From positions 434,001-498,000 of the forward strand of contig QQUE01000012.1 of NCBI GenBank assembly GCA_008501765.1: 64,000 nt of DNA, in the 5' to 3' direction. How positions within the stretch are numbered: position 1 is the first letter of the stretch; each line of letters opens with the position of its first letter. Below are positions 1 to 64,000 of this stretch, piece after piece. The position numbers were made by a program, and so were the translations under genes. The DNA comes from Calditrichota bacterium (GTDB lineage Bacteria; Zhuqueibacterota; Zhuqueibacteria; Zhuqueibacterales; Geothermadaptataceae). The notes under the pieces were generated by a model that had not been told where the DNA came from, searched no databases, and was given only the letters and a program-made list of their open reading frames with translations.

Positions 1-327
1 GATACTGGTCGCAAAATCTTTGCGAACTGTGCCTTCAGCGGCTTCAGCCGGGTTGGTTGCACCTATCAAAGTGCGATAATCTGCAACTGCATTTTCTTTG
101 CCAAGGGCGAGAACAACGCAGCGATCGCTGGACATGAATTCGACCAGTTCACCATAAAATGGGCGCTCTTTGTGCACCTCGTAAAATGCGCCTGCAGTTT
201 CAGCATTCAACCGCACCATTTTCATCCCGAGAATGCGGAATCCTGCCGATAAAAAGCGGTCGATAATTTTTCCTGTATGGTTAGCGCCGACTGCATCCGG
301 CTTGATGATAGCTAAGGTTTTACTCAC
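1..327 (-). CDS. ndk: Nucleoside diphosphate kinase, 3' end cut by window edge
   Basis: Transfers the terminal phosphate between nucleoside triphosphates and diphosphates in the cytoplasm through a phospho-histidine. The reverse-strand translation begins [20 protein letters not shown], the classical NDK start, and continues through [13 protein letters not shown] and [19 protein letters not shown], which are family motifs. The start is a GTG at 325-327 preceded by a GGAG ribosome site; an upstream ATG in another frame stops almost at once. About 109 of the usual 140 residues are present, and the catalytic NxxHGSD segment lies beyond the window. It follows sucC and sucD on the same strand, so GTP or ATP made by succinyl-CoA synthetase could be exchanged by its operon neighbour. 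Identity is firm; operon membership is inferred from spacing. Confidence 0.95.
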
Positions 328-362
328 TGTTTAAAACTCCATTGTTTTGAAAAGTATGAATT

Positions 363-395
363 AATCCGTTGTGCAAAACAGATTTTGATTTATGA
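363..395. repeat. Single end of the CCGTTGTGCAAAA element family
   Basis: The stretch just after the sucD stop carries CCGTTGTGCAAAA followed by GATTTTGATT, matching the left end of the MITE-like element at 30223. No matching right end is visible nearby, so this is probably a remnant. Confidence 0.45.
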
Positions 396-1265
396 TTACA
401 ATAAGCCCTGCATTGTTTCACCCAGAACTGCCGGGCTTTCGCACACTTTTGCACCCGCAGCACTCAAGGCAGCCATTTTTTCATCGGCCGTACCGCTGCC
501 GCCTGAAATTATCGCGCCGGCATGTCCCATGCGACGGCCGGGAGGTGCAGTACGTCCTGCGATAAACGCAACGACTGGTTTATCCATTTCCGCTTTAATA
601 TACTCGGCGGCTTCCTGTTCTGCAGAACCACCAATTTCACCGATGACGATTACGGCATCTGTATCCGGGTCCTGGTTAAATAATTTTAAGGCATCAATAT
701 GCGTCGTTCCGATGATCGGATCGCCGCCAATTCCGATGCAGGTTGATTGGCCGATTCCAAGTTCTGTCAACTGGTGCACCGCTTCATAAGTCAGTGTACC
801 GGATTTTGAGACCACACCAACCCGGCCTTTTTTATGAATAAATCCCGGCATGATGCCAATTTTGCACTCACCCGGCGTTATCACACCCGGGCAATTGGGG
901 CCAACGAGTATCGTTTCGCGTGTATCGAGAAAGGCTTTGACGGTGACCATATCTGCTGTCGGAATACCTTCAGTAATGGCGATAACAACCCCAATTCCGG
1001 CATCCGCGCCTTCCATGATGGCATCAGCGGCAAATGGCGGCGGTACAAAAATCACCGCGGCGTTAGCACCCGTTTCTTTAACTGCATCAGCTACGGTATT
1101 AAAAATTGGAATCCGGTTACGAAATTTCTGGCCGCCTTTTCCCGGCGTCACTCCTGCAACGATATTGGTGCCGTACTCCAGCATTTGATCCGAGTGAAAA
1201 GTCCCTTCGCCGCCGGTAATTCCCTGGACAACGAGGCGTGTATCTTTATTTATTAAAATGCTCAA
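396..1265 (-). CDS. sucD: Succinyl-CoA synthetase, alpha subunit
   Basis: Alpha subunit of succinyl-CoA ligase, the TCA-cycle enzyme that couples thioester cleavage to NTP synthesis. The N-terminal CoA-binding Rossmann domain shows [13 protein letters not shown] and [11 protein letters not shown]. The active-site segment [17 protein letters not shown] contains the histidine that is phosphorylated. I start it at a TTG at 1263-1265, five bases after a perfect AGGAGG. This gives a protein beginning [14 protein letters not shown], as in other SucD proteins, and the usual length of 289 residues. A longer frame running to 1298 would add an atypical lysine-rich leader. It lies 116 bases downstream of sucC and upstream of ndk, all on the minus strand. 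Confidence 0.96.
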
Positions 1266-1381
1266 TGTATCCTCCTGTTTCTTGCGCTTGCAAAACAAAG
1301 ATGATATGCGTTATTTTATATTTTAGAATAATTTAAATGCTGTCAAATTTTTTTTAACCTGCTGCTTTAAACTTTCACCAT

Positions 1382-2542
1382 TCAACCAATGGACGCCACA
1401 GCTTTTTCCGCCGCATCTTTTAAAGATGTCGCAACTTCCATTTTCACGTCGGAATTGGCGAGCAATTCTGCAGCTTCTTCAGCATTTGTGCCTTCCAGGC
1501 GTACGACCAGCGGCACATTAATTTGCACATTTTTCGCGGCCTGAATTATCCCTTGAGCCACACGGTCACAGCGTACAATGCCGCCGAAAATATTGATCAA
1601 TACTGCTTTTACGTTTGGATCAGCCAAAATTATTTTGAAGCCATTTTCCACCGTTTCCGGGCTGGCATTGCCACCGACATCGAGAAAATTGGCCGGATCA
1701 CCGCCATTGAGCTTGATGATGTCCATCGTTGCCATTGCCAGGCCTGCGCCATTAACCATGCAGCCGACATTGCCGTCAAGTTTTATGTAATTGAGATCGT
1801 ATTTGCTGGCTTCAACCTCGAGGGGCTCCTCTTCTTCCAAATCGCGAAGCTCGAAAAAATCTTTGTGTCGATAAAGGGCGTTGTCATCGAAATTTATTTT
1901 CGCATCGAGTGCGAGAACACGGCCGTCCGTGGTCACGATCAATGGATTAATTTCAAAAAGTGAAGCGTCGGTAGCGACATAAGCTTTATACAAAGCCATG
2001 ATGAATTTGACGCCATTTTTGAAAGCATCGCCACTGAGGCCGAGGCCAAAAGCGAGTTTGCGTGCTTGCGCGGGGCGCATCCCGGCTACCGGATCAATCC
2101 ATTCTTTGAGTATTTTTTCCGGGTTCTTTGCAGCGACTTTCTCAATTTCCATGCCGCCTTCAGTGCTGGCCATAAATGCAAGCTGCCCGACGGTGCGATC
2201 CAGCGTGATTCCAACATAGAGTTCTGTTGCGATATCGAGGCCTTGTTCAACAAGAATCTTATTGACTTTTTTGCCTTCGGGGCCGGTCTGATGGGTGACT
2301 AGGTTCATGCCGAGAATTTCACTGGCGATTTTACCAGCTTCTTCCGGGCTTTTGGCCAATTTCACGCCACCTCCCTTGCCACGGCCACCAGCATGAATTT
2401 GCGCTTTAACGACCACAACGGAGGTGCCCAATTCTTTCGCCGCAGAAATGGCTTCGGAAGGCGCGGTCACTACTTTCCCATCCGGCACAACAACGCCGTA
2501 TTTTCGCAAGATGTCCTTTGCCTGATACTCATGAATATTCAA
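1382..2542 (-). CDS. sucC: Succinyl-CoA synthetase, beta subunit
   Basis: ATP-grasp beta subunit of succinyl-CoA ligase, 386 residues, the normal length. It starts [17 protein letters not shown]. The nucleotide-binding loop GGRGKGGGV is near residue 53. The C-terminal half has GGNASPETV and [10 protein letters not shown], which contact the phosphohistidine and CoA site of the alpha subunit. The ATG is preceded by AGGAGG, like sucD. First gene of the sucC-sucD-ndk unit. The sequence does not settle ADP versus GDP specificity. Confidence 0.97.
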
Positions 2543-2677
2543 AATATCCTCCTGCTAAAAAGTAAAAATTCGTTTTGAGAGATGTATAAAATCAGTATTG
2601 CAATTCAATTTCGTTCGGCGCCCCATCAAACCAAGCTTTAACCAGCCAGCGCAAATGAAGTGATCATAATTGCATCT

Positions 2678-2986
2678 TTAATAAAAAAAAGCCCGCATTA
2701 TTTCTACCAATCCACCCAAAATTAAAATAAATGCAAGAGCCTTAATAAACTTTGATAAATTATTTCGTCTCTGAAGTAAAAGAAATAAGCCACCAAATAT
2801 CGTAACAAAACCTCTGGATATGAAATATAAAAAACTATAGAATGGAAACTTATCTGTATGCATCAAGTTGTAGTCGCCAAATTTGAAAATAAGAACAAAG
2901 CATGCAACTATAGAAAGTATCCCCATGAAACCAAGGGAGATTGATAAAGGTTGATCGTATTTTTTAATGACATTTGTGTATTTCAT
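2678..2986 (-). CDS. Small hydrophobic membrane protein, unknown function
   Basis: About 102 residues from the ATG at 2984-2986 (MKYTNVIKKYDQPL). Three or four hydrophobic stretches follow (ISLGFMGILSIVACFVLIF, FPFYSFLYFISRGFVTIFGG, FIKALAFILILGGLVEI), with QRRNN in a basic loop. The reading frame extends upstream within larB, but that part is not hydrophobic and overlaps larB in another frame, so I prefer a start near the larB stop; an ATG at 3011-3013 that overlaps larB slightly is an alternative. The gene is AT-richer than its neighbours. No family was recognised. It abuts larB and is probably co-transcribed with it. Confidence 0.6.
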   Translation of the reverse strand: MKYTNVIKKYDQPLSISLGFMGILSIVACFVLIFKFGDYNLMHTDKFPFYSFLYFISRGFVTIFGGLFLLLQRRNNLSKFIKALAFILILGGLVEIMRAFFY

Positions 2987-2993
2987 CTTGTTT

Positions 2994-3761
2994 TTATTTA
3001 CTTGTCTTATCATTATGATATATCTGCCTTGCCACCACACACGCCGCACCAAAACCGTTGTCAATATTGACGACAGAAATTCCAGCAGCACAACTGTTGA
3101 GCATCGCCAGCAAAGCAGCGATGCCGTTAAAACTCGTGCCGTATCCGATAGATGTGGGCACTGCAACAATTGGTACGCCGATGAGTCCGCCAATCACACT
3201 GGCTAAAGCGCCTTCCATTCCCGCCACAACTATCACAAAATCAACCTCCTGCAGTTGCTCCAGCTTATCGAACAACCGGTGAATTCCAGCAACGCCGACA
3301 TCATAAATTCTGATGCACGGAATCGACAAAACGGCCAAAGTTTCTGCCGCTTCTTCTGCAACAGGTATATCACTGGTGCCGGCAGACAACAACGCCACTC
3401 TGGATTTTTTTTCAGGAGTTTTGTCGGGAATTTTTGAAGCGACTGTTCGCGCTGTTCTATTATAAATCAGATCGGGGAATTGACGGATGACTTCTTCTGC
3501 GGATTCAGGCGCAATTCTGGTGGCAAGCAAATAGCTGTTATTTTTAAGAATATGTTCTGCGATGCCAACAATTTGGTCCGTTGATTTACCTTCACAAAAG
3601 ATAGTTTCCGGCCACCCCTGGCGCAATGTTCGATGGTGATCAATATTGGCAAAGGACAAATTTTCAAATGGCAATTTTTTAAAACTTTCAATCACTGATT
3701 TTTCATCGATTTCACCATTCCGAAACCGTTGCAGCAATTGTTTTATTTGTCCTTCATCCAT
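2994..3761 (-). CDS. larB: LarB-like nickel-pincer cofactor biosynthesis protein (PurE-related carboxylase)
   Basis: LarB carboxylates and hydrolyses nicotinic acid adenine dinucleotide, the first step towards the nickel-pincer nucleotide cofactor of lactate racemase and related enzymes. The 255-residue protein has the LarB N-terminal segment (IKQLLQRFRNGEIDEKSV, near residues 5-22) with a conserved tract around IDHHRTLRQGWPETIFCEGK. A C-terminal PurE-like domain (about 125-250) carries ALLSAGTSDIPVAEEA, IRIYDVGVAGIHRL and VVAGMEGALASVIGGL. LarC and LarE are not in the window, so the pathway cannot be shown to be complete. The ATG has no strong ribosome site visible. Confidence 0.9.
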   Translation of the reverse strand: MDEGQIKQLLQRFRNGEIDEKSVIESFKKLPFENLSFANIDHHRTLRQGWPETIFCEGKSTDQIVGIAEHILKNNSYLLATRIAPESAEEVIRQFPDLIYNRTARTVASKIPDKTPEKKSRVALLSAGTSDIPVAEEAAETLAVLSIPCIRIYDVGVAGIHRLFDKLEQLQEVDFVIVVAGMEGALASVIGGLIGVPIVAVPTSIGYGTSFNGIAALLAMLNSCAAGISVVNIDNGFGAACVVARQIYHNDKTSK

Positions 3762-4073
3762 AAAAAATATTATTTGCAGTATTAGATTGATTATTAAATT
3801 TATTGATGCTCAAATTATCGAGTGTCAAATATAATTCATTTGATCTGGAGTTGCAAGTAATTAAATCCACACATCCAACTATAAAATTGACATAATCAAT
3901 CTTTTATTTCTATTTATTATTTCGATGATCTCAGTTGAAAAATCGGATTTTTCAACGGATGAAAAGACAATGCAACAAACTCCATGCACCTTGACATTAA
4001 AAGGGATTTTACCTATATTTAAAATTCAAAAAAATCGCTGAAAATTTTAAATCATAAACCGCTGAGGGGCCTT
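3762..4073. promoter_or_regulatory. Divergent intergenic region with a perfect palindrome
   Basis: AT-rich spacer between larB (minus) and the M29 peptidase (plus); it must hold promoters for both. It contains a perfect palindrome at 3934-3956 with 11-base arms GTTGAAAAATC and one central G. This could be an operator, a small hairpin or a REP-like repeat. No other copy was seen in the window and no confident -35/-10 pair was assigned. Confidence 0.4.
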
Positions 4074-5192
4074 ATGAAAGACCCGCGCCATCACCAATTA
4101 GCCGAAGTTCTCATCAATCATTCCACCCGCTTGCAAAAGGGTGAGCGAATTCTTATCGAAGCTATCGACACACCACACCAGCTTGTCGTCGAACTCATTA
4201 ACCTGGTCCAGGAAAAAGGCGGTATCCCGTTTGTGACTATTAAAAACAATGAGATAACCCGCGCTCTGATAAAAAATTTGCCGGAAACTGGCTTTGAAAA
4301 ATGGGGTGAAATGGATACCGCGCGCATGGAAGAAATGCAGGCCTACATCGGCATCCGCGGCGGCCAAAATGTGATGGAAATGTCGGATGTATCCACCGGA
4401 CAGATGGGGCTCTACAAAACCCACTACGTCAAACCGGTGCATTTTGATACCCGGGTGAAAAAAACCAAGTGGGTTGTTCTGCGCTACCCATCGCAGTCAT
4501 TTGCCCAGCAAGCCGGGATGAGCACAGAAGCATTTGAAGAATTTTATTTCAAAGTCTGCACCCTGGACTATGGAAAAATGTTCGAGCGGAGCCAGGCATT
4601 AAAAGCCTGGATGGATCGTACCGATAAAGTTCGCCTCACAGGAAAAGGAACTGAACTCGTTTTCAGCATTAAAGATATTCCGGCAATTCCATGCGGCGGC
4701 GAGTACAACATCCCCGATGGCGAATGTTTCACCGCCCCCGTCCGCAACAGTGTCAACGGTGTAATCCACTACAACACGCCAACTATTTACGAAGGCACGG
4801 CTTTTAACGACATTCGTCTCGAGTTCAAAGACGGAAAAATAATCGACGCTGTGGCTGATAAAACCGAGAAACTCAACGAGATTCTTGATACAGACGATGG
4901 GGCACGATTTGTGGGTGAATTTGCCATCGGTTTTAATCCCCATGTCACCCGGCCGATGCTCGATATTCTATTCGATGAAAAGATCGCCGGCTCGTTCCAT
5001 TTTACACCGGGACAAGCCTATGAGGACGCAGACAACGGCAACCGCTCCAAAGTGCATTGGGACATGGTTATGCGGCAAACGGAAGATTGCGGTGGTGGCG
5101 AAATCTATTTTGACGATGTTCTCATCCGTAAAAATGGTTTGTTCGTGCCCGAAGATTTGCAGCCGTTGAATCCGGAAAACCTGATTGGTTAG
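4074..5192 (+). CDS. M29-family metallo-aminopeptidase
   Basis: Cytoplasmic dinuclear-metal aminopeptidase of the thermophilic/AmpS (M29) family, 372 residues. The N-terminal domain (MKDPRHHQLAEVLINHSTRL, KGERILIEA) matches the family. The C-terminal catalytic domain supplies metal ligands in the expected order: Glu in TIYEGTAFND, Glu in VGEFAIGFNP, His and Tyr in FHFTPGQAYED, and His and Asp in VHWDMVM. The ATG follows GAGGGGCC, a reasonable ribosome site. It removes N-terminal residues from peptides; substrate preference is not readable. The next genes run on the same strand. Confidence 0.93.
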   Translation: MKDPRHHQLAEVLINHSTRLQKGERILIEAIDTPHQLVVELINLVQEKGGIPFVTIKNNEITRALIKNLPETGFEKWGEMDTARMEEMQAYIGIRGGQNVMEMSDVSTGQMGLYKTHYVKPVHFDTRVKKTKWVVLRYPSQSFAQQAGMSTEAFEEFYFKVCTLDYGKMFERSQALKAWMDRTDKVRLTGKGTELVFSIKDIPAIPCGGEYNIPDGECFTAPVRNSVNGVIHYNTPTIYEGTAFNDIRLEFKDGKIIDAVADKTEKLNEILDTDDGARFVGEFAIGFNPHVTRPMLDILFDEKIAGSFHFTPGQAYEDADNGNRSKVHWDMVMRQTEDCGGGEIYFDDVLIRKNGLFVPEDLQPLNPENLIG

Positions 5193-5250
5193 ATAAACCA
5201 AAAAATTAATTCACAGCACTATTGAACATGGAACACAATTTTGGAATCCT

Positions 5251-5589
5251 TTGTTTATGTTTATTAACTCACCAAAGCCACCATATTACGCAGCTATTTT
5301 TACGTCAGAGCTAAAAACAGGCGTTAATGATGATTATTCAGAGATGGCTGAAGAAATGGCGGCGCTGGCAGAAAAACAGCCGGGTTATCTCGGTATCGAT
5401 TCTGTTCGCGATGCCGATGGTTTGGGAATAACCATTTCTTACTGGCAGAGTGAGGAAGATATCCTGCAATGGAAACAGAATGCACGCCATAAAGTTGCCC
5501 AGAAGCTCGGGTTGACGCAGTGGTATAAAACTTTTTCATTGCGTATTTGCAAAGTGGAACGTGATCGTTTTTTCCCCAACGCAAAGTAA
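5251..5589 (+). CDS. Antibiotic biosynthesis monooxygenase-like (ABM) domain protein
   Basis: Small single-domain protein of the dimeric alpha/beta-barrel ABM superfamily. Typical features are the N-terminal strand YYAAIFTSELK, a helix rich in EMAEEMAALAEKQPGYLG, the strand GITISYWQSEEDILQWK, and NARHKVAQKLGLTQWY. Proteins of this kind are often small oxygenases or stress proteins, but no catalytic role can be read. The frame opens with a TTG at 5251 and an ATG two codons later at 5257; either may be used. It ends 15 bases before the Rdx/SelW-type gene and is probably co-transcribed with it. Confidence 0.85.
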   Translation: MFMFINSPKPPYYAAIFTSELKTGVNDDYSEMAEEMAALAEKQPGYLGIDSVRDADGLGITISYWQSEEDILQWKQNARHKVAQKLGLTQWYKTFSLRICKVERDRFFPNAK

Positions 5590-5604
5590 TTTAAGGAGTC
5601 CAGA

Positions 5605-5826
5605 ATGAATGTTTCTATAGAATATTGTGTGATGTGAAATTATGAGCCCAGAGCTCTCAGTTTGAAAGCTGCTATTGAAAATAAAATAACAAATATCTCA
5701 ATTGAACTGATCAAATCCAGCGGCGGTGTCTTTGAAATCGTTTTCAACGACCGGTTGATTTATTCTAAAAAGCAAACCGGCCGGTTTCCCGAAGAGAGTC
5801 AAATTATTGGATTGCTGGAATCGTAA
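5605..5826 (+). CDS. SelW/Rdx-type thioredoxin-fold selenoprotein with in-frame UGA (Sec) at codon 11
   Basis: Read through the UGA at 5635-5637, this is a 73-residue Rdx protein: MNVSIEYCVM, then U, then NYEPRALSLKAAIE, ending with SSGGVFEIVFNDRLIYSK and TGRFPEE. The final block is the Rdx hallmark (GxFEV..NG.LIFSK...GRFP). The UGA sits exactly where the family has the second Cys or Sec of its CxxC/CxxU redox motif (C8-V-M-U11). The ATG has a good AAGGAG site eight bases upstream. A candidate bacterial SECIS hairpin lies 3' of the UGA. Conventional gene calling would miss the gene because no frame spans the UGA. The alternative is a nonsense mutation, but the exact position and the intact remainder favour selenocysteine. 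Sec machinery is not in this window. Confidence 0.85.
5652..5670 (+). promoter_or_regulatory. Candidate bacterial SECIS element
   Basis: Directly 3' of the UGA, AGCU (5652-5655) pairs with AGCU (5667-5670). A C-A mismatch and UC/GA pairs follow, leaving the loop AGUUU (5659-5663). The loop has a G in its first two positions and begins 21 bases after the UGA, within the 16-37 base spacing I recall for bacterial SECIS elements. The stem is short, and a competing 4-bp hairpin (GAGC/GCUC at 5644-5656) is possible, so the fold needs calculation. Confidence 0.5.
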
Positions 5827-5864
5827 TTATAAACGCAAAATTATCAAATTATTACGCAGGATGT

Positions 5865-6794
5865 GTGTTGAAAGCCAAACTATGTGCCCCAATAATCCCG
5901 CTACTGCTCATTTTGACCTTTGGATGTGAAAAGCCTCAAATGAACAAACTTCAGACCGCCAAATTAACCCAACAAATATCCGACCTGTCTGATGATTTAA
6001 ATGCACAAATCGGCGTTTATTTTTATGACCTTGGCACCGCGCAGGAATTTCAATTTAATGCCAAAACCATGATGCATGCGGCAAGCACGATGAAAGTTCC
6101 GGTGATGATCGAACTTTTTCGACAGGCGGAAGACAACAAGCTGAATTTGACCGACAAACTCCTTGTTGAAAATAAATTTTACAGTATCGTCGACAGCAGC
6201 GTTTTCACTCTCGAACTCAATCGCGACAGCGGCGAAGCGCTCTACGATTCGCTGGGCAAAGAAGTAACGATTCGCCGATTGATCACCGACATGATCACCC
6301 ACAGCAGCAATTTGGCGACAAATCTGCTCATCCAGTTGGTGGATGCAAAAAACGTCACCACCACGATGCGCAGCCTGGGTGCGGATACAATTCAGGTTTT
6401 GCGTGGCGTTGAGGATATAAAAGCATTCCGGAAAGGCTGGAGCAATTACACCAATGCCTACGATTTAGGCATGATTATGAAAGCCATTGCCACATCCACC
6501 GCTGCATCCGATACCAGTTGTATCGAAATGATTGACATATTATCGCAGCAGGCATTCCGGAAAAAAATACCGGCAGGCATTCCCGACAGTGTGAGAGTAG
6601 CCAATAAAACCGGCTCAATTACAGCGATAAATCATGATTGTGCCATCGTCTTTCCACCGGAGCGTAAACCGTATATCCTTGTTGTACTTACAAAAGGCAT
6701 TGCCGAACCCGAAAAAGCAGAGTCGGCGATTGCTGCAATTTCAAAATCCATCTTCGACGACTTGCACCGGCGCCCATCAGCGGGGAAATATTGA
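5865..6794 (+). CDS. Class A beta-lactamase-like serine hydrolase, probable lipoprotein
   Basis: Exported serine hydrolase of the beta-lactamase/PBP-like fold, 309 residues from a GTG at 5865 (TTG at 5868 is also possible) after an AGGA site. The hydrophobic leader IIPLLLILTFGC suggests a lipoprotein, although the lipobox is not canonical. Catalytic motifs are visible: STMK (SxxK, near residue 75), HSSN where class A enzymes have SDN, GVED in the omega-loop region, and NKTGSI (KTG). The Asp of SDN is replaced by Ser. It could be a true beta-lactamase or a peptidoglycan-related hydrolase; motif spacing fits class A. It is followed by another exported-protein gene on the same strand. Confidence 0.88.
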   Translation: MLKAKLCAPIIPLLLILTFGCEKPQMNKLQTAKLTQQISDLSDDLNAQIGVYFYDLGTAQEFQFNAKTMMHAASTMKVPVMIELFRQAEDNKLNLTDKLLVENKFYSIVDSSVFTLELNRDSGEALYDSLGKEVTIRRLITDMITHSSNLATNLLIQLVDAKNVTTTMRSLGADTIQVLRGVEDIKAFRKGWSNYTNAYDLGMIMKAIATSTAASDTSCIEMIDILSQQAFRKKIPAGIPDSVRVANKTGSITAINHDCAIVFPPERKPYILVVLTKGIAEPEKAESAIAAISKSIFDDLHRRPSAGKY

Positions 6795-6856
6795 TCCAGC
6801 CACTTTCAAGTCTACAAATTCAAGCATACTTTCATTCTTAATTTAAATATCATAAA

Positions 6857-8056
6857 ATGAACCGACAAAACTTTCAGCCCACACTTTTGATTATCCTGCT
6901 TTCCATTACTTTGTGGAATTGTGAACGCGACAAATTCGATGTCGACTTGCTGTACCAGTTTGGGAATAACGAAAAATCACTCCCGTACGTCATCCCCAAA
7001 TCGGTCGACCTCGATCTCGTCGATTCCATTGGCGTACCGCTGATTTTACCAGAAAAACACACATCGCAGGCTCTGGCAAGTTTTTTTATGCTGGGAAATA
7101 CCAACAAAAAACTCTTTTTCCTTTTGGATAAAGAATCCGAAAATGCGAAGAATTACAGCCGGCTCTATCTCGATAGTGATTTAGACCGCGACTTTTCAAA
7201 TAATGCCGCAGTCCCGCTCACAAAAGCCAGTTTCATTGCTGCTCGCAACCAGCACTATATTGAATTTGATTCCGTTACCCTTCCCTATTATTTTCAATCG
7301 CCAAAGCGGAAAAGCAGGCAGGAACAATTTGGCAAACTTTACTTTTGGCAACCTGTGCGCGGCATCCCGACAACAGCCCACTTTTTACGAAATAGCTGGC
7401 GTCAGGGTAATTTTGAATTTAACGATAAAGATTTGACCGTCATATTAATCGATGACGATTGCAACGGACTCTTTGATACGCAGGACAATTGGGCAATTTT
7501 TGAATCTACGACTCTCAATTTTAGTGATACCCACTTTAACCAATTTCATGAAACCACCCGCCTTGCCTGGTATGAAAACACGGCATTTGAGGTAATAAAA
7601 ATTGACGGCAGCGGTCACGCCATCACCCTGAAACGCAAGGAAACCGATTACACGCGAGAAGAGGATCTCAATCGAAACAACCCCTATCTCGATGAACCGC
7701 AAAGACCCCGGGCTGCCCGGGAAATTCAATGGATGACCAGTCTCAAATCAGCGCTTCGCAAAGCACGCCGGACGCGGAAACCGATATTAATTGAATTCAG
7801 TACAAAATGGAGCGGGCCCTGCATCACCATGAATGAGCGCACCTATCGCGATGCAGAAATCGTGAGTCTCTCCGACAGTTTCGTCTGCCTGCGGCTGGAT
7901 GGCGATACAGAAAAAGAGCTGGTGAAATCCTATAATATCACCCGTTTCCCGACAACGGTAATTCTTGATCGCAGAGGCAAAGAACTCTCGCGCGCCATTG
8001 GCTATCAGCCTGCCACAGAATTTTCATCTTACATTGCGCAATTCGCAAAAAAATAG
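6857..8056 (+). CDS. Exported protein with C-terminal thioredoxin-like domain, single-Cys active site
   Basis: 399 residues. A hydrophobic N-terminus (LLIILLSITLWNC) suggests export and possibly lipid anchoring. The middle part (about 30-280) is unrecognised and contains the calcium-loop-like DLDRDFSNNA and DDDCNGLFD. The last 110 residues are a thioredoxin-fold domain of the DUF255/thioredoxin_7 kind: RKPILIEFSTKWSGPC, then SDSFVCLRLDGDTEKELVKSY and cis-Pro segment TRFPTTVILDRRGKEL. The usual CxxC is WSGPC, so the first, nucleophilic Cys is Ser. The domain may therefore not be a standard disulfide reductase. No homologous full-length family was recognised. Confidence 0.75.
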   Translation: MNRQNFQPTLLIILLSITLWNCERDKFDVDLLYQFGNNEKSLPYVIPKSVDLDLVDSIGVPLILPEKHTSQALASFFMLGNTNKKLFFLLDKESENAKNYSRLYLDSDLDRDFSNNAAVPLTKASFIAARNQHYIEFDSVTLPYYFQSPKRKSRQEQFGKLYFWQPVRGIPTTAHFLRNSWRQGNFEFNDKDLTVILIDDDCNGLFDTQDNWAIFESTTLNFSDTHFNQFHETTRLAWYENTAFEVIKIDGSGHAITLKRKETDYTREEDLNRNNPYLDEPQRPRAAREIQWMTSLKSALRKARRTRKPILIEFSTKWSGPCITMNERTYRDAEIVSLSDSFVCLRLDGDTEKELVKSYNITRFPTTVILDRRGKELSRAIGYQPATEFSSYIAQFAKK

Positions 8057-8233
8057 CCGGTTTTTCTCCATTAGAAAGCCCATGTCGATATTTTAATAGC
8101 ACTTCTGTTGACCTCTGTTCCCAAGTCATCAAGATTGATTTTCATTAAAACTACACGGAAATTGCCCCGGTGACCTTTTGCTGCCTCGAAGCTGCAACCT
8201 CCGGCGAGAACCATTGAAAAGGATTTCAACGAC

Positions 8234-10354
8234 ATGCACATTCTGCGTTTAATAGCCATAGCCCTTCTTTTTACACAATTTAATCCATCGCAGGCCAGTC
8301 CGGCATCGCAAAGAATGCTCCTGCTGGATAAAAACATGGCGAGCGAAAATCTGCTTGCAGCCTACGCCAAACCCTGGCTCACAGCCGGTTGTGAAGTCAG
8401 CTACCGCCGCTACCACCCTTATTTGGTAAATTCAGATTTGGAGGACTATGACATCGTCATGATTTTAGGTGGAACGATGCCACTGGCCACCAGTGCGCGC
8501 ATCACCCGCGAAGACGTCGATTTAATGAAGCAATTTCATACTGCAGGAAAAGGAATCGTGTTGGCTTTTCCCGGCTCATTAAACGAGCGCGGCAGTGACG
8601 ATCGTTATGCAATGAATCAGTTCTTGCGCGAGCTGCGGCTCAACATTGAAATTAGTGAACTGCACGCGAACGAACCCGGATTGCGCTACCGCAGTTTGAT
8701 GGGTGAATATGGCCTCGTGCGTCGCCACGAGCACTGGATATACTCCAAAACCGACACCATCGCATTTGGCGAAATCATGCCGTTGCGCATATTACGCGGC
8801 GCCAACCTTGAGCTCATTGCAGAAAGTTTTCCTTCAGCAACGTTCAAAAAGGGAAAAATAAGCTACCCCGGTCCTTTTCAGCTAAGTGTTTACACCGGTG
8901 AAACGGCACCGATACTGATTATCCCGCAAAAAGTTTTTCACGTTTTCGGACCGACATTTGACCGCAATGCCAGCCCGTTTCTGAATGATAAATTGCTACA
9001 AAATTCCCAAACGTTTGTTAAAAATATCAGCTTTCGTTTTGTAAAATTGATGCAGGGTCAGAAAATGATGCTCAGCCCGGTTATCGCCAGTTCAGCCCTG
9101 GAGTCGCGTTCGGATTCTGAGCTGCCGATATGGCCTGCGCTGCCTTCGGTTCCAGCGGCTGATTTTTTACCCGTCAAAACGATCAATTTTTCCGTGCGAG
9201 AAAAGATTACCCAGCAGGAAATCATCAAATCCGAGCAGCATTTTGAACAACGCATCATTTCACCTGTTTGCAAAAATTATTTACAGAATGGCATTAAAGC
9301 GGTATGGGGCCGATTGACCGAGTTGCAAAGCAATAACCGAATTCTCTCCAAAGCCAAAGCACTGGAAGAACTGGATGCGCTGGGATATTTTTTCAGCGAA
9401 TCCGGATGCAACCTGTTTTGGGGCATCGCAACACCACAGGCTTTCGGCAATTCATCCCTCTATTCTGACGCTGAAATTTATAAAATAAAAGCGCTTTGGC
9501 AGGAGATGAGCGAACAGTTGCCCCGGCCGGGGCAGGCATGGTTTGCAGGTTTGGATTACCGCGATTTTCGCCAGCCCGCGCGCCAGACAATCAATTTTCA
9601 AAATAAAGCCGAGCCTGTTTGGTCGCCGCTGGACCGCGTTTTCTGGCAGCACGGTTTCTGGTCGCCGCTCACAAATATCGCCAAAAATGCCTCCGAGTTT
9701 GCCAGCCTGAAAGGCTTTGTTATCGATACCGATTTTTATGGCCGCACACCCGCCAATTCTTACACGGCATCGCATGAATTTTCCAATGAGACAGTCGCTT
9801 TTTTCCGCGAGAGCGCCCGCGGTTTTGCAGCCGATTCCCTGTTGCAGGATTTCTCTGAAACACCTGCTGACCAGCGTTTTTCATTTTTACTGGATAACGG
9901 TTTATTGCCGCTCTATTACCACATTTTAATGGAAGAAGTTGAACGCTTTGCCCGGCGATTAAAAGAACGCGTCGAGGCCCACGCACCTGAATTTTGTTGG
10001 GGAATATTTCTACCGACTTTGCCCAACACATGGTATGAATATGGTCTGCTGCGGGGATTGAGTTCTCCGGGAAAACCGGTTCTACTTTTTACCTATGAGC
10101 CAATGGCACGAACGGCGCTGTATCATTTACGCAAGCAAAATATCTATGCGCTGCACGCCATGGCGATCTCGTCAATTCAGGTAAAATCAGATGAATGGCC
10201 TGCATTTTTTCGGGGTATTAAAAAGGAGCACAATGGATTTTGGATATCCTCTGCGGAGAGCTTGCTGCAGGAAGGTGGAGTGCGCTTGCAAGATAAAACA
10301 ATCACACGGGATGAGTTTGCAAAACTGATTACTGAGGCTGGAAAAAGCAATTAG
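8234..10354 (+). CDS. Large exported protein of unknown function with amidotransferase-like N-terminus
   Basis: 706 residues with a cleavable-looking signal peptide (LRLIAIALLFTQFNPSQAS). Residues about 25-250 resemble a ThuA/DUF4350-like class I glutamine-amidotransferase fold: RMLLLDKNMASENLL, then DYDIVMILGGTMPLA, then GKGIVLAFPGSLNERG. The C-terminal half is rich in aromatic residues and may be a TIM-barrel-like domain (SGCNLFWGIATPQAFG, KGFVIDTDFYG, GIFLPTLPNTWYEYGLL, KPVLLFTYEPMA). A sugar-active or peptidoglycan-active role would fit its location but is speculation. I did not recognise a named family. The ATG at 8234 is preceded by AAAGGA. Confidence 0.6.
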   Translation: MHILRLIAIALLFTQFNPSQASPASQRMLLLDKNMASENLLAAYAKPWLTAGCEVSYRRYHPYLVNSDLEDYDIVMILGGTMPLATSARITREDVDLMKQFHTAGKGIVLAFPGSLNERGSDDRYAMNQFLRELRLNIEISELHANEPGLRYRSLMGEYGLVRRHEHWIYSKTDTIAFGEIMPLRILRGANLELIAESFPSATFKKGKISYPGPFQLSVYTGETAPILIIPQKVFHVFGPTFDRNASPFLNDKLLQNSQTFVKNISFRFVKLMQGQKMMLSPVIASSALESRSDSELPIWPALPSVPAADFLPVKTINFSVREKITQQEIIKSEQHFEQRIISPVCKNYLQNGIKAVWGRLTELQSNNRILSKAKALEELDALGYFFSESGCNLFWGIATPQAFGNSSLYSDAEIYKIKALWQEMSEQLPRPGQAWFAGLDYRDFRQPARQTINFQNKAEPVWSPLDRVFWQHGFWSPLTNIAKNASEFASLKGFVIDTDFYGRTPANSYTASHEFSNETVAFFRESARGFAADSLLQDFSETPADQRFSFLLDNGLLPLYYHILMEEVERFARRLKERVEAHAPEFCWGIFLPTLPNTWYEYGLLRGLSSPGKPVLLFTYEPMARTALYHLRKQNIYALHAMAISSIQVKSDEWPAFFRGIKKEHNGFWISSAESLLQEGGVRLQDKTITRDEFAKLITEAGKSN

Positions 10355-10360
10355 AACGAG

Positions 10361-10423
10361 CCAATAGCCAATAGCCAATAGCCAATAGCCAATAGCCAAT
10401 AGCCAATAGCCAATAGCCAATAG
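10361..10423. repeat. Tandem heptamer array, nine copies of CCAATAG
   Basis: Nine perfect head-to-tail copies of CCAATAG, followed by CCAAAAC, immediately after the stop of the 706-residue gene. On the minus strand the unit reads as a fake repeated peptide (LAIGYWL). Slippage arrays of this kind vary in copy number; no coding role is supported. Confidence 0.95.
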
Positions 10424-10488
10424 CCAAAACTACCACCGAACCGCTCATGATCCAAGAACTTAATACGGTTTGCGCTGCATCCCACAAA

Positions 10489-11877
10489 TCACTGATACGC
10501 CTTCAGCCTGTCCTCCGCCTGCGCGATCTGCAACTGCACTGCTTTTTCCGCCGTCCCACCGATGACAATTCGCTGCGCCACACTTACCGGGAATTGCAAC
10601 TTCTTGAACACATCGTCCTCAAAAAACTCGCTGAATTCGTTAAACTTTTCCAGAGTAAATGCTGTTAATTGACATTTTTCCTGCAGCGAACGCTGCACAA
10701 TTTGCCCGATGATTTCATGCGCCTGGCGGAACGGCACCCCTTTTTGCACCAGATAATCGGCCAAATCTGTCGCCAGCAGCCCCGGCTCCAATGCCTGCTG
10801 CATTTTATCCACCCGAAAAGTCGCGCCGGAAAGCGCCTCACGAAAGACATCGGTCGCGAGAATAGCTTCCTCCAGTTGCGCAAATGTTACTTTTTTATCT
10901 TCCTGCAAATCGCGGTTGTAGGTTAGCGGCAGTCCTTTTTGCAGAACCAGCAGTTGATTGACACCTGCAATGGCTGCGGCAGATTTACCGCGGATCAGCT
11001 CCATCGCGTCGGGATTTTTTTTCTGCGGCATCATGCTGCTGCCGGTTGCGTAGGCATCTGAAAATTCGATAAAAGAAAATTCCAGGGAATTCCACATCTG
11101 CAATTCAGCAGCAATGCGGCTCAAATGGGTGAAATAGGCGGCGATTGCAAACAGCAACTCGCTACAGAAATCCCGCTCCCCGGTTGCGTCGATGCTGTTT
11201 TGTGATGCCTCACGAAATCCCAGTTTGAGCGCAATGCGCTCCCGATCGACCGAAAATGCCGATCCGGCCAACGCCCCGCTGCCCAACGGGCAAACATCGA
11301 TGCGGTGTAAATAATCTTTCAAGCGGGAAATTGTGCGGTCTACTCCCCAAAATATGGCGAGAATATAATGCGATAGCAGAATCGGTTGCGCCTGTTGCCA
11401 ATGGGTGTAACCCGGCAGAATTACCCCAAGTTGGTCTTTTGCCATCGTCAACAGATTGTCTTGCAAGCGTACCAGTTCGATCTGCCAATCTTTCGCCCGG
11501 CCTTTCAAATACAATCGCGAATCGGTTACAACCTGGTCATTTCGACTGCGGCCGGTATGAATTCGGGCGCCGGCATCACCAACAATTTCCGTGAGCCTAC
11601 GTTCGATTGCTACGTGAATATCTTCATCGACAGGCTCAAACTCGAAATTGCCGGTCTCGAGTTCTCCGGCTATTTTGTCGATTCCAGCGAGGACAGATTT
11701 CAATTCATCGGCAGAATAGATGCCAATTTCCGCGAGCTCGGCTGCCCAAACACGGTTAACCGAAATATCTTCGCGCCACATGAGAAAATCAGTTTCCACC
11801 GAACGGCTGAACCGTTCCATGAGCGGACTCACAGCACCTTCAATACGCCCGCTCCAGACTTTTCTTGTTTTGCCCAT
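10489..11877 (-). CDS. argH: Argininosuccinate lyase
   Basis: Last enzyme of arginine biosynthesis; splits argininosuccinate into arginine and fumarate. 462 residues, typical of the fumarase/aspartase superfamily. The superfamily signature GSSMMPQKKNPDAMELIRG is present, as are RIHTGRSRNDQVVTDSRL and GYTHWQQAQPI near the catalytic His. It starts at ATG with the N-terminal MGKTRKVWSGRIEGAVSPLM common to ArgH. It lies on the same strand as argG, separated by about 620 bases filled with repeats. Fumarate released here can enter the class I fumarase encoded at 58-60 kb. Confidence 0.97.
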   Translation of the reverse strand: MGKTRKVWSGRIEGAVSPLMERFSRSVETDFLMWREDISVNRVWAAELAEIGIYSADELKSVLAGIDKIAGELETGNFEFEPVDEDIHVAIERRLTEIVGDAGARIHTGRSRNDQVVTDSRLYLKGRAKDWQIELVRLQDNLLTMAKDQLGVILPGYTHWQQAQPILLSHYILAIFWGVDRTISRLKDYLHRIDVCPLGSGALAGSAFSVDRERIALKLGFREASQNSIDATGERDFCSELLFAIAAYFTHLSRIAAELQMWNSLEFSFIEFSDAYATGSSMMPQKKNPDAMELIRGKSAAAIAGVNQLLVLQKGLPLTYNRDLQEDKKVTFAQLEEAILATDVFREALSGATFRVDKMQQALEPGLLATDLADYLVQKGVPFRQAHEIIGQIVQRSLQEKCQLTAFTLEKFNEFSEFFEDDVFKKLQFPVSVAQRIVIGGTAEKAVQLQIAQAEDRLKAYQ

Positions 11878-11989
11878 TTTATTTATACCATCGCTGTTTA
11901 AATCATGGGTTATTTTTGGATTAAATCAAAATAACAAGATTTAAAATAAATATGAACAACTAACTTGCAAAAATTTTAAAGTACGAGTG

Positions 11990-12079
11990 ATGTGCCTGGC
12001 ACTTGGTTGATTTTTTGAAAGTCTGAAATAAAATGATCCTTTGATATTTTTAACAGGATTGAATAAGTGCCAGGCACAT
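11990..12079. repeat. 90-bp inverted repeat with 15-bp arms
   Basis: Arms ATGTGCCTGGCACTT and AAGTGCCAGGCACAT are exact reverse complements enclosing about 60 bases. It lies downstream of argG and upstream of argH, directly beside a MITE-like element. It may be a small mobile palindrome; its position also permits a role as a transcript hairpin between argG and argH. Confidence 0.8.
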
Positions 12080-12094
12080 TTTTACCAGTTCAGA

Positions 12095-12297
12095 ACCCGT
12101 TGTGCAGAATAGAAAAATTTTCCAAGTAAGTTGACAAATTTTCCTATTTATTCATCATTTTCGTCATTCCCGCACGATTTTAGCGGGAATCCAGATGGGA
12201 TTTAGACTGTAAAACGATGGATTCCGTCTAAAAGCATGACGGAATGACGAGAAAAGGTCGACTTGTGACAGATTAGATTGAATTCTGCACAACGGGT
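12095..12297. mobile_element. MITE-like element, ACCCGTTGTG family, copy 1
   Basis: 203 bp bounded by ACCCGTTGTGCAGAAT and its exact reverse complement ATTCTGCACAACGGGT. Flanks show an imperfect duplication (GTTCAGA on both sides). Inside are two hairpins (TTCCCGC/GCGGGAA and ATTCCGTC/GACGGAAT). The right 130 bases are almost identical to part of the copy at 30223. No coding capacity. Confidence 0.8.
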
Positions 12298-12312
12298 TGG
12301 TTCAGAGCTAGC

Positions 12313-12501
12313 AGGTCATTGAGCTTGTCGAAATGCCCGATTGCTGCGGATCCTCAATAACCTGTCAAAGTAGAGTCAATAATTATTGTAAAATTCGTCA
12401 CACCGGTTTGTGTTTTTTACAATACCGGTGTCTCCCCAATATGAACTTGACTTCAAATGATCCCGGTATTTCATTCCATGAAAACCGGGAAGACGCGTTC
12501 A
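12313..12501. repeat. Repeat-rich spacer downstream of argG
   Basis: Contains one copy of the TTCGACAAGCTCAATGACC-type repeat (minus orientation, 12313-12334). Two further short hairpins have CACCGGT/ACCGGTG and CCCGGT/ACCGGG arms (about 12400-12490). They resemble the hairpin pair inside the element at 28367. Confidence 0.5.
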
Positions 12502-13755
12502 CTAATCCCGCTTGAATTTGCTGTAATCCGGATGGTCGTAGTGGGGCGGTACATTGCCTTCGAGATCGATCATCGCTTTCACCTTCAGCGGCAGACCGTA
12601 AAGATTGATAAAACCTTCGGCGTCTTTCTGATCGTAAATATCGTCTTCGCCAAACGTCGCCAAATCTTCGCGATACAGAGAGTAGGGCGATTTACGGCCT
12701 TCTATGATGCAGTTGCCTTTGTACAACTTAATTCTGACCGTGCCGGTGATGTGCTCCTGTGTTTTATCGATGAAAGCCTCCATGCTTTCGCGCAGCGGCG
12801 TAAACCATTGGCCGTTATAAATTAACGAGGCATATTTCGGCGCCAATTCATCTTTATAGCGCAAAATATCGGCTGACAGCACCAGGCTTTCGAGCTCGCG
12901 GTGCGCCGCGTAAAGAATTGTGCCGCCGGGGGTTTCGTAAACTCCGCGCGATTTCATGCCCACCAACCGGTTTTCGACAATATCGATACGGCCGATGCCA
13001 TTTTCACCGCCCAACTTATTGAGCCGGGTCACCAAATCCAATGAATTGACTTTTTCTCCATTGATGCCCACCGGAATTCCCTGTACAAATTCAATAGTCA
13101 ACACGGTAGCCCGATCAGGCGCCTGTTCCGGAGAAACACTTAAATTATAGACATCGTCAGGAGCTGAATTCCACGGATTTTCCAACGCGCCGCCCTCGCT
13201 GGACCGGTGCCATAAATTATCGTCGTGGCTGTAGATTTTCTCCCGGCTGGCGGTGATAGGAATGTGCCGCGCATCCGCGTAAGCGATAGCGTCTTCCCGC
13301 GACCGAATATCCCAATCCCGCCACGGCGCGATGACTTTGAGTTTCGGGTTGAAGGCTTTGTAAGTCAGCTCAAACCGTACCTGGTCGTTGCCCTTTCCGG
13401 TACAGCCATGCGACAGCGCATCCGCACCCTCTTTTTCAGCGATTTCAACCTGCCGCCGTGCGATCAGCGGCCGCGCGATGGAAGTGCCCAACAAATATTT
13501 TCCCTCATAAACCGCCCCGGATTTAATCATGGGAAAGAGGAAATCATCGACAAACTCCTGCCGCAAATCTTCGATATACAATTTGCTGGCGCCGGTTTTT
13601 AACGCTTTTTCTTCCAGCCCTTCAAGCTCGGCCCCCTGCCCCAGATCGGCTGCCACAGCAATGACTTCGCAGCCATAATTTTCCTTCAACCACGGTATGA
13701 TAATCGACGTATCCAGACCACCGGAATACGCCAGCACAACTTTTTTCGGTTTCAT
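12502..13755 (-). CDS. argG: Argininosuccinate synthase
   Basis: Condenses citrulline and aspartate with ATP hydrolysis in arginine biosynthesis. 417 residues. The N-terminal PP-loop is unmistakable ([20 protein letters not shown]), followed by the AVAADLGQG segment, [16 protein letters not shown] for aspartate/citrulline binding, and [11 protein letters not shown]. Other family motifs are [14 protein letters not shown] and [18 protein letters not shown]-like [18 protein letters not shown]. It precedes argH on the same strand, and the divergent spacer beyond its start separates it from the type I restriction operon. Confidence 0.97.
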
Positions 13756-14093
13756 AATTCAATTCCTGTATTTTTATACATTTCAAAAATCATTTAAACT
13801 AAACAAATAAAATAAATATTACCTTAATTGAAAATAATTGCAAAAAGATAAAATAATTTAGTAAAAATACAAGACTATATTTGAAATGATTTTGCCTTGA
13901 TTTCGAAAATTAATCCCCTCACGGGATCAGGTTTAACTTGCATTAAATTTATAATATGTTTAGGGTAGAATAAATATTTTAGCTGTAAATAGTTGCCGCT
14001 TCTTTCCCCGCAAATTTCATGAATATGATATAGAAATAAGAGGGGCTTACATCTCGCCTCAAAATATAATTGCTATTACAAAAAGGGATTCCC
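13756..14093. promoter_or_regulatory. Divergent spacer between argG and the restriction-modification operon
   Basis: About 340 AT-rich bases with no supported gene. It should contain promoters for argG (minus) and hsdM (plus). I could not identify an ARG-box-like operator or a riboswitch with confidence. Confidence 0.4.
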
Positions 14094-15581
14094 GTGTTCG
14101 AACAAACCTTCAAAAATATCGACGACAAACTCTGGAAAGATGCTGGTTGCAGCAGCGAACTGGATTATGTGGAACAGACTTCCTGGATTCTTTTTCTGAA
14201 ATATCTGGATGATTTGGAAAAAGACAGGCAAACCGCTGCCGAGCTTTCAGGCAAAACCTATACACCAATCATTGATGAACCATTTAAATGGGATGTTTGG
14301 GCCGCGCCGAAAAACACGGATGGCAAATTAGACCATCACAAAGCTTTAGACGGCGATGATTTAAGAGATTTTGTCGATCTGAAACTATTTCCCTACATGA
14401 AAAAATTTAAACCACAAACAGAAAACGCAAACACAATTGAATATAAAATTGGCGAGATTTTCAATGAACTGAAAAATAAAATCCAGAGCGGCTATAATTT
14501 GCGGGAAGTAATAAACCTGGTTGATGAACTGCGTTTCCGCACCCACAAAGAAAAACACGAAATGTCGCACCTGTATGAATCCAAAATAAAAAATATGGGC
14601 AACGCCGGACGCAACGGCGGCGAATATTACACGCCACGGGCGCTGATCAAAACCATCGTTAAAGTGGTGGCCCCGGAAATGGGCAATACCATTTATGACG
14701 GCGCCGTTGGCTCGGCGGGATTTTTGGTGGAAGCCTATAATTATCTCGTACAGACGCACGGCAGTGCGTCTCTTTCCACCGATAATATGACCACGCTGCA
14801 AAAGAGAACCTTTTATGGCAAAGAGAAAAAATCACTGGCCTACATTATTGGCATAATGAATATGATTCTGCACGGCATTGAAGCGCCCAACATAGTGCAT
14901 ACCAACACCCTGGCCGAAAACATTGACGATATTGAAGAAAAAGACCGCTTTGATATTATTCTCGCCAATCCGCCTTTTGGCGGCAAGGAACGCAAGGAAG
15001 TGCAGCAAAACTTTCCCATTAAAACCGGGGAAACGGCTTTTCTATTTTTACAGCATTTTATTAAAAAACTCAAAGCCGGTGGTCGTGCCGGTGTGGTGAT
15101 TAAAAATACCTTTTTATCCAACACCGACAATGCGTCCGTTTCTTTGCGCAAGCAATTGCTGGAAAGCTGCAACCTGCACACGGTGCTGGATTTACCCGGC
15201 GGCACATTTACCGGGGCAGGCGTGAAAACCGTGGTGCTGTTTTTTGAAAAAGGCGCGCCCACCCTTCGACCTGGCTCAGGGCAGGCTCAAAAGATATGGT
15301 TTTACCAATTGAACCTTGACCGTAATTTGGGCAAAACCAATCCGCTCAACGAAAACGATTTGGCCGAATTTGTTGAATTACAAAGGACCAAAGCCGATTC
15401 CGACAATTCCTGGTCTGTGGATATTGGTAAAATTAATACGGAAACTTTTGACCTTTCAGTAAAAAATCCCAACAATAATGGTGAAACAGTTTTAAGAGAA
15501 CCGGCAGCTATTTTGGATGAGATGAAAAAACTGGATAATGAAAGTGAAGCAATTTTGAAATCCATAAAGGATTTATTATGA
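14094..15581 (+). CDS. hsdM: Type I restriction-modification system, DNA methyltransferase subunit
   Basis: N6-adenine methyltransferase subunit of a type I system. I use the GTG at 14094, which gives FEQTFKNIDDKLWKDAGC, the standard HsdM beginning. The helical N-terminal domain is followed by the SAM-binding loop YDGAVGSAGFL (about 202) and the catalytic NPPFGG (about 292). Two in-frame repeat insertions are visible: the palindrome at 14752-14771, read VQTHGSASLS, and a TTCGAC-type repeat at 15261-15290, read TLRPGSGQAQ. Neither belongs to the usual family sequence. The C-terminal tail (REPAAILDEMKKLD) is duplicated after the next gene. The stop overlaps the Bro-N start by ATGA. The enzyme protects host DNA and acts with HsdS and HsdR. 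Confidence 0.94.
   Translation: MFEQTFKNIDDKLWKDAGCSSELDYVEQTSWILFLKYLDDLEKDRQTAAELSGKTYTPIIDEPFKWDVWAAPKNTDGKLDHHKALDGDDLRDFVDLKLFPYMKKFKPQTENANTIEYKIGEIFNELKNKIQSGYNLREVINLVDELRFRTHKEKHEMSHLYESKIKNMGNAGRNGGEYYTPRALIKTIVKVVAPEMGNTIYDGAVGSAGFLVEAYNYLVQTHGSASLSTDNMTTLQKRTFYGKEKKSLAYIIGIMNMILHGIEAPNIVHTNTLAENIDDIEEKDRFDIILANPPFGGKERKEVQQNFPIKTGETAFLFLQHFIKKLKAGGRAGVVIKNTFLSNTDNASVSLRKQLLESCNLHTVLDLPGGTFTGAGVKTVVLFFEKGAPTLRPGSGQAQKIWFYQLNLDRNLGKTNPLNENDLAEFVELQRTKADSDNSWSVDIGKINTETFDLSVKNPNNNGETVLREPAAILDEMKKLDNESEAILKSIKDLL
14752..14771. repeat. REP-type palindrome within hsdM
   Basis: AGACGCAC-GGCA-GTGCGTCT, 8-base arms, in frame in hsdM. Same family as copies in the RAYT gene and hsdR. Confidence 0.85.
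15261..15290. repeat. TTCGAC...GCTCAG-type dispersed repeat within hsdM
   Basis: CCCTTCGACCTGGCTCAGGG followed by CAGGCTCA, in frame. Relatives are at 18954-18976 (hsdR) and, reversed, at 12313-12334 (intergenic). Confidence 0.65.
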
Positions 15582-16429
15582 GTGATAAAACTAAAATTGC
15601 CATCTTTAAAAAGAAAGAAATCAGAAAGACTATCCATAATAATGAGTGGTGGTTTGTAATTAACGATGTTATTCAGGCGCTTACCGATTCCAAAGACCCG
15701 GCGCAATATTTTAAAAAAATGAAATCACGGGATGCAGAACTCAATAATCTAACAGAACAAGGGGGGGTACAATTTGTACCACCCCTTAGATTAGAAGTTG
15801 CTACTGCAGGCGGCAGACAAAAAGCCTATTGCTGGAACACAGAAGGAATTTTCCGACTGATACAATCCATTCCATCGCCCAAAGCCGAGCCCTTTAAGCG
15901 CTGGCTGGCCAAAGTTGGTTATGAACGGGTGCAGGAAATAGAAGACCCGGAACTGGCAACAAAAAGAACCCGGGCTTTGTATAAGGCCAAAGGCTACCCG
16001 GATGACTGGATAGAAAAGCGGATGCGCGGCATTGCCATCCGTGAAGAACTGACCGATGAATGGCAGCAACGGGGATTAAAGGAACCCATTGAATATTCCA
16101 TCTTAACCGCGGAGATTTCCAAGGCTACTTTTGGAATGACGCCCACTGAATATAAAGAATTTAAGAATCTGAAGCGCGAAAACCTGCGTGACCATATGAC
16201 CGACCTGGAACTGATTTTCTCCATGCTGGGCGAGCGGGCCACCACCGAAATTACCCAGGCCAATGACTCGCAGGGATTTGATGAGCTGGAAGACGACGCC
16301 CGCGAAGGCGGTTCCATTGCCGGGAACGCCCGTAAAGAGCTGGAAAAGAAAACCCGTAAAAAGGTAAGCACTAATCAGAATTACCTGCCGGGCAAAGAAC
16401 AGGATAAACTGGAAGATGGAAATGGATAA
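15578..16429 (+). CDS. Bro-N domain protein inserted in the restriction operon
   Basis: 283-residue protein with an N-terminal Bro-N fold (KEIRKTIHNNEWWFVINDVIQALT, then DPAQYFKKMKSRD, and YCWNTEGIFRLIQSIPSPKAEPFKRWLAKVG). Bro-N domains occur in phage antirepressors and bind DNA. The C-terminal half (YPDDWIEKRMRGIAIREELT, then MTPTEYKEFKNLKRENLRDHMTD) matches a chromosomal Bro-N group often found beside type I restriction genes. The tail is basic and low-complexity. The ATG overlaps the hsdM stop, and a copy of the hsdM tail follows it. This suggests that the gene was inserted near the end of hsdM. A regulatory role on the operon is plausible but unproven. Confidence 0.85.
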   Translation: MSDKTKIAIFKKKEIRKTIHNNEWWFVINDVIQALTDSKDPAQYFKKMKSRDAELNNLTEQGGVQFVPPLRLEVATAGGRQKAYCWNTEGIFRLIQSIPSPKAEPFKRWLAKVGYERVQEIEDPELATKRTRALYKAKGYPDDWIEKRMRGIAIREELTDEWQQRGLKEPIEYSILTAEISKATFGMTPTEYKEFKNLKRENLRDHMTDLELIFSMLGERATTEITQANDSQGFDELEDDAREGGSIAGNARKELEKKTRKKVSTNQNYLPGKEQDKLEDGNG

Positions 16430-16529
16430 TAAAACGGTTTTACGGGAACCGGCAACTATTTTAGATGAGATGAAAAAATTGGATGAAGAAAGTGAAACAA
16501 TTTTAAAAACGATTAGAGATTTAGTATGA
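16416..16529 (+). pseudogene. Duplicated HsdM C-terminal tail (37-codon ORF)
   Basis: Overlapping the end of the Bro-N gene in another frame, ATG at 16416 opens MEMDNKTVLREPATILDEM, then KKLDEESETILKTIRDLV and a stop. This is a diverged copy of the last 33 or so residues of HsdM (VLREPAAILDEMKKLDNE...). The stop overlaps the hsdS ATG (ATGA), just as the real hsdM stop overlaps Bro-N. It probably preserves the ancestral hsdM-hsdS junction. It may still be translated to couple hsdS, but has no known function by itself. Confidence 0.85.
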
Positions 16530-17707
16530 AGAAGGAATGGCAAGTTGAAAGTTTTGGGAAATTATTTACAATTAGACCACAGAAGAAGGAAGCATATAAT
16601 AGTTTAAATAAAAATGATATTGTATCATTTGTTCCGATGTCCGATTTAAAGGAAAAAGCTAAGGGTTTATCTTTGACTCAAGCGAAAAAATTATCCGAAG
16701 TTTACTCTGGCTATACATATTTTGCAGATAATGATGTTCTTCTTGCTAAAATAACACCTTGCTTTGAAAATGGGAAATTAGGTATTGCACAGAATTTAGA
16801 AAATGGAATTGGTTTTGGTTCGAGTGAATTTATTGTATTTAGGGCAAATGGACGGGTGATTCCTGAATATCTGTTTTACTTTCTTTCAAATGAGAAATTT
16901 AGACAGGCAGGTAAAAAACAGATGACAGGCGCCGTTGGTCACAAAAGAGTTCCAAAAGATTTCATTGAAAATTATAAACTTCCTTTCCCAACTTCAATTG
17001 AAGAGCAAAAGCGCATTGTGGCCATTTTAGACAAAGCCTTTGCCGCCATTGACCAGGCCAGAGCCAATGCCCAAAAGAACCTGCAAAACAGCCGGGAATT
17101 GTTTGAGTCCTATTTAAACAAAGTCTTTGCCAATCCGGGGGAAGATTGGGAAGAGAAGAAGCTATCAGAAGTTTCACAATTTATTAATGGAAAAGCATAT
17201 AGTAAGAAAGAACTGTTAAATCGTGGTAAATATAGAGTTTTACGAGTTGGAAATTTTTTCACCAACAACAATTGGTATTATTCTGATTTAGAATTACCAC
17301 CTGATAAGTATTGTGAAAATGGCGATTTGCTTTATGCTTGGTCAGCGTCATTTGGCCCAAGGATTTGGACTGGTGAAAAGGTAATATATCATTATCATAT
17401 TTGGAAGGTTATACCGGACACAAGCTATATAACTAAAGAATTCCTTTACTTTCTATTAGAGTGGGATGTTGAAAAGATTAAATCAGAACAGGGTGCAGGA
17501 ACAACAATGATTCACGTGACAAAAGGTTCGATGGAAAACCGAAATGTCTTCATTCCACCTATAGGAATTCAAGAATCCATTGTTAGCAAAACAAAAATAA
17601 TGATAAAAGAAACTAATCGTCTAAAAGAAATATATCAGAAAAAAATCACTGATTTGGAAGAACTGAAAAAATCCATCCTGCACAAAGCCTTTGAGGGGGA
17701 ATTGTAA
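16526..17707 (+). CDS. hsdS: Type I restriction-modification system, specificity subunit
   Basis: DNA-recognition subunit, 393 residues. It has the usual two target-recognition domains, each followed by a conserved helical spacer. TRD1 runs about 1-150 (MKKEWQVESFGKLFTIRP, then PKDFIENYKLPFPTSIEEQK), followed by RIVAILDKAFAAIDQARANAQK. TRD2 runs about 205-360 (WEEKKLSEVSQFINGKAYSK, ending PPIGIQESIVSK), and the final helix is KKITDLEELKKSILHKAFEG. The TRDs are visibly AT-richer than the spacers, which is usual for shuffled specificity genes. The target sequence cannot be read. The stop shares its A with the ATG of the transposase gene (TAATG). Confidence 0.93.
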   Translation: MKKEWQVESFGKLFTIRPQKKEAYNSLNKNDIVSFVPMSDLKEKAKGLSLTQAKKLSEVYSGYTYFADNDVLLAKITPCFENGKLGIAQNLENGIGFGSSEFIVFRANGRVIPEYLFYFLSNEKFRQAGKKQMTGAVGHKRVPKDFIENYKLPFPTSIEEQKRIVAILDKAFAAIDQARANAQKNLQNSRELFESYLNKVFANPGEDWEEKKLSEVSQFINGKAYSKKELLNRGKYRVLRVGNFFTNNNWYYSDLELPPDKYCENGDLLYAWSASFGPRIWTGEKVIYHYHIWKVIPDTSYITKEFLYFLLEWDVEKIKSEQGAGTTMIHVTKGSMENRNVFIPPIGIQESIVSKTKIMIKETNRLKEIYQKKITDLEELKKSILHKAFEGEL

Positions 17708-18339
17708 TGACAGTGTATAAAACCAAATACCGCGTCGAATCCGCCCGACTGGAAAATTGGGATTACGCGTCGGATGGGCATTATTTCATTACCATCTGTA
17801 CGAAAAACCGCGCCTGCCTGTTTGGCGACGTCATCGATGGGCACGTACGATTGTCGGACGCGGGGAAAATTGTTTTGGCGGAATGGGAAAAATCATTTCA
17901 AATCCGTTCAGAATTATCGTGCGATTGTTTCATCATCATGCCCAATCATATTCACGCGGTTGTGATGATAAAAAATGATGATACCGGCGGCGGCGTAGAG
18001 ACGCACGGGGCGGATACGCGCGGGGTAGAGACGCACGGCCGTGCGTCTCTACAAAATAATGGCCGTGCGTCTCTACCGTCCCCAAAACCACAACCCACCA
18101 AATCCGTTGCCACACGCCGACCGAAATCCATTTCATCATTTGTTGCCGGATTCAAATCCGCCGCCACCAAACGAATCAATGAATACCGAAAAACACCCGC
18201 GAAACCGGTCTGGCAATCCCGTTTCCATGGTCATATTGTTCGTGACGAAAAATCCCTGATCAGAATCAGGCATTATATTATAAATAATCCCGGTAAATGG
18301 ACCGAAGATGATTTGTATTCAAAGGAAGCCAAATTATGA
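17707..18339 (+). CDS. REP-associated tyrosine transposase (RAYT, IS200-like Y1 fold)
   Basis: Single-stranded-DNA transposase of the Y1/HUH class that recognises REP palindromes. 210 residues: HYFITICTKNRACLFGDV near 27, the HUH metal motif MPNHIHAVV near 79, and IRHYIINNPGKW near 190 with the catalytic Tyr. Between them is a low-complexity insert (about 97-125) made by one full and two half copies of a palindrome read as VETHGRASL. That insert separates the HUH motif from the SISSFVAGFKSAATKRINEY helix. The gene shares one base with hsdS and four with hsdR (ATGA), so it is fully embedded in the operon. It may be active or domesticated; all recognisable catalytic residues are present. Confidence 0.9.
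   Translation: MTVYKTKYRVESARLENWDYASDGHYFITICTKNRACLFGDVIDGHVRLSDAGKIVLAEWEKSFQIRSELSCDCFIIMPNHIHAVVMIKNDDTGGGVETHGADTRGVETHGRASLQNNGRASLPSPKPQPTKSVATRRPKSISSFVAGFKSAATKRINEYRKTPAKPVWQSRFHGHIVRDEKSLIRIRHYIINNPGKWTEDDLYSKEAKL
17995..18076. repeat. Cluster of REP-type palindromes inside the RAYT gene
   Basis: A half copy (17995-18008), a perfect 28-bp palindrome (18025-18052; half-site GTAGAGACGCACGG) and another half copy (18061-18076). All lie in frame in the transposase gene. Confidence 0.93.
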
Positions 18340-20672
18340 ACGAAGCGGAAACCAGAGCGGAACTCATCGATCCCAAATTAAAGGCCAGCGGCTGGGGCGA
18401 AATCGAAGATACAAAAATTTTGCGTGAGTTTTACTTCACCATCGGTAAACTTCAAACCGGCGGCCAGCGCACCAAACCGTTGCAAGCCGATTATATTCTC
18501 ACATACAAAAATCAAAAGCTGGCGGTTGTGGAAGCAAAAAGCGCTGAACTGCCCATTGGCGAGGGTGTGGCCCAGGCTAAAAATTACGCCGATAAACTGC
18601 ATATCCCCTTTGCCTATTCCAGCAACGGCAACGAAATCTATGAAATCAATATGAGCACAGGTACAGAGAAAGATGTGGCCGGTTTCCCCACGCCCGCTGA
18701 ATTATGGCAGCGGGTTGTAAAGACACACGGCCGTGCGTCTCAACGGTGGCGTGATGCCTTTAATGACATCCCTTATGAAGATATCGGCGGCAGCAAACCG
18801 TTGCGCTTCTATCAGGAAATTGCCGTCAACAAAGCTTTGTGGGCAGTAGCCGAGGGCAAAGAACGCATTTTACTGACCCTGGCTACCGGCACCGGTAAAA
18901 CCTTTATCGCTTTTCAAATCGCCTGGAAATTATTCTATTCGCGCTGGAATTTGACTTCGACGAGCTCAGCCACCGAATATTTTGCAAGAAGGCCGCGTAT
19001 TCTGTTTCTGGCCGACCGCAATATATTAGCCAATCAGGCTTTTAATGCTTTTAACGCTTTCCCGGAAGATGCCCTGGTGCGCATCAATCCTGCTGAAATT
19101 CGTAACAATGGCCGGGTTCCCACCAACGGCAGCATCTTCTTTACCATCTTTCAAACCTTTATGAGCGGCCCGGACAATTCACCCTATTTTGGACAGTATC
19201 CCAAAGATTATTTCGATTTTATCATCATCGATGAGTGTCACCGCGGCGGCGCCAATGATGAAAGCAACTGGCGTGATATAATGGATTACTTTTCACCGGC
19301 TGTCCAGCTTGGTTTAACCGCCACACCCAAGCGCACGCACAACATCGATACCTATACTTATTTCGGCGACCCGGTTTATATCTATTCTTTAAAAGAAGGT
19401 ATCAATGATGGATTTCTAACGCCGTTCCGGGTGAAGCGTATTCAAACCACGATTGATGAATATGTTTACACGCCCGATGATACGGTGATTGAAGGTGAAG
19501 TGGAAGAAGGCAAAATTTATGTAGAAACGGAATTCAACCGCATCATCGAAATAAAAGCCCGTGAGAAAAAGCGCGTTCAGATTGTTTTGGATGAAATCAA
19601 CCAGAAACAGAAAACCATCATTTTTTGCGCGACGCAAGACCACGCTCTGGCTGTCCGGGATTTGGTGAATCAGAACAAAGAAAGTTCCGACCCCAGCTAT
19701 TGCCAGCGGGTAACCGCCAATGACGGTGCGCTCGGCGAACAGCATTTGCGCGAATTTCAGGATAATGAAAAAACCATTCCCACCGTTTTGACCACCTCGC
19801 AAAAGTTATCCACCGGGGTTGATGCCCGCAATATCCGCAATATTGTTTTGCTTCGCCCCATAAATACGATGATCGAATTTAAACAGATTGTGGGCCGTGG
19901 GACCCGTTTGTTTGAAGGTAAAGAGTATTTTACCATTTATGATTTTGTGGATGCCTACCACCATTTTTCCGATCCCGAATGGGATGGTGAACCGTTGGAG
20001 CCGGAAATTCCAGCCAGGACAGATCCACCGCCGGATAATCCTACCGGGCCTCCCGATTCCCCGCCACAGCCTCCAGTTTCAAGGACTCGACTCATTATAA
20101 AACTGAATGACGGCAAAGAACGCGAAATCCAGCATATGATTGCTACCTCTTTTTGGAATGCCGATGGCAGACCCATTTCAGCGGAAGAATTTCTGGAAAA
20201 TCTTTATGGTAAGCTACCTGAGTTTTTTAGCGATGAAGCTGAGCTTAGAAAAATCTGGTCTGTCCCGGCAACCCGCAAATCATTATTGCAACAATTGGAA
20301 GAAGCCGGTTTTGGAAAAGATGAATTGAGAAATTTACAACGATTAATTAATGCCGAAAAGAGTGATTTATTCGATGTGCTTGAATATGTGTCTTTTGCGG
20401 TAAAACCCATCACCCGTGAAGAACGGGTGGTTAATGCCAGCTCGCAAATCTTTGATGGTTTGGCTGACAAACAAAAAGATTTTTTATCTTTTGTTCTATC
20501 CAAGTACATTGAAACTGGCGTCAGTGAACTTGACCAGGAAAAATTACCGAACTTGCTGGAATTAAAATATCAATCCATTACAGATGCTGCAGTAGCTTTG
20601 GGCGGTGTGGATTCGATAAAAAATACTTTCATTGAATTTCAGAAATATTTGTATGACCAGAAGGCTGCATAA
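18336..20672 (+). CDS. hsdR: Type I restriction-modification system, endonuclease/translocase subunit
   Basis: 778-residue motor subunit that translocates and cuts unmethylated DNA. The N-terminal nuclease domain (about 1-120) shows LQADYILTYKNQKLAVVEAK, i.e. the D...ExK catalytic triad. Superfamily 2 helicase motifs follow: ATGTGKTFIAFQIAW (Walker A, near 186), DECHRGG (DEAH-like, near 305), LTATPKR, and the C-terminal motif QIVGRGTRL. The C-terminal domain (about 600-778) would contact HsdM. Two repeat insertions lie in frame: a REP-type palindrome at 18717-18744 (VVKTHGRASQ) just before the helicase core, and a TTCGAC-type repeat at 18954-18976 (TSTSSATEY). A proline-rich linker (PPPDNPTGPPDSPPQPP) is near 570. 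Confidence 0.95.
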   Translation: MNEAETRAELIDPKLKASGWGEIEDTKILREFYFTIGKLQTGGQRTKPLQADYILTYKNQKLAVVEAKSAELPIGEGVAQAKNYADKLHIPFAYSSNGNEIYEINMSTGTEKDVAGFPTPAELWQRVVKTHGRASQRWRDAFNDIPYEDIGGSKPLRFYQEIAVNKALWAVAEGKERILLTLATGTGKTFIAFQIAWKLFYSRWNLTSTSSATEYFARRPRILFLADRNILANQAFNAFNAFPEDALVRINPAEIRNNGRVPTNGSIFFTIFQTFMSGPDNSPYFGQYPKDYFDFIIIDECHRGGANDESNWRDIMDYFSPAVQLGLTATPKRTHNIDTYTYFGDPVYIYSLKEGINDGFLTPFRVKRIQTTIDEYVYTPDDTVIEGEVEEGKIYVETEFNRIIEIKAREKKRVQIVLDEINQKQKTIIFCATQDHALAVRDLVNQNKESSDPSYCQRVTANDGALGEQHLREFQDNEKTIPTVLTTSQKLSTGVDARNIRNIVLLRPINTMIEFKQIVGRGTRLFEGKEYFTIYDFVDAYHHFSDPEWDGEPLEPEIPARTDPPPDNPTGPPDSPPQPPVSRTRLIIKLNDGKEREIQHMIATSFWNADGRPISAEEFLENLYGKLPEFFSDEAELRKIWSVPATRKSLLQQLEEAGFGKDELRNLQRLINAEKSDLFDVLEYVSFAVKPITREERVVNASSQIFDGLADKQKDFLSFVLSKYIETGVSELDQEKLPNLLELKYQSITDAAVALGGVDSIKNTFIEFQKYLYDQKAA
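18717..18744. repeat. REP-type palindrome within hsdR
   Basis: Degenerate 28-bp copy of the palindrome in the RAYT gene (centre ACACGGCCGTGCGTCT), read in the same frame (VKTHGRASQ). Confidence 0.85.
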
Positions 20673-20872
20673 AAAGATAAAAATAAATCCACATTTGGCT
20701 ATGAATGCTGGCGTACGGCCGAACTGTTCGTTAAGCAGTACGCTCCATCCCTTTGATTTCGAAAATTTTTTCTACCAAACCTGTCCATCCAGAAATTATT
20801 AGCATCTTTATCGAAGATTGGTTACTGTGTTTGCGGTGAAAGATTTCGTCGAACAAACTCAGGGATGATTTT

Positions 20873-23014
20873 ATGCCGAAAACCCATTTTCGTACCTGCC
20901 CACTCTGCGAAGCCATGTGTGGGCTGAAAATAAACCACACTAAAGATGAGATAATTTCCATCAAAGGGGATGCTGCGGATCCGTTCAGCAACGGGCACAT
21001 TTGCCCGAAAGGATACGCACTGCAAGACATTCACTTCGACAAAGACCGGCTGACCCACCCCGTCATGCGCGAGGGTGCAAACTGGCGAATCATATCCTGG
21101 GAAACAGCCTTCTCTACGGTTGCCCGAAAATTAGTCGCAATTCAAAAGGAGCACGGTGATAATTCGGTTGGCATTTATTGGGGAAATCCGACGGTACACA
21201 ATTATGGCGGCGTGCTCAAATCGTCGGCCCTGAAAAAAGCCTTGAATACGAGAAACAACTACTCAGCCACCTCGGTGGATCAATTGCCGCACCAATTTGT
21301 CAACTTTTTCATATACGGCCACAACCTGCTATTCCCGATCCCGGATATCGACAAGACGGACTACTTTCTCATGCTTGGCGCCAATCCGGCCGCTTCCAAC
21401 GGCAGTCTGATGTCGGCGGGCGATTTCAGCCGCCGGATGAAAAAACTGCGTCAGCGTGGCGGCACAATTATTTTGATCGATCCCCGACGAAATGAGACAG
21501 CCCGGTTGGTTGATCGGCATTATTTTATTCATCCGGCAACAGATGCTTTTTTTCTCATCGGATTGCTCAAATTGATAATTGAAAAGGAAAAAATCAACCT
21601 CGCACAGGCAGAAAAATATGTGAAAGGTCTCGAATTTTTTCATGCAATTTTGGATGATTTTGGTTTCGAAGAGTTGGCCAAAATTACAGGAATACCGTTC
21701 GAAGAAATGGAGCAAATCGCCGATGATTTTGCTTCTGCGCCTGCCGCTGCCTGTTACGGCCGCATGGGCGTTTCGACACAGGAATTTGGCGCATTGACGC
21801 AATGGCTGATCCATGTTTTAAACATCATTTCAGGCAATTTTGACCAGCCCGGCGGCGTCATGTTTAATCAACCGGCTGTCGAAGTTGTGCGCAAAAATAC
21901 CGCCGGACATTACAACCGCTATCAAAGCCGTGTGCGGAAAAGAGCCGAGTTTTGTGGCGAATTTCCCAGCGCAACAATGGCTGAGGAAATGCTCACCGAA
22001 GGGCCCGGTCAGATAAAGGCATTCATCACCAACGCCGGTAATCCGGTTTTGTCAACGCCGAACGGATCGCAGCTGGAAAAAGCGTTGACGCAGCTCGAAT
22101 TCATGGTGGCCATTGATTTTTATATCAATGAAACTACGGCCAATGCGAACATAATTTTGCCGCCGCACGGGCCACTGGAACACGACCATTATGATTTGGT
22201 TTTCAATTTATTTGCAGTTCGTAATCGAGCTCATTATTCCAAACCGCTATTTAAACCTGCAAAAAACACCCGCAGCGATTTCCAGATTTTTAGTGATTTA
22301 GCCACTCGCATAAATAAATTAAAAGGCCGGAAATCCGGCATTTTCAAGAAAACGATGCGCGTTGTTTTTCCTTTTTTAGAATCGCCGCAATTTATGTTGG
22401 ATGTGGCTTTGCGAACCGGGCCCTACGGCGCAGGATTTAATCCATTTGCCGGTGGACTGAGTTTACGGAAGTTGAAAAAACACCCCCACGGAATCGATCT
22501 CGGCCCCTTGCAACCCTGTATGCCCAATCGCTTGTTTACGGAAGATAAAAAAATAAATCTCGCCCCGGAAATCTTGCGAAATGACTTACCACGATTAAAA
22601 AAGCGCATTGAAAAAAGCGTCACCAAAGACGAACTTGTGCTCATTGGCCGGCGCGATTTGCGCAGCAATAACTCATGGATGCACAACAGTTTAAGGCTTG
22701 TGAAAGGCAAAAACCGCTGTACTTTGCTCATGCATCCTGAAGATGCGGCGAAGCGCCAAATTGAGGATGGCCAAATTGTACGTGTCATTTCCCGAATTGG
22801 TGAAATAAATGTCGCCGTGCAAATCTCCGATGAAATGATGGTTGGCGTTGTCTGTCTGCCGCACGGATGGGGACACGACCGCGCCGGGATTGAATTGGCG
22901 GTGGCAAAGCAACATTCTGGCGTGAGTGTAAACAACCTCACAGACGACCACTATCTCGACGAATTGAGCGGCAATGCGGCTGTGAACGGGGTCCCGGTAA
23001 AAGTTTTAATTTGA
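20873..23014 (+). CDS. Molybdopterin-dependent oxidoreductase, CISM family
   Basis: 713-residue Mo/W-bis-MGD enzyme. The N-terminal CPLCEAMCGL...CPKG motif (residues about 9-45) binds a 4Fe-4S cluster. IYWGNPTVHNYGG, FLMLGANPAASNGS and IILIDPRRNETARLVD are cofactor-domain motifs. RSNNSWMHNSLRLVKGKNRC and the C-terminal domain with VCLPHGWGHDRAG complete the family fold. The closest types are FdhF-like formate dehydrogenases and other catalytic subunits of the DMSO reductase superfamily. The expected active-site Cys/Sec is not evident around SATSVDQLPHQ, so the substrate is open. No twin-arginine leader is seen, suggesting a cytoplasmic enzyme. No partner ferredoxin subunit is adjacent. Confidence 0.88.
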   Translation: MPKTHFRTCPLCEAMCGLKINHTKDEIISIKGDAADPFSNGHICPKGYALQDIHFDKDRLTHPVMREGANWRIISWETAFSTVARKLVAIQKEHGDNSVGIYWGNPTVHNYGGVLKSSALKKALNTRNNYSATSVDQLPHQFVNFFIYGHNLLFPIPDIDKTDYFLMLGANPAASNGSLMSAGDFSRRMKKLRQRGGTIILIDPRRNETARLVDRHYFIHPATDAFFLIGLLKLIIEKEKINLAQAEKYVKGLEFFHAILDDFGFEELAKITGIPFEEMEQIADDFASAPAAACYGRMGVSTQEFGALTQWLIHVLNIISGNFDQPGGVMFNQPAVEVVRKNTAGHYNRYQSRVRKRAEFCGEFPSATMAEEMLTEGPGQIKAFITNAGNPVLSTPNGSQLEKALTQLEFMVAIDFYINETTANANIILPPHGPLEHDHYDLVFNLFAVRNRAHYSKPLFKPAKNTRSDFQIFSDLATRINKLKGRKSGIFKKTMRVVFPFLESPQFMLDVALRTGPYGAGFNPFAGGLSLRKLKKHPHGIDLGPLQPCMPNRLFTEDKKINLAPEILRNDLPRLKKRIEKSVTKDELVLIGRRDLRSNNSWMHNSLRLVKGKNRCTLLMHPEDAAKRQIEDGQIVRVISRIGEINVAVQISDEMMVGVVCLPHGWGHDRAGIELAVAKQHSGVSVNNLTDDHYLDELSGNAAVNGVPVKVLI

Positions 23015-23041
23015 GTTCCGTCAATCACACATGTACAAAGA

Positions 23042-23074
23042 AATCCTGCCAGGATTTGGAATCCTGGCAGGATT
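23042..23074. repeat. 33-bp palindrome (intergenic copy)
   Basis: 15-base arms AATCCTGCCAGGATT / AATCCTGGCAGGATT around TGG. Same size and design as palindromes at 32512-32544, 26387-26419 and 25875-25907. It could also act as a transcript hairpin after the oxidoreductase gene; no T-run follows. Confidence 0.9.
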
Positions 23075-23150
23075 AACATGATTCTAACAACTTATAATTT
23101 ATCGAAATTGTTTTATACAGTGTTGATTACCATATTTTGAAAGGCGTGGT

Positions 23151-23612
23151 TTGAATACGATCAACCCCTCAAAAGAAAAAATGGCCGAATTTCTTAAAGG
23201 CCGCGACAACAAACGCCCGATTGCAGTGCTCAATTTATTAAAATTAAAAGAGAGCGTCGAAATTGAAAATGGGAAAATAATCAGCGGCACGGAAGCCTAT
23301 AAAAGATATTCGCTGCGCGCTACAAAACTAGTCTGGCAATGCGGCGGGCAAATTTTATGGATGGGCAAAGTGAATTTTTCACTCATCGCACCGCCAGAGG
23401 AAAAATGGGATCAGGTTATTTTAATTTACTACCCATCGCGGGCACATTTTTTACAGATGATAAATTCGCCGATCTATTCGGAGTTAGCCCCGCACCGGGC
23501 TGCTGCGCTGGAAACATCGCGGCTTTTAGAAATCAGGCAAGTCAAGTTTTCTAAATTACTGCTCAACGTGCTGGCTTTTTTTCATCGAATAAAAACAAGA
23601 TTTTCTCTGTAA
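23151..23612 (+). CDS. DUF1330-like small protein
   Basis: 153 residues of the dimeric ferredoxin-like DUF1330 superfamily: RPIAVLNLLKLKESVEIENG, then ISGTEAYKRYSLRATKLVWQCGGQILW, then DQVILIYYPSRAHFLQMINSP and YSELAPHRAAALETSRLLEI. Function unknown in the family. Initiation is likely at TTG 23151, after GAAAGGCG. It follows the molybdopterin oxidoreductase on the same strand after a 33-bp palindrome. Confidence 0.8.
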   Translation: MNTINPSKEKMAEFLKGRDNKRPIAVLNLLKLKESVEIENGKIISGTEAYKRYSLRATKLVWQCGGQILWMGKVNFSLIAPPEEKWDQVILIYYPSRAHFLQMINSPIYSELAPHRAAALETSRLLEIRQVKFSKLLLNVLAFFHRIKTRFSL

Positions 23613-23650
23613 GAAAATACCGGATAAATTTAGCAAAAAATCCGCGTTAA

Positions 23651-26600
23651 TCATTGTACCACCTGTCCTTTCAACCGTACTAACCGGGCTTTCGCATCTA
23701 TAAAATCCGGCAAATCCGGATCAGCATTTTTCCACAAGTCGAGAAATTTTTCGGTGTTTGCAATGGCCTGCTTTGTGTCGCCGTTCGCTTCGTAAATTTT
23801 GCCGAGGTAATACAATCCGAATGGATAAACGAACGGGCGAACGGTATTATAACTCTTTGACTTTTCAATTGCGACAATGGCTTTATCAAGCGCTCCCATT
23901 TCATAATAGGCTTTGATGAGCCCCAGGTTAAGCCAACTGATACTCCGCGTTGGATAAATCTTAATTAGCGATTCAAACTTTAGAGCCGCTTCCTGCCAAC
24001 GCCCCCTGGCAAGCTCCATTTCGGCGTCATTTCTCCTGCGCCAGAAAACGGGTTGCAACCGAGCATCTTTTAAAAGTGCACTTGCTTTATCAATTTTTCC
24101 GATTTGTAAATAACTATTTGCCAGCTTCACAATATGATTGCCATTCTCAGAATCGTAAAATAGCTCCATATTATTAATTTCCTTTTGCATTGCAAATGTA
24201 TCCCGGCGCATGCTAAAAAGTATATCGGCTTTATTTTGTATGCGATTGAAAATAGCGGTCGTGTCATTATCACTTTTGGAAAAGGCAATGCCTTGATCCA
24301 GCAACTTTTCCATTTCAGAATATTTGCCCAAATAGCCATAGAAAGAGGCTAATTGGAGAACACCAGATCGTCGCACAGATTCCGGTTGGTTCTCTCTTGT
24401 CATATCCTTAAAGTGCGCTTCAGCTTTGGCATATTCTTCCTGATAGCCATAACCTCTGCCAACCAGACTCAACATAAACGCATCTTGAGGAAAGAGTTGA
24501 AATCCGTGCTGAATGATCTCGAGGGCCTGGGGTAGGTCCCCGGTTGCCACATAAACAGAGGCTGCCTGGCGGAATGTGCCAGGACCGGCAGCTGTTTTTA
24601 GGAGCTTATCTACATAAATGCGCGCTTGTTCATTTTTTCTTGCATACACAAGGTTTAGGCTGGCATGAAATAAGGCGTTCTTGTCATCCGGGCTACTCGC
24701 CAAGATTTCCTCATAACTTGTCACTGCTTTATCGAACTCTCCCACCTGTGTGTAATACATTCCCCATAATATATTTACCCATCTTTGATTAATTTTCTCC
24801 AATCGTGCAAGCATGGACCGCATTTTGTCATATTGCTCCGTTGTCATGTAATGCCATGATAAATGGTGCAATGCATGAGCATGGGTTGGATCCAATGTGA
24901 GGGTCTTGATCAAATATTTCTCTGACTTTTCAAACTGAGCCGCATGCATATAAAAGTCGCCCAATAGGGCTATTACCGATTTATCATTCGGGAAAAATTG
25001 TTCCATATCCTTTAAAACGATTGCAGCGGCTGAATATCCTCTGTCGAAAGACGTTCTGTAGGCGCGAAGCAGTTTTTTTTCCTTTTCTGGAAGCCTGTCA
25101 CGCAAAGCCCATGCTTTGATTAGAGGATCTTTCGCCAACAATTCATTTGCTGACCAAGCAATGGAACGAGCTAAACCAAAATAGGCAAGGGCAAAACTCG
25201 AATCCAGCGCAATGGCGTTTCTGTATTCTCGCTCTGCTTCTTCATTCTTAAGTTCGCTCATAAATTGTTCCGCCAGAAAATAGTGATGATATGCTTTGAT
25301 GTTTGTGGTAGTTACCCTTGTAATTTCCCGCTGCGACATCCGAACGACTTTTTCTTCTTCACGCAAATCAATGCGTGTTTTCTCGGAAAGCTTGTCGAGC
25401 AATCCCGGAATACTCTTTTTGCCCTCAGCCTCAACTTTTGTCGAAAAAAGGCGATCCCCGGTTTTCGAGTCAATGACTTTAAAATCAATACTATAGAGTT
25501 GATCAAAGTTGCGGATAGTGGCCACTGCCAAAGCGCTGATATTGGCGCGTTTTGCAATCTCCCGTCCAGCGGCTTCATCGACAAACGTCAGGTCAGATCT
25601 GCTCATTTGTTTGAACTCGTCATACATGCGTGTCCGGGAAAAAACATCCAATCGTCGCGACTGCTCCAGCGAGGTAATCAACATGCCTGAAAGCCCGTCC
25701 AGCTCCGGTTCGTTGGTCTGATTGACAAAATCGACCACGGCAATAGGGATGCGCTCCTTCGGTGTTGCATCCTCACGAACCAATAAAAAATAGCCGCTAA
25801 TGAGTAGCAGAACAGCGGCTAAAGCTGTGAATAAAACTTTTCGCCTGCGTTGCTGATGCGGGTGGGCAGTTTCTGATCCTGACGGGATTTGAAATCCTGC
25901 AGGCGTAGTTTCTGATTTTAAATCATCGAGCAATTCATCAGTATTTTGATAGCGGTCTTCGGCATCTTTCGCCAGCGATTTTGTGACGATCAATTGCAAA
26001 TTTTCCGGCACATCGTCTCGCAATTCAGAAATGGGCTGAGCTTCCTCGTTCAAAATAGAATAGATAACCGCCTGCTCGTAATCGCCGCGAAATGGCAACT
26101 GACCGGTGAGTATTTCATACAGCACCACACCAAACGCCCAGATATCCGCTCGTTGATCCACCGGTTCACCCTGTGCCTGCTCCGGCGACATGTACGCTGC
26201 TGTCCCAAGCGTTGATTGGTCTTTTGTTAATTGTGCACCACCACCAATTTTTGCCAACCCGAAATCTAGAATTTTAATCTGCCCGGCTTCTGTCAACATA
26301 ATATTGGATGATTTGATATCGCGGTGTGTGATGCCGTTTGCATGCGCCGCTTTCAGTCCCTCCGCGATTTGGGTGGCGTAATCCACAACCTTGCAAAGGT
26401 TTGCAACCTTCGCAAGGTTTTTCAGCTCCTGCCCATCGATGTATTCCATCACGATAAAAATCTCGTCATCAACTTCTTCGATTGCATAAATTGTCGCGAT
26501 ATTGGGATGATTTAGCGCAGCAGCAGCTTTGGCTTCGATTTTAAAGCGCTTGCGCTCATCGGAATTGGCAGCAATATGCTTTGGCAGGAACTTGATTGCA

Positions 26601-26707
26601 ACATCGCGGTCGAGTTTGGTATCGTATGCTTTATAGACTACACCCATACCGCCACGGCCAAGTTCTTCGAGGATTTTGTAGTGGAGAATTGTTTTGCTGT
26701 AGTTCAA
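23651..26707 (-). CDS. Membrane Ser/Thr protein kinase with TolB-like and TPR domains
   Basis: 1018 residues. The kinase domain (about 10-265) has the glycine loop LGRGGMGVVYKA, catalytic Lys39 (VAIKF), THRDIKSSN (Asp130), DFG (148-150) and SPEQAQG. A transmembrane helix follows (about 290-310). Outside is a TolB/FlgO-like domain (IPIAVVDFVNQTNEPELDGL), then about ten TPR-like repeats, as in eukaryote-type kinases of FCB and Acidobacteria-like phyla. Exactly 11 codons (residues 97-107, NLAKVANLCKV) are a 33-bp palindrome placed between the hinge (MEYIDGQELK) and the next helix. A second, degenerate palindrome encodes residues 268-278 before the membrane helix. The kinase probably senses an envelope signal; its target is unknown. 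Confidence 0.93.
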   Translation of the reverse strand: MNYSKTILHYKILEELGRGGMGVVYKAYDTKLDRDVAIKFLPKHIAANSDERKRFKIEAKAAAALNHPNIATIYAIEEVDDEIFIVMEYIDGQELKNLAKVANLCKVVDYATQIAEGLKAAHANGITHRDIKSSNIMLTEAGQIKILDFGLAKIGGGAQLTKDQSTLGTAAYMSPEQAQGEPVDQRADIWAFGVVLYEILTGQLPFRGDYEQAVIYSILNEEAQPISELRDDVPENLQLIVTKSLAKDAEDRYQNTDELLDDLKSETTPAGFQIPSGSETAHPHQQRRRKVLFTALAAVLLLISGYFLLVREDATPKERIPIAVVDFVNQTNEPELDGLSGMLITSLEQSRRLDVFSRTRMYDEFKQMSRSDLTFVDEAAGREIAKRANISALAVATIRNFDQLYSIDFKVIDSKTGDRLFSTKVEAEGKKSIPGLLDKLSEKTRIDLREEEKVVRMSQREITRVTTTNIKAYHHYFLAEQFMSELKNEEAEREYRNAIALDSSFALAYFGLARSIAWSANELLAKDPLIKAWALRDRLPEKEKKLLRAYRTSFDRGYSAAAIVLKDMEQFFPNDKSVIALLGDFYMHAAQFEKSEKYLIKTLTLDPTHAHALHHLSWHYMTTEQYDKMRSMLARLEKINQRWVNILWGMYYTQVGEFDKAVTSYEEILASSPDDKNALFHASLNLVYARKNEQARIYVDKLLKTAAGPGTFRQAASVYVATGDLPQALEIIQHGFQLFPQDAFMLSLVGRGYGYQEEYAKAEAHFKDMTRENQPESVRRSGVLQLASFYGYLGKYSEMEKLLDQGIAFSKSDNDTTAIFNRIQNKADILFSMRRDTFAMQKEINNMELFYDSENGNHIVKLANSYLQIGKIDKASALLKDARLQPVFWRRRNDAEMELARGRWQEAALKFESLIKIYPTRSISWLNLGLIKAYYEMGALDKAIVAIEKSKSYNTVRPFVYPFGLYYLGKIYEANGDTKQAIANTEKFLDLWKNADPDLPDFIDAKARLVRLKGQVVQ
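25875..25907. repeat. Degenerate 33-bp palindrome within the kinase gene
   Basis: GATCCTGACGGGATTTGAAA followed by TCCTGCAGGCGTA. It encodes residues about 268-278 of the kinase on the minus strand (TPAGFQIPSGS) and resembles the intergenic copies at 23042 and 32512. Confidence 0.65.
26387..26419. repeat. 33-bp palindrome within the kinase domain
   Basis: Arms AACCTTGCAAAGG / CCTTCGCAAGGTT around a short centre. It is exactly 11 codons in frame with the kinase. Confidence 0.88.
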
Positions 26708-26931
26708 AATTTTCTCTCACAAGGGCAAGTTATTAATAACAATAATTATTAATATAGATATATTTGATACAAAAGTCTATTCTTTAAATAGTAAAAATTA
26801 ATTCAATTTTCCCGGTGACAAGCACAAAGTATTGGAATTATTGAAAAAAAGTAGCGGTGCCCGTTGGCGCCCTATTTTTCAGAAGAAACCTATCATGAGT
26901 ACACCAATTTTGATGTTAAATTTACCCTAAA

Positions 26932-28209
26932 CTAGGGTTGTTTATAAACCTTGCCTTCTTTCATCACGAAGACGACGTCCTTCATTTTGGCGATATCTTT
27001 CAGCGGATTACCCGGCACCGCAATAATATCCGCGATCTTGCCATTTTCGATCGTTCCCAACCTGTCATCAATTTCCAGCAATTGCGCGGCGCTCAAAGTC
27101 GCCGAGCGAATGGCTTCCAGTGGCTGCATCCCGCCCTCGACCATGTAAATGAATTCGTTGGCATTGTCGCCGTGAGGGCTAACGGCACAGTCGGAACCAA
27201 AAGCGATTTTGACGCCACTCTTGTAGGCTTTGGCGAAAGTTGCCATCACTTTGGGGCCAATCTCCGCGGCCTTGTGAGCTACCATTGGCGGGAAATATCC
27301 ATCCTTCTTTGCTTTTTCGGCGACCCATTTTCCGGCTGAAAGTGTTGGGACGAACCAGGTACCATTTTTTTTCATCAGTTGAATCCCCTCATCATCCATC
27401 AAAGATCCATGCTCAATGCTCCGTACGCCGGCTTTGATAGCGCGTTTGATGCCTTCAGCGCCGTGGGCGTGAGCGGCGACATGCATGCCGTAATCATCGG
27501 CTGTTTCAATAATCGCTGCTAATTCGTCCATAGTAAACTGCGGATTTTGCCCGTTTTTAGCCGTACTTAAAACCCCGCCGGTTGCGGTGATTTTTATCCA
27601 GTCCGCGCCGTTTTTGTAGCGTTGGCGCACAGCCTTGCGCGCCTCATCGGGCCCGTTGATGACACCATCCTTCGGACCGGGATTGCCGATAAAATGCGCA
27701 TTCAATCCGCTTGTGGGATCGGCGTGTCCGCCTGTTGTGGCGATTGCGTTTCCCGCGCTAAAAATGCGTGGCCCATCCACCCAGCCTTTCGCAATCGCGT
27801 CTCGCAGGGAATTGCTGATGCTGCCGCCAAGTTCGCGCACTGTTGTGAATCCGGCCAGCAGTGTTTTTTTCGCGTAAACCGTGGCACGCAGGGCTTTGTC
27901 CGCCTCATCGAGATAGAATTTCTCCATATAAACTTTTTCGTGAAACTGGAATACCAAATGTGTGTGCAGATCCATTAGGCCGGGCATAACTGTGTTGTTT
28001 TTTAGATCGATAAGTAAACTGTTTTCGTCCGGCTTCACATAGCCATCATGCACAGCAAAAATTTTATCATCTTTAATAACAATTGTTTTTTCGTTTAAAA
28101 GATTGTTCGATTTACTGTCGATTAAGCGACCGCAGTGCAAGTAAATTTCCTGCGCGAACATGCCTGAAACTGAGATGAGGAAGGTACTAATAAAAACCAG
28201 AATTCGCAT
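26932..28209 (-). CDS. Secreted metal-dependent amidohydrolase
   Basis: 425 residues of the imidazolonepropionase/prolidase-like amidohydrolase group, with a signal peptide ([18 protein letters not shown]). Metal and catalytic residues appear in order: HTH in [12 protein letters not shown], a Lys in [11 protein letters not shown], His in VAAHAHG, His in [11 protein letters not shown] and Asp in [14 protein letters not shown]. The typical C-terminal strand [17 protein letters not shown] closes the composite domain. Related enzymes cleave Xaa-Pro or other N-acyl amino acids in the periplasm or medium; the substrate is not readable. The ATG is preceded by AGGAG. Confidence 0.92.
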
Positions 28210-28366
28210 TTTTTCTCCTAGTAATAAATGGTAGTTAGCTAATCACCTGCCAAGCAATTAATATCCTGATAACCACAAACGAGATTTCCCCAATGGCACG
28301 GCGAAGAATTTTTGCTACTTTTACTTTCAGTAGTTAGTTGGTGGCTTATTTTTCTAAAGAATTTTA

Positions 28367-28573
28367 ACCCGTTGTGCAAAATTGCATGTTCGTACTTAAT
28401 AGTATCAGTTTAGTATGCGTGTCATCCCGGTTTTCACCGCGTGAAATACCGGGATCTCCTTAAATTAAGCTCAGATTCATGGGGACCCCGGTATTGCAAA
28501 TAGCGCAAACCGGGGTGACAAATGAGCCTGAACACATAATTTATAGGAAAATCTTCAATTTTTCACAACGGGT
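28367..28573. mobile_element. MITE-like element, ACCCGTTGTG family, copy 2
   Basis: 207 bp with ends ACCCGTTGTGCAAAATTG and CAATTTTTCACAACGGGT (one mismatch), flanked by direct repeats AAGAATTTTA at 28357-28366 and 28574-28583. The interior differs from copy 1 in sequence but again has hairpins (CATCCCGG and CCCCGG arms). No coding capacity. Confidence 0.85.
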
Positions 28574-28718
28574 AAGAATTTTAACAACTGTGCATTCATC
28601 CAACTCATAGATCCCGGACTACAGATATCCGGCAAATTTCTGGTAACAAAGTTTAGCATATCTGCTCATCAAATAACCGTGGAAGAGTGAAATAATCAAA
28701 AATTTTATCTCTGCTATT

Positions 28719-29072
28719 TTATAGAAAATTCGCAGTGTCAAAGGTGAGCATAATTCGAGAGATTTTTCCATTTTCTACCTCGAAATATTGCACCATGACC
28801 GTGGAAATCCCTGGTTTTGCAAACCGGTAAATCAGGCAGGCGGAAGTCGCATCCATGTATGATTTGATCATGCTATAATTGAATTTTTCAGGTGGATTTT
28901 TAAACAACGATTCGATGTAGTCTTCAGCAGTTACAAAATTATATAGCGGTCCCTGAAATACCATTTTTGGAGCAAGAATTTCTCTTAATTGATCAAAATC
29001 TGTGCTCGTAAAAACAATATCCATATATTTTTGAGCCAATTCCAATGGCGTACTTCTGAGGTTAGATCCCAT
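28719..29072 (-). CDS. SnoaL-like/NTF2-fold protein
   Basis: 117-residue single-domain protein of the NTF2-like superfamily. It has LELAQKYMDIVFTSTDFDQL, then EILAPKMVFQGPLYNFVTAEDYIE, a middle helix with ESLFKNPPEKFNYSM, and final strands MVQYFEVENGKISRIMLTFD. Such proteins bind small hydrophobic ligands or isomerise ketones, but many are uncharacterised. No catalytic assignment is possible. No obvious operon partner. Confidence 0.82.
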   Translation of the reverse strand: MGSNLRSTPLELAQKYMDIVFTSTDFDQLREILAPKMVFQGPLYNFVTAEDYIESLFKNPPEKFNYSMIKSYMDATSACLIYRFAKPGISTVMVQYFEVENGKISRIMLTFDTANFL

Positions 29073-29752
29073 ATCAGAGTAACAAAACGAGCCTGTAATA
29101 CAATTACTCCATACCTAACTTTCAAGTTTTCAGCACTCTACTAAACGTGCCTTAAAAAATTATCACTTTGTTTAAGAAACGGTATGAATTAACATCCATC
29201 GATCGTGCCGGAGTTAAGTGCAGCGGTCTCCGGCTCAGGCCGTTGTGGAAACCGCTGTGCTAATTTCCACAACAATCGTTGAAGGGTTTTCAGTTCATAA
29301 ATCAACTTGTTTCTTTAACAGAGCCAAAATTATCAAAGTTTGCGACCGCCACCACATTGGTATGAAGATGGGAATTTCCCTTGAGGAAAAACTCTGCACG
29401 CCCCGTGTCCGGCGACCTGGATGAGCACAATAGATCACATGATCTTGTCAAATTATCATGGCGGCATTTTTAGTGGGTGCTCCAGATATTCCGTATTTCT
29501 CTATCCAATTTACTCATATATCCTTATTATTCATACAATAAAAATATATTTTTAATAAATTTTATTAGAAAATATGATAAAAAATTACTATAATTTGGCA
29601 AACGATCTTTGTGAAACCACAGATAAAATAATGATAATCATAAAATTATTCGTGTTTCTATCACGAAACATTTTGTATATTGTTGTATGACAACGTGCGA
29701 AAAGTTTCCTGACGTTTCACAAACTTCAATCTAACCTAACGGAGGTAGGAAA
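29073..29752. other. 680-bp spacer without a supported gene
   Basis: Low-GC DNA. A plus-strand frame (29218-29424) exists but lacks a ribosome site and recognisable content. The hairpin TTCGTG/CACGAA near 29650, followed by GTTGTATGACAAC, lies just upstream of the next gene and could be part of its promoter. Nothing else was recognised. Confidence 0.4.
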
Positions 29753-30217
29753 ATGTTTGGTAAAGTCTTCAATTTCGTAAAATTACCGTTTTTGCTCATC
29801 ATTATCTGGGCACTGCTGCGTTTCAGCCTCGGCGTATTTTTTGGTGTACCCTACGCCCCACGTGGCAACGCGATGTTCTCACTCGTCGGCCTGACATTGA
29901 TCAGCAGTATTTATTTTGGCGCGCTGTCCAAAACAGTGGCTGGCTTCGACTGGAAAGGCACATTGATGACCGGTGTTCTCATCGGTTTTGGTGCACAAAG
30001 CCTAATTTTCGTGCTTTCAATTATCAGCCTCGCCGCTGGATTGGAAAACTCGTATTTCATCCATTGGGACGCCATTAACACACAGGCTGGCGAAACTGTA
30101 ACAATGGGTGCACTGGTTTCATTGCGTTTTGTGGGAATTATAATAAACTGCATTATTGCAGCCATCGCAGCTGCTTTAGGTCGTGCGCTGAGTGGCCTGG
30201 CTCCGGCAAAAGCTTAA
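29753..30217 (+). CDS. Small four-helix membrane protein, unknown
   Basis: 154 residues with four hydrophobic helices (FLLIIIWALLRFSLGVFFGV, LVGLTLISSIYFGALSK, GTLMTGVLIGFGAQSLIFVLS, FVGIIINCIIAAIAAALG). The strong ribosome site GGAGGTAGG before the ATG supports translation. There is no conserved charged motif to suggest transport. It is monocistronic in appearance; its stop lies inside the target duplication of the MITE-like element that follows. Confidence 0.75.
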   Translation: MFGKVFNFVKLPFLLIIIWALLRFSLGVFFGVPYAPRGNAMFSLVGLTLISSIYFGALSKTVAGFDWKGTLMTGVLIGFGAQSLIFVLSIISLAAGLENSYFIHWDAINTQAGETVTMGALVSLRFVGIIINCIIAAIAAALGRALSGLAPAKA

Positions 30218-30222
30218 AATTC

Positions 30223-30441
30223 ACTCGTTGTGCAAAATTGATTTTGATTACCAATTTCGTCTCCCCGGCATGTCATTCCCGCAAGCATTTAGCGGGAATC
30301 CAGATGGGATTTAGACTGTAAAACGATGGATTCCGTCTAAAAACATGACGGAATGACGAGAAAAGGTCGACTTGTGACAGATTAGATTGAATTCTGCACA
30401 ACGGGTAATTATAAGTAGTTTCTTTAATTTTGCACAACGGG
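30223..30441. mobile_element. MITE-like element, ACCCGTTGTG family, copy 3 (composite)
   Basis: Left end ACTCGTTGTGCAAAATTG, right end TTTTGCACAACGGG. Direct repeats TTAAAATTC lie at 30214-30222 and 30442-30450. The central 130 bases are nearly identical to copy 1, including that copy's own right end (ending 30406), so this copy has two right ends in series and looks nested or recombined. Confidence 0.85.
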
Positions 30442-30468
30442 TTAAAATTCACCACATGAGTTAACCAC

Positions 30469-30532
30469 TCCGGTTTTCATCGCTGCACGCACGACAACAC
30501 ATTTTTCGATCCTGTGGTGATGAAAACCCGGA
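30469..30532. repeat. Imperfect inverted repeat upstream of the first sialidase-like gene
   Basis: TCCGGTTTTCATC pairs with GATGAAAACCCGGA, about 37 bases apart. It resembles the CCGGTTTTCA hairpins of the element at 28367. Confidence 0.6.
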
Positions 30533-30744
30533 AACACACTAAATCGCCCAGACTTAAATTATAATCCTATTCCGGTACTTTCCCGCCTTTGATATAATAG
30601 CACCCCTGCATCTTCACATTGCGATCAAATTACACAATTTTACATCATTTATTTTTCAGAAATTTTAAATTGTGGCAACTCTTAGATTAATCTCGCGGGG
30701 AAGTGGCAGGAAAATTCCCGGCGTATAAACCACAGGGATTGCCC

Positions 30745-32472
30745 ATGAAAAAATTTAAAACTGTGTTAAACAGCCTTGCCGTCTTTTTCTTACTTTCAAC
30801 CCCTTTTTATGCGCAAAGCCCACCGGAACAACAAGCTATCATCTCGGTGGAGCGCATTTGGGACAAGGCGCAGCACAGCGCTTTTACCAGCCTGGTCTAT
30901 TTCAACGAACAGTTTTTTTGCGCCTTTCGCGAAGGTTCAGCCCACGTTCCAGGGATAAACGGCACAATTCGCATTATCACATCGGAAGATGGGCAAAACT
31001 GGCGCTCTGTGGCACATCTCAGCAAAAAAGATATCGATTTGCGGGATCCCATGCTTTCCATCACACCGCACAACAGGCTGATGCTCAACTGTGGCGGCTC
31101 CCATTATGAAGGGAAAAAGCTGCTCGGAATGCAACCGCTGGTCAGCTTTTCAGATCAAAAAGGGGCAAATTTCTCACAGCCTGCCGCAATAAATATTGAT
31201 AAAAATATTCGCTCCGGCAAAGATTGGCTGTGGCGCGCGACATGGCACAAAGGCCTCGCCTATGCAGCCGTCTACCAGGCAGGGCAAGCGAAACTGCAAC
31301 TGGTGCAAAGCGGAGATGGAAAGAATTACAAGTATATTTCGACCTTAAATGTTCCAGGCTTTCCCAACGAAACCACACTGCGATTTTCGGGCAATGGCGA
31401 ATTAACCGCCCTCGTTCGACGGGACTCACAGCAGCCCACCGGTTTTCTTGGCTCAAGTGCATATCCCTATAAAAACTGGCAATGGAATGAACTCAACATT
31501 CGCCTTGGTGGGCCAGACCTGCTGCGGTTTGAAAATGGAAAGATGATCTGCGGAACGAGAGACTATCAGCCAAATTCAAAGCGAAAAATGATGCTCGGCA
31601 AAATCACGCGGACCGGTTTTTTTACCAAATTACTCAATCTGCCCAGCGATGGCGATTGCAGTTATCCCGGCCTTTTGGTGGTCGATGATATTTTATACAT
31701 TTCCTACTATTCTTCCCACGAGGAAAAAACAGCGATTTATTTCGCCCAACTGCGCATGGATTACATCAATTCGTGGCTGCAAAAGGATACGACGGCACCA
31801 CCGAAAATAAATTCGACAACGCCTGGAATAATCGAACTCAGCAGTAACGACTCCGCCGCCATGATCCGATACACACTGGATGGACAAATGCCCGATCAGG
31901 ATTTCGGATCAATTTATAACCAGCCAATTCGAATAAGCAAAACCACCACATTACGCGCCGTCGCCCATCAAAAAGGGAAATTGCCAAGCCAGGTCGTTTC
32001 GACAGAAATTGGCACCGACTTATTCCAAAATGCTGTTGCAGGCCTGAAAATCCCAAAACCCGGACTGCAATTTGATTATTTTGAGGGGCTGGTCACCTCT
32101 TCTACGCACATTAATAAACTCGATAAAATTATCAGCGGTACTTGCGCACAAATTTCTGTGGAGAAAAGACTGTCTGATGAAAATTTCGCTTTCTCGTTTA
32201 ATGGATATATTCAGATATCTCAAGACGGCCTCTATACTTTCTATTTACGCTCGAATGATGGCAGCATTTTCTATTTAAATAATATGGAGTTGATCCAGAA
32301 TGACGGCCCCCATGCCAGTATTGAAAAAGCAGCTAAAACAAGTCTGCGGAAGGGATTTCATAAAATCAAGCTCGACTATTTCCAAATGGGCGGCGGCAAG
32401 GAATTGAGTTTCCAGTGGCAAGGCCCGAATTTCGAGAAATCACCCGTTCCCACCACTGTCTTTTTTCATTAA
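30745..32472 (+). CDS. Secreted sialidase-like (BNR) protein with chitobiase-C and PA14 domains
   Basis: 575 residues from the ATG at 30745 after CAGGGA; the longer frame from 30703 adds a leader that would bury the signal peptide (KTVLNSLAVFFLLSTPFYAQ). Residues about 30-340 are a six-bladed propeller of the exo-sialidase type with an Asp-box-like ITSEDGQNW. A short chitobiase/beta-hexosaminidase C-terminal-like segment follows (about 360-430, IRYTLDGQMPDQDFGSIYNQ). The last 140 residues are a PA14 domain (YTFYLRSNDGSIFYLNNMEL, then FHKIKLDYFQMGGG). PA14 domains bind glycans. It may hydrolyse sialic-acid or related glycans, but the catalytic Asp/Tyr/Arg set is not confirmed. Confidence 0.85.
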   Translation: MKKFKTVLNSLAVFFLLSTPFYAQSPPEQQAIISVERIWDKAQHSAFTSLVYFNEQFFCAFREGSAHVPGINGTIRIITSEDGQNWRSVAHLSKKDIDLRDPMLSITPHNRLMLNCGGSHYEGKKLLGMQPLVSFSDQKGANFSQPAAINIDKNIRSGKDWLWRATWHKGLAYAAVYQAGQAKLQLVQSGDGKNYKYISTLNVPGFPNETTLRFSGNGELTALVRRDSQQPTGFLGSSAYPYKNWQWNELNIRLGGPDLLRFENGKMICGTRDYQPNSKRKMMLGKITRTGFFTKLLNLPSDGDCSYPGLLVVDDILYISYYSSHEEKTAIYFAQLRMDYINSWLQKDTTAPPKINSTTPGIIELSSNDSAAMIRYTLDGQMPDQDFGSIYNQPIRISKTTTLRAVAHQKGKLPSQVVSTEIGTDLFQNAVAGLKIPKPGLQFDYFEGLVTSSTHINKLDKIISGTCAQISVEKRLSDENFAFSFNGYIQISQDGLYTFYLRSNDGSIFYLNNMELIQNDGPHASIEKAAKTSLRKGFHKIKLDYFQMGGGKELSFQWQGPNFEKSPVPTTVFFH

Positions 32473-32511
32473 TTGGTAGTGTCAAAAATTGCAGGAAAAA
32501 CTGAAACGGCA

Positions 32512-32544
32512 AACTCTGACCGGATTTAAAATCCTGTCAGAGTT
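32512..32544. repeat. 33-bp palindrome between the two sialidase-like genes
   Basis: AACTCTGACCGGATT pairs with AATCCTGTCAGAGTT with one mismatch. Same size as the palindrome at 23042. Confidence 0.9.
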
Positions 32545-32565
32545 CCGACAACAAAAGGAATAAAA

Positions 32566-34365
32566 ATGAAAATATTCGGTGTAAAACATATTATTTTGAT
32601 AGCAATCCTACCGCTTTTTGGATTTCTTGCTGGCTGTGAAAAACCGGTCTCGGATGGAAAAGAAATAACACTGCGATTGACGCCCGGGCCGGGAAACCCG
32701 CGCAACAGCGAAGGCGATTTTATCACTTTGTATGATGGCCGCATTCTCTTTATTTACACCCATTTTACCGGAGGTGAAGGGGATAACGATCACGCTTATT
32801 TGGCCGGGCGCTATTCCAGTGATGCGGGCCAAACCTGGTCTGAAAAAGACAGTTTGATTGTTGCCAACGAAGGCGATATGAATATTATGTCGGTCTCGTT
32901 GTTGCGGCTGCAAAATGGAAAAATTGCCCTGTTTTATCTGCGCAAAAACAGCGAAGAAGAATGCATACCCTACATGCGAATTTCCGACGACGAGACGCAT
33001 ACCTGGAGCGCCCCGAAAAGATGCATCACAACCAGGGGCTATTTTGTGGTAAATAATGATCGCGTTGTGCAACTTGCGAACGGCAGGCTCATCATTCCCG
33101 CTGCCATGCATGCCAGTCCCGAATATGAAAGATCTGCTATCGCTCAGATTATGTGTTATTTTTCTGACGATAACGGGGCCACCTGGGCTAAATCTGAAAT
33201 GGCCGCCAATCCGGAAAAAATAGTCTTGCAGGAACCCGGAATAGTTGAACTCAAAGATAGCCGTCTTCTGCTATTCTGTCGAACAGGTTCGGGCGTGCAA
33301 TACTTGTCATTTTCAGAAGATTCCGGGCAAAGCTGGTCTGCTGTTGAACCCAGCACGATTCGCTCGCCGCTTTCTCCGGCTTCGATCGAACGCATCCCGG
33401 AAACCGGGGATTTGCTGCTCATCTGGAACAATACTCTCGAACCCGAGGGTGGCATTCGAACGCCGTTCAATCTGGCCATTTCAAAAAATGAGGGACGCAC
33501 GTGGGAACGCACGAAAAACATCGAAAGTGACGCCGACGGCTGGTACTGCTACACGGCGATCGAGTTTGTCGACAAACACGTGCTGCTCGGGCATTGTGCG
33601 GGAGACCGATCGAAATACAATGGCCTCGAAACGACACAAATAACACGCTTGAGCCTCGACTGGATTTATTCGGATGCAACGCCTGCGCCATTCGTTATTT
33701 CCAACAAAAATGGGCACGTCGAGCTTGGTTGCGACGATAAATCTGCTGAAATTCGCTACACCCTCAACGGACGTATGCCGTCGGAGAAATCGGCGCTCTA
33801 TCGCGAGCCAATAATTGTACCGCGAACAATGCCATTGCATATGCAGGCTTTTGCCAACGACTCCAAACCCAGCCAAATTATATTTGCCGAAATTGGCCGC
33901 GATGTACTGCAAGATGCGCAGAAATTAACAGGGAAACCTGATCCGGGGCTCAAATATTTTTATTTTTCAGATTCCATACGGCAGGTTGCAGGAATGCGTT
34001 CTCTCACACCGAAAAAATCCGGGATTACGCCTGAGTTCTCGCTCCAAAAGAGAACCAGCGATACTAATTTTGCATTCTATTTTGAGGGTTTGATCGCGAT
34101 TAAAACGCAGGGGATTTACACATTTTCTGTGCTCTCAAATGATGGCAGTGTCTTCTATTTAAACGACCACGAGCTCATCAATAACGATGGGCCGCACGGC
34201 GAGCTGGAGAAATCCGCATCGATTGCTTTGAAAACCGGTTTTCATAAAATTGGGATTAAATATTTTCAAATGGGTGGCGGGCATAAATTACGCGCGGCAT
34301 GGCAAGGACCCGGTTTTGAAAAAACTGACATCCCGGCGGATGTTTTATTTCATCTTGAAAAATAA
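32566..34365 (+). CDS. Sialidase-like (BNR) lipoprotein with chitobiase-C and PA14 domains
   Basis: 599 residues. A perfect lipobox (FLAGC) directs it to the membrane surface. The propeller domain has several Asp-box-like repeats (SSDAGQTWSEK, SDDNGATWAKS, SEDSGQSWSAV, SKNEGRTWERT) and RNSEGDFITLYDGRILFIYT as an N-terminal strand. A chitobiase-C-like segment follows (IRYTLNGRMPSEKSALYREP), then PA14 (YTFSVLSNDGSVFYLND). The order of domains is identical to the upstream gene, so the pair is a tandem paralogous duplication; one is secreted free, the other anchored. Likely targets are sialylated or similar host or algal glycans (inference). Confidence 0.88.
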   Translation: MKIFGVKHIILIAILPLFGFLAGCEKPVSDGKEITLRLTPGPGNPRNSEGDFITLYDGRILFIYTHFTGGEGDNDHAYLAGRYSSDAGQTWSEKDSLIVANEGDMNIMSVSLLRLQNGKIALFYLRKNSEEECIPYMRISDDETHTWSAPKRCITTRGYFVVNNDRVVQLANGRLIIPAAMHASPEYERSAIAQIMCYFSDDNGATWAKSEMAANPEKIVLQEPGIVELKDSRLLLFCRTGSGVQYLSFSEDSGQSWSAVEPSTIRSPLSPASIERIPETGDLLLIWNNTLEPEGGIRTPFNLAISKNEGRTWERTKNIESDADGWYCYTAIEFVDKHVLLGHCAGDRSKYNGLETTQITRLSLDWIYSDATPAPFVISNKNGHVELGCDDKSAEIRYTLNGRMPSEKSALYREPIIVPRTMPLHMQAFANDSKPSQIIFAEIGRDVLQDAQKLTGKPDPGLKYFYFSDSIRQVAGMRSLTPKKSGITPEFSLQKRTSDTNFAFYFEGLIAIKTQGIYTFSVLSNDGSVFYLNDHELINNDGPHGELEKSASIALKTGFHKIGIKYFQMGGGHKLRAAWQGPGFEKTDIPADVLFHLEK

Positions 34366-34490
34366 TTTATTAGGCGTTATATGAATATTGATATGATATA
34401 TTTGGTATTGTATATTTTAGAATTCTCAGACACGATAAATCAGCGGTTTTTCACGTTTAAGTCAAGCCGGAGATTTTTATATCGAGCCTA

Positions 34491-34608
34491 AAGCATCCTG
34501 AGTGTTCCGCTTGTTTTTAAAGCGGAATGTATCGAAGGGTGCGTTCGATGTTAGTTCACGCACCCCTCGATACATCCCGCAAAATGCAGCGGGACACTCG
34601 GGATGCTT
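34491..34608. repeat. 118-bp inverted-repeat element, GCATCCCGAGTG family
   Basis: AAGCATCCTGAGTGTTCCGC pairs with GCGGGACACTCGGGATGCTT, with an inner hairpin (ATCGAAGGGTGCG / CGCACCCCTCGAT). The same core recurs three times in the array at 59.8-60.3 kb. The 34366-34769 spacer holds nothing else recognisable. Confidence 0.85.
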
Positions 34609-34769
34609 GTTTGTGGGAACGACCTTTTTAAGTTGATGCGATATTAAATCTTTATTTTAAAATAGGACATCTATCAACTTATTTCTTAAACAAATCCCCA
34701 TGTAATTTAGCCAGTGGGAAAATACAAACATTCACTCAGGGCACAAATTCTAAAAATCAGGAAAATTTC

Positions 34770-35132
34770 ATGAAAAAAAGTCTGTTGACACTCGCCCAAC
34801 TTCTGCCGGTAATCCTCAGTTTGCTACTCATCGCTGCTCATTTTAGCCGTGCTGGCGATACACTTTTGATGAGCATCAGTTTTGTTGTATTGTTCAGTCT
34901 TTTTGTTCCCCGGGCCTGGATCGCCCGCATCGCACAGGCTGCGCTTGCGTTGGCCGCGCTCGAGTGGATTTTAACAATTTATCAGCTTATTTCTGCGCGC
35001 ATGGACGCGGGGCAGTCATGGCAAAGGCTTGCGATAATTCTCGGAATTGTTGTGGTTTTCACACTGGCATCTATTTTTTCTTTTCAGGCACGCAATTTAA
35101 AGGAGAGATACGGGCTCAATAAACAGGCATAA
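34770..35132 (+). CDS. Small membrane protein, unknown
   Basis: 120 residues with four hydrophobic helices (LTLAQLLPVILSLLLIAAH, TLLMSISFVVLFSLFVP, IAQAALALAALEWILTIYQL, LAIILGIVVVFTLASIFSF). The C-terminus is basic. No family was recognised; the length and helix pattern recall short integral membrane proteins next to envelope genes. The ATG has GGAAAATTTC upstream, a weak site. Confidence 0.65.
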   Translation: MKKSLLTLAQLLPVILSLLLIAAHFSRAGDTLLMSISFVVLFSLFVPRAWIARIAQAALALAALEWILTIYQLISARMDAGQSWQRLAIILGIVVVFTLASIFSFQARNLKERYGLNKQA

Positions 35133-35171
35133 TTCGAAAAAATTTCGAATTCAAAGTAGATTCCCCAAATG

Positions 35172-36350
35172 TCAATCGCGGTTTTGCAGTACTTTATTAT
35201 AAATCTGCATCAATGATTTATAGCCCACTTCCGGCGTATAAAGTTGTTCGAATTCTGCTTTTGCAGCCAGCCGCATCTGGCGCAATCGATCATCATCAAA
35301 AAACATAGTCCGGGCTTTTTCCTGCAAATCCAGTTCATGCATAGGTTCAAAAAGGCAGCCGGTTTTGCCATCTTTAATCAACTCGGCAAGGCTGCCAATC
35401 CGGCTGGCCAGCACGGGAACTCCCGCCGCAAGCGCTTCGAGAACGACCGTCGGCATACCTTCATACCAATTTGACGGCACGACCAGAAATCGTGCCCGTG
35501 CCAATAAATCCGTCCGTTTTTTTGAATTGACGAATCCCTGCAATTCAATATGATCGATGTTTTCTGTTTGCAATTTGGTACCGATCGCATCAATCATTGG
35601 CCCTCCACCGGCAATTTTTAGTGGAATATCCGGCAGATTTTTCCAGGCGTTGACCAATGTGCCGAGTCCTTTTTCCGGACTGAGGCGGCCGACAAATAAC
35701 ACAAAATCCCCCTGTCCTTTTCGCTGAACTTGCACCGGACGGGTGAAATTCGCCCGGGTTAAAATCTTGTTTCCCGGCAATCCACCCTGGATAAATTTTG
35801 ATTTATGGAATTCCGTCAATACGATAAATGCATCAATGAGGCGATTAAAAGTTTGGCGCTTGCGGTGTTGGTGCAACATATTCGCCACCACCGCCGATTG
35901 AATGCGCGAATTGCGATAGCAGCCGTAGTAAACGCTGTCAAACAGCGTGCGCTCGCGGCATTTCTCACAAATTTTTCCATCTTTTAAAAATGTCGCCGAG
36001 GGGCATAGCAGGCGAAAATTGTGCAATGTCTGCACAACCGGCACATCCAGCTGGGCGCAGGCATAATAAACTGAGGGACTGACCAGCGGCAGGGTGTTAT
36101 GAATGTGCGCGACGTCCGGTTGCGCTGACTTAATTATATTGGTGATATCGGCGTAGACTTGATCCGACCAGGTTGTTTGCTGCAGCAATTGTAGCTTTTC
36201 TTTGAACGTAAATTGTGCAATATCGCGGCTGTCGCGCATGTACGGGATCACGGTGTGACCGTAATTTTCAAGAAGATTAATTTCCTCTTGCACCACCGTG
36301 TTTTCGCCGCCTTTGTAGCGATATTTATTATGAACGATCAGTATTTTCAT
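35172..36350 (-). CDS. Glycosyltransferase, GT4 family
   Basis: 392-residue GT-B fold enzyme. It has the N-terminal GGENTVVQEE segment, VAHIHNTLPLVSPSVYYACA, and the C-terminal nucleotide-sugar site (FVLFVGRLSPEKGLGTLVNA, then PSNWYEGMPTVVLEALAAG with the EX7E motif). A Cys-rich CEKCRERTLFDSVYYGCYRN insert is present, as in several capsule GT4 proteins. It is translationally coupled to the SGNH hydrolase upstream (4-base overlap). It probably adds a sugar to the polysaccharide made by the 41.7-50.3 kb cluster. Confidence 0.92.
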   Translation of the reverse strand: MKILIVHNKYRYKGGENTVVQEEINLLENYGHTVIPYMRDSRDIAQFTFKEKLQLLQQTTWSDQVYADITNIIKSAQPDVAHIHNTLPLVSPSVYYACAQLDVPVVQTLHNFRLLCPSATFLKDGKICEKCRERTLFDSVYYGCYRNSRIQSAVVANMLHQHRKRQTFNRLIDAFIVLTEFHKSKFIQGGLPGNKILTRANFTRPVQVQRKGQGDFVLFVGRLSPEKGLGTLVNAWKNLPDIPLKIAGGGPMIDAIGTKLQTENIDHIELQGFVNSKKRTDLLARARFLVVPSNWYEGMPTVVLEALAAGVPVLASRIGSLAELIKDGKTGCLFEPMHELDLQEKARTMFFDDDRLRQMRLAAKAEFEQLYTPEVGYKSLMQIYNKVLQNRD

Positions 36351-37366
36351 TTTTTGTTCAGCATATATTTTACAATTTCTTCTGCAACAAGGGCATGTCC
36401 GGTCGCGGTCGGATGGCTATCGCGGATTCCCTTGACGATCAATTTTTTATACTCGAAATCATTTGCCTGCAAAAACCGGCGAAATATGGGAAACAGATTA
36501 ATATATTCAATTTTTTTCTCACTTAAAAAAGAAAGAATGTCCTGCTGGGCAGCGCTTACCGTTTCCGGGTGAGCCAACTGATAAGTCATAGGAAAAACAA
36601 CAACTAAAAGCGGAATATTCCTGTCTGCCAGAACCTCGGCCATTTCAGCTAACTCGTTTTTCATTTCCTGCCAGCGAGCCGATTTAATTTTCAAATCAAT
36701 ATAATTCGGGTGATAGTCGAACAATGCCAGACCTGCACGCTCGATTCCGTTTTTAAGCGCCATGACGAGGTAACTTTGCTTCAACCACGAACTCAAACTT
36801 TTTGAGGTTGGCCCGTTCTTTTGCTCGCCCAATTTTTGCCGGCCGGATGCCGTTTCAATGGCCGTGTTGCCATCCGCATCGTTGAAGAAAAAACCGAGCA
36901 CCACAAAATCAGGGGCGTAGTTTAAAACGATATTTTCCAATTGGGCAAATTCCTGCCACGTGTTGTAGCCGGGCACCCCGAAATTCAAAACTTCAACTGG
37001 CGAAATTTTCTGCAATTGTGCTTGCAGCAAAGAAGGATAAATCCGGGAGTCATCGTAAACGCCCATGCCGAAACAATGGGAGTCACCGATACAAGCGATA
37101 CGCTGAACCGCGCTGTCTTTTGCTGCCGGAAATTCTGCACCGCGAAAGCCGGATGCATTAATCTGATATTTATCCGATTTAAAACCCGGCGTCAGCTGCC
37201 AAACGAGACCGGGAATTTCGCTTTTTTGCAGCAGAGTACTCAAGCCGCTTTCGGCTTCTTTTTCTGAAGTGAGATGGTGAGCAAACCGCAGGCCCAGCTC
37301 AGAAATAATCAGCATGAGCACGATTATAACGATGAACAAAAAAGCGTTGGTGAGTTTATTTTTCAC
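36347..37366 (-). CDS. Membrane-anchored SGNH/GDSL hydrolase
   Basis: 339 residues. An N-terminal transmembrane anchor (FLFIVIIVLMLIISELGLRF) precedes an SGNH esterase domain. Block I is IACIGDSHCFGMGVYDD with the catalytic Ser, block II has FGVPGYNT, block III has GFFFNDADG, and the C-terminal DSHPTATGH holds the catalytic Asp/His. In polysaccharide clusters such enzymes transfer or remove O-acetyl groups, so an acyl modification of the exported glycan is a reasonable inference. Overlaps the downstream GT4 gene. Confidence 0.85.
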   Translation of the reverse strand: MKNKLTNAFLFIVIIVLMLIISELGLRFAHHLTSEKEAESGLSTLLQKSEIPGLVWQLTPGFKSDKYQINASGFRGAEFPAAKDSAVQRIACIGDSHCFGMGVYDDSRIYPSLLQAQLQKISPVEVLNFGVPGYNTWQEFAQLENIVLNYAPDFVVLGFFFNDADGNTAIETASGRQKLGEQKNGPTSKSLSSWLKQSYLVMALKNGIERAGLALFDYHPNYIDLKIKSARWQEMKNELAEMAEVLADRNIPLLVVVFPMTYQLAHPETVSAAQQDILSFLSEKKIEYINLFPIFRRFLQANDFEYKKLIVKGIRDSHPTATGHALVAEEIVKYMLNKK

Positions 37367-37480
37367 TTTATTGATTGCAATCCCTGTGTTGGTTGCACCT
37401 TTAACTCTGTATTTTTGCGAATAACTACATTTGTATTAACCATTTAGTCTTTTCTTTTTGCTTCGCCGGCCGTTGGCTTT

Positions 37481-37544
37481 GCTTGATCAAAAAAGAAACA
37501 AAAAGCTAAATGCCGGCGAAGCAAAATCATGGCTGACGAAAAAT
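37481..37544. repeat. Dispersed repeat, module A
   Basis: GCTTGATCAAAAAAGAAACA...GCCGGCGAAGCAAAATCAT...GGCTGACGAAAAAT. The reverse complement lies at 49472-49535. Confidence 0.75.
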
Positions 37545-37599
37545 GGCTAATTGCAAAGCAAACAGGTAGTCGTAATTTTTAGATTATTTCCTAAATCAT

Positions 37600-37736
37600 T
37601 TAACCTGAATAATTCGCACACAAGGGCACTAAGTCCACAAAAAAATATTTAAATACTTATAAAACATAACTTTGTGTACCCCGTGGCTTTGTGAGAGCTA
37701 ATTTTAATAGATAACTTAGTTTCTCTTCTCGTCTTG
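37600..37736. repeat. Imperfect repeat before the MITE, shared lead with 41.35 kb
   Basis: CTGAATAATTCGCACACAAGG... resembles CTGAATAATTCTCACGCGG at 41350. Both are followed by purine-rich near-palindromes (CTTTGTGTAC...GGCTTTGTGAG here). The last nine bases (37728-37736) are the left target duplication of the MITE. Confidence 0.45.
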
Positions 37737-38037
37737 TCTGGCTATCCAATTAACTCAGCATTTTCAACTTCTTGTAAAAATATAATACTACCTATATTGC
37801 AAAAATTAGCTTTTTTCAAAAAGTCTACAAAACTATGCCACCCCTCCGGGGTTTAAATATTTGGATTTTCAGTGTTATAATCATGTCATCCCTCCGGGAT
37901 TAAAAAAATTAATCTGTTTTGTTATGCTGCAAAACCCCGGAGGGGTGCAATGATTATAACTCGGTGAACTCAAAAAAACCCGAGAACCCCGGAGGGGTGG
38001 CATATTCACCGCTGGCTGAGTTAATTGGATAGCCAGA
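37737..38037. mobile_element. MITE with 23-bp perfect terminal inverted repeats and 9-bp target duplication
   Basis: 301 bp. The left end TCTGGCTATCCAATTAACTC (then AGC) and the right end are exact reverse complements over 23 bases. CTCGTCTTG is repeated at 37728-37736 and 38038-38046. The interior carries several GCCACCCCTCCGGGG palindromes in both orientations. No transposase gene. Confidence 0.93.
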
Positions 38038-38110
38038 CTCGTCTTGTCTCAAATATCTAATTATCAATAGGTTAAGAATATTTTAACAGATATTTGTGAA
38101 TAAAGCAGGT

Positions 38111-38182
38111 TAAACTCGCTCCGCTCAAACAGAAAATGATTCTTAACGGAAATTATCCAAAATTTTTTAACGCCATTTTTCG
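38111..38182. repeat. Dispersed repeat, module B
   Basis: TAAACTCGCTCCGCTCAAAC...GATTCTTAACGGAAATT...TTAACGCCATTTTTCG. It matches the reverse complement of 49366-49438. Confidence 0.75.
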
Positions 38183-38312
38183 TAGGCCAATTGAGAATAG
38201 GCAACAGAGCTAAAGGCTTAATCAATCCCTGTATTATCAGATTTGACCAATCACGTTCTTTTCATGCTCGAAAAATGATGATGGTTTTGGTTTTTTTCCC
38301 AGCTCTCGAGGT

Positions 38313-39170
38313 TTACTGGTTTGAGGCGACCAATTTATCAACCCAAATCCATTGATCCATTTTTCCTTGCCACCAATCCATGGAATGGGTGACCGACTCG
38401 ACGCCCCCGGCGAGGGCGGCGACCGCCGTGCGCAGGTTGATGGTCAATTCGAACATTTTATCGCGTTGCCAGAACTCCTCCCGGGCAGCTTGTTTTAAAA
38501 ATTTATCCAGCCACAAACCGCAGAGATGGGACGGAGCACGCGCCATGTCCTGCAAAATGAAATGCGCTGGCTCTTCGCTGCCGAGATAGTCCGGATTTTG
38601 AACTGAATAAATGAATGGCCCGTTGGACAATTCACCGGGAATTGCAGCACAAATTACCCGCGCCCGGGCATAATTATAATTGTCCAATATCCAGTTGACT
38701 TTCTGAGCATTGCCATAATTTTCAAAACCAACCGGTATTCTGCGGTTGACCGGCAGATAGGTCACATTGAGATATTTGCGTTCGACATATTTTTCGACTT
38801 TGGCTGCGGCCGACACTTTTTGTAAAAAGGCGGCTAACAATGCTGTATATTTTCCCTGTGTTTCCTCTGTCGGCGGAACTTTGAAGAGCAGGTAACTGTA
38901 CAGGCTGTAGCCCGAGCCTTCTTTTTCTCCGGCAACGAGAAAATCACGCACGGTGATGCGTTTTTTCGGTTTCATCGAACCGGACGATTTGGGCGTCGGT
39001 CCGCTGTCTTCACTTTCTTCGCCATTGGCTTTCTCATCCGGCATGTATTCGGACTCCGTCGGGCTCAAGCCGCCAATGTCACGCACCGATTGCGTTCCCA
39101 GCATCGTTATAAAAAAGATAATTGCGAAAATTACCAGCGCGAAAAGCGCATATTTTATCGATCGCGGCAT
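38313..39170 (-). CDS. Membrane-anchored protein of unknown function
   Basis: 285 residues. An N-terminal helix (YALFALVIFAIIFFITMLG) is followed by an acidic linker and a soluble domain. The domain contains RITVRDFLVAGEKEGSGYSL, LYSYLLFKVPPTEETQGKY, LNVTYLPVNRRIPVGFENYG, and a Trp-rich tail (WWQGKMDQWIWVDKLV). I did not recognise a family. It begins immediately after the stop of a 68-residue membrane protein gene, so the two form an operon and may make a complex. Its GC content is closer to the core genome than the HNH/HEPN genes next door. Confidence 0.7.
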   Translation of the reverse strand: MPRSIKYALFALVIFAIIFFITMLGTQSVRDIGGLSPTESEYMPDEKANGEESEDSGPTPKSSGSMKPKKRITVRDFLVAGEKEGSGYSLYSYLLFKVPPTEETQGKYTALLAAFLQKVSAAAKVEKYVERKYLNVTYLPVNRRIPVGFENYGNAQKVNWILDNYNYARARVICAAIPGELSNGPFIYSVQNPDYLGSEEPAHFILQDMARAPSHLCGLWLDKFLKQAAREEFWQRDKMFELTINLRTAVAALAGGVESVTHSMDWWQGKMDQWIWVDKLVASNQ

Positions 39171-39377
39171 TTATTTGGTGTCCTTCTTGCGGGATATTTT
39201 GAGCTGAATGCGTTTAATTATAAAAGCAAAAATAGCGACAACCGCGACGATGGCAATCATCTCGGTTTCGTTGAGGGGATAATCGGGCGTGAGCCATTTA
39301 AAAAGCGCCCAGATGAGCAGGCAGGCTACAAAAATTGTTATCGTGAAAAACTTCACATCCTGTTTCCTGTTTTTCAT
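39171..39377 (-). CDS. Small membrane protein, operon partner
   Basis: 68 residues with two helices (FFTITIFVACLLIWALFKWL and MIAIVAVVAIFAFIIKRIQL) and basic ends (MKNRKQDVK, KISRKKDTK). The stop abuts the next gene's ATG. Unknown function. Confidence 0.65.
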   Translation of the reverse strand: MKNRKQDVKFFTITIFVACLLIWALFKWLTPDYPLNETEMIAIVAVVAIFAFIIKRIQLKISRKKDTK

Positions 39378-39489
39378 GGTTTTAGGGTAAGATTGTTCTG
39401 CAGACTTTTAAACAATATTTCTGCTCATTTTGCTAAAATAACTTTGCCTGTTTTGGGCTATTTGGTGTTAGAATTTCGGTTTAGTTTAA

Positions 39490-39580
39490 ACATAACGTCT
39501 AGTATAACCAGACCGCGCCAATGAACTTGCCGCATAACGCCGCCACCGTTCCCGCGGTCTGGTTAATACTTTTGTTAAGC
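39490..39580 (-). other. attC-like recombination site (integron cassette 3' end)
   Basis: On the minus strand the site starts GCTTAAC (RYYYAAC) and ends in GACGTTATGT. Between lies a nearly perfect stem (AGTATTAACCAGACCGCG against CGCGGTCTGGTTATACT, one extrahelical base) with a 34-base loop. The HNH stop codon TAA lies inside the first core site, which is usual for gene cassettes. Confidence 0.65.
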
Positions 39581-40336
39581 ATTATTTTTGTTGTTTTTGT
39601 CACCTAGGTTAATAATTGACGGGCTATTGTTGCGAGCTATCGTGATATAGCCAATATGCCAATTGCTAAGACCACCGACGCCACCTTCAAGTATTTGTTT
39701 CTCGGTATTACCAAATACCCAAAAACCCGCTTCTTCCAATTCCTTAAGCATTTGAGAGAGATTAAAAATTGCTTTTACTTTTTCTGACGGTTCTAAATCA
39801 CTACTCAGATCACCCCAATCTCTTAAGGACTGAAGGAAATTACCAAATAATTCTACCTCGTATTCATTTTCTGGTTCTGGATGGTCATTATACAGACCGC
39901 ACATTCCGTCTATAATGCCAAAAAGCTGTTTCCCTGACCCAATGCGAAACAGAAGTTCTGTCTTTTCTCCCTTGACTCTTCTCAACCTTAGAGGTTTTAT
40001 AGTGCCTGTTTCGAGACTCTCTTTAACCCAAATTTCATGTTTCGATTTAATGTCTTTGATTTTGTCTTCTGTATATTCAGACTGTTGGTCATCAATTTGC
40101 TTGTGGTGAATACGACAAAGCAAGATTAGATTCTCATACGAATCTATATAACTATCTTCGTCTTGGGGTTTGTATCTTGGGCCATTTTTTTTCTTTGAAA
40201 TAATATGGCATTCTTCTCCGACTATAGACTCATCATCTCCTTTGGTAGCATCTACAATCAGCTCTTTTTGACATATAGCACATCTATTTCCAGATCTACC
40301 CCAAAGTAGTTTTCTTGTTTTATCTGTTATTGGCAT
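39575..40336 (-). CDS. HNH endonuclease-domain protein in a cassette-like context
   Basis: 253 residues. Zinc ligands CAICQ near the N-terminus and the HNH core ECHIISKKKNGPRY...ENLILLCRIHHKQIDDQQ are clear. The C-terminal 130 residues are unrecognised (FRIGSGKQLFGIIDGMCG, then LEEAGFWVFGNTEK) and may sense or bind something. Such HNH proteins with extra domains are often phage-defence or mobile-element nucleases. AT-rich compared with its surroundings. It starts 15 bases after a GTTATGC site and ends in an attC-like site, suggesting import as an integron cassette. Confidence 0.87.
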   Translation of the reverse strand: MPITDKTRKLLWGRSGNRCAICQKELIVDATKGDDESIVGEECHIISKKKNGPRYKPQDEDSYIDSYENLILLCRIHHKQIDDQQSEYTEDKIKDIKSKHEIWVKESLETGTIKPLRLRRVKGEKTELLFRIGSGKQLFGIIDGMCGLYNDHPEPENEYEVELFGNFLQSLRDWGDLSSDLEPSEKVKAIFNLSQMLKELEEAGFWVFGNTEKQILEGGVGGLSNWHIGYITIARNNSPSIINLGDKNNKNNA

Positions 40337-40350
40337 TTATGGCCTTTGGG

Positions 40351-40484
40351 TGCATAACGACAGTTTCTCCTGCCGTGGGTTGTTCAAACATAAAGTGTCA
40401 AACAGCCACAGAAAGTGGCATACGCATCAAACCTGAATTTGCCACTGTGCCCCCACTTTCAGAGCGCAAACGATTGTTATTTTC
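40351..40484 (-). other. Possible second attC-like site (upstream of the HNH cassette)
   Basis: On the minus strand ATAACAATCGTTT opens and CTGTCGTTATGC closes about 130 bases. They contain GAAAGTGG/CCACTTTC inner arms. Complementarity is partial, so this is weaker than the site at 39490. Confidence 0.35.
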
Positions 40485-40490
40485 ATCCAC

Positions 40491-40808
40491 TTAGATTAAC
40501 TTAATTCCAGTTTTTAATATTTGTTTAACAAACGGATTGTCCAAATTAAACTCATTTGGTGTAAATGGAATGACTTCTATTTCACTGCTAACAGAAAGCG
40601 TAATATTTCTTATTTTATCTTTATCATCAATCCTGTCACCCACAAATATTTCAGAAACCAACGCAATATCGATATCACTCCATTCACGATAATTCCCTGT
40701 AGCATAACTACCAAAAAGAAATGCCTCCTTGATTGGGATATTATTCCGGCCTAATGCCAGAAGATATTTGTCGATGGTTTCCTTTATTTTATCAGGGAAT
40801 TGAACCAT
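40491..40808 (-). CDS. MNT-type nucleotidyltransferase, antitoxin-like partner of HEPN
   Basis: 105 residues. The minimal nucleotidyltransferase motif GSxxxGxxxxxSDIDIA is present as FLFGSYATGNYREWSDIDIA. In HEPN-MNT pairs the MNT protein neutralises the HEPN RNase by AMPylating it. It overlaps the HEPN gene end by 25 bases on the same strand. AT-rich like its neighbours. Confidence 0.9.
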   Translation of the reverse strand: MVQFPDKIKETIDKYLLALGRNNIPIKEAFLFGSYATGNYREWSDIDIALVSEIFVGDRIDDKDKIRNITLSVSSEIEVIPFTPNEFNLDNPFVKQILKTGIKLI

Positions 40809-41176
40809 CCGTAAAGCTCCTTTATTTTATTAAAATATTCGTTTGTATATTCTTTCGTGCATCGTTTGTAAAAATTCAGTTTATAATCCGGATATCGGGT
40901 TTGGATATTAAAATCATTTATTTTATCCAATAGAAATTTCTGCCCTTTATCCAATTCTATTGAGCATAAATCAGCTAATCTTACAAGATTATGAATTTTG
41001 GGTGGCATGTTATTATCATTTCGTTCGACGAATATTGCTTTAAGAGTTTTTTCTAAAGCTAAGTGGCCTACAAATAGACACCAATCATATCTTCCAGATT
41101 TAAGCATACCCTCCGATGCTTCAAGATCATGCTGTGCGCTTTCGCACCATTATTTAATGTGTTCTTCTTTGGTCAT
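40784..41176 (-). pseudogene. HEPN toxin-like gene interrupted by a nonsense codon at codon 9
   Basis: From ATG 41174-41176 the translation is MTKEEHIK, stop, then WCESAQHDLEASEGMLKSG, RYDWCLFVGHLALEKTLKAIFV and the rest of a HEPN domain. Family members I know read KYW or similar at this point, so TAA (41150-41152) most simply replaces a Tyr codon. The downstream frame is intact for 107 residues from Met24 (41107), whose GGAGGG lies only one base upstream. Either the gene is dead, or a truncated protein lacking part of helix 1 is made. The MNT partner is intact. Confidence 0.85.
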
Positions 41177-41718
41177 ATTTCTCGCCACGCTGAATTAGTA
41201 TCATTATTCTTGTGTACGGGAATTTAGTCTTTTTATTTTTAAAATCTCAATACAATGATCTCGAATTATTTTTAAAGTAGTGATAGCTCAAGCGCCTGCT
41301 AATGAGAAATGAATTGTTTCCAATATAAGAAATGGCCTCGTTCTCATATAATCTGAATAATTCTCACGCGGAGCCGCAAAGCCGCGGAGAAAAGACTTAA
41401 TGTAAAATATTCTGCGTTCTCTGTGTCTCAGCGCGATTTGCATTGCAATGCCGAGCGGGTGCAACGAGTGAAAAATTAATGGCAGCAAATCAAGATTAGT
41501 GCCGATAATTTGAATTTTGAGCCAATGAAGAATTTTACAGGATACCACCAGAAGCAACTAACATAGCTGTAGCGATTTGTAAAAGCAATGTTCGTTGTTC
41601 GTCATACCCGAATGCCTTTATCGGGTATCCATAATTTGTACGGGCATAGATTCCGTCTAAAAGCATGACGGAATGACGAGATCGTTGAAATAAATCCCTC
41701 GCCTAAAATTTGTCCGGG
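41177..41718. repeat. Repeat-bearing spacer between the accessory island and the polysaccharide genes
   Basis: No supported gene. The CTGAATAATTCTCACGCGG lead at 41350 is shared with 37606. A remnant of the TTCCGTC/GACGGAAT hairpin seen inside the element at 12095 is at about 41648-41682, and GTCATACCCGAATGC/GGGTAT forms a small hairpin before it. Confidence 0.5.
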
Positions 41719-43197
41719 CTACTCCGCGCCGTAAACCACATCTTCAAAAGTGCGTTTGATGGCACCGGCGCCGTCGCGGGGGCGATAGAACAGCCGCTGA
41801 AATCCGCGCCAGGCAGCCTGCAAGTGCGGCATGCTCGAAAGCACACCGCCAACACCTGAGGTAAAAATATGCCAATAATATAAACATTGTACAATAAAAA
41901 TCGCGACCTGAATTTTACGATCGGTCAATTTATTGCCACTTTTTCCGGCTGCCGCAACAATACTTTGCCAATCCTTCAGTTTGATTTTGCCTTCTTTTAA
42001 TCCCTGCGCATAATCATCAGTACCGGGATACGGGACTGTCACCGAGGTGATTTTAAAGCGCACACCGATTTTTTTCAGCACTCTGGCGGACTGCCACACT
42101 TGCCGCACCGATTGATTGGGCAGGCCGACGAGATGGCCCGATTCGAGCTTGATATTCGCTTGATTCAACGCTTGAACCAGATTTTCCAATTGCTGCGTTC
42201 GCACATTTTTTACTCTTTTCATCAAAAATGCCTGCGCCGTTTCAATTCCTGCTTCAATTCGGTGGCACCCGGCCTGGCTCATCAATAGTATTAAATCCGA
42301 GTCGATCATATCAACGCGGGTCTGGCAGGACCAGCGCAAGGCATATTTTCGCTCAATCAAACCACGCAACAATTCTTCGGTATCCTTGCGATTTATGCCA
42401 AATGTCAAGTCGCCAAAAAACAGGTAATTGACACCGTATTTTTCCACGAGGAGATCGATTTCTGCCAGAATTCGCGCTACCGAGAAGCGGCGAATCGTGC
42501 GGCCGTACAATGCGAGATTACAAAAACTGCAACCAAACGGGCAGCCCCGGTTCGTTTCGATAAATGCAAACCGGTGCCGCGGATCTGTTACCTGCGAATA
42601 AAAATGGTGCTGGTATTTTTCCATCGGCAATATATCGTAGGCCGGCATTGGCAGATCATCCAGATTGTGCACCGGCTTCTCGTCGCCAAAATGCACGACG
42701 TCGCCCATCACCCGCGACGAAAGTCCCGGCACCCCATCGTAGGGTCGTTTTTGAACAACACGATCAATAAATTGATCGACCCCGATTTCTGGTTCGCCAC
42801 GAACGATGTAATCAACTTCCGGTATTTCGGTTAAAAAATTTTCCGGCAACAAAGTCGGATGCGGCCCAACCGCGAGAAAAAGACCGTCGTAGCCAGTCTT
42901 TCGCAATGTTCGGACGAAATTTTTCTGCCGTGCAATGGATGGATATGGATTTTGCCAGCGGTCACTGGGTTGCGTCATCAGCACAACCAGATCAGCCGAT
43001 TGCTCAACGATTTTTTTACTGAGCACGCGATTTTCCCAACCGCAGGCGTTGGCATCGAGGATGGTCACGTCGTGGCCTTTTTGCCGCTGCATTTCAGCCA
43101 TAATCGCGGTAACATTTGGCGTCCACATGCGGTTGGCTTTGTAAATGAGTCCCTCGCGAAAATGCCCCTGCTCAATTATGGTAAAAATTATTTTCAT
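41719..43197 (-). CDS. B12-binding-domain radical SAM enzyme in the polysaccharide cluster
   Basis: 492 residues. The N-terminal half (about 1-170) is a cobalamin-binding Rossmann domain (GHDVTILDANACGWENRVL, then GYDGLFLAVGPHPTLLPENF). The radical SAM core follows (ETNRGCPFGCSFCNLALYG, the CxxxCxxC cluster ligands), then YLFFGDLTFGINRKDTEEL. The C-terminal segment (KLKDWQSIVAAAGKSGNKL and a hydrophobic FIVQCLYYWHIF stretch) is typical of long class B enzymes. These methylate or rearrange inactivated carbons, in lipids, tetrapyrroles or sugars. Its position suggests a modification of the exopolysaccharide or its lipid carrier. Confidence 0.9.
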   Translation of the reverse strand: MKIIFTIIEQGHFREGLIYKANRMWTPNVTAIMAEMQRQKGHDVTILDANACGWENRVLSKKIVEQSADLVVLMTQPSDRWQNPYPSIARQKNFVRTLRKTGYDGLFLAVGPHPTLLPENFLTEIPEVDYIVRGEPEIGVDQFIDRVVQKRPYDGVPGLSSRVMGDVVHFGDEKPVHNLDDLPMPAYDILPMEKYQHHFYSQVTDPRHRFAFIETNRGCPFGCSFCNLALYGRTIRRFSVARILAEIDLLVEKYGVNYLFFGDLTFGINRKDTEELLRGLIERKYALRWSCQTRVDMIDSDLILLMSQAGCHRIEAGIETAQAFLMKRVKNVRTQQLENLVQALNQANIKLESGHLVGLPNQSVRQVWQSARVLKKIGVRFKITSVTVPYPGTDDYAQGLKEGKIKLKDWQSIVAAAGKSGNKLTDRKIQVAIFIVQCLYYWHIFTSGVGGVLSSMPHLQAAWRGFQRLFYRPRDGAGAIKRTFEDVVYGAE

Positions 43198-43205
43198 TCT
43201 TTGCT

Positions 43206-44357
43206 TCAGTTCTTTTTTTCAAGTACGTACGAAATGGCAGCATCAAAACCAGCGATTGTTTTTTCCAATGTCCACGATTTTATGGTTGCGAAAGCCCGGT
43301 CCTGAAATAGTTGTCGATGCACATCATCGGTCAAAAGATGCTCTAAAATGCCTGCCAGTGCAGCGCTGTCTTTTTCCGGAAAAATAAAACCGTTCTGCTC
43401 ATTTTTTACCAGCCCGCCCTGCCCCGCTCCAACGGCATCACTGAGCACGATGGCGCAGTGCTGGCACATGGCTTCGTTGACCACAAATCCCCAGGGTTCT
43501 TTAAAGCGTCCAGTTGTCACCGAAGGCAGCACGAAAATGTCCGCCAGCGCATAGTATTTATATAATTGCGAATGCTCAATATACGGAAGAATAATTCCGT
43601 TTATTTTTTCAAACCGTACCCGGAGCGCTCTTTCTTTTTTTCCGGCGCCAATAATTAACAATGTCGCATAGGCATATCCGATTGCGGCAAAAGCATCAAC
43701 GAGGGTATCGATCCCTTTTTCATCGACGAGCCGGCCGATAAAAAGCACAACTTTCGAAGTTTTAATGCCAATTTCTTGACGCAGCTCATCTTTTTCCTGC
43801 TGCGAAACCTGCTGCAAAAACGGCGTCGTATCGTGGGCCTGATACGCCGGAAAAATCTTCTTTTTTTCGATGCCCTTGCCCGCGAGATAGCCGGTGACAT
43901 GATCCCCATAAACGACGATAGCATCGGCTTTTTTGTAGATTTGATGAACCAGCGGGCGTGCCATTTTGTGAAATTTCGATTGCAAATCATGCCAGAGCCC
44001 CGTCCACAAAATAAAGGGGATTCCGCGCAGTTTGGCAGCTAAAAAAGTCAGCAACAAGGGCACCGGTCCATTGATGCATTTTATAAAAACATCGGTTTTT
44101 CGAAATAGAATTTCCGGCAGCAATCCCGGCGTCAACCGCAGATGCGGTCCAAAATCAACGCCTTTGAGATAGCGTCCGGTGAATTCACCCAGATTCTGGT
44201 TTCCCAGTCCATCGTTGTAAAACTCTTCCCCACCGGAAAAAAAGAGATAATTTATGCTGTATTTTTTAGCGAGTTCTTCGAACAGTTTTTTGCGGTAGTG
44301 AGCACAGACATTGAAAATGAACTGAATGCGAATATTTTTTAAGGATGGAGCAGCCAT
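43206..44357 (-). CDS. Glycosyltransferase, GT4 family
   Basis: 383 residues, GT-B fold. The N-terminal half has FIFNVCAHYRKKLFEELAKKY, as in GT4 enzymes of capsule loci. The C-terminal donor domain carries VLFIGRLVDEKGIDTLVDAF and FKEPWGFVVNEAMCQHCAIV with the EX7E-like pair. It overlaps no gene but sits 8 bases from the radical SAM enzyme, so transcription is probably joint. The sugar transferred cannot be read. Confidence 0.91.
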   Translation of the reverse strand: MAAPSLKNIRIQFIFNVCAHYRKKLFEELAKKYSINYLFFSGGEEFYNDGLGNQNLGEFTGRYLKGVDFGPHLRLTPGLLPEILFRKTDVFIKCINGPVPLLLTFLAAKLRGIPFILWTGLWHDLQSKFHKMARPLVHQIYKKADAIVVYGDHVTGYLAGKGIEKKKIFPAYQAHDTTPFLQQVSQQEKDELRQEIGIKTSKVVLFIGRLVDEKGIDTLVDAFAAIGYAYATLLIIGAGKKERALRVRFEKINGIILPYIEHSQLYKYYALADIFVLPSVTTGRFKEPWGFVVNEAMCQHCAIVLSDAVGAGQGGLVKNEQNGFIFPEKDSAALAGILEHLLTDDVHRQLFQDRAFATIKSWTLEKTIAGFDAAISYVLEKKN

Positions 44358-44410
44358 TTTAAAAAGACTTTTGATAATAAGTGGCAGGTAACCGGGAATT
44401 AGTTTTTGGC

Positions 44411-45328
44411 TTATTTTTTATATTCTTCAAATTTCACATTAAAAACACCGCAGACGTGGCCGACTTGCACGAGAATTTTTTGCATGCGGCGCACAACCTG
44501 CAGGCGCCCACGAAAAAATTCCAACGGCAAAATAAATGTAAATACCAGCAGCCCGGCCATGGATTTCACCATGCGCACCAGATTATAAACCAGATTCGGA
44601 TGGTGTTTTTTCTGAATTTTTGTATAGCTCACGCCGCCGCGGAAGGCACGCCGGAGCAGCCAGCTCATATTGACCCGTTCAATGGGAAAATATTCGAAAA
44701 CCACCGCCTCATCGCACCAATAGAAAATGCTGCCGTCCTCTGCCATGCGATAAAACAATTCGACATCGCCGCCACCGAGGCGGCCAAAATTGGGATCAAA
44801 ACGGTATTTTTTCAGCACATCGCGTTTCACAAATGCGTTGCTGGTGCGAGTTTGAGAGTAGCCAATTTTGACACCGTTGGAAAACCGCGGGCGGTGATAA
44901 AGTGAATCTTTCGCCAGCCAGGTGCCGACATCTTTTTCAAAGCGCGGCAGAACCGGGCCAAAAAATCCGTCACCAGCGTTTTTCTGAATGATGCGCCAAT
45001 AACTTTGCAGCCAGTTTTCTCCGGCAATTTCATCATCGTCGATAAAGGCGAGCCAGTAGCCATTGGCTTCATCCAACGCTTTGTTGCGGGCGTGGGAGAT
45101 ATTTTGTCGCGGCTCGATGACGTATTTCAGCGGCACGTCTTCCGGCCACTGATTCACCAATCCAAGGCGTCCGCTGCCAACTTCATCGTTATCAACGACG
45201 ATGATTTCACATTTATACGGCACATTCACCACTTGCTGGATCAGGCTCAACAAGAGACGGTGTAATTGTTCCGGCCGTTTGTATGTGGAAATACAAATGG
45301 AAATATCTGGTGATGATACACTATTCAT
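44411..45328 (-). CDS. Glycosyltransferase, GT2 family
   Basis: 305 residues. The GT-A start is ISICISTYKRPEQLHRLLLS, followed by VDNDEVGSG and the metal-binding WLAFIDDDEIAGENWL (DxD-like DDDE). LGGGDVELFYRMAEDG is an ED-like acceptor-site motif. The C-terminus includes hydrophobic helices (MAGLLVFTFILPLEFF) that may associate it with the membrane. It works within the polysaccharide assembly line. Confidence 0.92.
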   Translation of the reverse strand: MNSVSSPDISICISTYKRPEQLHRLLLSLIQQVVNVPYKCEIIVVDNDEVGSGRLGLVNQWPEDVPLKYVIEPRQNISHARNKALDEANGYWLAFIDDDEIAGENWLQSYWRIIQKNAGDGFFGPVLPRFEKDVGTWLAKDSLYHRPRFSNGVKIGYSQTRTSNAFVKRDVLKKYRFDPNFGRLGGGDVELFYRMAEDGSIFYWCDEAVVFEYFPIERVNMSWLLRRAFRGGVSYTKIQKKHHPNLVYNLVRMVKSMAGLLVFTFILPLEFFRGRLQVVRRMQKILVQVGHVCGVFNVKFEEYKK

Positions 45329-45464
45329 CGAAACCGAGACTCGTTTATAATAAGCTGAGGCAAATTTGAAACTGGAGATGATGCATTCCTCTCAAATATA
45401 TTCAAAAATAAATCAATTGCCTGAAAAAATGAACACAGCCCAGTGGAGCCTTTAAAAATTTTAG

Positions 45465-46796
45465 CTATTCAACCGCTTGCGGCTCGCCCGGTTTTTCAGC
45501 TGCGATTGGCCTATGCGACGAAACGATGGCAGCAACCAAAACTATCAGCCACCCCAGGCTCGAGCTGCGGCAAAAACTGGTTTCCAAATAATTATAAAAA
45601 AGTTGTGATAGAATAATAAAAAAGAAAACAGCGCCTAATTCTTTATTTATCAATTGATATCGTCGTGTTCTGTAAAGAGTTTGCAGAATGAAAATCAGAA
45701 AAATAATCCCGCCGACGATTCCCAATTCATTGAGCACGTCGAGGTAGCCGTTGTGGGCCTGGCCGGGATCCCAGCCCAATTGCTGAATCAACCGGTGTGC
45801 ATTTTCATTTGTGCTGATCCAAAAACTGTTATAGCCGGTACCAATGAAGGAATGCTCGCCAATATTTTGGATGAATGTCTGCCATAAAACCGTTCTCCCA
45901 GTGAATGAGTTATCCCGCTGTAACGATGAAAATACCATTTCATCGAAACCCGCGCTCTGTAAATTGATAACCCAGAAGAGAAACAAAAAGAGCGGCAGTG
46001 GAACGAGGAGCATTTTTATTTCCCGGCGAAAAGGAAATTTCAGAATTGCCCACCAGCTAAAAATAAAAAGAATGATGACCAGCGCCGTTTTGCTGTCACT
46101 TTTCAGCAACAGGGCGAAAGCCGCAATTACGTTGATCAACCCCCAAAACTTTGAGCGCAAAGTCTGTGAATCTGACAAAGCTGGAAGCCACAAAATCAGC
46201 GATATTGCCGTGACCTGGCCGAGAATATTTTTGTGGGAAAAGATGCCCCGCCATGCTCCGGTTGCCAAATCAACCGATATTTCAGGCAAGAAAATGGACA
46301 CGAACGCGGAATATAAAACAGCAACCGAAAACAGACTCCGCAAAATGAGCAATATTTTTTTGGGGGAATCCGGGGGTAGCAGAGCGCACCAGATAACGGC
46401 GAGAAAACCGGCGAACTGCACCCAGCGTTTGAATGCTACCGTCGGCGACGAAGCCCAGAGCACCGTCAGCAATGAATAAACAACAAGTATTACCAGAATT
46501 TTGTTTTCAGAAAGAAAATGAGAAAATGCACCCCGGCGCTTGAGAAGCCCCAGCCCGGCAATTAAGAAGGCCACACTGAAAATAATCCGTTTATTGACAT
46601 CCCCCATTTCCTGCAGTTGCATTTTAGATAGCCCTGATCCCAAGCGTGGGGACGGCATGAAAAGCACGAAACAAAAAATCAAAACAAGCGGCAGATAGGG
46701 CAACAGCGGGATGAATTTGGAACGCACAGCAAGCAGAAAATTTCTACCCGCCGGGTGCAAGCCGTCCGTTGCTTTTTGTGGAATGTACGAAGCCAT
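45465..46796 (-). CDS. O-antigen ligase/polymerase-like (Wzy_C) membrane protein
   Basis: 443 residues with about ten transmembrane helices. The Wzy_C/ligase region is marked by RDNSFTGRTVLWQTFIQNIG, GTGYNSFWI and AHNGYLDVLNELGIVGGIIF (the His and Gly-rich loop in the large periplasmic segment). Such proteins polymerise or ligate undecaprenyl-linked glycans in the periplasm. In this cluster a polymerase of the exopolysaccharide is the natural reading. The gene stands between the WecG/CpsF gene and the GT2 gene. Confidence 0.88.
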   Translation of the reverse strand: MASYIPQKATDGLHPAGRNFLLAVRSKFIPLLPYLPLVLIFCFVLFMPSPRLGSGLSKMQLQEMGDVNKRIIFSVAFLIAGLGLLKRRGAFSHFLSENKILVILVVYSLLTVLWASSPTVAFKRWVQFAGFLAVIWCALLPPDSPKKILLILRSLFSVAVLYSAFVSIFLPEISVDLATGAWRGIFSHKNILGQVTAISLILWLPALSDSQTLRSKFWGLINVIAAFALLLKSDSKTALVIILFIFSWWAILKFPFRREIKMLLVPLPLFLFLFWVINLQSAGFDEMVFSSLQRDNSFTGRTVLWQTFIQNIGEHSFIGTGYNSFWISTNENAHRLIQQLGWDPGQAHNGYLDVLNELGIVGGIIFLIFILQTLYRTRRYQLINKELGAVFFFIILSQLFYNYLETSFCRSSSLGWLIVLVAAIVSSHRPIAAEKPGEPQAVE

Positions 46797-47007
46797 GCTT
46801 AGCCAAATGGTTGTATAATTGAGAATTACAGATTAAATGGCCATGCTGATTTGCCAAAGATTGTCGAGGGATTTCTATATTGCAGATCCCGAAAAAAAAT
46901 TTTTCCACTTCTTATTCCCGGGCCGGATTGCCGATAGCGGCTGCAACCATTCCCGACGATCTTTTTCAAACCGCACTATCATCCATGATTTATTGAAGAA
47001 ACTCTAT

Positions 47008-47829
47008 TTAAAATGAACGCCAAAATCTTAACAGAAACTGCCGAACGACTGCCAGAATAAACAATGGATTATAAACCAGATAGCGCATCCACAATCGGCG
47101 GGGTTCGTAGAGCAATCGAAAGAGCCACTCGAATCCGTTATTGCGCACGATCGGCGCTGCCTGCTTTTTGGTTCCGGCATGGAATTCAAATGCCGCACCC
47201 ACCGCCGCCAACACCGGTGTTTTTAAGTGAGGTCGCACTTTGGCCATCCATTTTTCCTGCTTCGGGCTGCCGATCGCAATCCACAGGACATCCGCGTCTG
47301 CTCCGTTTATTTCATCGATATATTTTTGTTCTTCGATTTCCGTCAATGCGCGAAATGGCGGTGAAATTTTACCGGCGATCTGTAACGCAGGAAAGAGGTG
47401 CAACAGGTTTTTCTGCAACGATTCCAACACGTGCATTTCGCTGCCGTAAAAGAAATGCCGGTAGCCTTTCTGCTCACTAATTTGACAAATTTTCAGAAAT
47501 AAATCCGGGCCGTAAACGCGTGTTTTCAAAGGTGTATCAGTGAATTTTGACAACCATACCAGCGGCATTCCGTCCGCCACCGAGAGAGTAAAACTCGCAA
47601 TAGCCCGGTTCAATTCCCGGTCATCCTGCGAACACATAATTGTGTAGACATTGGTAAATCCGACGGATATTTTAGACCGGCACCGAATGGAATTTTCAAT
47701 TTTTTCTATCGTTTCGGCATAATCGACAAGGTCGATACGAGTACCGATTACATCGGCAGTTTGTGGCTGTTTTCCCTGAAAAAATCCAACGCGGGAAATT
47801 GATTCGATTGGAGCATCCTTGCTTAGCAT
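47008..47829 (-). CDS. WecG/TagA/CpsF-family glycosyltransferase (GT26)
   Basis: 273 residues. Family motifs: DVIGTRIDLVDYAETIEKIE, VADGMPLVWLSKF, TRVYGPDLFLKICQIS, and WIAIGSPKQEKWMAKV. Members transfer N-acetylmannosamine(-uronate) or glucose onto lipid-linked intermediates. The stop-to-start arrangement with the Wzz gene (shared base at 47829) indicates translational coupling. Confidence 0.93.
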   Translation of the reverse strand: MLSKDAPIESISRVGFFQGKQPQTADVIGTRIDLVDYAETIEKIENSIRCRSKISVGFTNVYTIMCSQDDRELNRAIASFTLSVADGMPLVWLSKFTDTPLKTRVYGPDLFLKICQISEQKGYRHFFYGSEMHVLESLQKNLLHLFPALQIAGKISPPFRALTEIEEQKYIDEINGADADVLWIAIGSPKQEKWMAKVRPHLKTPVLAAVGAAFEFHAGTKKQAAPIVRNNGFEWLFRLLYEPRRLWMRYLVYNPLFILAVVRQFLLRFWRSF

Positions 47830-49256
47830 TAGTTTCTGTACAATTCCGAATGGAGGCCTTCTTTTCCCACGAGTGCGGTCGTTACCCGCTGTAAAGTCGA
47901 TAAATCCTCATCCGGATTTTCCTCCGAATAACTTTGCACATAATCGTGGACGAAAGCTGAGGTTAAACCAACCAGCAAACCAAGAAAAAACGAGATAACA
48001 AATCCAAGTCGCCGTTGTGGCCGCGAATGACGTAATGGGATAATCGGCGGGCTCACTGTCAACACCCGGACGCCATGCTGGGCTTTTTCCATGGAAAGGC
48101 GCGCATTATCGCGCTGACGCAGCAGCATGGAATAAAGTTCACGCGTATCTGCAATCCCGCGCGAAATCTGAGTCAATTCATAGTCTGTAGTCGATAATTT
48201 CTGGATCGATATTCGAACGCTATCCATGGCGACATTTAATTTATGTTCTTGTGATTGCAATACTTTAATGCTCGTTTCTTCCTGCGCGATTATATCCTCA
48301 ATTTCTTTTAAAAAATTTTCTTCCGTGGAGGTAATCCGGTTTTCGATTTCCACTACTTCGCTGTAGGTGGGCGAAAATTTTCGCAGCAGTTCATCCCTTT
48401 GCATTTGCAAATCATAAAGTTCCGATTTCAGCTTGGTCAAATACTCAGCCCGGCTGGGGCTGTCACTGATTTCAGTGGCCGGGATTATAGTTTCCCGACC
48501 AACACGCACCTTGTCTTTCATAATGCCCAAACGGGATTCTTTACCGATACGTTTTGTCTGAATATTATTGAGAATCGATTGATAATCCGACAGTTTAGAC
48601 AGCAGCAATGCACCCTGAGATTTGGGCTCAACAAGCACAGCGCTGCCTTTAAATCCGCTCTGTTTTGATTCCAGTTCTTGCAATCGCTTATCAGCTTCGG
48701 CCAGTTGCCGCGAGTAAAATTCGTAGGCTTCCGTTTCGCTGAAAAGATCGGTGCGGTAGGCACGATAAGATTTAACAATTTGATTGAGAATGCGTTCGGC
48801 AACCACTGGATCTGAACTTTCGTAGCGAATTCGCAGTACCGCCGAATTGCTCAATTGAAATACGCGAATATCCTCCCGTAGAGCCTCGATACATTCTTCT
48901 TTGACAAACCGCAGGTCTTTTTCATCCAGCGGAATATCGCCGGAGGTGAAATTGTCCAGACCGATAGCAGCAATTGTTGCCTCGGCGACCGGGCGGCTTT
49001 TTATGATTTGAATCTCCGCATTGATCCAATCGAGCTTGTCAAAAAGATTGGGGATATTTACACGAAAAAGCATGGCTTTCTCAGAATCATTCATCTTTTC
49101 AAGTAAAATATCTGCCACGGATTCATACTTCTTGGGCAACAGGAATAAAATGATGACTCCAAGTATAGTTATACCAGCTGTCACGGCGGCGATGAGATAT
49201 TTACGCCGCACAATTATCGAGACAGCTTCGATCAGGCGGCTGGTCTCGGGTTTCAT
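47829..49256 (-). CDS. Polysaccharide chain-length determinant, Wzz/GNVR type without kinase
   Basis: 475 residues. Transmembrane helices lie near residues 18-40 (YLIAAVTAGITILGVIILFLL) and near 428-450 (GFVISFFLGLLVGLTSAFVH). Between are a periplasmic Wzz domain and long coiled-coil helices with the GNVR-like segment LLRKFSPTYSEVVEIENRI. There is no C-terminal tyrosine-kinase domain, unlike Wzc; a separate kinase is not in the window. It sets chain length with the outer-membrane Wza. Confidence 0.92.
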   Translation of the reverse strand: MKPETSRLIEAVSIIVRRKYLIAAVTAGITILGVIILFLLPKKYESVADILLEKMNDSEKAMLFRVNIPNLFDKLDWINAEIQIIKSRPVAEATIAAIGLDNFTSGDIPLDEKDLRFVKEECIEALREDIRVFQLSNSAVLRIRYESSDPVVAERILNQIVKSYRAYRTDLFSETEAYEFYSRQLAEADKRLQELESKQSGFKGSAVLVEPKSQGALLLSKLSDYQSILNNIQTKRIGKESRLGIMKDKVRVGRETIIPATEISDSPSRAEYLTKLKSELYDLQMQRDELLRKFSPTYSEVVEIENRITSTEENFLKEIEDIIAQEETSIKVLQSQEHKLNVAMDSVRISIQKLSTTDYELTQISRGIADTRELYSMLLRQRDNARLSMEKAQHGVRVLTVSPPIIPLRHSRPQRRLGFVISFFLGLLVGLTSAFVHDYVQSYSEENPDEDLSTLQRVTTALVGKEGLHSELYRN

Positions 49257-49365
49257 CTGGAACTCCTGGCTAGATTAGTTGACATCTGTTAGATATATTT
49301 TTCGATTTTATAATTCATTTTTTGATTAGGCCTTTAGCTCCGCGGTCTTTTTCTTAAACGGCTTT

Positions 49366-49535
49366 CGAAAAATGGCGTTAAGAACTTTTTGAGAATTTCC
49401 GTTAAGAATCATTATTTGTTTGAGCGCAGCGAGTTTAAAATGATTTAGGAAATTCTCAAAAAGTTTAGCCGATTTTTCGTCAGCCTTGATTTTGCTTCGC
49501 CGGCTTTCAGCTTTTTGTTTCTTTTTTGATCAAGC
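49366..49535. repeat. Dispersed repeat, complete copy of modules B and A
   Basis: Reverse complement of the modules found separately at 38111-38182 and 37481-37544; here they are adjacent. Flanking AGCTCCGC / GCGGAGCT arms (49336 and 49584) suggest element ends. It occupies the Wza-Wzz spacer; that spacer has no gene. Confidence 0.75.
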
Positions 49536-49615
49536 AAAATAGAAAATGCATAACACATTAAAAATTTGGCAATTAGATTAAGTACAGCGGAGCTAAGGTC
49601 ACAATCAATTCAATT

Positions 49616-50323
49616 TTACTGCCATAAAAGAGCGCGTAAATAGACTTCGATTGGTGGCAATATTGTCCCGTAAAATTGCTTCATAAATTTATTGGCATTT
49701 CCAAGCGCCGTCGCCGGGACATATATCAAGTCGCGGGATTGAACGTAACCCAGTTTTTCCTCAACTTTTGATTGTGCCCGCGGTCGCAAATTCATAAAAT
49801 ACTCTCGTTTTGCCGCCAATCCCCCACCACGAATGAGCAGGACATTACTCATTTTAGCCATATCCGTAGGCCCACCAGCCGCCGTAAGCGCTTGCAAGTA
49901 GGTCATTTCATTGTCAAGCGGATAAATTCCCGGTTCCTGGACTTCCCCAAAAACGAATACTTTCTGACTGGCAAACTCGGTGACAAAAACCGTCACTTCC
50001 GGTTCGAGCACAAAAGCTGTGTAGGCAGCGGTAATTGTACTATCCAGAGTCGATGGCGTCAATCCGGCAGCAGGAATATCACCAATTCGTTCGAGGGTAA
50101 TTCGGCCATCCGGACGGATAGGCTGAACACGAGAAAAGCGCTCATTTTTATAAAATTTAACTTCGATGACATCGCCGCATCCAAGGCGATACTCCGGAAA
50201 TTCAGCACTGGAGTTGAGAGCATTTCGCTCTTTTTCAGACAACGCTGGAACTGACGAACTGCAATGCAAAAATAAGAATGCGCTCAGCACAGTTAGAAAA
50301 AAACGGATATGATTTATGTGCAT
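49616..50323 (-). CDS. Polysaccharide export outer-membrane protein, Wza type
   Basis: 235 residues with a signal peptide ending FLHCSSS, so probably a lipoprotein. It has the export domain YRLGCGDVIEVKFYKNERFS and RPDGRITLERIGDIPAAGLT, then an SLBB domain (QKVFVFGEVQEPGIYPL, then MTYLQALTAAGGPTDMAKM). It is shorter than E. coli Wza and lacks its C-terminal helix barrel; such short forms are common in Gram-negatives outside Proteobacteria. It exports the glycan polymerised by the Wzy-like protein. First gene of the cluster. Confidence 0.93.
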   Translation of the reverse strand: MHINHIRFFLTVLSAFLFLHCSSSVPALSEKERNALNSSAEFPEYRLGCGDVIEVKFYKNERFSRVQPIRPDGRITLERIGDIPAAGLTPSTLDSTITAAYTAFVLEPEVTVFVTEFASQKVFVFGEVQEPGIYPLDNEMTYLQALTAAGGPTDMAKMSNVLLIRGGGLAAKREYFMNLRPRAQSKVEEKLGYVQSRDLIYVPATALGNANKFMKQFYGTILPPIEVYLRALLWQ

Positions 50324-50546
50324 AATTATCTCTTCTCCACTCCCTGGAGAAAAATTGTTATGAACAGATTTGTGTGGATTTCTGAAAATTTACGGCGTAC
50401 CCTGGCATCCATTCCAAACGTCCGCAAATTTCAATCAAAATGAAAAATCTGTTGATTTTTTAGGGTTCACTCTTAATAATACGTATTAAATGTTACCAGC
50501 GGTGAGTTTAAATGCTGAAAGGAATTTTAGAACTTGCAGGAATATA

Positions 50547-50939
50547 TCACGCAGTCGCGAAAATTTCGAAGCTTTTGTCGGCCACATTTTGATTATCAAT
50601 TTCACATGTCAATCGCCAAATCCCGATTTTATCGGCAACAGGCTGCCACACAGAATCGCCCAGAAAAAACTGAAAGTCATTCGTACGAATAAATTCTTCA
50701 CCGACAAATGGGGGTGCCGGTTCGCCTTTGCTATTGAGAAAGGGTGGGTGATCGATACAGAATTGAATTTTCTTATTTTTGCCTTTTTTTATCTGTAAAA
50801 TATAACCAAATTCAAGACCGGGCCGGGCCGGTATTTCGGTTGTGATTTTTACGATCTGCGGAACATCTTTGCTTTCCTGATCCCATTTTGCATAAATGCC
50901 ATAATTCAGCATTTTTACTTCCAGCTTTTTCTTTGCCAC
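50547..50939 (-). CDS. DUF3859-like protein
   Basis: 130 residues: KLEVKMLNYGIYAKWDQESK, then GLEFGYILQIKKGKNKKIQF, and WRLTCEIDNQNVADKSFEIF. This matches the DUF3859 pattern of an all-beta protein with a conserved Tyr-Gly start. Function unknown. It lies 27 bases downstream of speA on the same strand, probably by read-through rather than shared function. Confidence 0.8.
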   Translation of the reverse strand: MAKKKLEVKMLNYGIYAKWDQESKDVPQIVKITTEIPARPGLEFGYILQIKKGKNKKIQFCIDHPPFLNSKGEPAPPFVGEEFIRTNDFQFFLGDSVWQPVADKIGIWRLTCEIDNQNVADKSFEIFATA

Positions 50940-50966
50940 TTTTTAAGGCCTTTCAAACTCGGAAAA

Positions 50967-52865
50967 TCATTTCTCTTTATTTTCTGGATATGTATAACTT
51001 GCTAATCCCTGCTGAAACACAGTTAATATCTGGTCTGCTTCATCTCTCTTTATTTTATCGCCCCGCAAAGCATGTGCTAATTTTTGTTGAAATCCAGACT
51101 CGATATTTTCCGCCTTAAAATGAACATAATTTAAGACTTTAGCCACGGTGTCCCCCGCTTCGATATGATCAATGGACCAAGAGCCGGTTTTATCATCCCA
51201 GGAGACGTGCACGGCGTTAGTATCACCAAAAAGGTTATGGATATCCCCCAGAATTTCTTCATAGGCACCGACGAGAAAAAAACCGAGTAAATAATTTGGA
51301 TTTCCATTGAGCGGATGCAGCGGCAGAGTAGAGCGCGTACCATATTCGCCGCTAAAGAGATCCATCTTGCCATCTGAGTCGCAGGTAATATCTGCCAAAA
51401 CAACACGCCGTTCCGGTTCCGTATCAAGATATTGAAGTGGCACAACCGGGAAAATTTGATTGATCGCCCACGTATCCGGCAATGACTGAAAAATTGAAAG
51501 ATTGCAGAAATAAACATCAGCCAACAATTTCTCCAGGGCTGTTAATTCCGGAACCACGGGTTTGGTATCGCGGGCAAACAGCCGTATTTTACGCAAGCTC
51601 GCCCAATAGTACGATTCAGCAAGGGCCCGCCAATTTAACCCGAGTTTCCCCCTGCTAAACGCTTCAAACGCTTGCTTTCGCAACGCGATGATTTCAGAAT
51701 ACACCGTCTGGAAATTGCTTGCATCAACTCTATCAAATGCAATTTTAATCTCTTTTATAAATAGTGGCATTTTTTCCGTCACCATCGCAGGGGGGGGACT
51801 CGAAGGATTGCCGGCAACTCCTAATACATTCGTGATTAACACCGAATGGTACGCTGTTAGCGCACGGCCGCTCTCGGTAATAATTACCGGATGTGGCACA
51901 TCATTGTCATCGCAAATATTTTGTATTGCCGCCACGATGGTATCCGCATAATCTTGCAGCGAATAATTTGCTGAAAAATCACCATTGGAGCCGGAACCTT
52001 CGTAATCGACGGCCAACCCGCCACCGGTATCGAAATATTTAAATTCAGCTCCCATTTTAGATAACTCAACGTAGTATCGGCCTGCTTCCTGAAGTCCATT
52101 TTTGAGAGTTCTGATTGAATTTAGCTGGCTGCCAATATGAAAATGGAACAGTTCGAGGCAATCAAGCCGGTCTTCATTTTTAAGCCGATCCATAACCTGA
52201 ATAATTTCCACCGGTCCGAGTCCAAATTTAGAGCGGTCGCCACCAGACTCAGCCCATTGACCAGCCCCTCTTGAACTCAGACGCAGCCGAATACCTATGC
52301 TGGGAATTATATTTAGTTGTTGGGCCCTTGCTAATAATAATTCGAGCTCAGAAAGATTCTCGATTACCACAATTGTTTGAATACCCGTTTTTTTTCCCAG
52401 CAATGCCAGATCTAAAAATTCCAAATCTTTGATCCCATGGCAAATGACGGGCACATGCAAGTTCTCAATCAATCCCAAAGTTAAAATCAGCTCGGCTTTA
52501 GAGCCGACTTCAATACCATAATTTTGCTCGCTTTTGATGATGGACTCGACAACCTGTTTCACCTGATTTACCTTCACGGGGTAGGCGCCCTGATAATTTC
52601 CGTTGTACGCAAATTTGTCCATAGCCCGGTAAAAAGCCGTATTTAATTCCTGCAGCCGCTCAAGCAAAATTTCCTGAAAACGCAAACGGACAGGAAGTTG
52701 AACCCCCTGCGATTGCAAATCATCCACGAGCAGTTTGAGATCGATACACTTTTCAGAATTGCGCGTAGGCAACACGGTAAGATGGCCTTCTTCGTTGATG
52801 TCGAAGAACCCATTTCCCCAATTTTTCAGGTTGTAAATTTTATGAGAATCTTTGATTGTCCACAT
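50967..52865 (-). CDS. speA: Biosynthetic arginine decarboxylase
   Basis: Converts arginine to agmatine, the entry to polyamines. 632 residues, PLP-dependent fold III. The PLP lysine is in GAYPVKVNQVKQ (near residue 94), followed by YGIEVGSKAEL, FHFHIGSQLNSIRTLKNGL, YFDTGGGLAVDYEGSGSNGD and the C-terminal TCDSDGKMDLFSGEYGTRST (near 480). VSWDDKTGSWSIDHIEAG closes the enzyme. Its substrate is made by ArgG and ArgH encoded at 10.5-13.8 kb. The ATG gives MWTIKDSHKIYNLKNWGNGF, as in other SpeA. Confidence 0.96.
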   Translation of the reverse strand: MWTIKDSHKIYNLKNWGNGFFDINEEGHLTVLPTRNSEKCIDLKLLVDDLQSQGVQLPVRLRFQEILLERLQELNTAFYRAMDKFAYNGNYQGAYPVKVNQVKQVVESIIKSEQNYGIEVGSKAELILTLGLIENLHVPVICHGIKDLEFLDLALLGKKTGIQTIVVIENLSELELLLARAQQLNIIPSIGIRLRLSSRGAGQWAESGGDRSKFGLGPVEIIQVMDRLKNEDRLDCLELFHFHIGSQLNSIRTLKNGLQEAGRYYVELSKMGAEFKYFDTGGGLAVDYEGSGSNGDFSANYSLQDYADTIVAAIQNICDDNDVPHPVIITESGRALTAYHSVLITNVLGVAGNPSSPPPAMVTEKMPLFIKEIKIAFDRVDASNFQTVYSEIIALRKQAFEAFSRGKLGLNWRALAESYYWASLRKIRLFARDTKPVVPELTALEKLLADVYFCNLSIFQSLPDTWAINQIFPVVPLQYLDTEPERRVVLADITCDSDGKMDLFSGEYGTRSTLPLHPLNGNPNYLLGFFLVGAYEEILGDIHNLFGDTNAVHVSWDDKTGSWSIDHIEAGDTVAKVLNYVHFKAENIESGFQQKLAHALRGDKIKRDEADQILTVFQQGLASYTYPENKEK

Positions 52866-53105
52866 TTCAGAAGCCCAATTTATTGCAAAATTAAGGCGGA
52901 AATATGCCTATTTTAATTCTGTAATCCAAGAAAAATTCAACATGATCCGGCATGGTGGCTGCTGTCAAAAACAAGCTTTGGTTTCGATTTCTGCCAACAT
53001 TACAATGCGGGAGAGGGTGCTAAAATTTTTTCTCAAACTAAACGGGCAGGTGGGTGAAATATTTCGCGGATTAGGCTGGAGTTCAATTTTTTAGATTAAT
53101 AATCA

Positions 53106-53270
53106 AACGTGAGTTCGATGTAAGCTGTAACATTCTTTACCAAGCATAATTATAATAGAGCGAAGGCGTCTCGCCGAGTGTTTCGTGCATTATCCTCGGC
53201 GGGACGCCTTCGGACTAGATCCGATAATTAATTCGTTTTGTCCCAATTCTTCTTATATCGAACTCACGTT
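53106..53270. mobile_element. 165-bp MITE-like element with 5-bp target duplication
   Basis: Ends AACGTGAGTTCGATGTAAG and CTTATATCGAACTCACGTT (18 of 19 matching), flanked by AATCA at 53101-53105 and 53271-53275. An inner hairpin has arms GCGAAGGCGTC / GACGCCTTCG. No coding capacity. It fills the spacer between speA and the response regulators. Confidence 0.88.
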
Positions 53271-53332
53271 AATCAAGCGTTCAGGTTGATATGGCAACGC
53301 ATGCATCTTAAAAAAAAATCGTCATTTATTGT

Positions 53333-54256
53333 TTATTCAACGGGGTAATTTTCGCAAATTTCAACCTTGTTTCTGCCGGCATTCTTGGCTTTGTAAAGCG
53401 CTTTGTCGGCTTTCTCGATGATATCCATCGACAGAACAGGTCGACCGGATTGCCACATTGAGATGCCGATTGAGCAGGTGATTGTAATCTCGTTTTCACC
53501 AAGCAGGATTGGCTCTTTACTTATGGCATCGCGCATTCGTTCAGCCAAATGCGTCGCGTCCTTTTCTTTGCATCCCGGGAGCACAACCAGAAATTCCTCG
53601 CCCCCATACCGCCCAATGCTATCATACGGCCGCAAAGAATTTTGCAATCGTTTCACCGTTTCACGCAAAACTTCATCGCCGGCAAGATGGCCGAACTGAT
53701 CGTTTACATCTTTAAAATGATCGAGATCGATCATCATGACGCTGATGACGCTATCTTCCCGCACCGATCGGCAAATCTCTTTCTCGAGTATTTCAAAAAT
53801 AGCGGCCCGCGTCCAGCGGCCGGTCAACGGATCATGATTGGCCTGGTATTGGATGGCATCTCGCGCTGTTACGAGATCATCCTGCAGGTCGAGAATGCGC
53901 AGTCCTGCCCGCAGCCGGGCCCGCAACTCCTGATCTTTGAATGGTTTCGTCATAAAATCGTCCGCCCCTGCCTCCATCCCTTCCAAAAAATCAGACATCT
54001 GGTCCCTGGCTGTGAGCAAAATAATGTAAATGTAATTTTCACCCGCTTTGCTGCGTATTTCCTTGCAAACGTTGATGCCGTCCATTTCAGGCATCATCCA
54101 ATCGAGAATGGCTAATTTGGGGCCATCTTCTTCCAATAAAATATTCATCGCCTCCCGGCCATTATTAACGGCAATGACATTATAGCCCCAGTTGGACAAA
54201 CGCATCTGAAGTAATTTGTTTAGATATTTGTCATCGTCTGCAATTAGAATTTTCAA
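53333..54256 (-). CDS. Response regulator with diguanylate cyclase (GGDEF) output
   Basis: 307 residues. The receiver domain (1-120) has acidic pocket DDD near 8-10, phospho-acceptor Asp in AILDWMMPEMDG, and Lys in DDFMTKPF. The GGDEF domain (about 150-300) has the intact GGEEF active site (GRYGGEEFLVVLPG) and DHFKDVNDQFGHLAGD. An RxxD inhibitory site was not confirmed. It makes c-di-GMP on phosphorylation by an unlinked kinase. It lies 30 bases downstream of a second receiver gene and shares the phrase LDWMMP with it, so the pair are paralogous at the receiver. Confidence 0.94.
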   Translation of the reverse strand: MKILIADDDKYLNKLLQMRLSNWGYNVIAVNNGREAMNILLEEDGPKLAILDWMMPEMDGINVCKEIRSKAGENYIYIILLTARDQMSDFLEGMEAGADDFMTKPFKDQELRARLRAGLRILDLQDDLVTARDAIQYQANHDPLTGRWTRAAIFEILEKEICRSVREDSVISVMMIDLDHFKDVNDQFGHLAGDEVLRETVKRLQNSLRPYDSIGRYGGEEFLVVLPGCKEKDATHLAERMRDAISKEPILLGENEITITCSIGISMWQSGRPVLSMDIIEKADKALYKAKNAGRNKVEICENYPVE

Positions 54257-54286
54257 AATTATATACCTTAGTAGTTACATTATAAT

Positions 54287-55498
54287 TTACGTTATTTCCA
54301 AACTCAGGATAGTTATATCATCATCAAAATGAGTATCAAAGTTCCAGTCACGTGCACTGTCAACCAGCTTTTCAAGGCTGTCCTGCAATCCGGTTGAGCG
54401 CAAATGTGCGATATTTTTCACCAGGTTTTCAACTCCAAATTCTTCCCGGTTGGCATTTTTTGTCTCATTCATGCCATCCGAATAAAAGTACAATCGATTG
54501 CCAGACTTCATGTCTAATGCGACTTCCGAGTAAACTTCATTTTCATCGAATCCGATCGGCAATCCAGGGCACGGAATAGCCTCAGCTCCTTCGTCATCGG
54601 ACATAATAACAGGCGGGTGGCCGGCGGAAGAAAAGCGGAACTTCAACTCCCTGGTATTTAAGACACCGTACACGATCGTAAAATATTGTCCGGTTCGAAT
54701 ATCCATTGGAAAATGCTTGTTCAATGCTTCCAAAACCTTCGCGGGTGGGACGATATCGTAGGTTCGAGTTGCTTCATCATATTTACTTAAAATAGTTGAC
54801 TGGCGTTGTTGCGGTGTCAGAAAACGATTAACCGTCACCGATAATAATGCCGAGGCCACGCCGTGGCCGCTCACGTCGAGAACATACATGCCAATATTCT
54901 CATCGTCGAGTTTGAAAAAATTCAGAATATCTCCGGCCAACTCTTCGCACGGTTCGTATTTCCAATTAAATTTAACGCGCTCATTGTCGAGTTGTTCAGT
55001 TGGCAAAAGAGCAGCCTGTGTCTTTGCTGCCGCTTGCAGCTCGTCCTTCATGCGGTTATTTGCAGCAGAAATTTGTTTATTGGCGATACCCAATTCCTGA
55101 TTTTTTTTGGCCAGATTATTTTCCAAAGCGATAATTCTCTCCCCCGCCCATACCCGCAGCGCCAGTTCTTCCCGGTCAAAGGGTTTGGTGATAAAATCAT
55201 CCGCCCCCGACTGCCAGCCGTGATTTATATCTTCTTTTTCTGACTTTGACGTAAGCAACAATATGTAATGATACTTATCACTCTCTTCTGCCCGCAATTG
55301 CGAAACGATATCCGGTCCATCTCTTCCAGGCATCATCCAGTCAAGAATGACCAATTGGGGTGCATTCTCTTCATGCAACAGCGCCCATGCTCTATCTCCA
55401 TCCGATGCATCTATCACACTATGCCCAAATTTTTCAAGCGTAAGTTTCAGCATTTTTCGCGTAACAAGATCATCTTCGGCGATCAGAATTCTCGACAT
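54287..55498 (-). CDS. Response regulator with SpoIIE/PP2C phosphatase output
   Basis: 403 residues. The receiver domain (Asp in VILDWMMPGRDGPDI, Lys in DDFITKPFDREEL) is followed by a coiled-coil (about 130-170, NNLAKKNQELGIANKQISAA). The SpoIIE-type PP2C domain has metal-binding MYVLDVSGHGVASALLS and FFYSDG-like RLYFYSDGMNE. Such proteins (RsbU/RssB-like) dephosphorylate anti-anti-sigma factors. No partner anti-sigma gene is adjacent. Upstream of the GGDEF regulator on the same strand; no histidine kinase in the window. Confidence 0.94.
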   Translation of the reverse strand: MSRILIAEDDLVTRKMLKLTLEKFGHSVIDASDGDRAWALLHEENAPQLVILDWMMPGRDGPDIVSQLRAEESDKYHYILLLTSKSEKEDINHGWQSGADDFITKPFDREELALRVWAGERIIALENNLAKKNQELGIANKQISAANNRMKDELQAAAKTQAALLPTEQLDNERVKFNWKYEPCEELAGDILNFFKLDDENIGMYVLDVSGHGVASALLSVTVNRFLTPQQRQSTILSKYDEATRTYDIVPPAKVLEALNKHFPMDIRTGQYFTIVYGVLNTRELKFRFSSAGHPPVIMSDDEGAEAIPCPGLPIGFDENEVYSEVALDMKSGNRLYFYSDGMNETKNANREEFGVENLVKNIAHLRSTGLQDSLEKLVDSARDWNFDTHFDDDITILSLEIT

Positions 55499-56002
55499 TT
55501 ACCTTCCTCGTTAAAATTTTCCCTGCCCCCTGTCAATTTGGAGAATAGGCAATCGTTTTCTTTACTCAAATAATATCGGACTTAATTGAAGACCACAGTG
55601 TATTATTTTGAAATCATAATAATGCCTGAAAACTTTTTCACCGTGGAAGAAGCCCGCTGTTCATTTATCAAACAACAGGAAAACAGCACATATTAGACAT
55701 TTCAAACATTTCGAACTCAAAATTCCTGCGGCCGGGCCAGTTTTACAGGTCCATTCCAATGGGGATTAAATGTTAAATACTATATACAAAAATCGGCAAT
55801 CCCCAATTATTAATTAACCCACTATCCATTCTTTTTTCAATAAAACTGAATTCTATTTTACCCAATATTGAATCGGCGTCTGGTGGATATCAGTTGCACA
55901 CAATGCTTGCAAAACTGAAAAGAATCATTATTTTACACGGACGATTAAAATCATGCAAAAATAATTTATACTGGCAATCCTTTTTTTAAATCAAGCCCGA
56001 AT
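55499..56002. other. Spacer between the regulators and pabBC, no gene
   Basis: About 500 bases, AT-rich. No gene longer than about 25 codons with a ribosome site, and no clear repeat was recognised. It holds divergent promoters for the regulator pair (minus) and pabBC (plus). Confidence 0.4.
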
Positions 56003-57757
56003 ATGCGCCACTTTTCAGTTCAACTGGATAATTTCTCACCCCACAGCACAACCGGTTCGTTTCGTTTTTCGGAGCACGTCGAAACGATAATTTGCACACA
56101 AATTGAAGAAATAATTCCCGGTCTGCAGGCCATTGAAACTGCAGTGGCGAAAGGGTATCACGCCGCCGGATTTATAAGTTACGAAGCGGCAAACGCCATG
56201 GACTCTGTTTTTAAAACCCGGACGCAGGAGGAACTCCCCCTGCTCTGTTTCGGCATATTTAAAAGGAGAGAGTCTATTAGAAAGCGGAATCCGGCTGATT
56301 CAATTTTTCAACTCAGCGAATTTCAGCCGGATATCTCGAAGCAGGATTTTAATAACGCAATTTCTGCAATTCAAAACTATATCGCCGTTGGGGATACCTA
56401 TCAGGTCAATTATACCTTTCGGCTCAACGGAAATTTTTCCGGCGATATCCCATCTTTTTATCAATACATTAGCCGTAATCAAAAGGCCGAATTTTGCGCA
56501 CTCATTCAGATGGACCAGCATTCGATCGTTTCGGCTTCTCCGGAATTATTTTTTCGCTGGGAAGATGGGATACTTGAAACCAGGCCAATGAAAGGCACTG
56601 CCCCACGCGGAAGAAACAATTTTGAAGATAAAAAAAACAGCCAGAATCTCACAACTTCGACAAAAGAAAAAGCTGAAAATGTGATGATAGTCGATTTGCT
56701 GCGCAATGATATGAACCGAATTTCTAGTCCGGGGACTGTGCACGTAGCAAAACTTTTTGAGGTAGAAAAGTACGAAACTGTCCTGCAAATGACGTCCACG
56801 GTGCGCTCGGAATTGCCGCGTGAAACAGCCTTTAGCGATATTTTCAAAGCCCTTTTCCCCTGCGGTTCCATCACCGGCGCACCAAAAATCAGGACGATGG
56901 AAATCATCAAAAATCTCGAAAATTCAGCCCGGGGTATTTACACCGGCACTATAGGATTTTACTCCCCCGGACCGGAAGCGGTTTTCAGTGTCGCCATCCG
57001 CACCGCCCTCGTCAATCATTACAAAAAATCGATTCAAGTGGGCATCGGCAGCGGAATTACCATCGGTTCCAATGCCCGTGATGAATGGGATGAATGCTGG
57101 ATTAAATCGAGATTTTTAACGGAAAAACGGCCCATCTTCAGATTGCTCGAAACAATGCGCTTTGAAGAAGAATCGGGTATTTTTTTACTCGACGCACATC
57201 TGCAGCGCCTGCTTGATTCAGCATGCTATTTTCAATTTCTTTGCCCAATCGAAAATTTGAGAACCAGTTTTGCCAATTTTGTGAAATCAACAAGGATGAG
57301 TTCAGCTAAAATTAGACTCTTGCTTGCAAGTGACGGGAAATATGAACTGCAATTTTCATCTTTAAAGAAATCACGAAGTAGCGGTCCCGTCAGACTGAAA
57401 ATCTGCAAAATTGCTGTTGACCGCCAGGATATTTTTCTCTTTCACAAAACCACCCACCGGGAAGTTTATAACAGTCGATTAGAAAAATACAGCGGTTGCG
57501 ATGACATCATTTTATTAAACGAACGCGGGGGAATAACCGAAACCACTATTGGCAATATCGTTGTGCAAATAGGCGGCAAAAAATTCACCCCACCCATCGA
57601 ATGTGGTTTATTGGCAGGTACACTGCGGCAAAAATTAATTGATGATGGAGAAGTAAAAGAGAAAATTATTCACAAAGATGAGTTACAATCATCTGAAAAA
57701 ATCTACCGCATCAATTCCGTCTCCGGAATGCAGGAATGTGTCGTGCTTGAAGGTTGA
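56003..57757 (+). CDS. pabBC: Aminodeoxychorismate synthase component I - aminodeoxychorismate lyase fusion
   Basis: 584 residues that supply 4-aminobenzoate for folate. The first 380 residues are PabB: GYHAAGFISYEAANAMD, VGDTYQVNYTFRL, TRPMKGTAPRG (chorismate site), CGSITGAPKIRTMEII and a GIGSGITIGSNARDEWDE active-site segment. The last 190 residues are a class IV PLP aminotransferase-fold lyase (RLLETMRFEEESGIFLLDAH, then SRLEKYSGCDDIILLNERGG and ITETTIGNIVVQ). The PLP Lys is less certain because the C-terminal motif is divergent. The glutaminase PabA is not next to it. Confidence 0.93.
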   Translation: MRHFSVQLDNFSPHSTTGSFRFSEHVETIICTQIEEIIPGLQAIETAVAKGYHAAGFISYEAANAMDSVFKTRTQEELPLLCFGIFKRRESIRKRNPADSIFQLSEFQPDISKQDFNNAISAIQNYIAVGDTYQVNYTFRLNGNFSGDIPSFYQYISRNQKAEFCALIQMDQHSIVSASPELFFRWEDGILETRPMKGTAPRGRNNFEDKKNSQNLTTSTKEKAENVMIVDLLRNDMNRISSPGTVHVAKLFEVEKYETVLQMTSTVRSELPRETAFSDIFKALFPCGSITGAPKIRTMEIIKNLENSARGIYTGTIGFYSPGPEAVFSVAIRTALVNHYKKSIQVGIGSGITIGSNARDEWDECWIKSRFLTEKRPIFRLLETMRFEEESGIFLLDAHLQRLLDSACYFQFLCPIENLRTSFANFVKSTRMSSAKIRLLLASDGKYELQFSSLKKSRSSGPVRLKICKIAVDRQDIFLFHKTTHREVYNSRLEKYSGCDDIILLNERGGITETTIGNIVVQIGGKKFTPPIECGLLAGTLRQKLIDDGEVKEKIIHKDELQSSEKIYRINSVSGMQECVVLEG

Positions 57758-57867
57758 AATCTTTTGGCAATCAACAATAAATTCATTGCACTGTGAAACC
57801 ACTTTTTATATCTTCAATAGTTATACTTGTTGCATCACTTTTATTAATAAAAACCGGGTGAAAATCG

Positions 57868-58116
57868 GTGAAAAAAGGTCTTATGTTTTGCGTCATTTCT
57901 TACCTGCTGGCACGGCTTGAGCTGGCGATTCATATTTCGAAAACTGCATTTGAAAATTTCAGACCATCAGCACAAATTGAATACTTGAGCCAGTTTGATT
58001 CACAATTTAAAAACGAAAAATGGATTTTCACTGAAACACGCGATTACTATCTCAATTTTAGCCACCATGAGAAAAAAATTAAACTGCGAGAATTACCGGA
58101 AAAGTCGTTCAACTAA
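57868..58116 (+). CDS. Short ORF, 82 codons, doubtful
   Basis: GTG at 57868 opens KKGLMFCVISYLLARLELAI, then HISKTAFENFRPSAQIEY and FNFSHHEKK-like residues. There is no strong ribosome site and no family. The placement between pabBC and the fumarase on the same strand leaves room for a real small gene, but chance is equally possible. Confidence 0.25.
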   Translation: MKKGLMFCVISYLLARLELAIHISKTAFENFRPSAQIEYLSQFDSQFKNEKWIFTETRDYYLNFSHHEKKIKLRELPEKSFN

Positions 58117-58177
58117 AATTAATTGAAAAGTACCCCGATTGTATTCACAAATATTTTGAAAATACAGGAGCTTTAAA

Positions 58178-59782
58178 ATGGCCGAATTTAAGTATCAGGA
58201 AATGTTTCCCTTGGCAGAAGATACAACCGAATACCGCCTGTTGTCCAAAGAACATGTCAGTGTGAAATCCTTTGATGGTGAGGAAATGCTCATGGTTTCG
58301 AAAGAGGCATTAACACTGATCGCTGAACACTCCTTCAAAGATATTTCTCATTTATTCCGCTCCGCCCATTTAAAACAACTCAAAAAGATCCTCGACGATC
58401 CGGAAGCATCCAGCAACGACAAATACGTGGCGACCGAACTACTGCGCAACGCTGTTATTTCAGCGGAAATGATTTACCCAAGCTGTCAGGATACGGGCAC
58501 AGCAATAATTATGGGCCACAAAGGCCAAAATGTCTGGACGGGTTTTGATGATAAAGAAGCGCTGGAACGTGGCGTATTCAATACTTATCAAAACAGCAAC
58601 TTGCGCTATTCTCAAAATGCACCGTTGACGATGTTCAAAGAAAAAAACACGGGCACGAACTTGCCTGCACAAATTGATATCTACGCTTCGAATGGCGCCG
58701 ATTACAAATTTCTCTGCGTCGCAAAAGGCGGCGGTTCAGCCAACAAATCCTATCTTTATCAGGAAACAAAAGCTGTCTTGACCAAAGAACGGTTGGTGCC
58801 ATTTTTAGTCGAAAAAATGAAAACCCTGGGTACTGCTGCATGTCCGCCGTACCATATCGCCATCGTCATCGGTGGCACTTCTGCCGAGATGAATTTAAAA
58901 ACGATGAAACTGGTTTCGACGGGCTATTACGATGGATTACCCACAAGCGGCAGTGATTCCGGCCACGCCTTTCGCGACCTGGAATTGGAAGAGCAGCTTT
59001 TTATCGAAGCGCAGAAAATCGGTTTTGGCGCTCAGTTCGGCGGTAAATATTTCGCCCATGATGTTAAAGTTGTGCGCCTGCCACGCCACGGTGCCTCCTG
59101 CCCGATCGGGCTTGGCGTGAGCTGTAGCGCCGACCGCAACATCAAAGGGAAAATTACCAAAGACGGTATTTTCATCGAAAAACTGGAAACCAACCCGGCG
59201 AAATATCTACCGGTAGAAGCTCATAAAAGTGGCGACATCGTGCGCGTCGATCTTAACAAACCGATGAAAGACACTCTGGCGGAATTGTCAAAATACCCGG
59301 TGGCAACAATGTTACTGCTCACTGGAAAAATCGTTGTCGGCCGCGATTTGGCGCATGCGAATATCAAAGAACGCCTCGATGCCGGTGAAGACATGCCCCA
59401 ATATCTGAAAGACCACATTATTTACTACGCTGGCCCGGCGAAAACCCCCAAGGGCGAAGCCTCCGGATCTTTCGGTCCGACCACCGCCGGACGCATGGAT
59501 TCCTACGTTGCCCAATTTCAGGAAAAAGGCGGTTCGATGATTATGCTCGCCAAGGGCAACCGCTCAAAAGAAGTGACAGACGCCTGTAAAAAATACGGAG
59601 GTTTCTACCTTGGATCCCCTGGCGGAACCGCCGCACGCCTTGGCAAAGACTGCATCACAAAAGTCGAAGTTTTGGAATACCCCGAACTGGGAATGGAAGC
59701 CATTTTTATGATCACGGTGAAAGATTTCCCCGCCGTAATCATCGTCGATGACAAAGGAAACGACTTTTTTGAGAAGGTGTAA
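58178..59782 (+). CDS. fumA: Fumarate hydratase class I (4Fe-4S)
   Basis: Hydrates fumarate to malate. 534 residues; starts with the class I N-terminal domain ([20 protein letters not shown]), then the cluster-ligand segment [15 protein letters not shown], the [18 protein letters not shown] segment, [17 protein letters not shown] and the C-terminal beta domain ([31 protein letters not shown]). Cysteines near residues 107 and in [14 protein letters not shown] fit the 4Fe-4S site. A strong AGGAG precedes the ATG. Products of ArgH feed this enzyme. Confidence 0.95.
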
Positions 59783-60312
59783 TTTTTGATAATTTATTGA
59801 TTCCATCACTTAAAGTGATTGCATCAAAGCGGCATCATCTGCGATGAGATCGCTGTTTTTCAGCGATGTTATCGCTAAACTCGCCAGCTCAATCCAGCAT
59901 CCCGAGTAGCTCGGCGCTTTCTGCCGGGCATATCGAAAAAGGAAATGACTTTTTTGAGAAGGTGTAATTTTTGATAGTTTATTGATTCCATCACTTTGAG
60001 TGATTGCATCAAAGTGGCATCATCTGAGATGAGATCGGTGCCTTCTGCCGATGTTTTCGCTAAAATGAAGTCAAATCCAGCATCCCGAGTAGTTCCGCTA
60101 GTTTGTAGCGGAGCATATCGTGGGGACGACGGGAATAATTATTTTCTTCGCTAATTTATTGATGCCATCACTTTAAGTGATTGCATCAAAGCGGCATCAT
60201 TTGCGATGAGATCGGTGCCTTCTGCCGATGTTATCACTAAAATGAAGTCAAATTCAGCATCCCGAGTAGCCCGCATATCGAGGGGGCGGCGATCACACCG
60301 GCATCCAAAATA
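59783..60312. repeat. Three tandem repeats (about 185 and 177 bp apart) after fumA
   Basis: Unit cores TTTATTGATTCCATCACTTT, GAGATCGGTGCCTTCTGCCG and AGCATCCCGAGTAG recur three times. The second copy repeats even the 3' end of fumA (GACTTTTTTGAGAAGGTGTA). So the first junction is a direct duplication that includes coding DNA. Each unit ends with a hairpin of the GCATCCCGAGTG family, as at 34491. No gene. Confidence 0.85.
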
Positions 60313-61953
60313 TTATCGCAAAGCCTTCACTTTTTTCAACACCGAGTCTTTATTCTCACCAAAAAACACTGACAACAGTTCATACTCTTTGTATAACGAT
60401 GAATAAATTTTATGGTGGGCTGGAATTGGCTCAATTATCCGCTCAGGTGGTGGTGCCATTTTACTGGCAGCTACTGAAATTGACGGATACGCTTTCCCGG
60501 CGACTGCGCCAATTATGGCAGCGCCCAGTGCACTGGATTGCGGTGAGGCTGCTACTTCGATCGGCACGCCGATAATATCCGCATAAATCTGCATCAGCAA
60601 TTTATTTTGGGTAAGCCCACCGCCGGCACAAACATGATCGATCCTTACACCGCCTTCACGAAAAAGTTCGACGATTTTACGGGTGCCAAAAGCTGTCGCT
60701 TCGATGAGGGCACGGTAAATTTCTTCGGCTGTCGTTTGCAGCGAATACCCCACCATCACACCGGTGAGATCTGCGTCTACCAACGGCGTGCGGCAGCCGT
60801 TCCACCAATCCAAAGCCAGCAAACCGGATTGGCCGGGCTGCAAATTTTGCGCTTTTTCAGTGAGAATTTCGTGTAGCGATACCCTCTTCTTTTTGGCCTC
60901 GTCGTGATATACTGGTGGCACGCCATTTTTCACCAGCCAGGCAAAAATATCCCCAACGCCTGCCTGTCCTGCTTCATAGCCAAAAAAGCCGGGAACGATG
61001 CCATCTTCAACAACACCGGAAATTCCAGCCACTAAAACTTCTTCTTCCGCCATGAGCATGTGGCAGGTTGAAGTTCCCATAATCATAAATAGCGTTCCCG
61101 GTCCGGTAACTCCGCCACCAATTGCAGCCGAATGTGCATCGATGATTGCCCCGCCGATGGAAATCCCAGCAGTCAATCCCAATTTTTGAGCCCATTTTTC
61201 ATTAAGCTCGCCCACTTTTTCACCCGGGGCTGCCATCGGTCCGGCAAACTTTTTCGTAAAAAGTTCTGTCAAATCAGGAGAGCATGTTGCAAGAAATTCC
61301 TGTGAGGGAAATCCATCCGATTTATGCCACATCCCTTTGTAGCCTGCACCACAGCTGTTTCGAAAAAGCTTTCCGCCCAACTGCCAGGCGACCCAATCAG
61401 CGCCTTCCACAAAATAATGTGCCACCTGATAAATATCAGCATCTTCATCCAAAACCTGCCAGGCCTTTGGCAGAGACCATTCCGAAGAAATGATGCCGCC
61501 ATAGCGTGGTAGAAAAGCTTCGTTTCGTTGTTCGGCCAATTTATTTACCCGGTCGGCATAGGGCTGAGCCGCATGGTGTTTCCATAATTTTGTCCACGCA
61601 TTGGGACGATTTTTGTATTTGTCAAGAAAGCACAGTGGCGTGCCGTCTTCCAAAGTCGGCAAAATGGTGCATGCAGTAAAATCGATGCCGATTCCAATAA
61701 TACCTGCTGGTTCAACACGGCTTTCCCGTATCACTTGTGGGACGGTTTTTTCGAGACAATCCATCCAGTCTTGCGGATTTTGCAAAGCCCATTCCGGAGG
61801 GAGTTGTTCAGTGGAACCGGGCAGGTTTTTATCGACTACACCATCGCTGTAATCGTGACTGGCCACGGCGACAATCTCACCACTGTTGATTTCAACGAGC
61901 ACGGTTCGTTCACTCTCGGTGCCAAAATCAAAGCCAAGTGTGTATTTTTTCAT
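60313..61953 (-). CDS. araB: Ribulokinase (FGGY family)
   Basis: 546 residues. Phosphorylates L-ribulose with ATP. FGGY motifs: LGFDFGTESERTVLVEI, GIGIDFTACTILPTLEDGTP, MGTSTCHMLMAEE, LLALDWWNGCRTPLVDA, and HVCAGGGLTQNKLLMQIYAD. The substrate loop SGxxxxxP..W and overall length match AraB rather than xylulokinase (about 500). AraA and AraD are not in the window. It lies 50 bases downstream of the deacetylase gene on the same strand, so these sugar genes probably form an operon. Confidence 0.93.
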   Translation of the reverse strand: MKKYTLGFDFGTESERTVLVEINSGEIVAVASHDYSDGVVDKNLPGSTEQLPPEWALQNPQDWMDCLEKTVPQVIRESRVEPAGIIGIGIDFTACTILPTLEDGTPLCFLDKYKNRPNAWTKLWKHHAAQPYADRVNKLAEQRNEAFLPRYGGIISSEWSLPKAWQVLDEDADIYQVAHYFVEGADWVAWQLGGKLFRNSCGAGYKGMWHKSDGFPSQEFLATCSPDLTELFTKKFAGPMAAPGEKVGELNEKWAQKLGLTAGISIGGAIIDAHSAAIGGGVTGPGTLFMIMGTSTCHMLMAEEEVLVAGISGVVEDGIVPGFFGYEAGQAGVGDIFAWLVKNGVPPVYHDEAKKKRVSLHEILTEKAQNLQPGQSGLLALDWWNGCRTPLVDADLTGVMVGYSLQTTAEEIYRALIEATAFGTRKIVELFREGGVRIDHVCAGGGLTQNKLLMQIYADIIGVPIEVAASPQSSALGAAIIGAVAGKAYPSISVAASKMAPPPERIIEPIPAHHKIYSSLYKEYELLSVFFGENKDSVLKKVKALR

Positions 61954-62003
61954 TTGTAAAACCTCTCGAATATGTTACTCTTGCATGCAAATCGCTCAAA
62001 AAT

Positions 62004-62999
62004 TCACCCCTGTGTACGCTCGTTATACCGGTTCATGATATCTTTCCAGTTTGTAAAAATGATGCCCTCGTTTGTCAGGAAATCTTTAACGACGGGATCG
62101 GCAAACATTTCGTACTCCCAAATTCGTTGCTGCCAGGAATTGGTGATGGTTTTCAGATTATCCGAACCGACAGAAGGGTGAAAAATAATCTCATTAATTC
62201 CCGGTTTCATTTCCTTGACTTGATCGAAAAATTGCTGCCGTTTTTCTTCGTATGTTGGCGCACCTGACACGCTATGAAAATCGTCTAATTTAGGCAATTT
62301 ATATTCAGAAATAAGCGCGATTAGTCCATCGGTTATTGGATATCCCTGCGCACGAAATTTCTCAGCCACCTCGTCTTGCATGTTGATGGCCATGGCGGGA
62401 ATGCCGTATTCTTCCGCCACTTTCAAATAGGCGGCGGTGAAATCGTAACTGGCAAAGAGAGTGCCCATGTGTGTATCGAGATGCCCGGGTTTTATGCCAG
62501 CTTCGAGGGCTTTCTCAACCTGAGCACGGATCTCTGTTTCAACTTCAGCTGCGGAGGCGTTTTGCACCACCGACATCACATCGTGCCACATTTTTCCTTC
62601 GGCATCGACCAATCCGGGAACATTCTCCGCACCGGCCACAGGTCCCCAGCGCCAGGTTTTCCATTCGCTGGTCAGAGTCAAATGCAAGCCGACGTCTTTA
62701 GCGGGATTTTCTCTGTACCACGCAGCGAACTTATCAAAATATTCGCATGGAACCATCACCGCCGCCGATTGAATATGATCACCGGCTAACTGTACCATGC
62801 CTGCCTGATTCGCCTCGTCACACATGCCGATATCATCCGCATGCATAATCAGCACAACTTTATCTTTGGGGAATCCCAGTTTCTCGCCCCAGGTGTCGCC
62901 TGTTAGTGTTTGGTTCTTCATTAAATTATCATCTTGCTTACACGCCAAAGTCATCAGAAAAAAACACAACATCAGAAGTCCGCTTATGCTCAATTTCAT
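62004..62999 (-). CDS. ChbG/YdjC-type carbohydrate deacetylase, probable lipoprotein
   Basis: 331 residues from ATG 62997-62999 after GGAGG; the longer frame to 63065 would hide the signal peptide (LLMLCFFLMTLAC). The YdjC fold has the metal-binding HADDIGMC (HxDD), the first catalytic segment VGLHLTLTSEW, LDTHMGTLFASYDF, and FHPS near the C-terminus. Members remove N-acetyl groups from chito-oligosaccharides or related sugars. A lipid-anchored form would act at the cell surface, in line with the GH31 glycosidase next to it. Confidence 0.9.
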   Translation of the reverse strand: MKLSISGLLMLCFFLMTLACKQDDNLMKNQTLTGDTWGEKLGFPKDKVVLIMHADDIGMCDEANQAGMVQLAGDHIQSAAVMVPCEYFDKFAAWYRENPAKDVGLHLTLTSEWKTWRWGPVAGAENVPGLVDAEGKMWHDVMSVVQNASAAEVETEIRAQVEKALEAGIKPGHLDTHMGTLFASYDFTAAYLKVAEEYGIPAMAINMQDEVAEKFRAQGYPITDGLIALISEYKLPKLDDFHSVSGAPTYEEKRQQFFDQVKEMKPGINEIIFHPSVGSDNLKTITNSWQQRIWEYEMFADPVVKDFLTNEGIIFTNWKDIMNRYNERTQG

Positions 63000-63033
63000 T
63001 AAATCAGTCCTCCACCTTTTCTTAAAATACAGA

Positions 63034-64000
63034 TTAAAAATCGATTTGGTAATTGCCATTTTCATATAAATCAGTTGTTATTTTTAATCGCTGTTTCGTC
63101 GCATCATAGTTCCAATTCCGCACCGGTTTGAGGGATTTATTATCCAGTAAAACGGTTTTGGGTTTATCTGCGGTGGCGATGAGAAGAATGTGTGGCATTT
63201 TGTGTCCAGTAAATTTCACATTTATCTGTTTGTTCTTCTGCTCCACCGCAACGGTCGTTTCTCCGCCATTGTCAGGATGGAACACTTGGATCTTATTTTT
63301 GTCATGCGGATAAATAAGCCATGTCAAATATCCGGCAGAATTTTGATCGCCAAATCCGGTGTAATCGCGCTTGATATTCAGCGGAATAATGGCGCCATCG
63401 CGAACAAAAAACGGATATTCATCAAGCGGGAAATCGCGTGCCACTTTATTGCCACCGTCTATTATTCCACGGTCATCAAAAAAATAGCGCCAGCGGCCAG
63501 GCGGCAGAACCACTTCCTGGTGAAATGAATCCTGAAAAATCGGCGCCACAAAAAAATCATCGCCAAAGAAATAGTTGTAATCTATGCCTGTCGAGCGCTG
63601 CAAAACTTTACCACCAGCATGGGCTGAAACGACATAATTATAAATATAGGGCACCAATTCGGTGTGCAACCAGGAAAATTTTCGAATGATTTGCAGCTCG
63701 GTTTGACTGCGTTTCCAAAGGGCTCGTTCCCCGTGGCCACCATTTAAAAACAGACCACAAAATGTTGAAAACTGGGCCCAACGGATGTACAAATTCGCCG
63801 GGATTTCTCTCCCGGAAAAACCTGCAACATCAGAGCCGATTATATTGTAACCAAGTTTTGCACTGTTCAAAATGTCTTTAATCGCTGTTTCCAGTCCTTC
63901 ACTGCCACCAAAAATTTTATCACCGAAGCCATCTTCGTTTTCAATTTCCGGCGCTTGCCAGATATGTTCCTGATCACCAACCCACGTCACCGGCGCGGCA
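63034..64000 (-). CDS. Glycoside hydrolase family 31, C-terminal part (5' end outside window)
   Basis: About 320 residues of the C-terminal part of a GH31 alpha-glycosidase. The frame runs off the window with TWVGDQEHIWQAP, which corresponds to the segment around the acid/base Asp. It then shows LGYNIIGSDVAGFSG, RWAQFSTFCGLFLNGGHGER, NYFFGDDFFVAPIFQ and the beta-sandwich LPPGRWRYFFDDR. The nucleophile lies upstream of the window. Alpha-glucosidase, alpha-xylosidase and others share this part, so the substrate is open. Its stop is about 35 bases from the deacetylase gene. Confidence 0.92.
   Translation of the reverse strand, partial: AAPVTWVGDQEHIWQAPEIENEDGFGDKIFGGSEGLETAIKDILNSAKLGYNIIGSDVAGFSGREIPANLYIRWAQFSTFCGLFLNGGHGERALWKRSQTELQIIRKFSWLHTELVPYIYNYVVSAHAGGKVLQRSTGIDYNYFFGDDFFVAPIFQDSFHQEVVLPPGRWRYFFDDRGIIDGGNKVARDFPLDEYPFFVRDGAIIPLNIKRDYTGFGDQNSAGYLTWLIYPHDKNKIQVFHPDNGGETTVAVEQKNKQINVKFTGHKMPHILLIATADKPKTVLLDNKSLKPVRNWNYDATKQRLKITTDLYENGNYQIDF

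What the first reader, a model, noticed from the sequence alone, without database searches (positions are those of the whole stretch)
5605..5826. Unannotated SelW/Rdx selenoprotein read through an in-frame UGA, with a candidate SECIS
The 73-codon frame is intact on both sides of one UGA, and the UGA sits precisely at the Sec/second-Cys site of the CxxU motif (C8, U11). The C-terminal Rdx block is perfectly recognisable. The SECIS-like hairpin begins at a spacing compatible with bacterial Sec insertion. Standard gene finders stop at the UGA, so this gene would be missing from ordinary annotation. It also implies that this organism has selA/B/C/D.
Basis: partly seen in the sequence, partly recalled or inferred. 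Interest (0 to 1): 0.88.

Follow-up and report, generated by a model that had tools for sequence, protein, structure and literature searches.

The report
A bacterial SelW-type selenoprotein gene
A small redox-protein gene in an uncultured KSB1-type bacterium reads one internal stop codon as selenocysteine; this is real and well supported, but it belongs to a widespread, already known family of bacterial selenoproteins.

Summary
Window 5605-5826 encodes a 73-residue Rdx/SelW-like protein whose codon 11 is an in-frame UGA in a CxxU motif (Pfam Rdx 8e-22; NCBIfam SelTWH_Campy above its cut-off). The genome has the complete bacterial selenocysteine trait: tRNA-Sec (UCA anticodon), selA, selB, and a selD that itself carries an in-frame UGA. 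In the own genome and relatives, 38 of 39 Rdx matches contain a UGA (the other begins after the site). All 79 named homologues checked, from many phyla, have UGA at the same site. The SECIS is an 8-pair stem (5652-5659 with 5663-5670, one C-A mismatch here) and a GUU loop whose G lies 22 nt after the UGA. Single-sequence folding does not support it, but covariation does: 5 of 8 pairs show compensatory changes in the KSB1 class and again in 70 outgroup sequences. The loop serine is AGU in 70 of 70 cases. SelW-like proteins are among the commonest known bacterial selenoproteins, so this is a new member of a known kind. Two side results are of more interest: a conserved order M29 peptidase - SelW - beta-lactamase-like protein in the class, and selC in at least 41 of 60 of these genomes, although a published KSB1 survey reports it absent.

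The parts
5605..5826 (+). SelW-like / Rdx selenoprotein gene, 73 residues including Sec11, stop TAA
   Evidence: translation; PF10262 8e-22; NF041051 97.7 bits, cut-off 88; dN well below dS after the UGA
5635..5637 (+). UGA selenocysteine codon, second position of CxxU (C8 = 5626-5628)
   Evidence: TGA inside 38 of 39 class Rdx matches; UGA at this site in 79/79 named homologues
5652..5670 (+). SECIS hairpin: 5652-5659 pairs with 5663-5670 (C5656-A5666 mismatched here), loop GUU 5660-5662 with the invariant G at 5660
   Evidence: covariation in 31 class sequences, RNAalifold recovers the inner 6 pairs, 70 outgroup sequences, AGU codon constraint
5592..5598 (+). AAGGAG ribosome-binding site
   Evidence: sequence
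4074..5192 (+). M29 family metallopeptidase, upstream on the same strand
   Evidence: PF02073 2.4e-52; upstream of Rdx in 22 of 37 testable class genomes
5251..5589 (+). ABM-domain (antibiotic biosynthesis monooxygenase) small protein, 15 nt before Rdx
   Evidence: PF03992 1.1e-9; found only in the two same-genus genomes
5865..6794 (+). Beta-lactamase2 (class A-like serine hydrolase) with a lipoprotein-like N-terminus, downstream
   Evidence: PF13354 1.4e-56; downstream of Rdx in 18 of 38 class genomes; lipoprotein reading inferred from the N-terminal LTFGC

Best explanation
This is a functional bacterial selenoprotein gene of the SelW-like/Rdx family. While the mRNA is translated, SelB carrying Sec-tRNA-Sec binds the hairpin at 5652-5670 and delivers selenocysteine at the UGA of 5635-5637. 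This gives a 73-residue protein with a C8-x-x-U11 redox pair at the start of a thioredoxin-like fold. The selenol of U11 and the thiol of C8 probably form a selenenylsulfide that is reduced by thioredoxin, glutathione or another thiol, so the protein acts as a small thiol oxidoreductase. The gene order suggests, but does not show, that its partner or substrate lies in the M29 peptidase / beta-lactamase-like operon. Shown by computation: the frame, the family, the UGA site, the conserved SECIS, and the full selA/B/C/D set. Inferred: actual Sec insertion, redox activity, and the operon partnership.
For: Family matches above curated cut-offs. tRNA-Sec 66.4 bits, gathering score 47, anticodon UCA. 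selB 342 bits, cut-off 242. selD 353 bits, with U17 at SCGU. selA 544 bits. TGA inside 38 of 39 class matches and at the same site in 79/79 named loci. SECIS: 82% of cells paired, 47 cells with compensatory changes against 3-14 when slid, covariation score 0.393 against 0.142 shuffled. Outgroups: 77 such cells against 10-39 when slid. Loop codon AGU in 70 of 70 serines against 12% of serines downstream. Purifying selection after the UGA, e.g. dN 0.016 / dS 0.97. Relatives with solved structures include SelW and SelW-related proteins.
Against: The hairpin of the window is no more stable than shuffles, and the outermost pair and the mismatch are weak. Rfam has no match. Coding constraint and RNA constraint overlap in the same bases, so part of the conservation is protein-level. 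No expression, proteomic or enzymatic data exist. The redox partner is unknown.
Confidence: 0.96

Rival explanations
1. Pseudogene: an Rdx gene inactivated by a nonsense mutation, with a remnant of the frame.
For: An in-frame stop codon exists.
Against: The same UGA is kept across a whole class and many phyla, dN is well below dS downstream, there is no other lesion, and the full Sec machinery is present.
Confidence: 0.01
2. UGA read through without selenocysteine, as Trp or by near-cognate suppression.
For: Frame continuity alone does not name the inserted residue.
Against: Ordinary genes in the window read cleanly under code 11. tRNA-Sec with a UCA anticodon and selA/B/D are present. A covarying SECIS follows the UGA. 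The site is the Cys/Sec site of CxxC/U in the family.
Confidence: 0.02
3. The conserved bases after the UGA reflect protein constraint only, and Sec insertion uses another or no specific hairpin.
For: Single-sequence folding is not significant; the region encodes a conserved helix.
Against: Compensatory changes at five pairs in two sets, with slid controls far lower. Serine is always AGU and never AGC or UCN. The invariant G lies in the loop, as in known bacterial SECIS elements (PMC4607533).
Confidence: 0.02

Closest known systems
Bacterial SelW-like selenoprotein (Rdx, PF10262; NF041051; TIGR02174)
   Same: CxxU at the N-terminus, C-terminal GGVFE...SKK..GRFP block, about 70-75 residues, SECIS just after the UGA; matches the curated models
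   Different: Nothing at the family level. The linkage to M29 peptidase and Beta-lactamase2 genes is limited to the KSB1 class here
SelW-like family of marine metagenomes (PMC1088965, PMC2398784)
   Same: CxxU motif, bacterial SECIS with a small G-containing loop; reported there as the most abundant selenoprotein family, with 427 members in GOS
   Different: Here from KSB1-type genomes, with the genome context known
SelW of Epsilonproteobacteria (PMC4607533)
   Same: SelW genes missed by annotation, with a short covarying apical hairpin and an invariant loop G
   Different: Different phylum, and its own stem sequence
Mammalian SELENOW (PDB 2npb) and bacterial Rdx proteins of solved structure (PDB 2fa8, 2p0g)
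   Same: Same family by sequence
   Different: The eukaryotic SECIS lies in the 3' UTR; the bacterial solved structures are taken to be Cys forms (own knowledge)

Membership tests
Rdx / SelW-like selenoprotein family | Match to the family profile above its curated cut-off | tested here: met
   PF10262 77.7 bits (cut-off 22.6); NF041051 97.7 (88) and TIGR02174 71.9 (34.2)
Rdx / SelW-like selenoprotein family | CxxC/CxxU redox motif near the N-terminus, with Sec at the second position | tested here: met
   C8-V-M-U11; C8 and U11 (shown as C) invariant in the 25-row alignment
Rdx / SelW-like selenoprotein family | Thioredoxin-like fold | tested here: inconclusive
   Sequence matches to solved family members down to 1.4e-9; no model of this protein was computed
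Bacterial selenoprotein (Sec insertion) | selA, selB, selC and selD in the same genome | tested here: met
Bacterial selenoprotein (Sec insertion) | SECIS hairpin just 3' of the UGA, small apical loop with a conserved G | tested here: met
   G5660 comes 22 nt after the UGA
Bacterial selenoprotein (Sec insertion) | UGA conserved, or exchanged with Cys, in homologues | tested here: met
Bacterial selenoprotein (Sec insertion) | Selenium present in the protein | not testable with these tools
   needs 75Se labelling or mass spectrometry

The most novel reading that the evidence does not exclude
In this class the SelW-like selenoprotein is part of a conserved redox-proteolysis unit: M29 metallopeptidase, SelW, and a beta-lactamase-like lipoprotein. 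It would act on or with the peptidase, for example by reducing a regulatory thiol, which would give a genomic lead to the unknown role of bacterial SelW.
Probability: 0.15. Interest if true: 0.5.

Novelty: new member of a known kind. Interest (0 to 1): 0.25.

Why it matters
It shows that KSB1-type bacteria use a standard, complete selenocysteine system with SelW and SelD as selenoproteins. It corrects the published impression that selC is missing from KSB1. It also gives a conserved gene neighbourhood for a protein family whose bacterial role is unknown. Otherwise it is one more case of a gene that is easily truncated or missed by annotation.

Tried and rejected
Rfam scan of 5500-5900: only chance-level matches, no SECIS family hit. 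Single-sequence folding of several stretches: no significance for the window's own sequence. Scan for other TGA-interrupted genes in the window: the eight further frames sent to Pfam gave no credible family match. Literature search for SelW linked to an aminopeptidase operon: no paper. No structure prediction was run, because family membership was already clear.

Full report
Observation. The frame 5605-5826 is ATG to TAA with one internal TGA at codon 11, giving MNVSIEYCVMUNYEPRALSLKAAIENKITNISIELIKSSGGVFEIVFNDRLIYSKKQTGRFPEESQIIGLLES. An AAGGAG sits 6-7 nt upstream of the start. The product matches Pfam Rdx at 8e-22 over nearly the whole model, and NCBIfam NF041051 and TIGR02174 above their cut-offs. 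A six-frame search of the whole 5.9 Mb genome finds this as its only Rdx match, with one TGA inside. Whether the gene is missing from annotation could not be checked.

Selenocysteine machinery. The genome has tRNA-Sec at C11:11248-11341, 66.4 bits against a gathering score of 47, with anticodon UCA by ARAGORN. selB lies about 2 kb away on the same contig, 342 bits against 242. selA is at C18, 544 bits against 268. selD is at C3:229267-230187, 353 bits against 125, and is itself interrupted by one TGA at the SCGU active site. The trait is complete.

Conservation of the UGA. Of 60 class-level genomes including the own, 38 have an Rdx match (39 matches in all). Thirty-eight matches contain a TGA: 36 have exactly one TGA and no other stop, one has two TGAs, and one short fragment has a TGA and a TAA. 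The remaining match begins after the site (model position 12) and has no stop. The TGA lies at the CxxU site in each of the 31 sequences that were extracted. A search of named genomes, with a query that begins after the UGA so that it is not biased towards it, returned 80 loci. They come from KSB1, Gemmatimonadota, Desulfobacterota, Marinimicrobia, Zixibacteria, Acidobacteria, Planctomycetota and others. All 79 that could be parsed have TGA at this site. These are the nearest 80 of at least 502, so Cys forms further away are not excluded. After the UGA, synonymous change far exceeds non-synonymous change in close pairs, e.g. 0.97 against 0.016.

SECIS. Folding the window's sequence alone gives nothing beyond shuffled sequence, and Rfam has no match. 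The evidence is comparative. On 31 class sequences aligned without gaps from the UGA, the stem 5652-5659 / 5663-5670 with loop GUU (5660-5662) is paired in 82% of cells. Five of eight pairs show changes on both sides, with 47 such cells against 3-14 in slid controls and a covariation score of 0.393 against 0.142 shuffled. RNAalifold finds the inner six pairs by itself. The same structure, counted on 70 sequences from outside KSB1, gives 85% paired and 77 compensatory cells against 10-39 in slid controls. The loop G is invariant. The serine codon that forms the loop is AGU in 70 of 70 sequences with serine there, whereas AGU is 12% of serine codons downstream. The loop G comes after 22 nt from the UGA. 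A small apical hairpin with an invariant guanosine is what is reported for bacterial SECIS elements (PMC4607533, PMC1088965).

Organism. The window is therefore from a KSB1-type bacterium; this is inference.

Neighbourhood. In the window the gene lies between an M29 metallopeptidase plus a small ABM-domain protein upstream and a Beta-lactamase2 protein downstream, all on the same strand. M29 is upstream on the same strand in 22 of 37 class genomes where enough DNA was held. Beta-lactamase2 is downstream in 18 of 38. Both are present in 16. The closest spacings are about 15-20 nt (tally by hand from those tables). No M29 match was seen beside the 70 outgroup loci. The ABM gene is found only in the two same-genus relatives. 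This is a functional lead only. No paper in the library links SelW with an aminopeptidase operon.

Comparison with what is known. SelW-like was the most abundant family in the Sargasso Sea selenoproteome (PMC1088965) and in the GOS set, with 427 sequences with CxxU (PMC2398784). SelW genes missed by annotation are reported in Epsilonproteobacteria (PMC4607533). SelW-like was noted to have few or no Cys homologues in Sec-using bacteria (PMC1794560), as seen here. KSB1 genomes were reported to have selA, selB and selD but to lack selC (PMC9012183). Here selC is clear in this genome and in at least 41 of 60 class genomes, so the reported absence is most likely a gene-finding artefact. selA is over cut-off in 53 of 60.

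Verdict. The gene is a new member of a well-known kind, with modest interest from the operon lead and the selC correction.

Noticed in passing
L001 (G000 C11:11248-11341) and 40 other class genomes: tRNA-Sec (selC) is present, contrary to the KSB1 survey PMC9012183, which reports selABD but no selC.
   Followed up: yes
L019:1399-2442 minus strand (G000 C3:229267-230187): selD carries an in-frame TGA at codon 17 (SCGU), so SelD is itself probably a selenoprotein.
   Followed up: partly
window 4074-6794: Conserved order M29 metallopeptidase - SelW-like - Beta-lactamase2 across much of the KSB1 class; function unknown.
   Followed up: partly
window 6857-8056: Protein with a C-terminal thioredoxin-like domain that matches the C-terminal part of the selenoprotein TsoB model far below its cut-off; also near Rdx in some relatives.
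   Followed up: no
window 2994-3761 minus strand: LarB, nickel pincer cofactor biosynthesis protein (283 bits, cut-off 175), next to sucCD-like genes.
   Followed up: no
G014:C719:18996-19208 (within L058): One relative's Rdx frame has two in-frame TGA codons; not examined whether the second is a second Sec or an assembly error.
   Followed up: no

Follow-up and report, generated by a model that had tools for sequence, protein, structure and literature searches.

How does a nearly perfect palindrome come to be read as part of the catalytic domain of a protein kinase, and does it lengthen the protein? In the window, i.e. the whole 64,000-nucleotide stretch of Calditrichota bacterium DNA that was analysed, positions 26387–26419 read AACCTTGCAAAGGTTTGCAACCTTCGCAAGGTT; on the coding (−) strand, the codons AAC CTT GCG AAG GTT GCA AAC CTT TGC AAG GTT encode NLAKVANLCKV, residues 97–107 of the 1018-residue product of the open reading frame 23651–26707 (−). 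The original prediction of a near-perfect palindromic repeat read in frame is borne out: 28 of the 33 letters equal those of the reverse complement, 14 of the 16 outer pairs are matched, and both 15-bp halves are individually hairpins (AACCTT-NNN-AAGGTT). Equally palindromic 33-mers with both half-hairpins occur twice in the window and not once in 200 dinucleotide-preserving shuffles of it, so that sequence, shuffle test and family members all mark the element as a 33-bp double-hairpin palindrome. The second such 33-mer, at 23042–23074, is a different, intergenic repeat of identical architecture (AATCCTGCCAGGATTTGGAATCCTGGCAGGATT), belonging to an AAYCCTG-type family that is commoner in this genome; a weaker, partly decayed intergenic 33-bp member of the same family lies at 32512–32544.

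The host gene, as judged from its open reading frame and Pfam matches, starts with TTG and encodes a Hanks-type Ser/Thr kinase with C-terminal TPR repeats. The kinase domain (residues 10–254; 25946–26680, − strand) is intact (PF00069, E = 5.9 × 10−56) and carries the VAIK, HRD and DFG motifs; PknB of M. tuberculosis is the nearest solved kinase (E = 2 × 10−55), and across an alignment of 50 sequences, K39, H128-R129-D130 and D148-F149-G150 hardly vary or do not vary at all, whereby the profile match is accompanied by the catalytic Lys, HRD and DFG expected of this kinase type. In an AlphaFold2 model (mean pLDDT 85.9; about 90 over residues 91–110), a short helix αD spans residues 95–98 and αE starts at 104; as modelled, the element encodes the end of αD, the αD–αE loop and the first turn of αE. 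This agrees with the proposed location directly past the kinase hinge, in a loop whose length varies: the segment from GxEL to (V/I)DYA ranges from 11 to 42 residues across kinases. The idea that the element had simply added 11 codons is, by contrast, not supported by these lengths, given that 155 of 222 kinases have the modal 14 residues here and the query kinase has 12. Relative to that norm, the protein is not lengthened, and the element thus takes up the segment or substitutes for it.

The suggested search for the palindrome elsewhere in the genome succeeded for the element family and failed for the exact sequence: AACCTTGCAAAGG was found only once in the 5.9-Mb genome (G000). Pattern searches of this genome located a degenerate AAYCYTG... 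pattern, representing the second family, in 33 places (control, zero), among them the kinase copy at 2 mismatches and the intergenic repeats at 23042–23074 and 32512–32544. The pattern AACCTN5AGGTTN3AACCTN5AGGTT has matches in 32 of the 63 genomes of the class, with at most 32 copies each (control, 0); there are 4 such places in G000, 9 in G002, 26 in G006 and 32 in G030. From its commonest form, AACCTTGCGAAGGTT-NNN-AACCTTCGCAAGGTT, the kinase copy (coding strand) differs at one position outside the variable spacer. The window element lacks the GTAG tag, starting with AACC and ending with GGTT, and accordingly falls outside the GTAG REP superfamily. As a separate observation, a tandem array of seven alternating 33-bp AAYCCTG-type elements with a period of about 390 bp is present at L194:7959-9166 (G000:C4:43958-45165).

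Four Y1_Tnp (IS200-like) genes of this genome passed the search threshold. One of them, on G000:C4 (L198; 186 residues; PF01797 at 32.7 bits, cut-off 23), lies at 6022–6582 between two palindromic repeats, CCCCTTGCGAAGGTTTAAAACCTTCGCAAGGGT at 5967–5999 (22 bp before the gene) and ACCCTTGCGAAGGTTTCAAACCTTCGCAAGGGT at 6592–6624 (9 bp after it), and ACCCTTGCGAAGGTTTCAAACCTTCGCAAGGGT is identical to the kinase element at 29 of 33 positions. The same layout is found in G024:C123 and G034:C67, where the transposase gene sits between AACCTTGCGAAGGTT...AACCTTCGCAAGGTT-type 33-mers about 625–630 bp apart; another Y1 gene of the query genome is flanked by different 33-mers, ACGTGCCAGGCACTTTGGAAATGCCTGGCACGT and ATGTGCCAGGCACTTTGGAAGTGCCTGGCACAT. 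In addition, non-autonomous copies are dispersed in the genome. Because the kinase element matches the transposon ends, a Y1 transposase appears to have moved the kinase copy, although the transposon ends in G000 differ from that copy at 4 or more positions. We know of no transposition assay for these transposases. Flanking 33-bp palindromes were absent at the highest-scoring Y1_Tnp genes (most of L291–L319) and present only at certain lower-scoring ones.

The window itself contains a Y1_Tnp gene (17707–18339), which overlaps with the beginning of a gene for a type I restriction R subunit. In its own frame, just past the HUH-like motif MPNHIH, the Y1_Tnp gene carries GTAG-type repeats (GTAGAGACGCACGG...CCGTGCGTCTCTAC; 17995–18077); an in-frame REP past such a motif is also present in L331, L335 and L341. 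Within the R-subunit open reading frame (18336–20672), positions 18721–18740 form a hairpin, AGACACACGGCCGTGCGTCT, that is related to the GTAG-type repeat.

Many paralogous kinases are present in these genomes, and the element recurs among them at the same place. In G002, a genome of the same genus, a different kinase on a distant branch has NLAKVENLRKV encoded by a perfect 33-mer at the same codon. The DNA of the two kinases is 93% identical in the loop and 66% identical in the rest of the domain, the largest loop-over-domain excess among 24,278 kinase pairs. The original prediction would have failed had homologues shown the same residues encoded by non-palindromic DNA; there were none among the homologues examined, and the G002 kinase, the sole other one with nearly the same residues, likewise has the palindrome. 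AACCT 33-mers also lie in this segment of G061 and G042 kinases, and nearly every kinase of the query's own clade has a different repeat type there. No close strain with an empty site was found; the nearest homologues are 71–80% identical and carry other repeats in the segment. Weak or decayed palindromes occupy the same place in L098, L075, L063 and L064, and such apparent decay in relatives argues against the hairpin being kept for a conserved RNA or DNA role.

To quantify the recurrence, we used 228 aligned kinase domains, 138 from genomes of the class and 90 others, mostly from a GTDB species scan for titles naming Calditrichota, KSB1, Aminicenantes, Ignavibacteria, Acidobacteria and others. 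Among the hairpins scoring 11 or more, 16 fall in residues 96–109 and 3 in the remaining domain, compared to 0.67 in total in codon-shuffled kinase genes. The 16 comprise AACCT 33-mers (query, L184 and L059; that of L058 reaches a score of 10), a 33-bp palindrome related to these (L052), GTAGGGGC...GCCCCTAC REPs and close variants (L028, L057, L080, L226, L070, L122, L223, L244 and L255), AATTG-type inverted repeats (L054 and L056) and one hairpin outside these named types (L071). GTAG elements occupy the same site in other kinases. Furthermore, 7-nt periodic repeats were found in 23 of 222 loops compared to 15 of 5,123 background windows; in the f2 genomes, such repeats (CAGTNNN, AAGTTGC, AATCCGA) encode many of the kinase loops, at the usual length of 14 residues (L087, L088, L099, L101, L105, L156 and others). 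A single ancestral insertion for all element-bearing kinases is rejected, since a FastTree tree from which the loop was left out requires, by parsimony, a minimum of 4 changes to explain the AACCT elements and 9 to explain the GTAG elements, counts that are approximate because the tree has no bootstrap; it is also contradicted by two GTAG variants of G031 kinases that occur elsewhere in G031. The αD–αE segment is, therefore, a genuine hotspot of capture in which several unrelated kinds of repeats are involved.

In-frame elements were seen in other proteins as well. Two hybrid histidine kinases, L199 (G019:C38) and L200 (G037:C133), have 33-bp elements (QPCEGSEPSQGL, QPSEGSEPSEGL) at the same place just before DRDK(I/L)EKI of the ATPase domain, possibly a second protein hotspot, and L200 has another element in the linker that precedes its receiver domain. 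In L338 (G037:C163), an in-frame GTAG REP at position 1341 encodes VGATGRSPLL after KPIAVLKG within an 810-residue open frame resembling an ABC-transporter permease.

We consider it likely (probability of about 0.75) that the kinase palindrome is a 33-bp mobile repeat, the end of a small Y1 transposon, captured in frame in the αD–αE segment. Two head-to-head 15-bp hairpins would make up the terminal repeat of this transposon, whose Y1 transposase (IS200-like, RAYT/TIRYT-type), encoded in the same genome, would have supplied the kinase copy. Once captured in frame, the copy would provide the end of αD, the loop and the first turn of αE, and its product, N-L-x-K-V-x-N-L-x-K-V, would resemble the usual L-x-[LIV]-x-x-[VAI] of the segment; native codons may have been replaced at insertion or deleted later, and selection would keep those frames that preserve the hydrophobic L-x-[LIV]-x-x-[VAI] or PLP pattern. 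For the GTAG copies found here, the frame in use is the one that yields VGA...PLP-like products. It is established that the element matches transposon ends, is widespread, lies in frame and brings no net gain in length, and that elements recur at this site in related kinases. Counting against this reading, plain insertion into a 14-residue loop should give about 25 residues and 12 are observed, and copies of the AACCT pattern in G000 are few. Mere insertion of a 28-bp GTAG element would put the gene out of frame, and yet the loops with such elements have 15–20 residues, suggestive of replacement between short matches.

The preference for this one segment may come from transposase targeting, from selection or from exchange of loops between kinases. 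Neutral tolerance alone, whereby insertion is random, copies within genes are mostly purged and the loop is among the few harmless places, is a possible explanation that we doubt: the highly variable length of the loop is in line with it, the decayed palindromes suggest harmless erosion of hairpins, and copies elsewhere look mostly intergenic. However, of the GTAG REP places in G031 (11) and G037 (15), 3 in each genome, i.e. 6 of 26, are at the kinase site, whereas about 0.5% would be expected if the site were merely as neutral as intergenic DNA (p of approximately 3 × 10−10). The resulting enrichment, some 50- to 100-fold over the neutral-intergenic expectation, is only an estimate because the number of kinases (about 97, with about 5 kb of segments) is a count of first-look candidates and the intergenic share (12% of the genome) was assumed. 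This test does not depend on kinase sampling and thus gives independent support for the hotspot; three of the six genes are kinases new to the sample, confirmed by BLASTP. The remaining surface loops of the kinase domain, moreover, had no hits.

Alternatively, the Y1 transposases, or template switching at the locus, might favour the site itself, e.g. through short matches of the element ends to native codons such as ATH-GTN and GG-CCN-CTN-CC. The codon at which GTAG starts is identical in nearly all kinases with GTAG elements, and the near-normal loops formed by 28-bp elements point the same way; against this, the flanks of 29 GTAG copies revealed a weak composition bias and no common target word, and unrelated repeats (AACCT 33-mers, heptamers) are found in the same segment. 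Such a preference is, accordingly, a tentative explanation.

It seems rather unlikely that the repeats serve as raw material kept by selection, with replacement of the αD–αE segment altering kinase specificity or partner binding, although the variety of repeat types in the query clade would fit such diversification. So would the kinases L055 and L216 from different genomes, which have in common a 42-nt heptamer-type loop; its DNA is 98% identical in the two, compared to 73% for the remaining domain, and this suggests that the loop was exchanged between them. Conversely, palindromes decay in several lineages, and the kinase family may be no more than an expanded and relaxed one. The broader proposal that the segment is an interchangeable cassette, repeatedly written over by repeats and exchanged between kinases as a source of diversity in specificity, is speculative and, in our estimation, improbable. 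Finally, a palindrome arising by chance or driven by codons, with no mobile element involved, is effectively ruled out, the single occurrence of the exact 33-mer in its genome notwithstanding, by the shuffles (0 of 200), by a multi-genome repeat family with zero control matches, by the matching transposon ends and by the copy at the same site in the G002 kinase.

These observations bear on how insertions of this kind are understood. Repeats inserted in frame in genes are usually viewed as accidents, scattered and tolerated. In these kinases, a single segment of an enzyme fold that is well understood has several repeat families, unrelated to one another, across many paralogues; neutral tolerance does not obviously account for their rate, and the protein is often little lengthened. 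How mobile repeats turn into protein sequence becomes testable in one place, with a candidate transposase identified.

Known systems share several of these features. As described in the portion of Di Nocera et al. (2013; PMC3733652) covered here, the REP/RAYT and TIR/TIRYT systems consist of palindromes of 20–40 bp, often paired, that flank Y1 tyrosine transposase genes, and the flanked Y1 genes of the present genomes have the REPtron/TIRtron layout; REPs of that system carry a GTAG/CGTC tag that the AACCT 33-mer lacks. The same portion records REP copies within open reading frames, notes that the recB genes of X. campestris and X. oryzae carry distinct REPs at roughly the same position, and contains no multi-paralogue kinase-loop hotspot with several repeat types. 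In mitochondrial genes of Nematomorpha, inverted repeats coexist with functional coding sequence (PMC6649704); these are up to 284 bp long, their arms encode conserved residues, and the part of that paper considered gives no link to a transposon. REPs within genes and Rickettsia palindromic elements (RPEs) are thus already known (PMC3733652, PMC10969869), whereas no description of the kinase-loop hotspot was found in the open-licence literature searched. The RPEs resemble the present element in being palindromic repeats in frame in protein-coding genes (PMC10969869). They are, however, about 150 bp long, encode a conserved peptide and are found in unrelated genes, whereas the kinase element is 33 bp long, its peptides vary with subfamily and frame, and it brings no net gain of codons at one site of one protein family.
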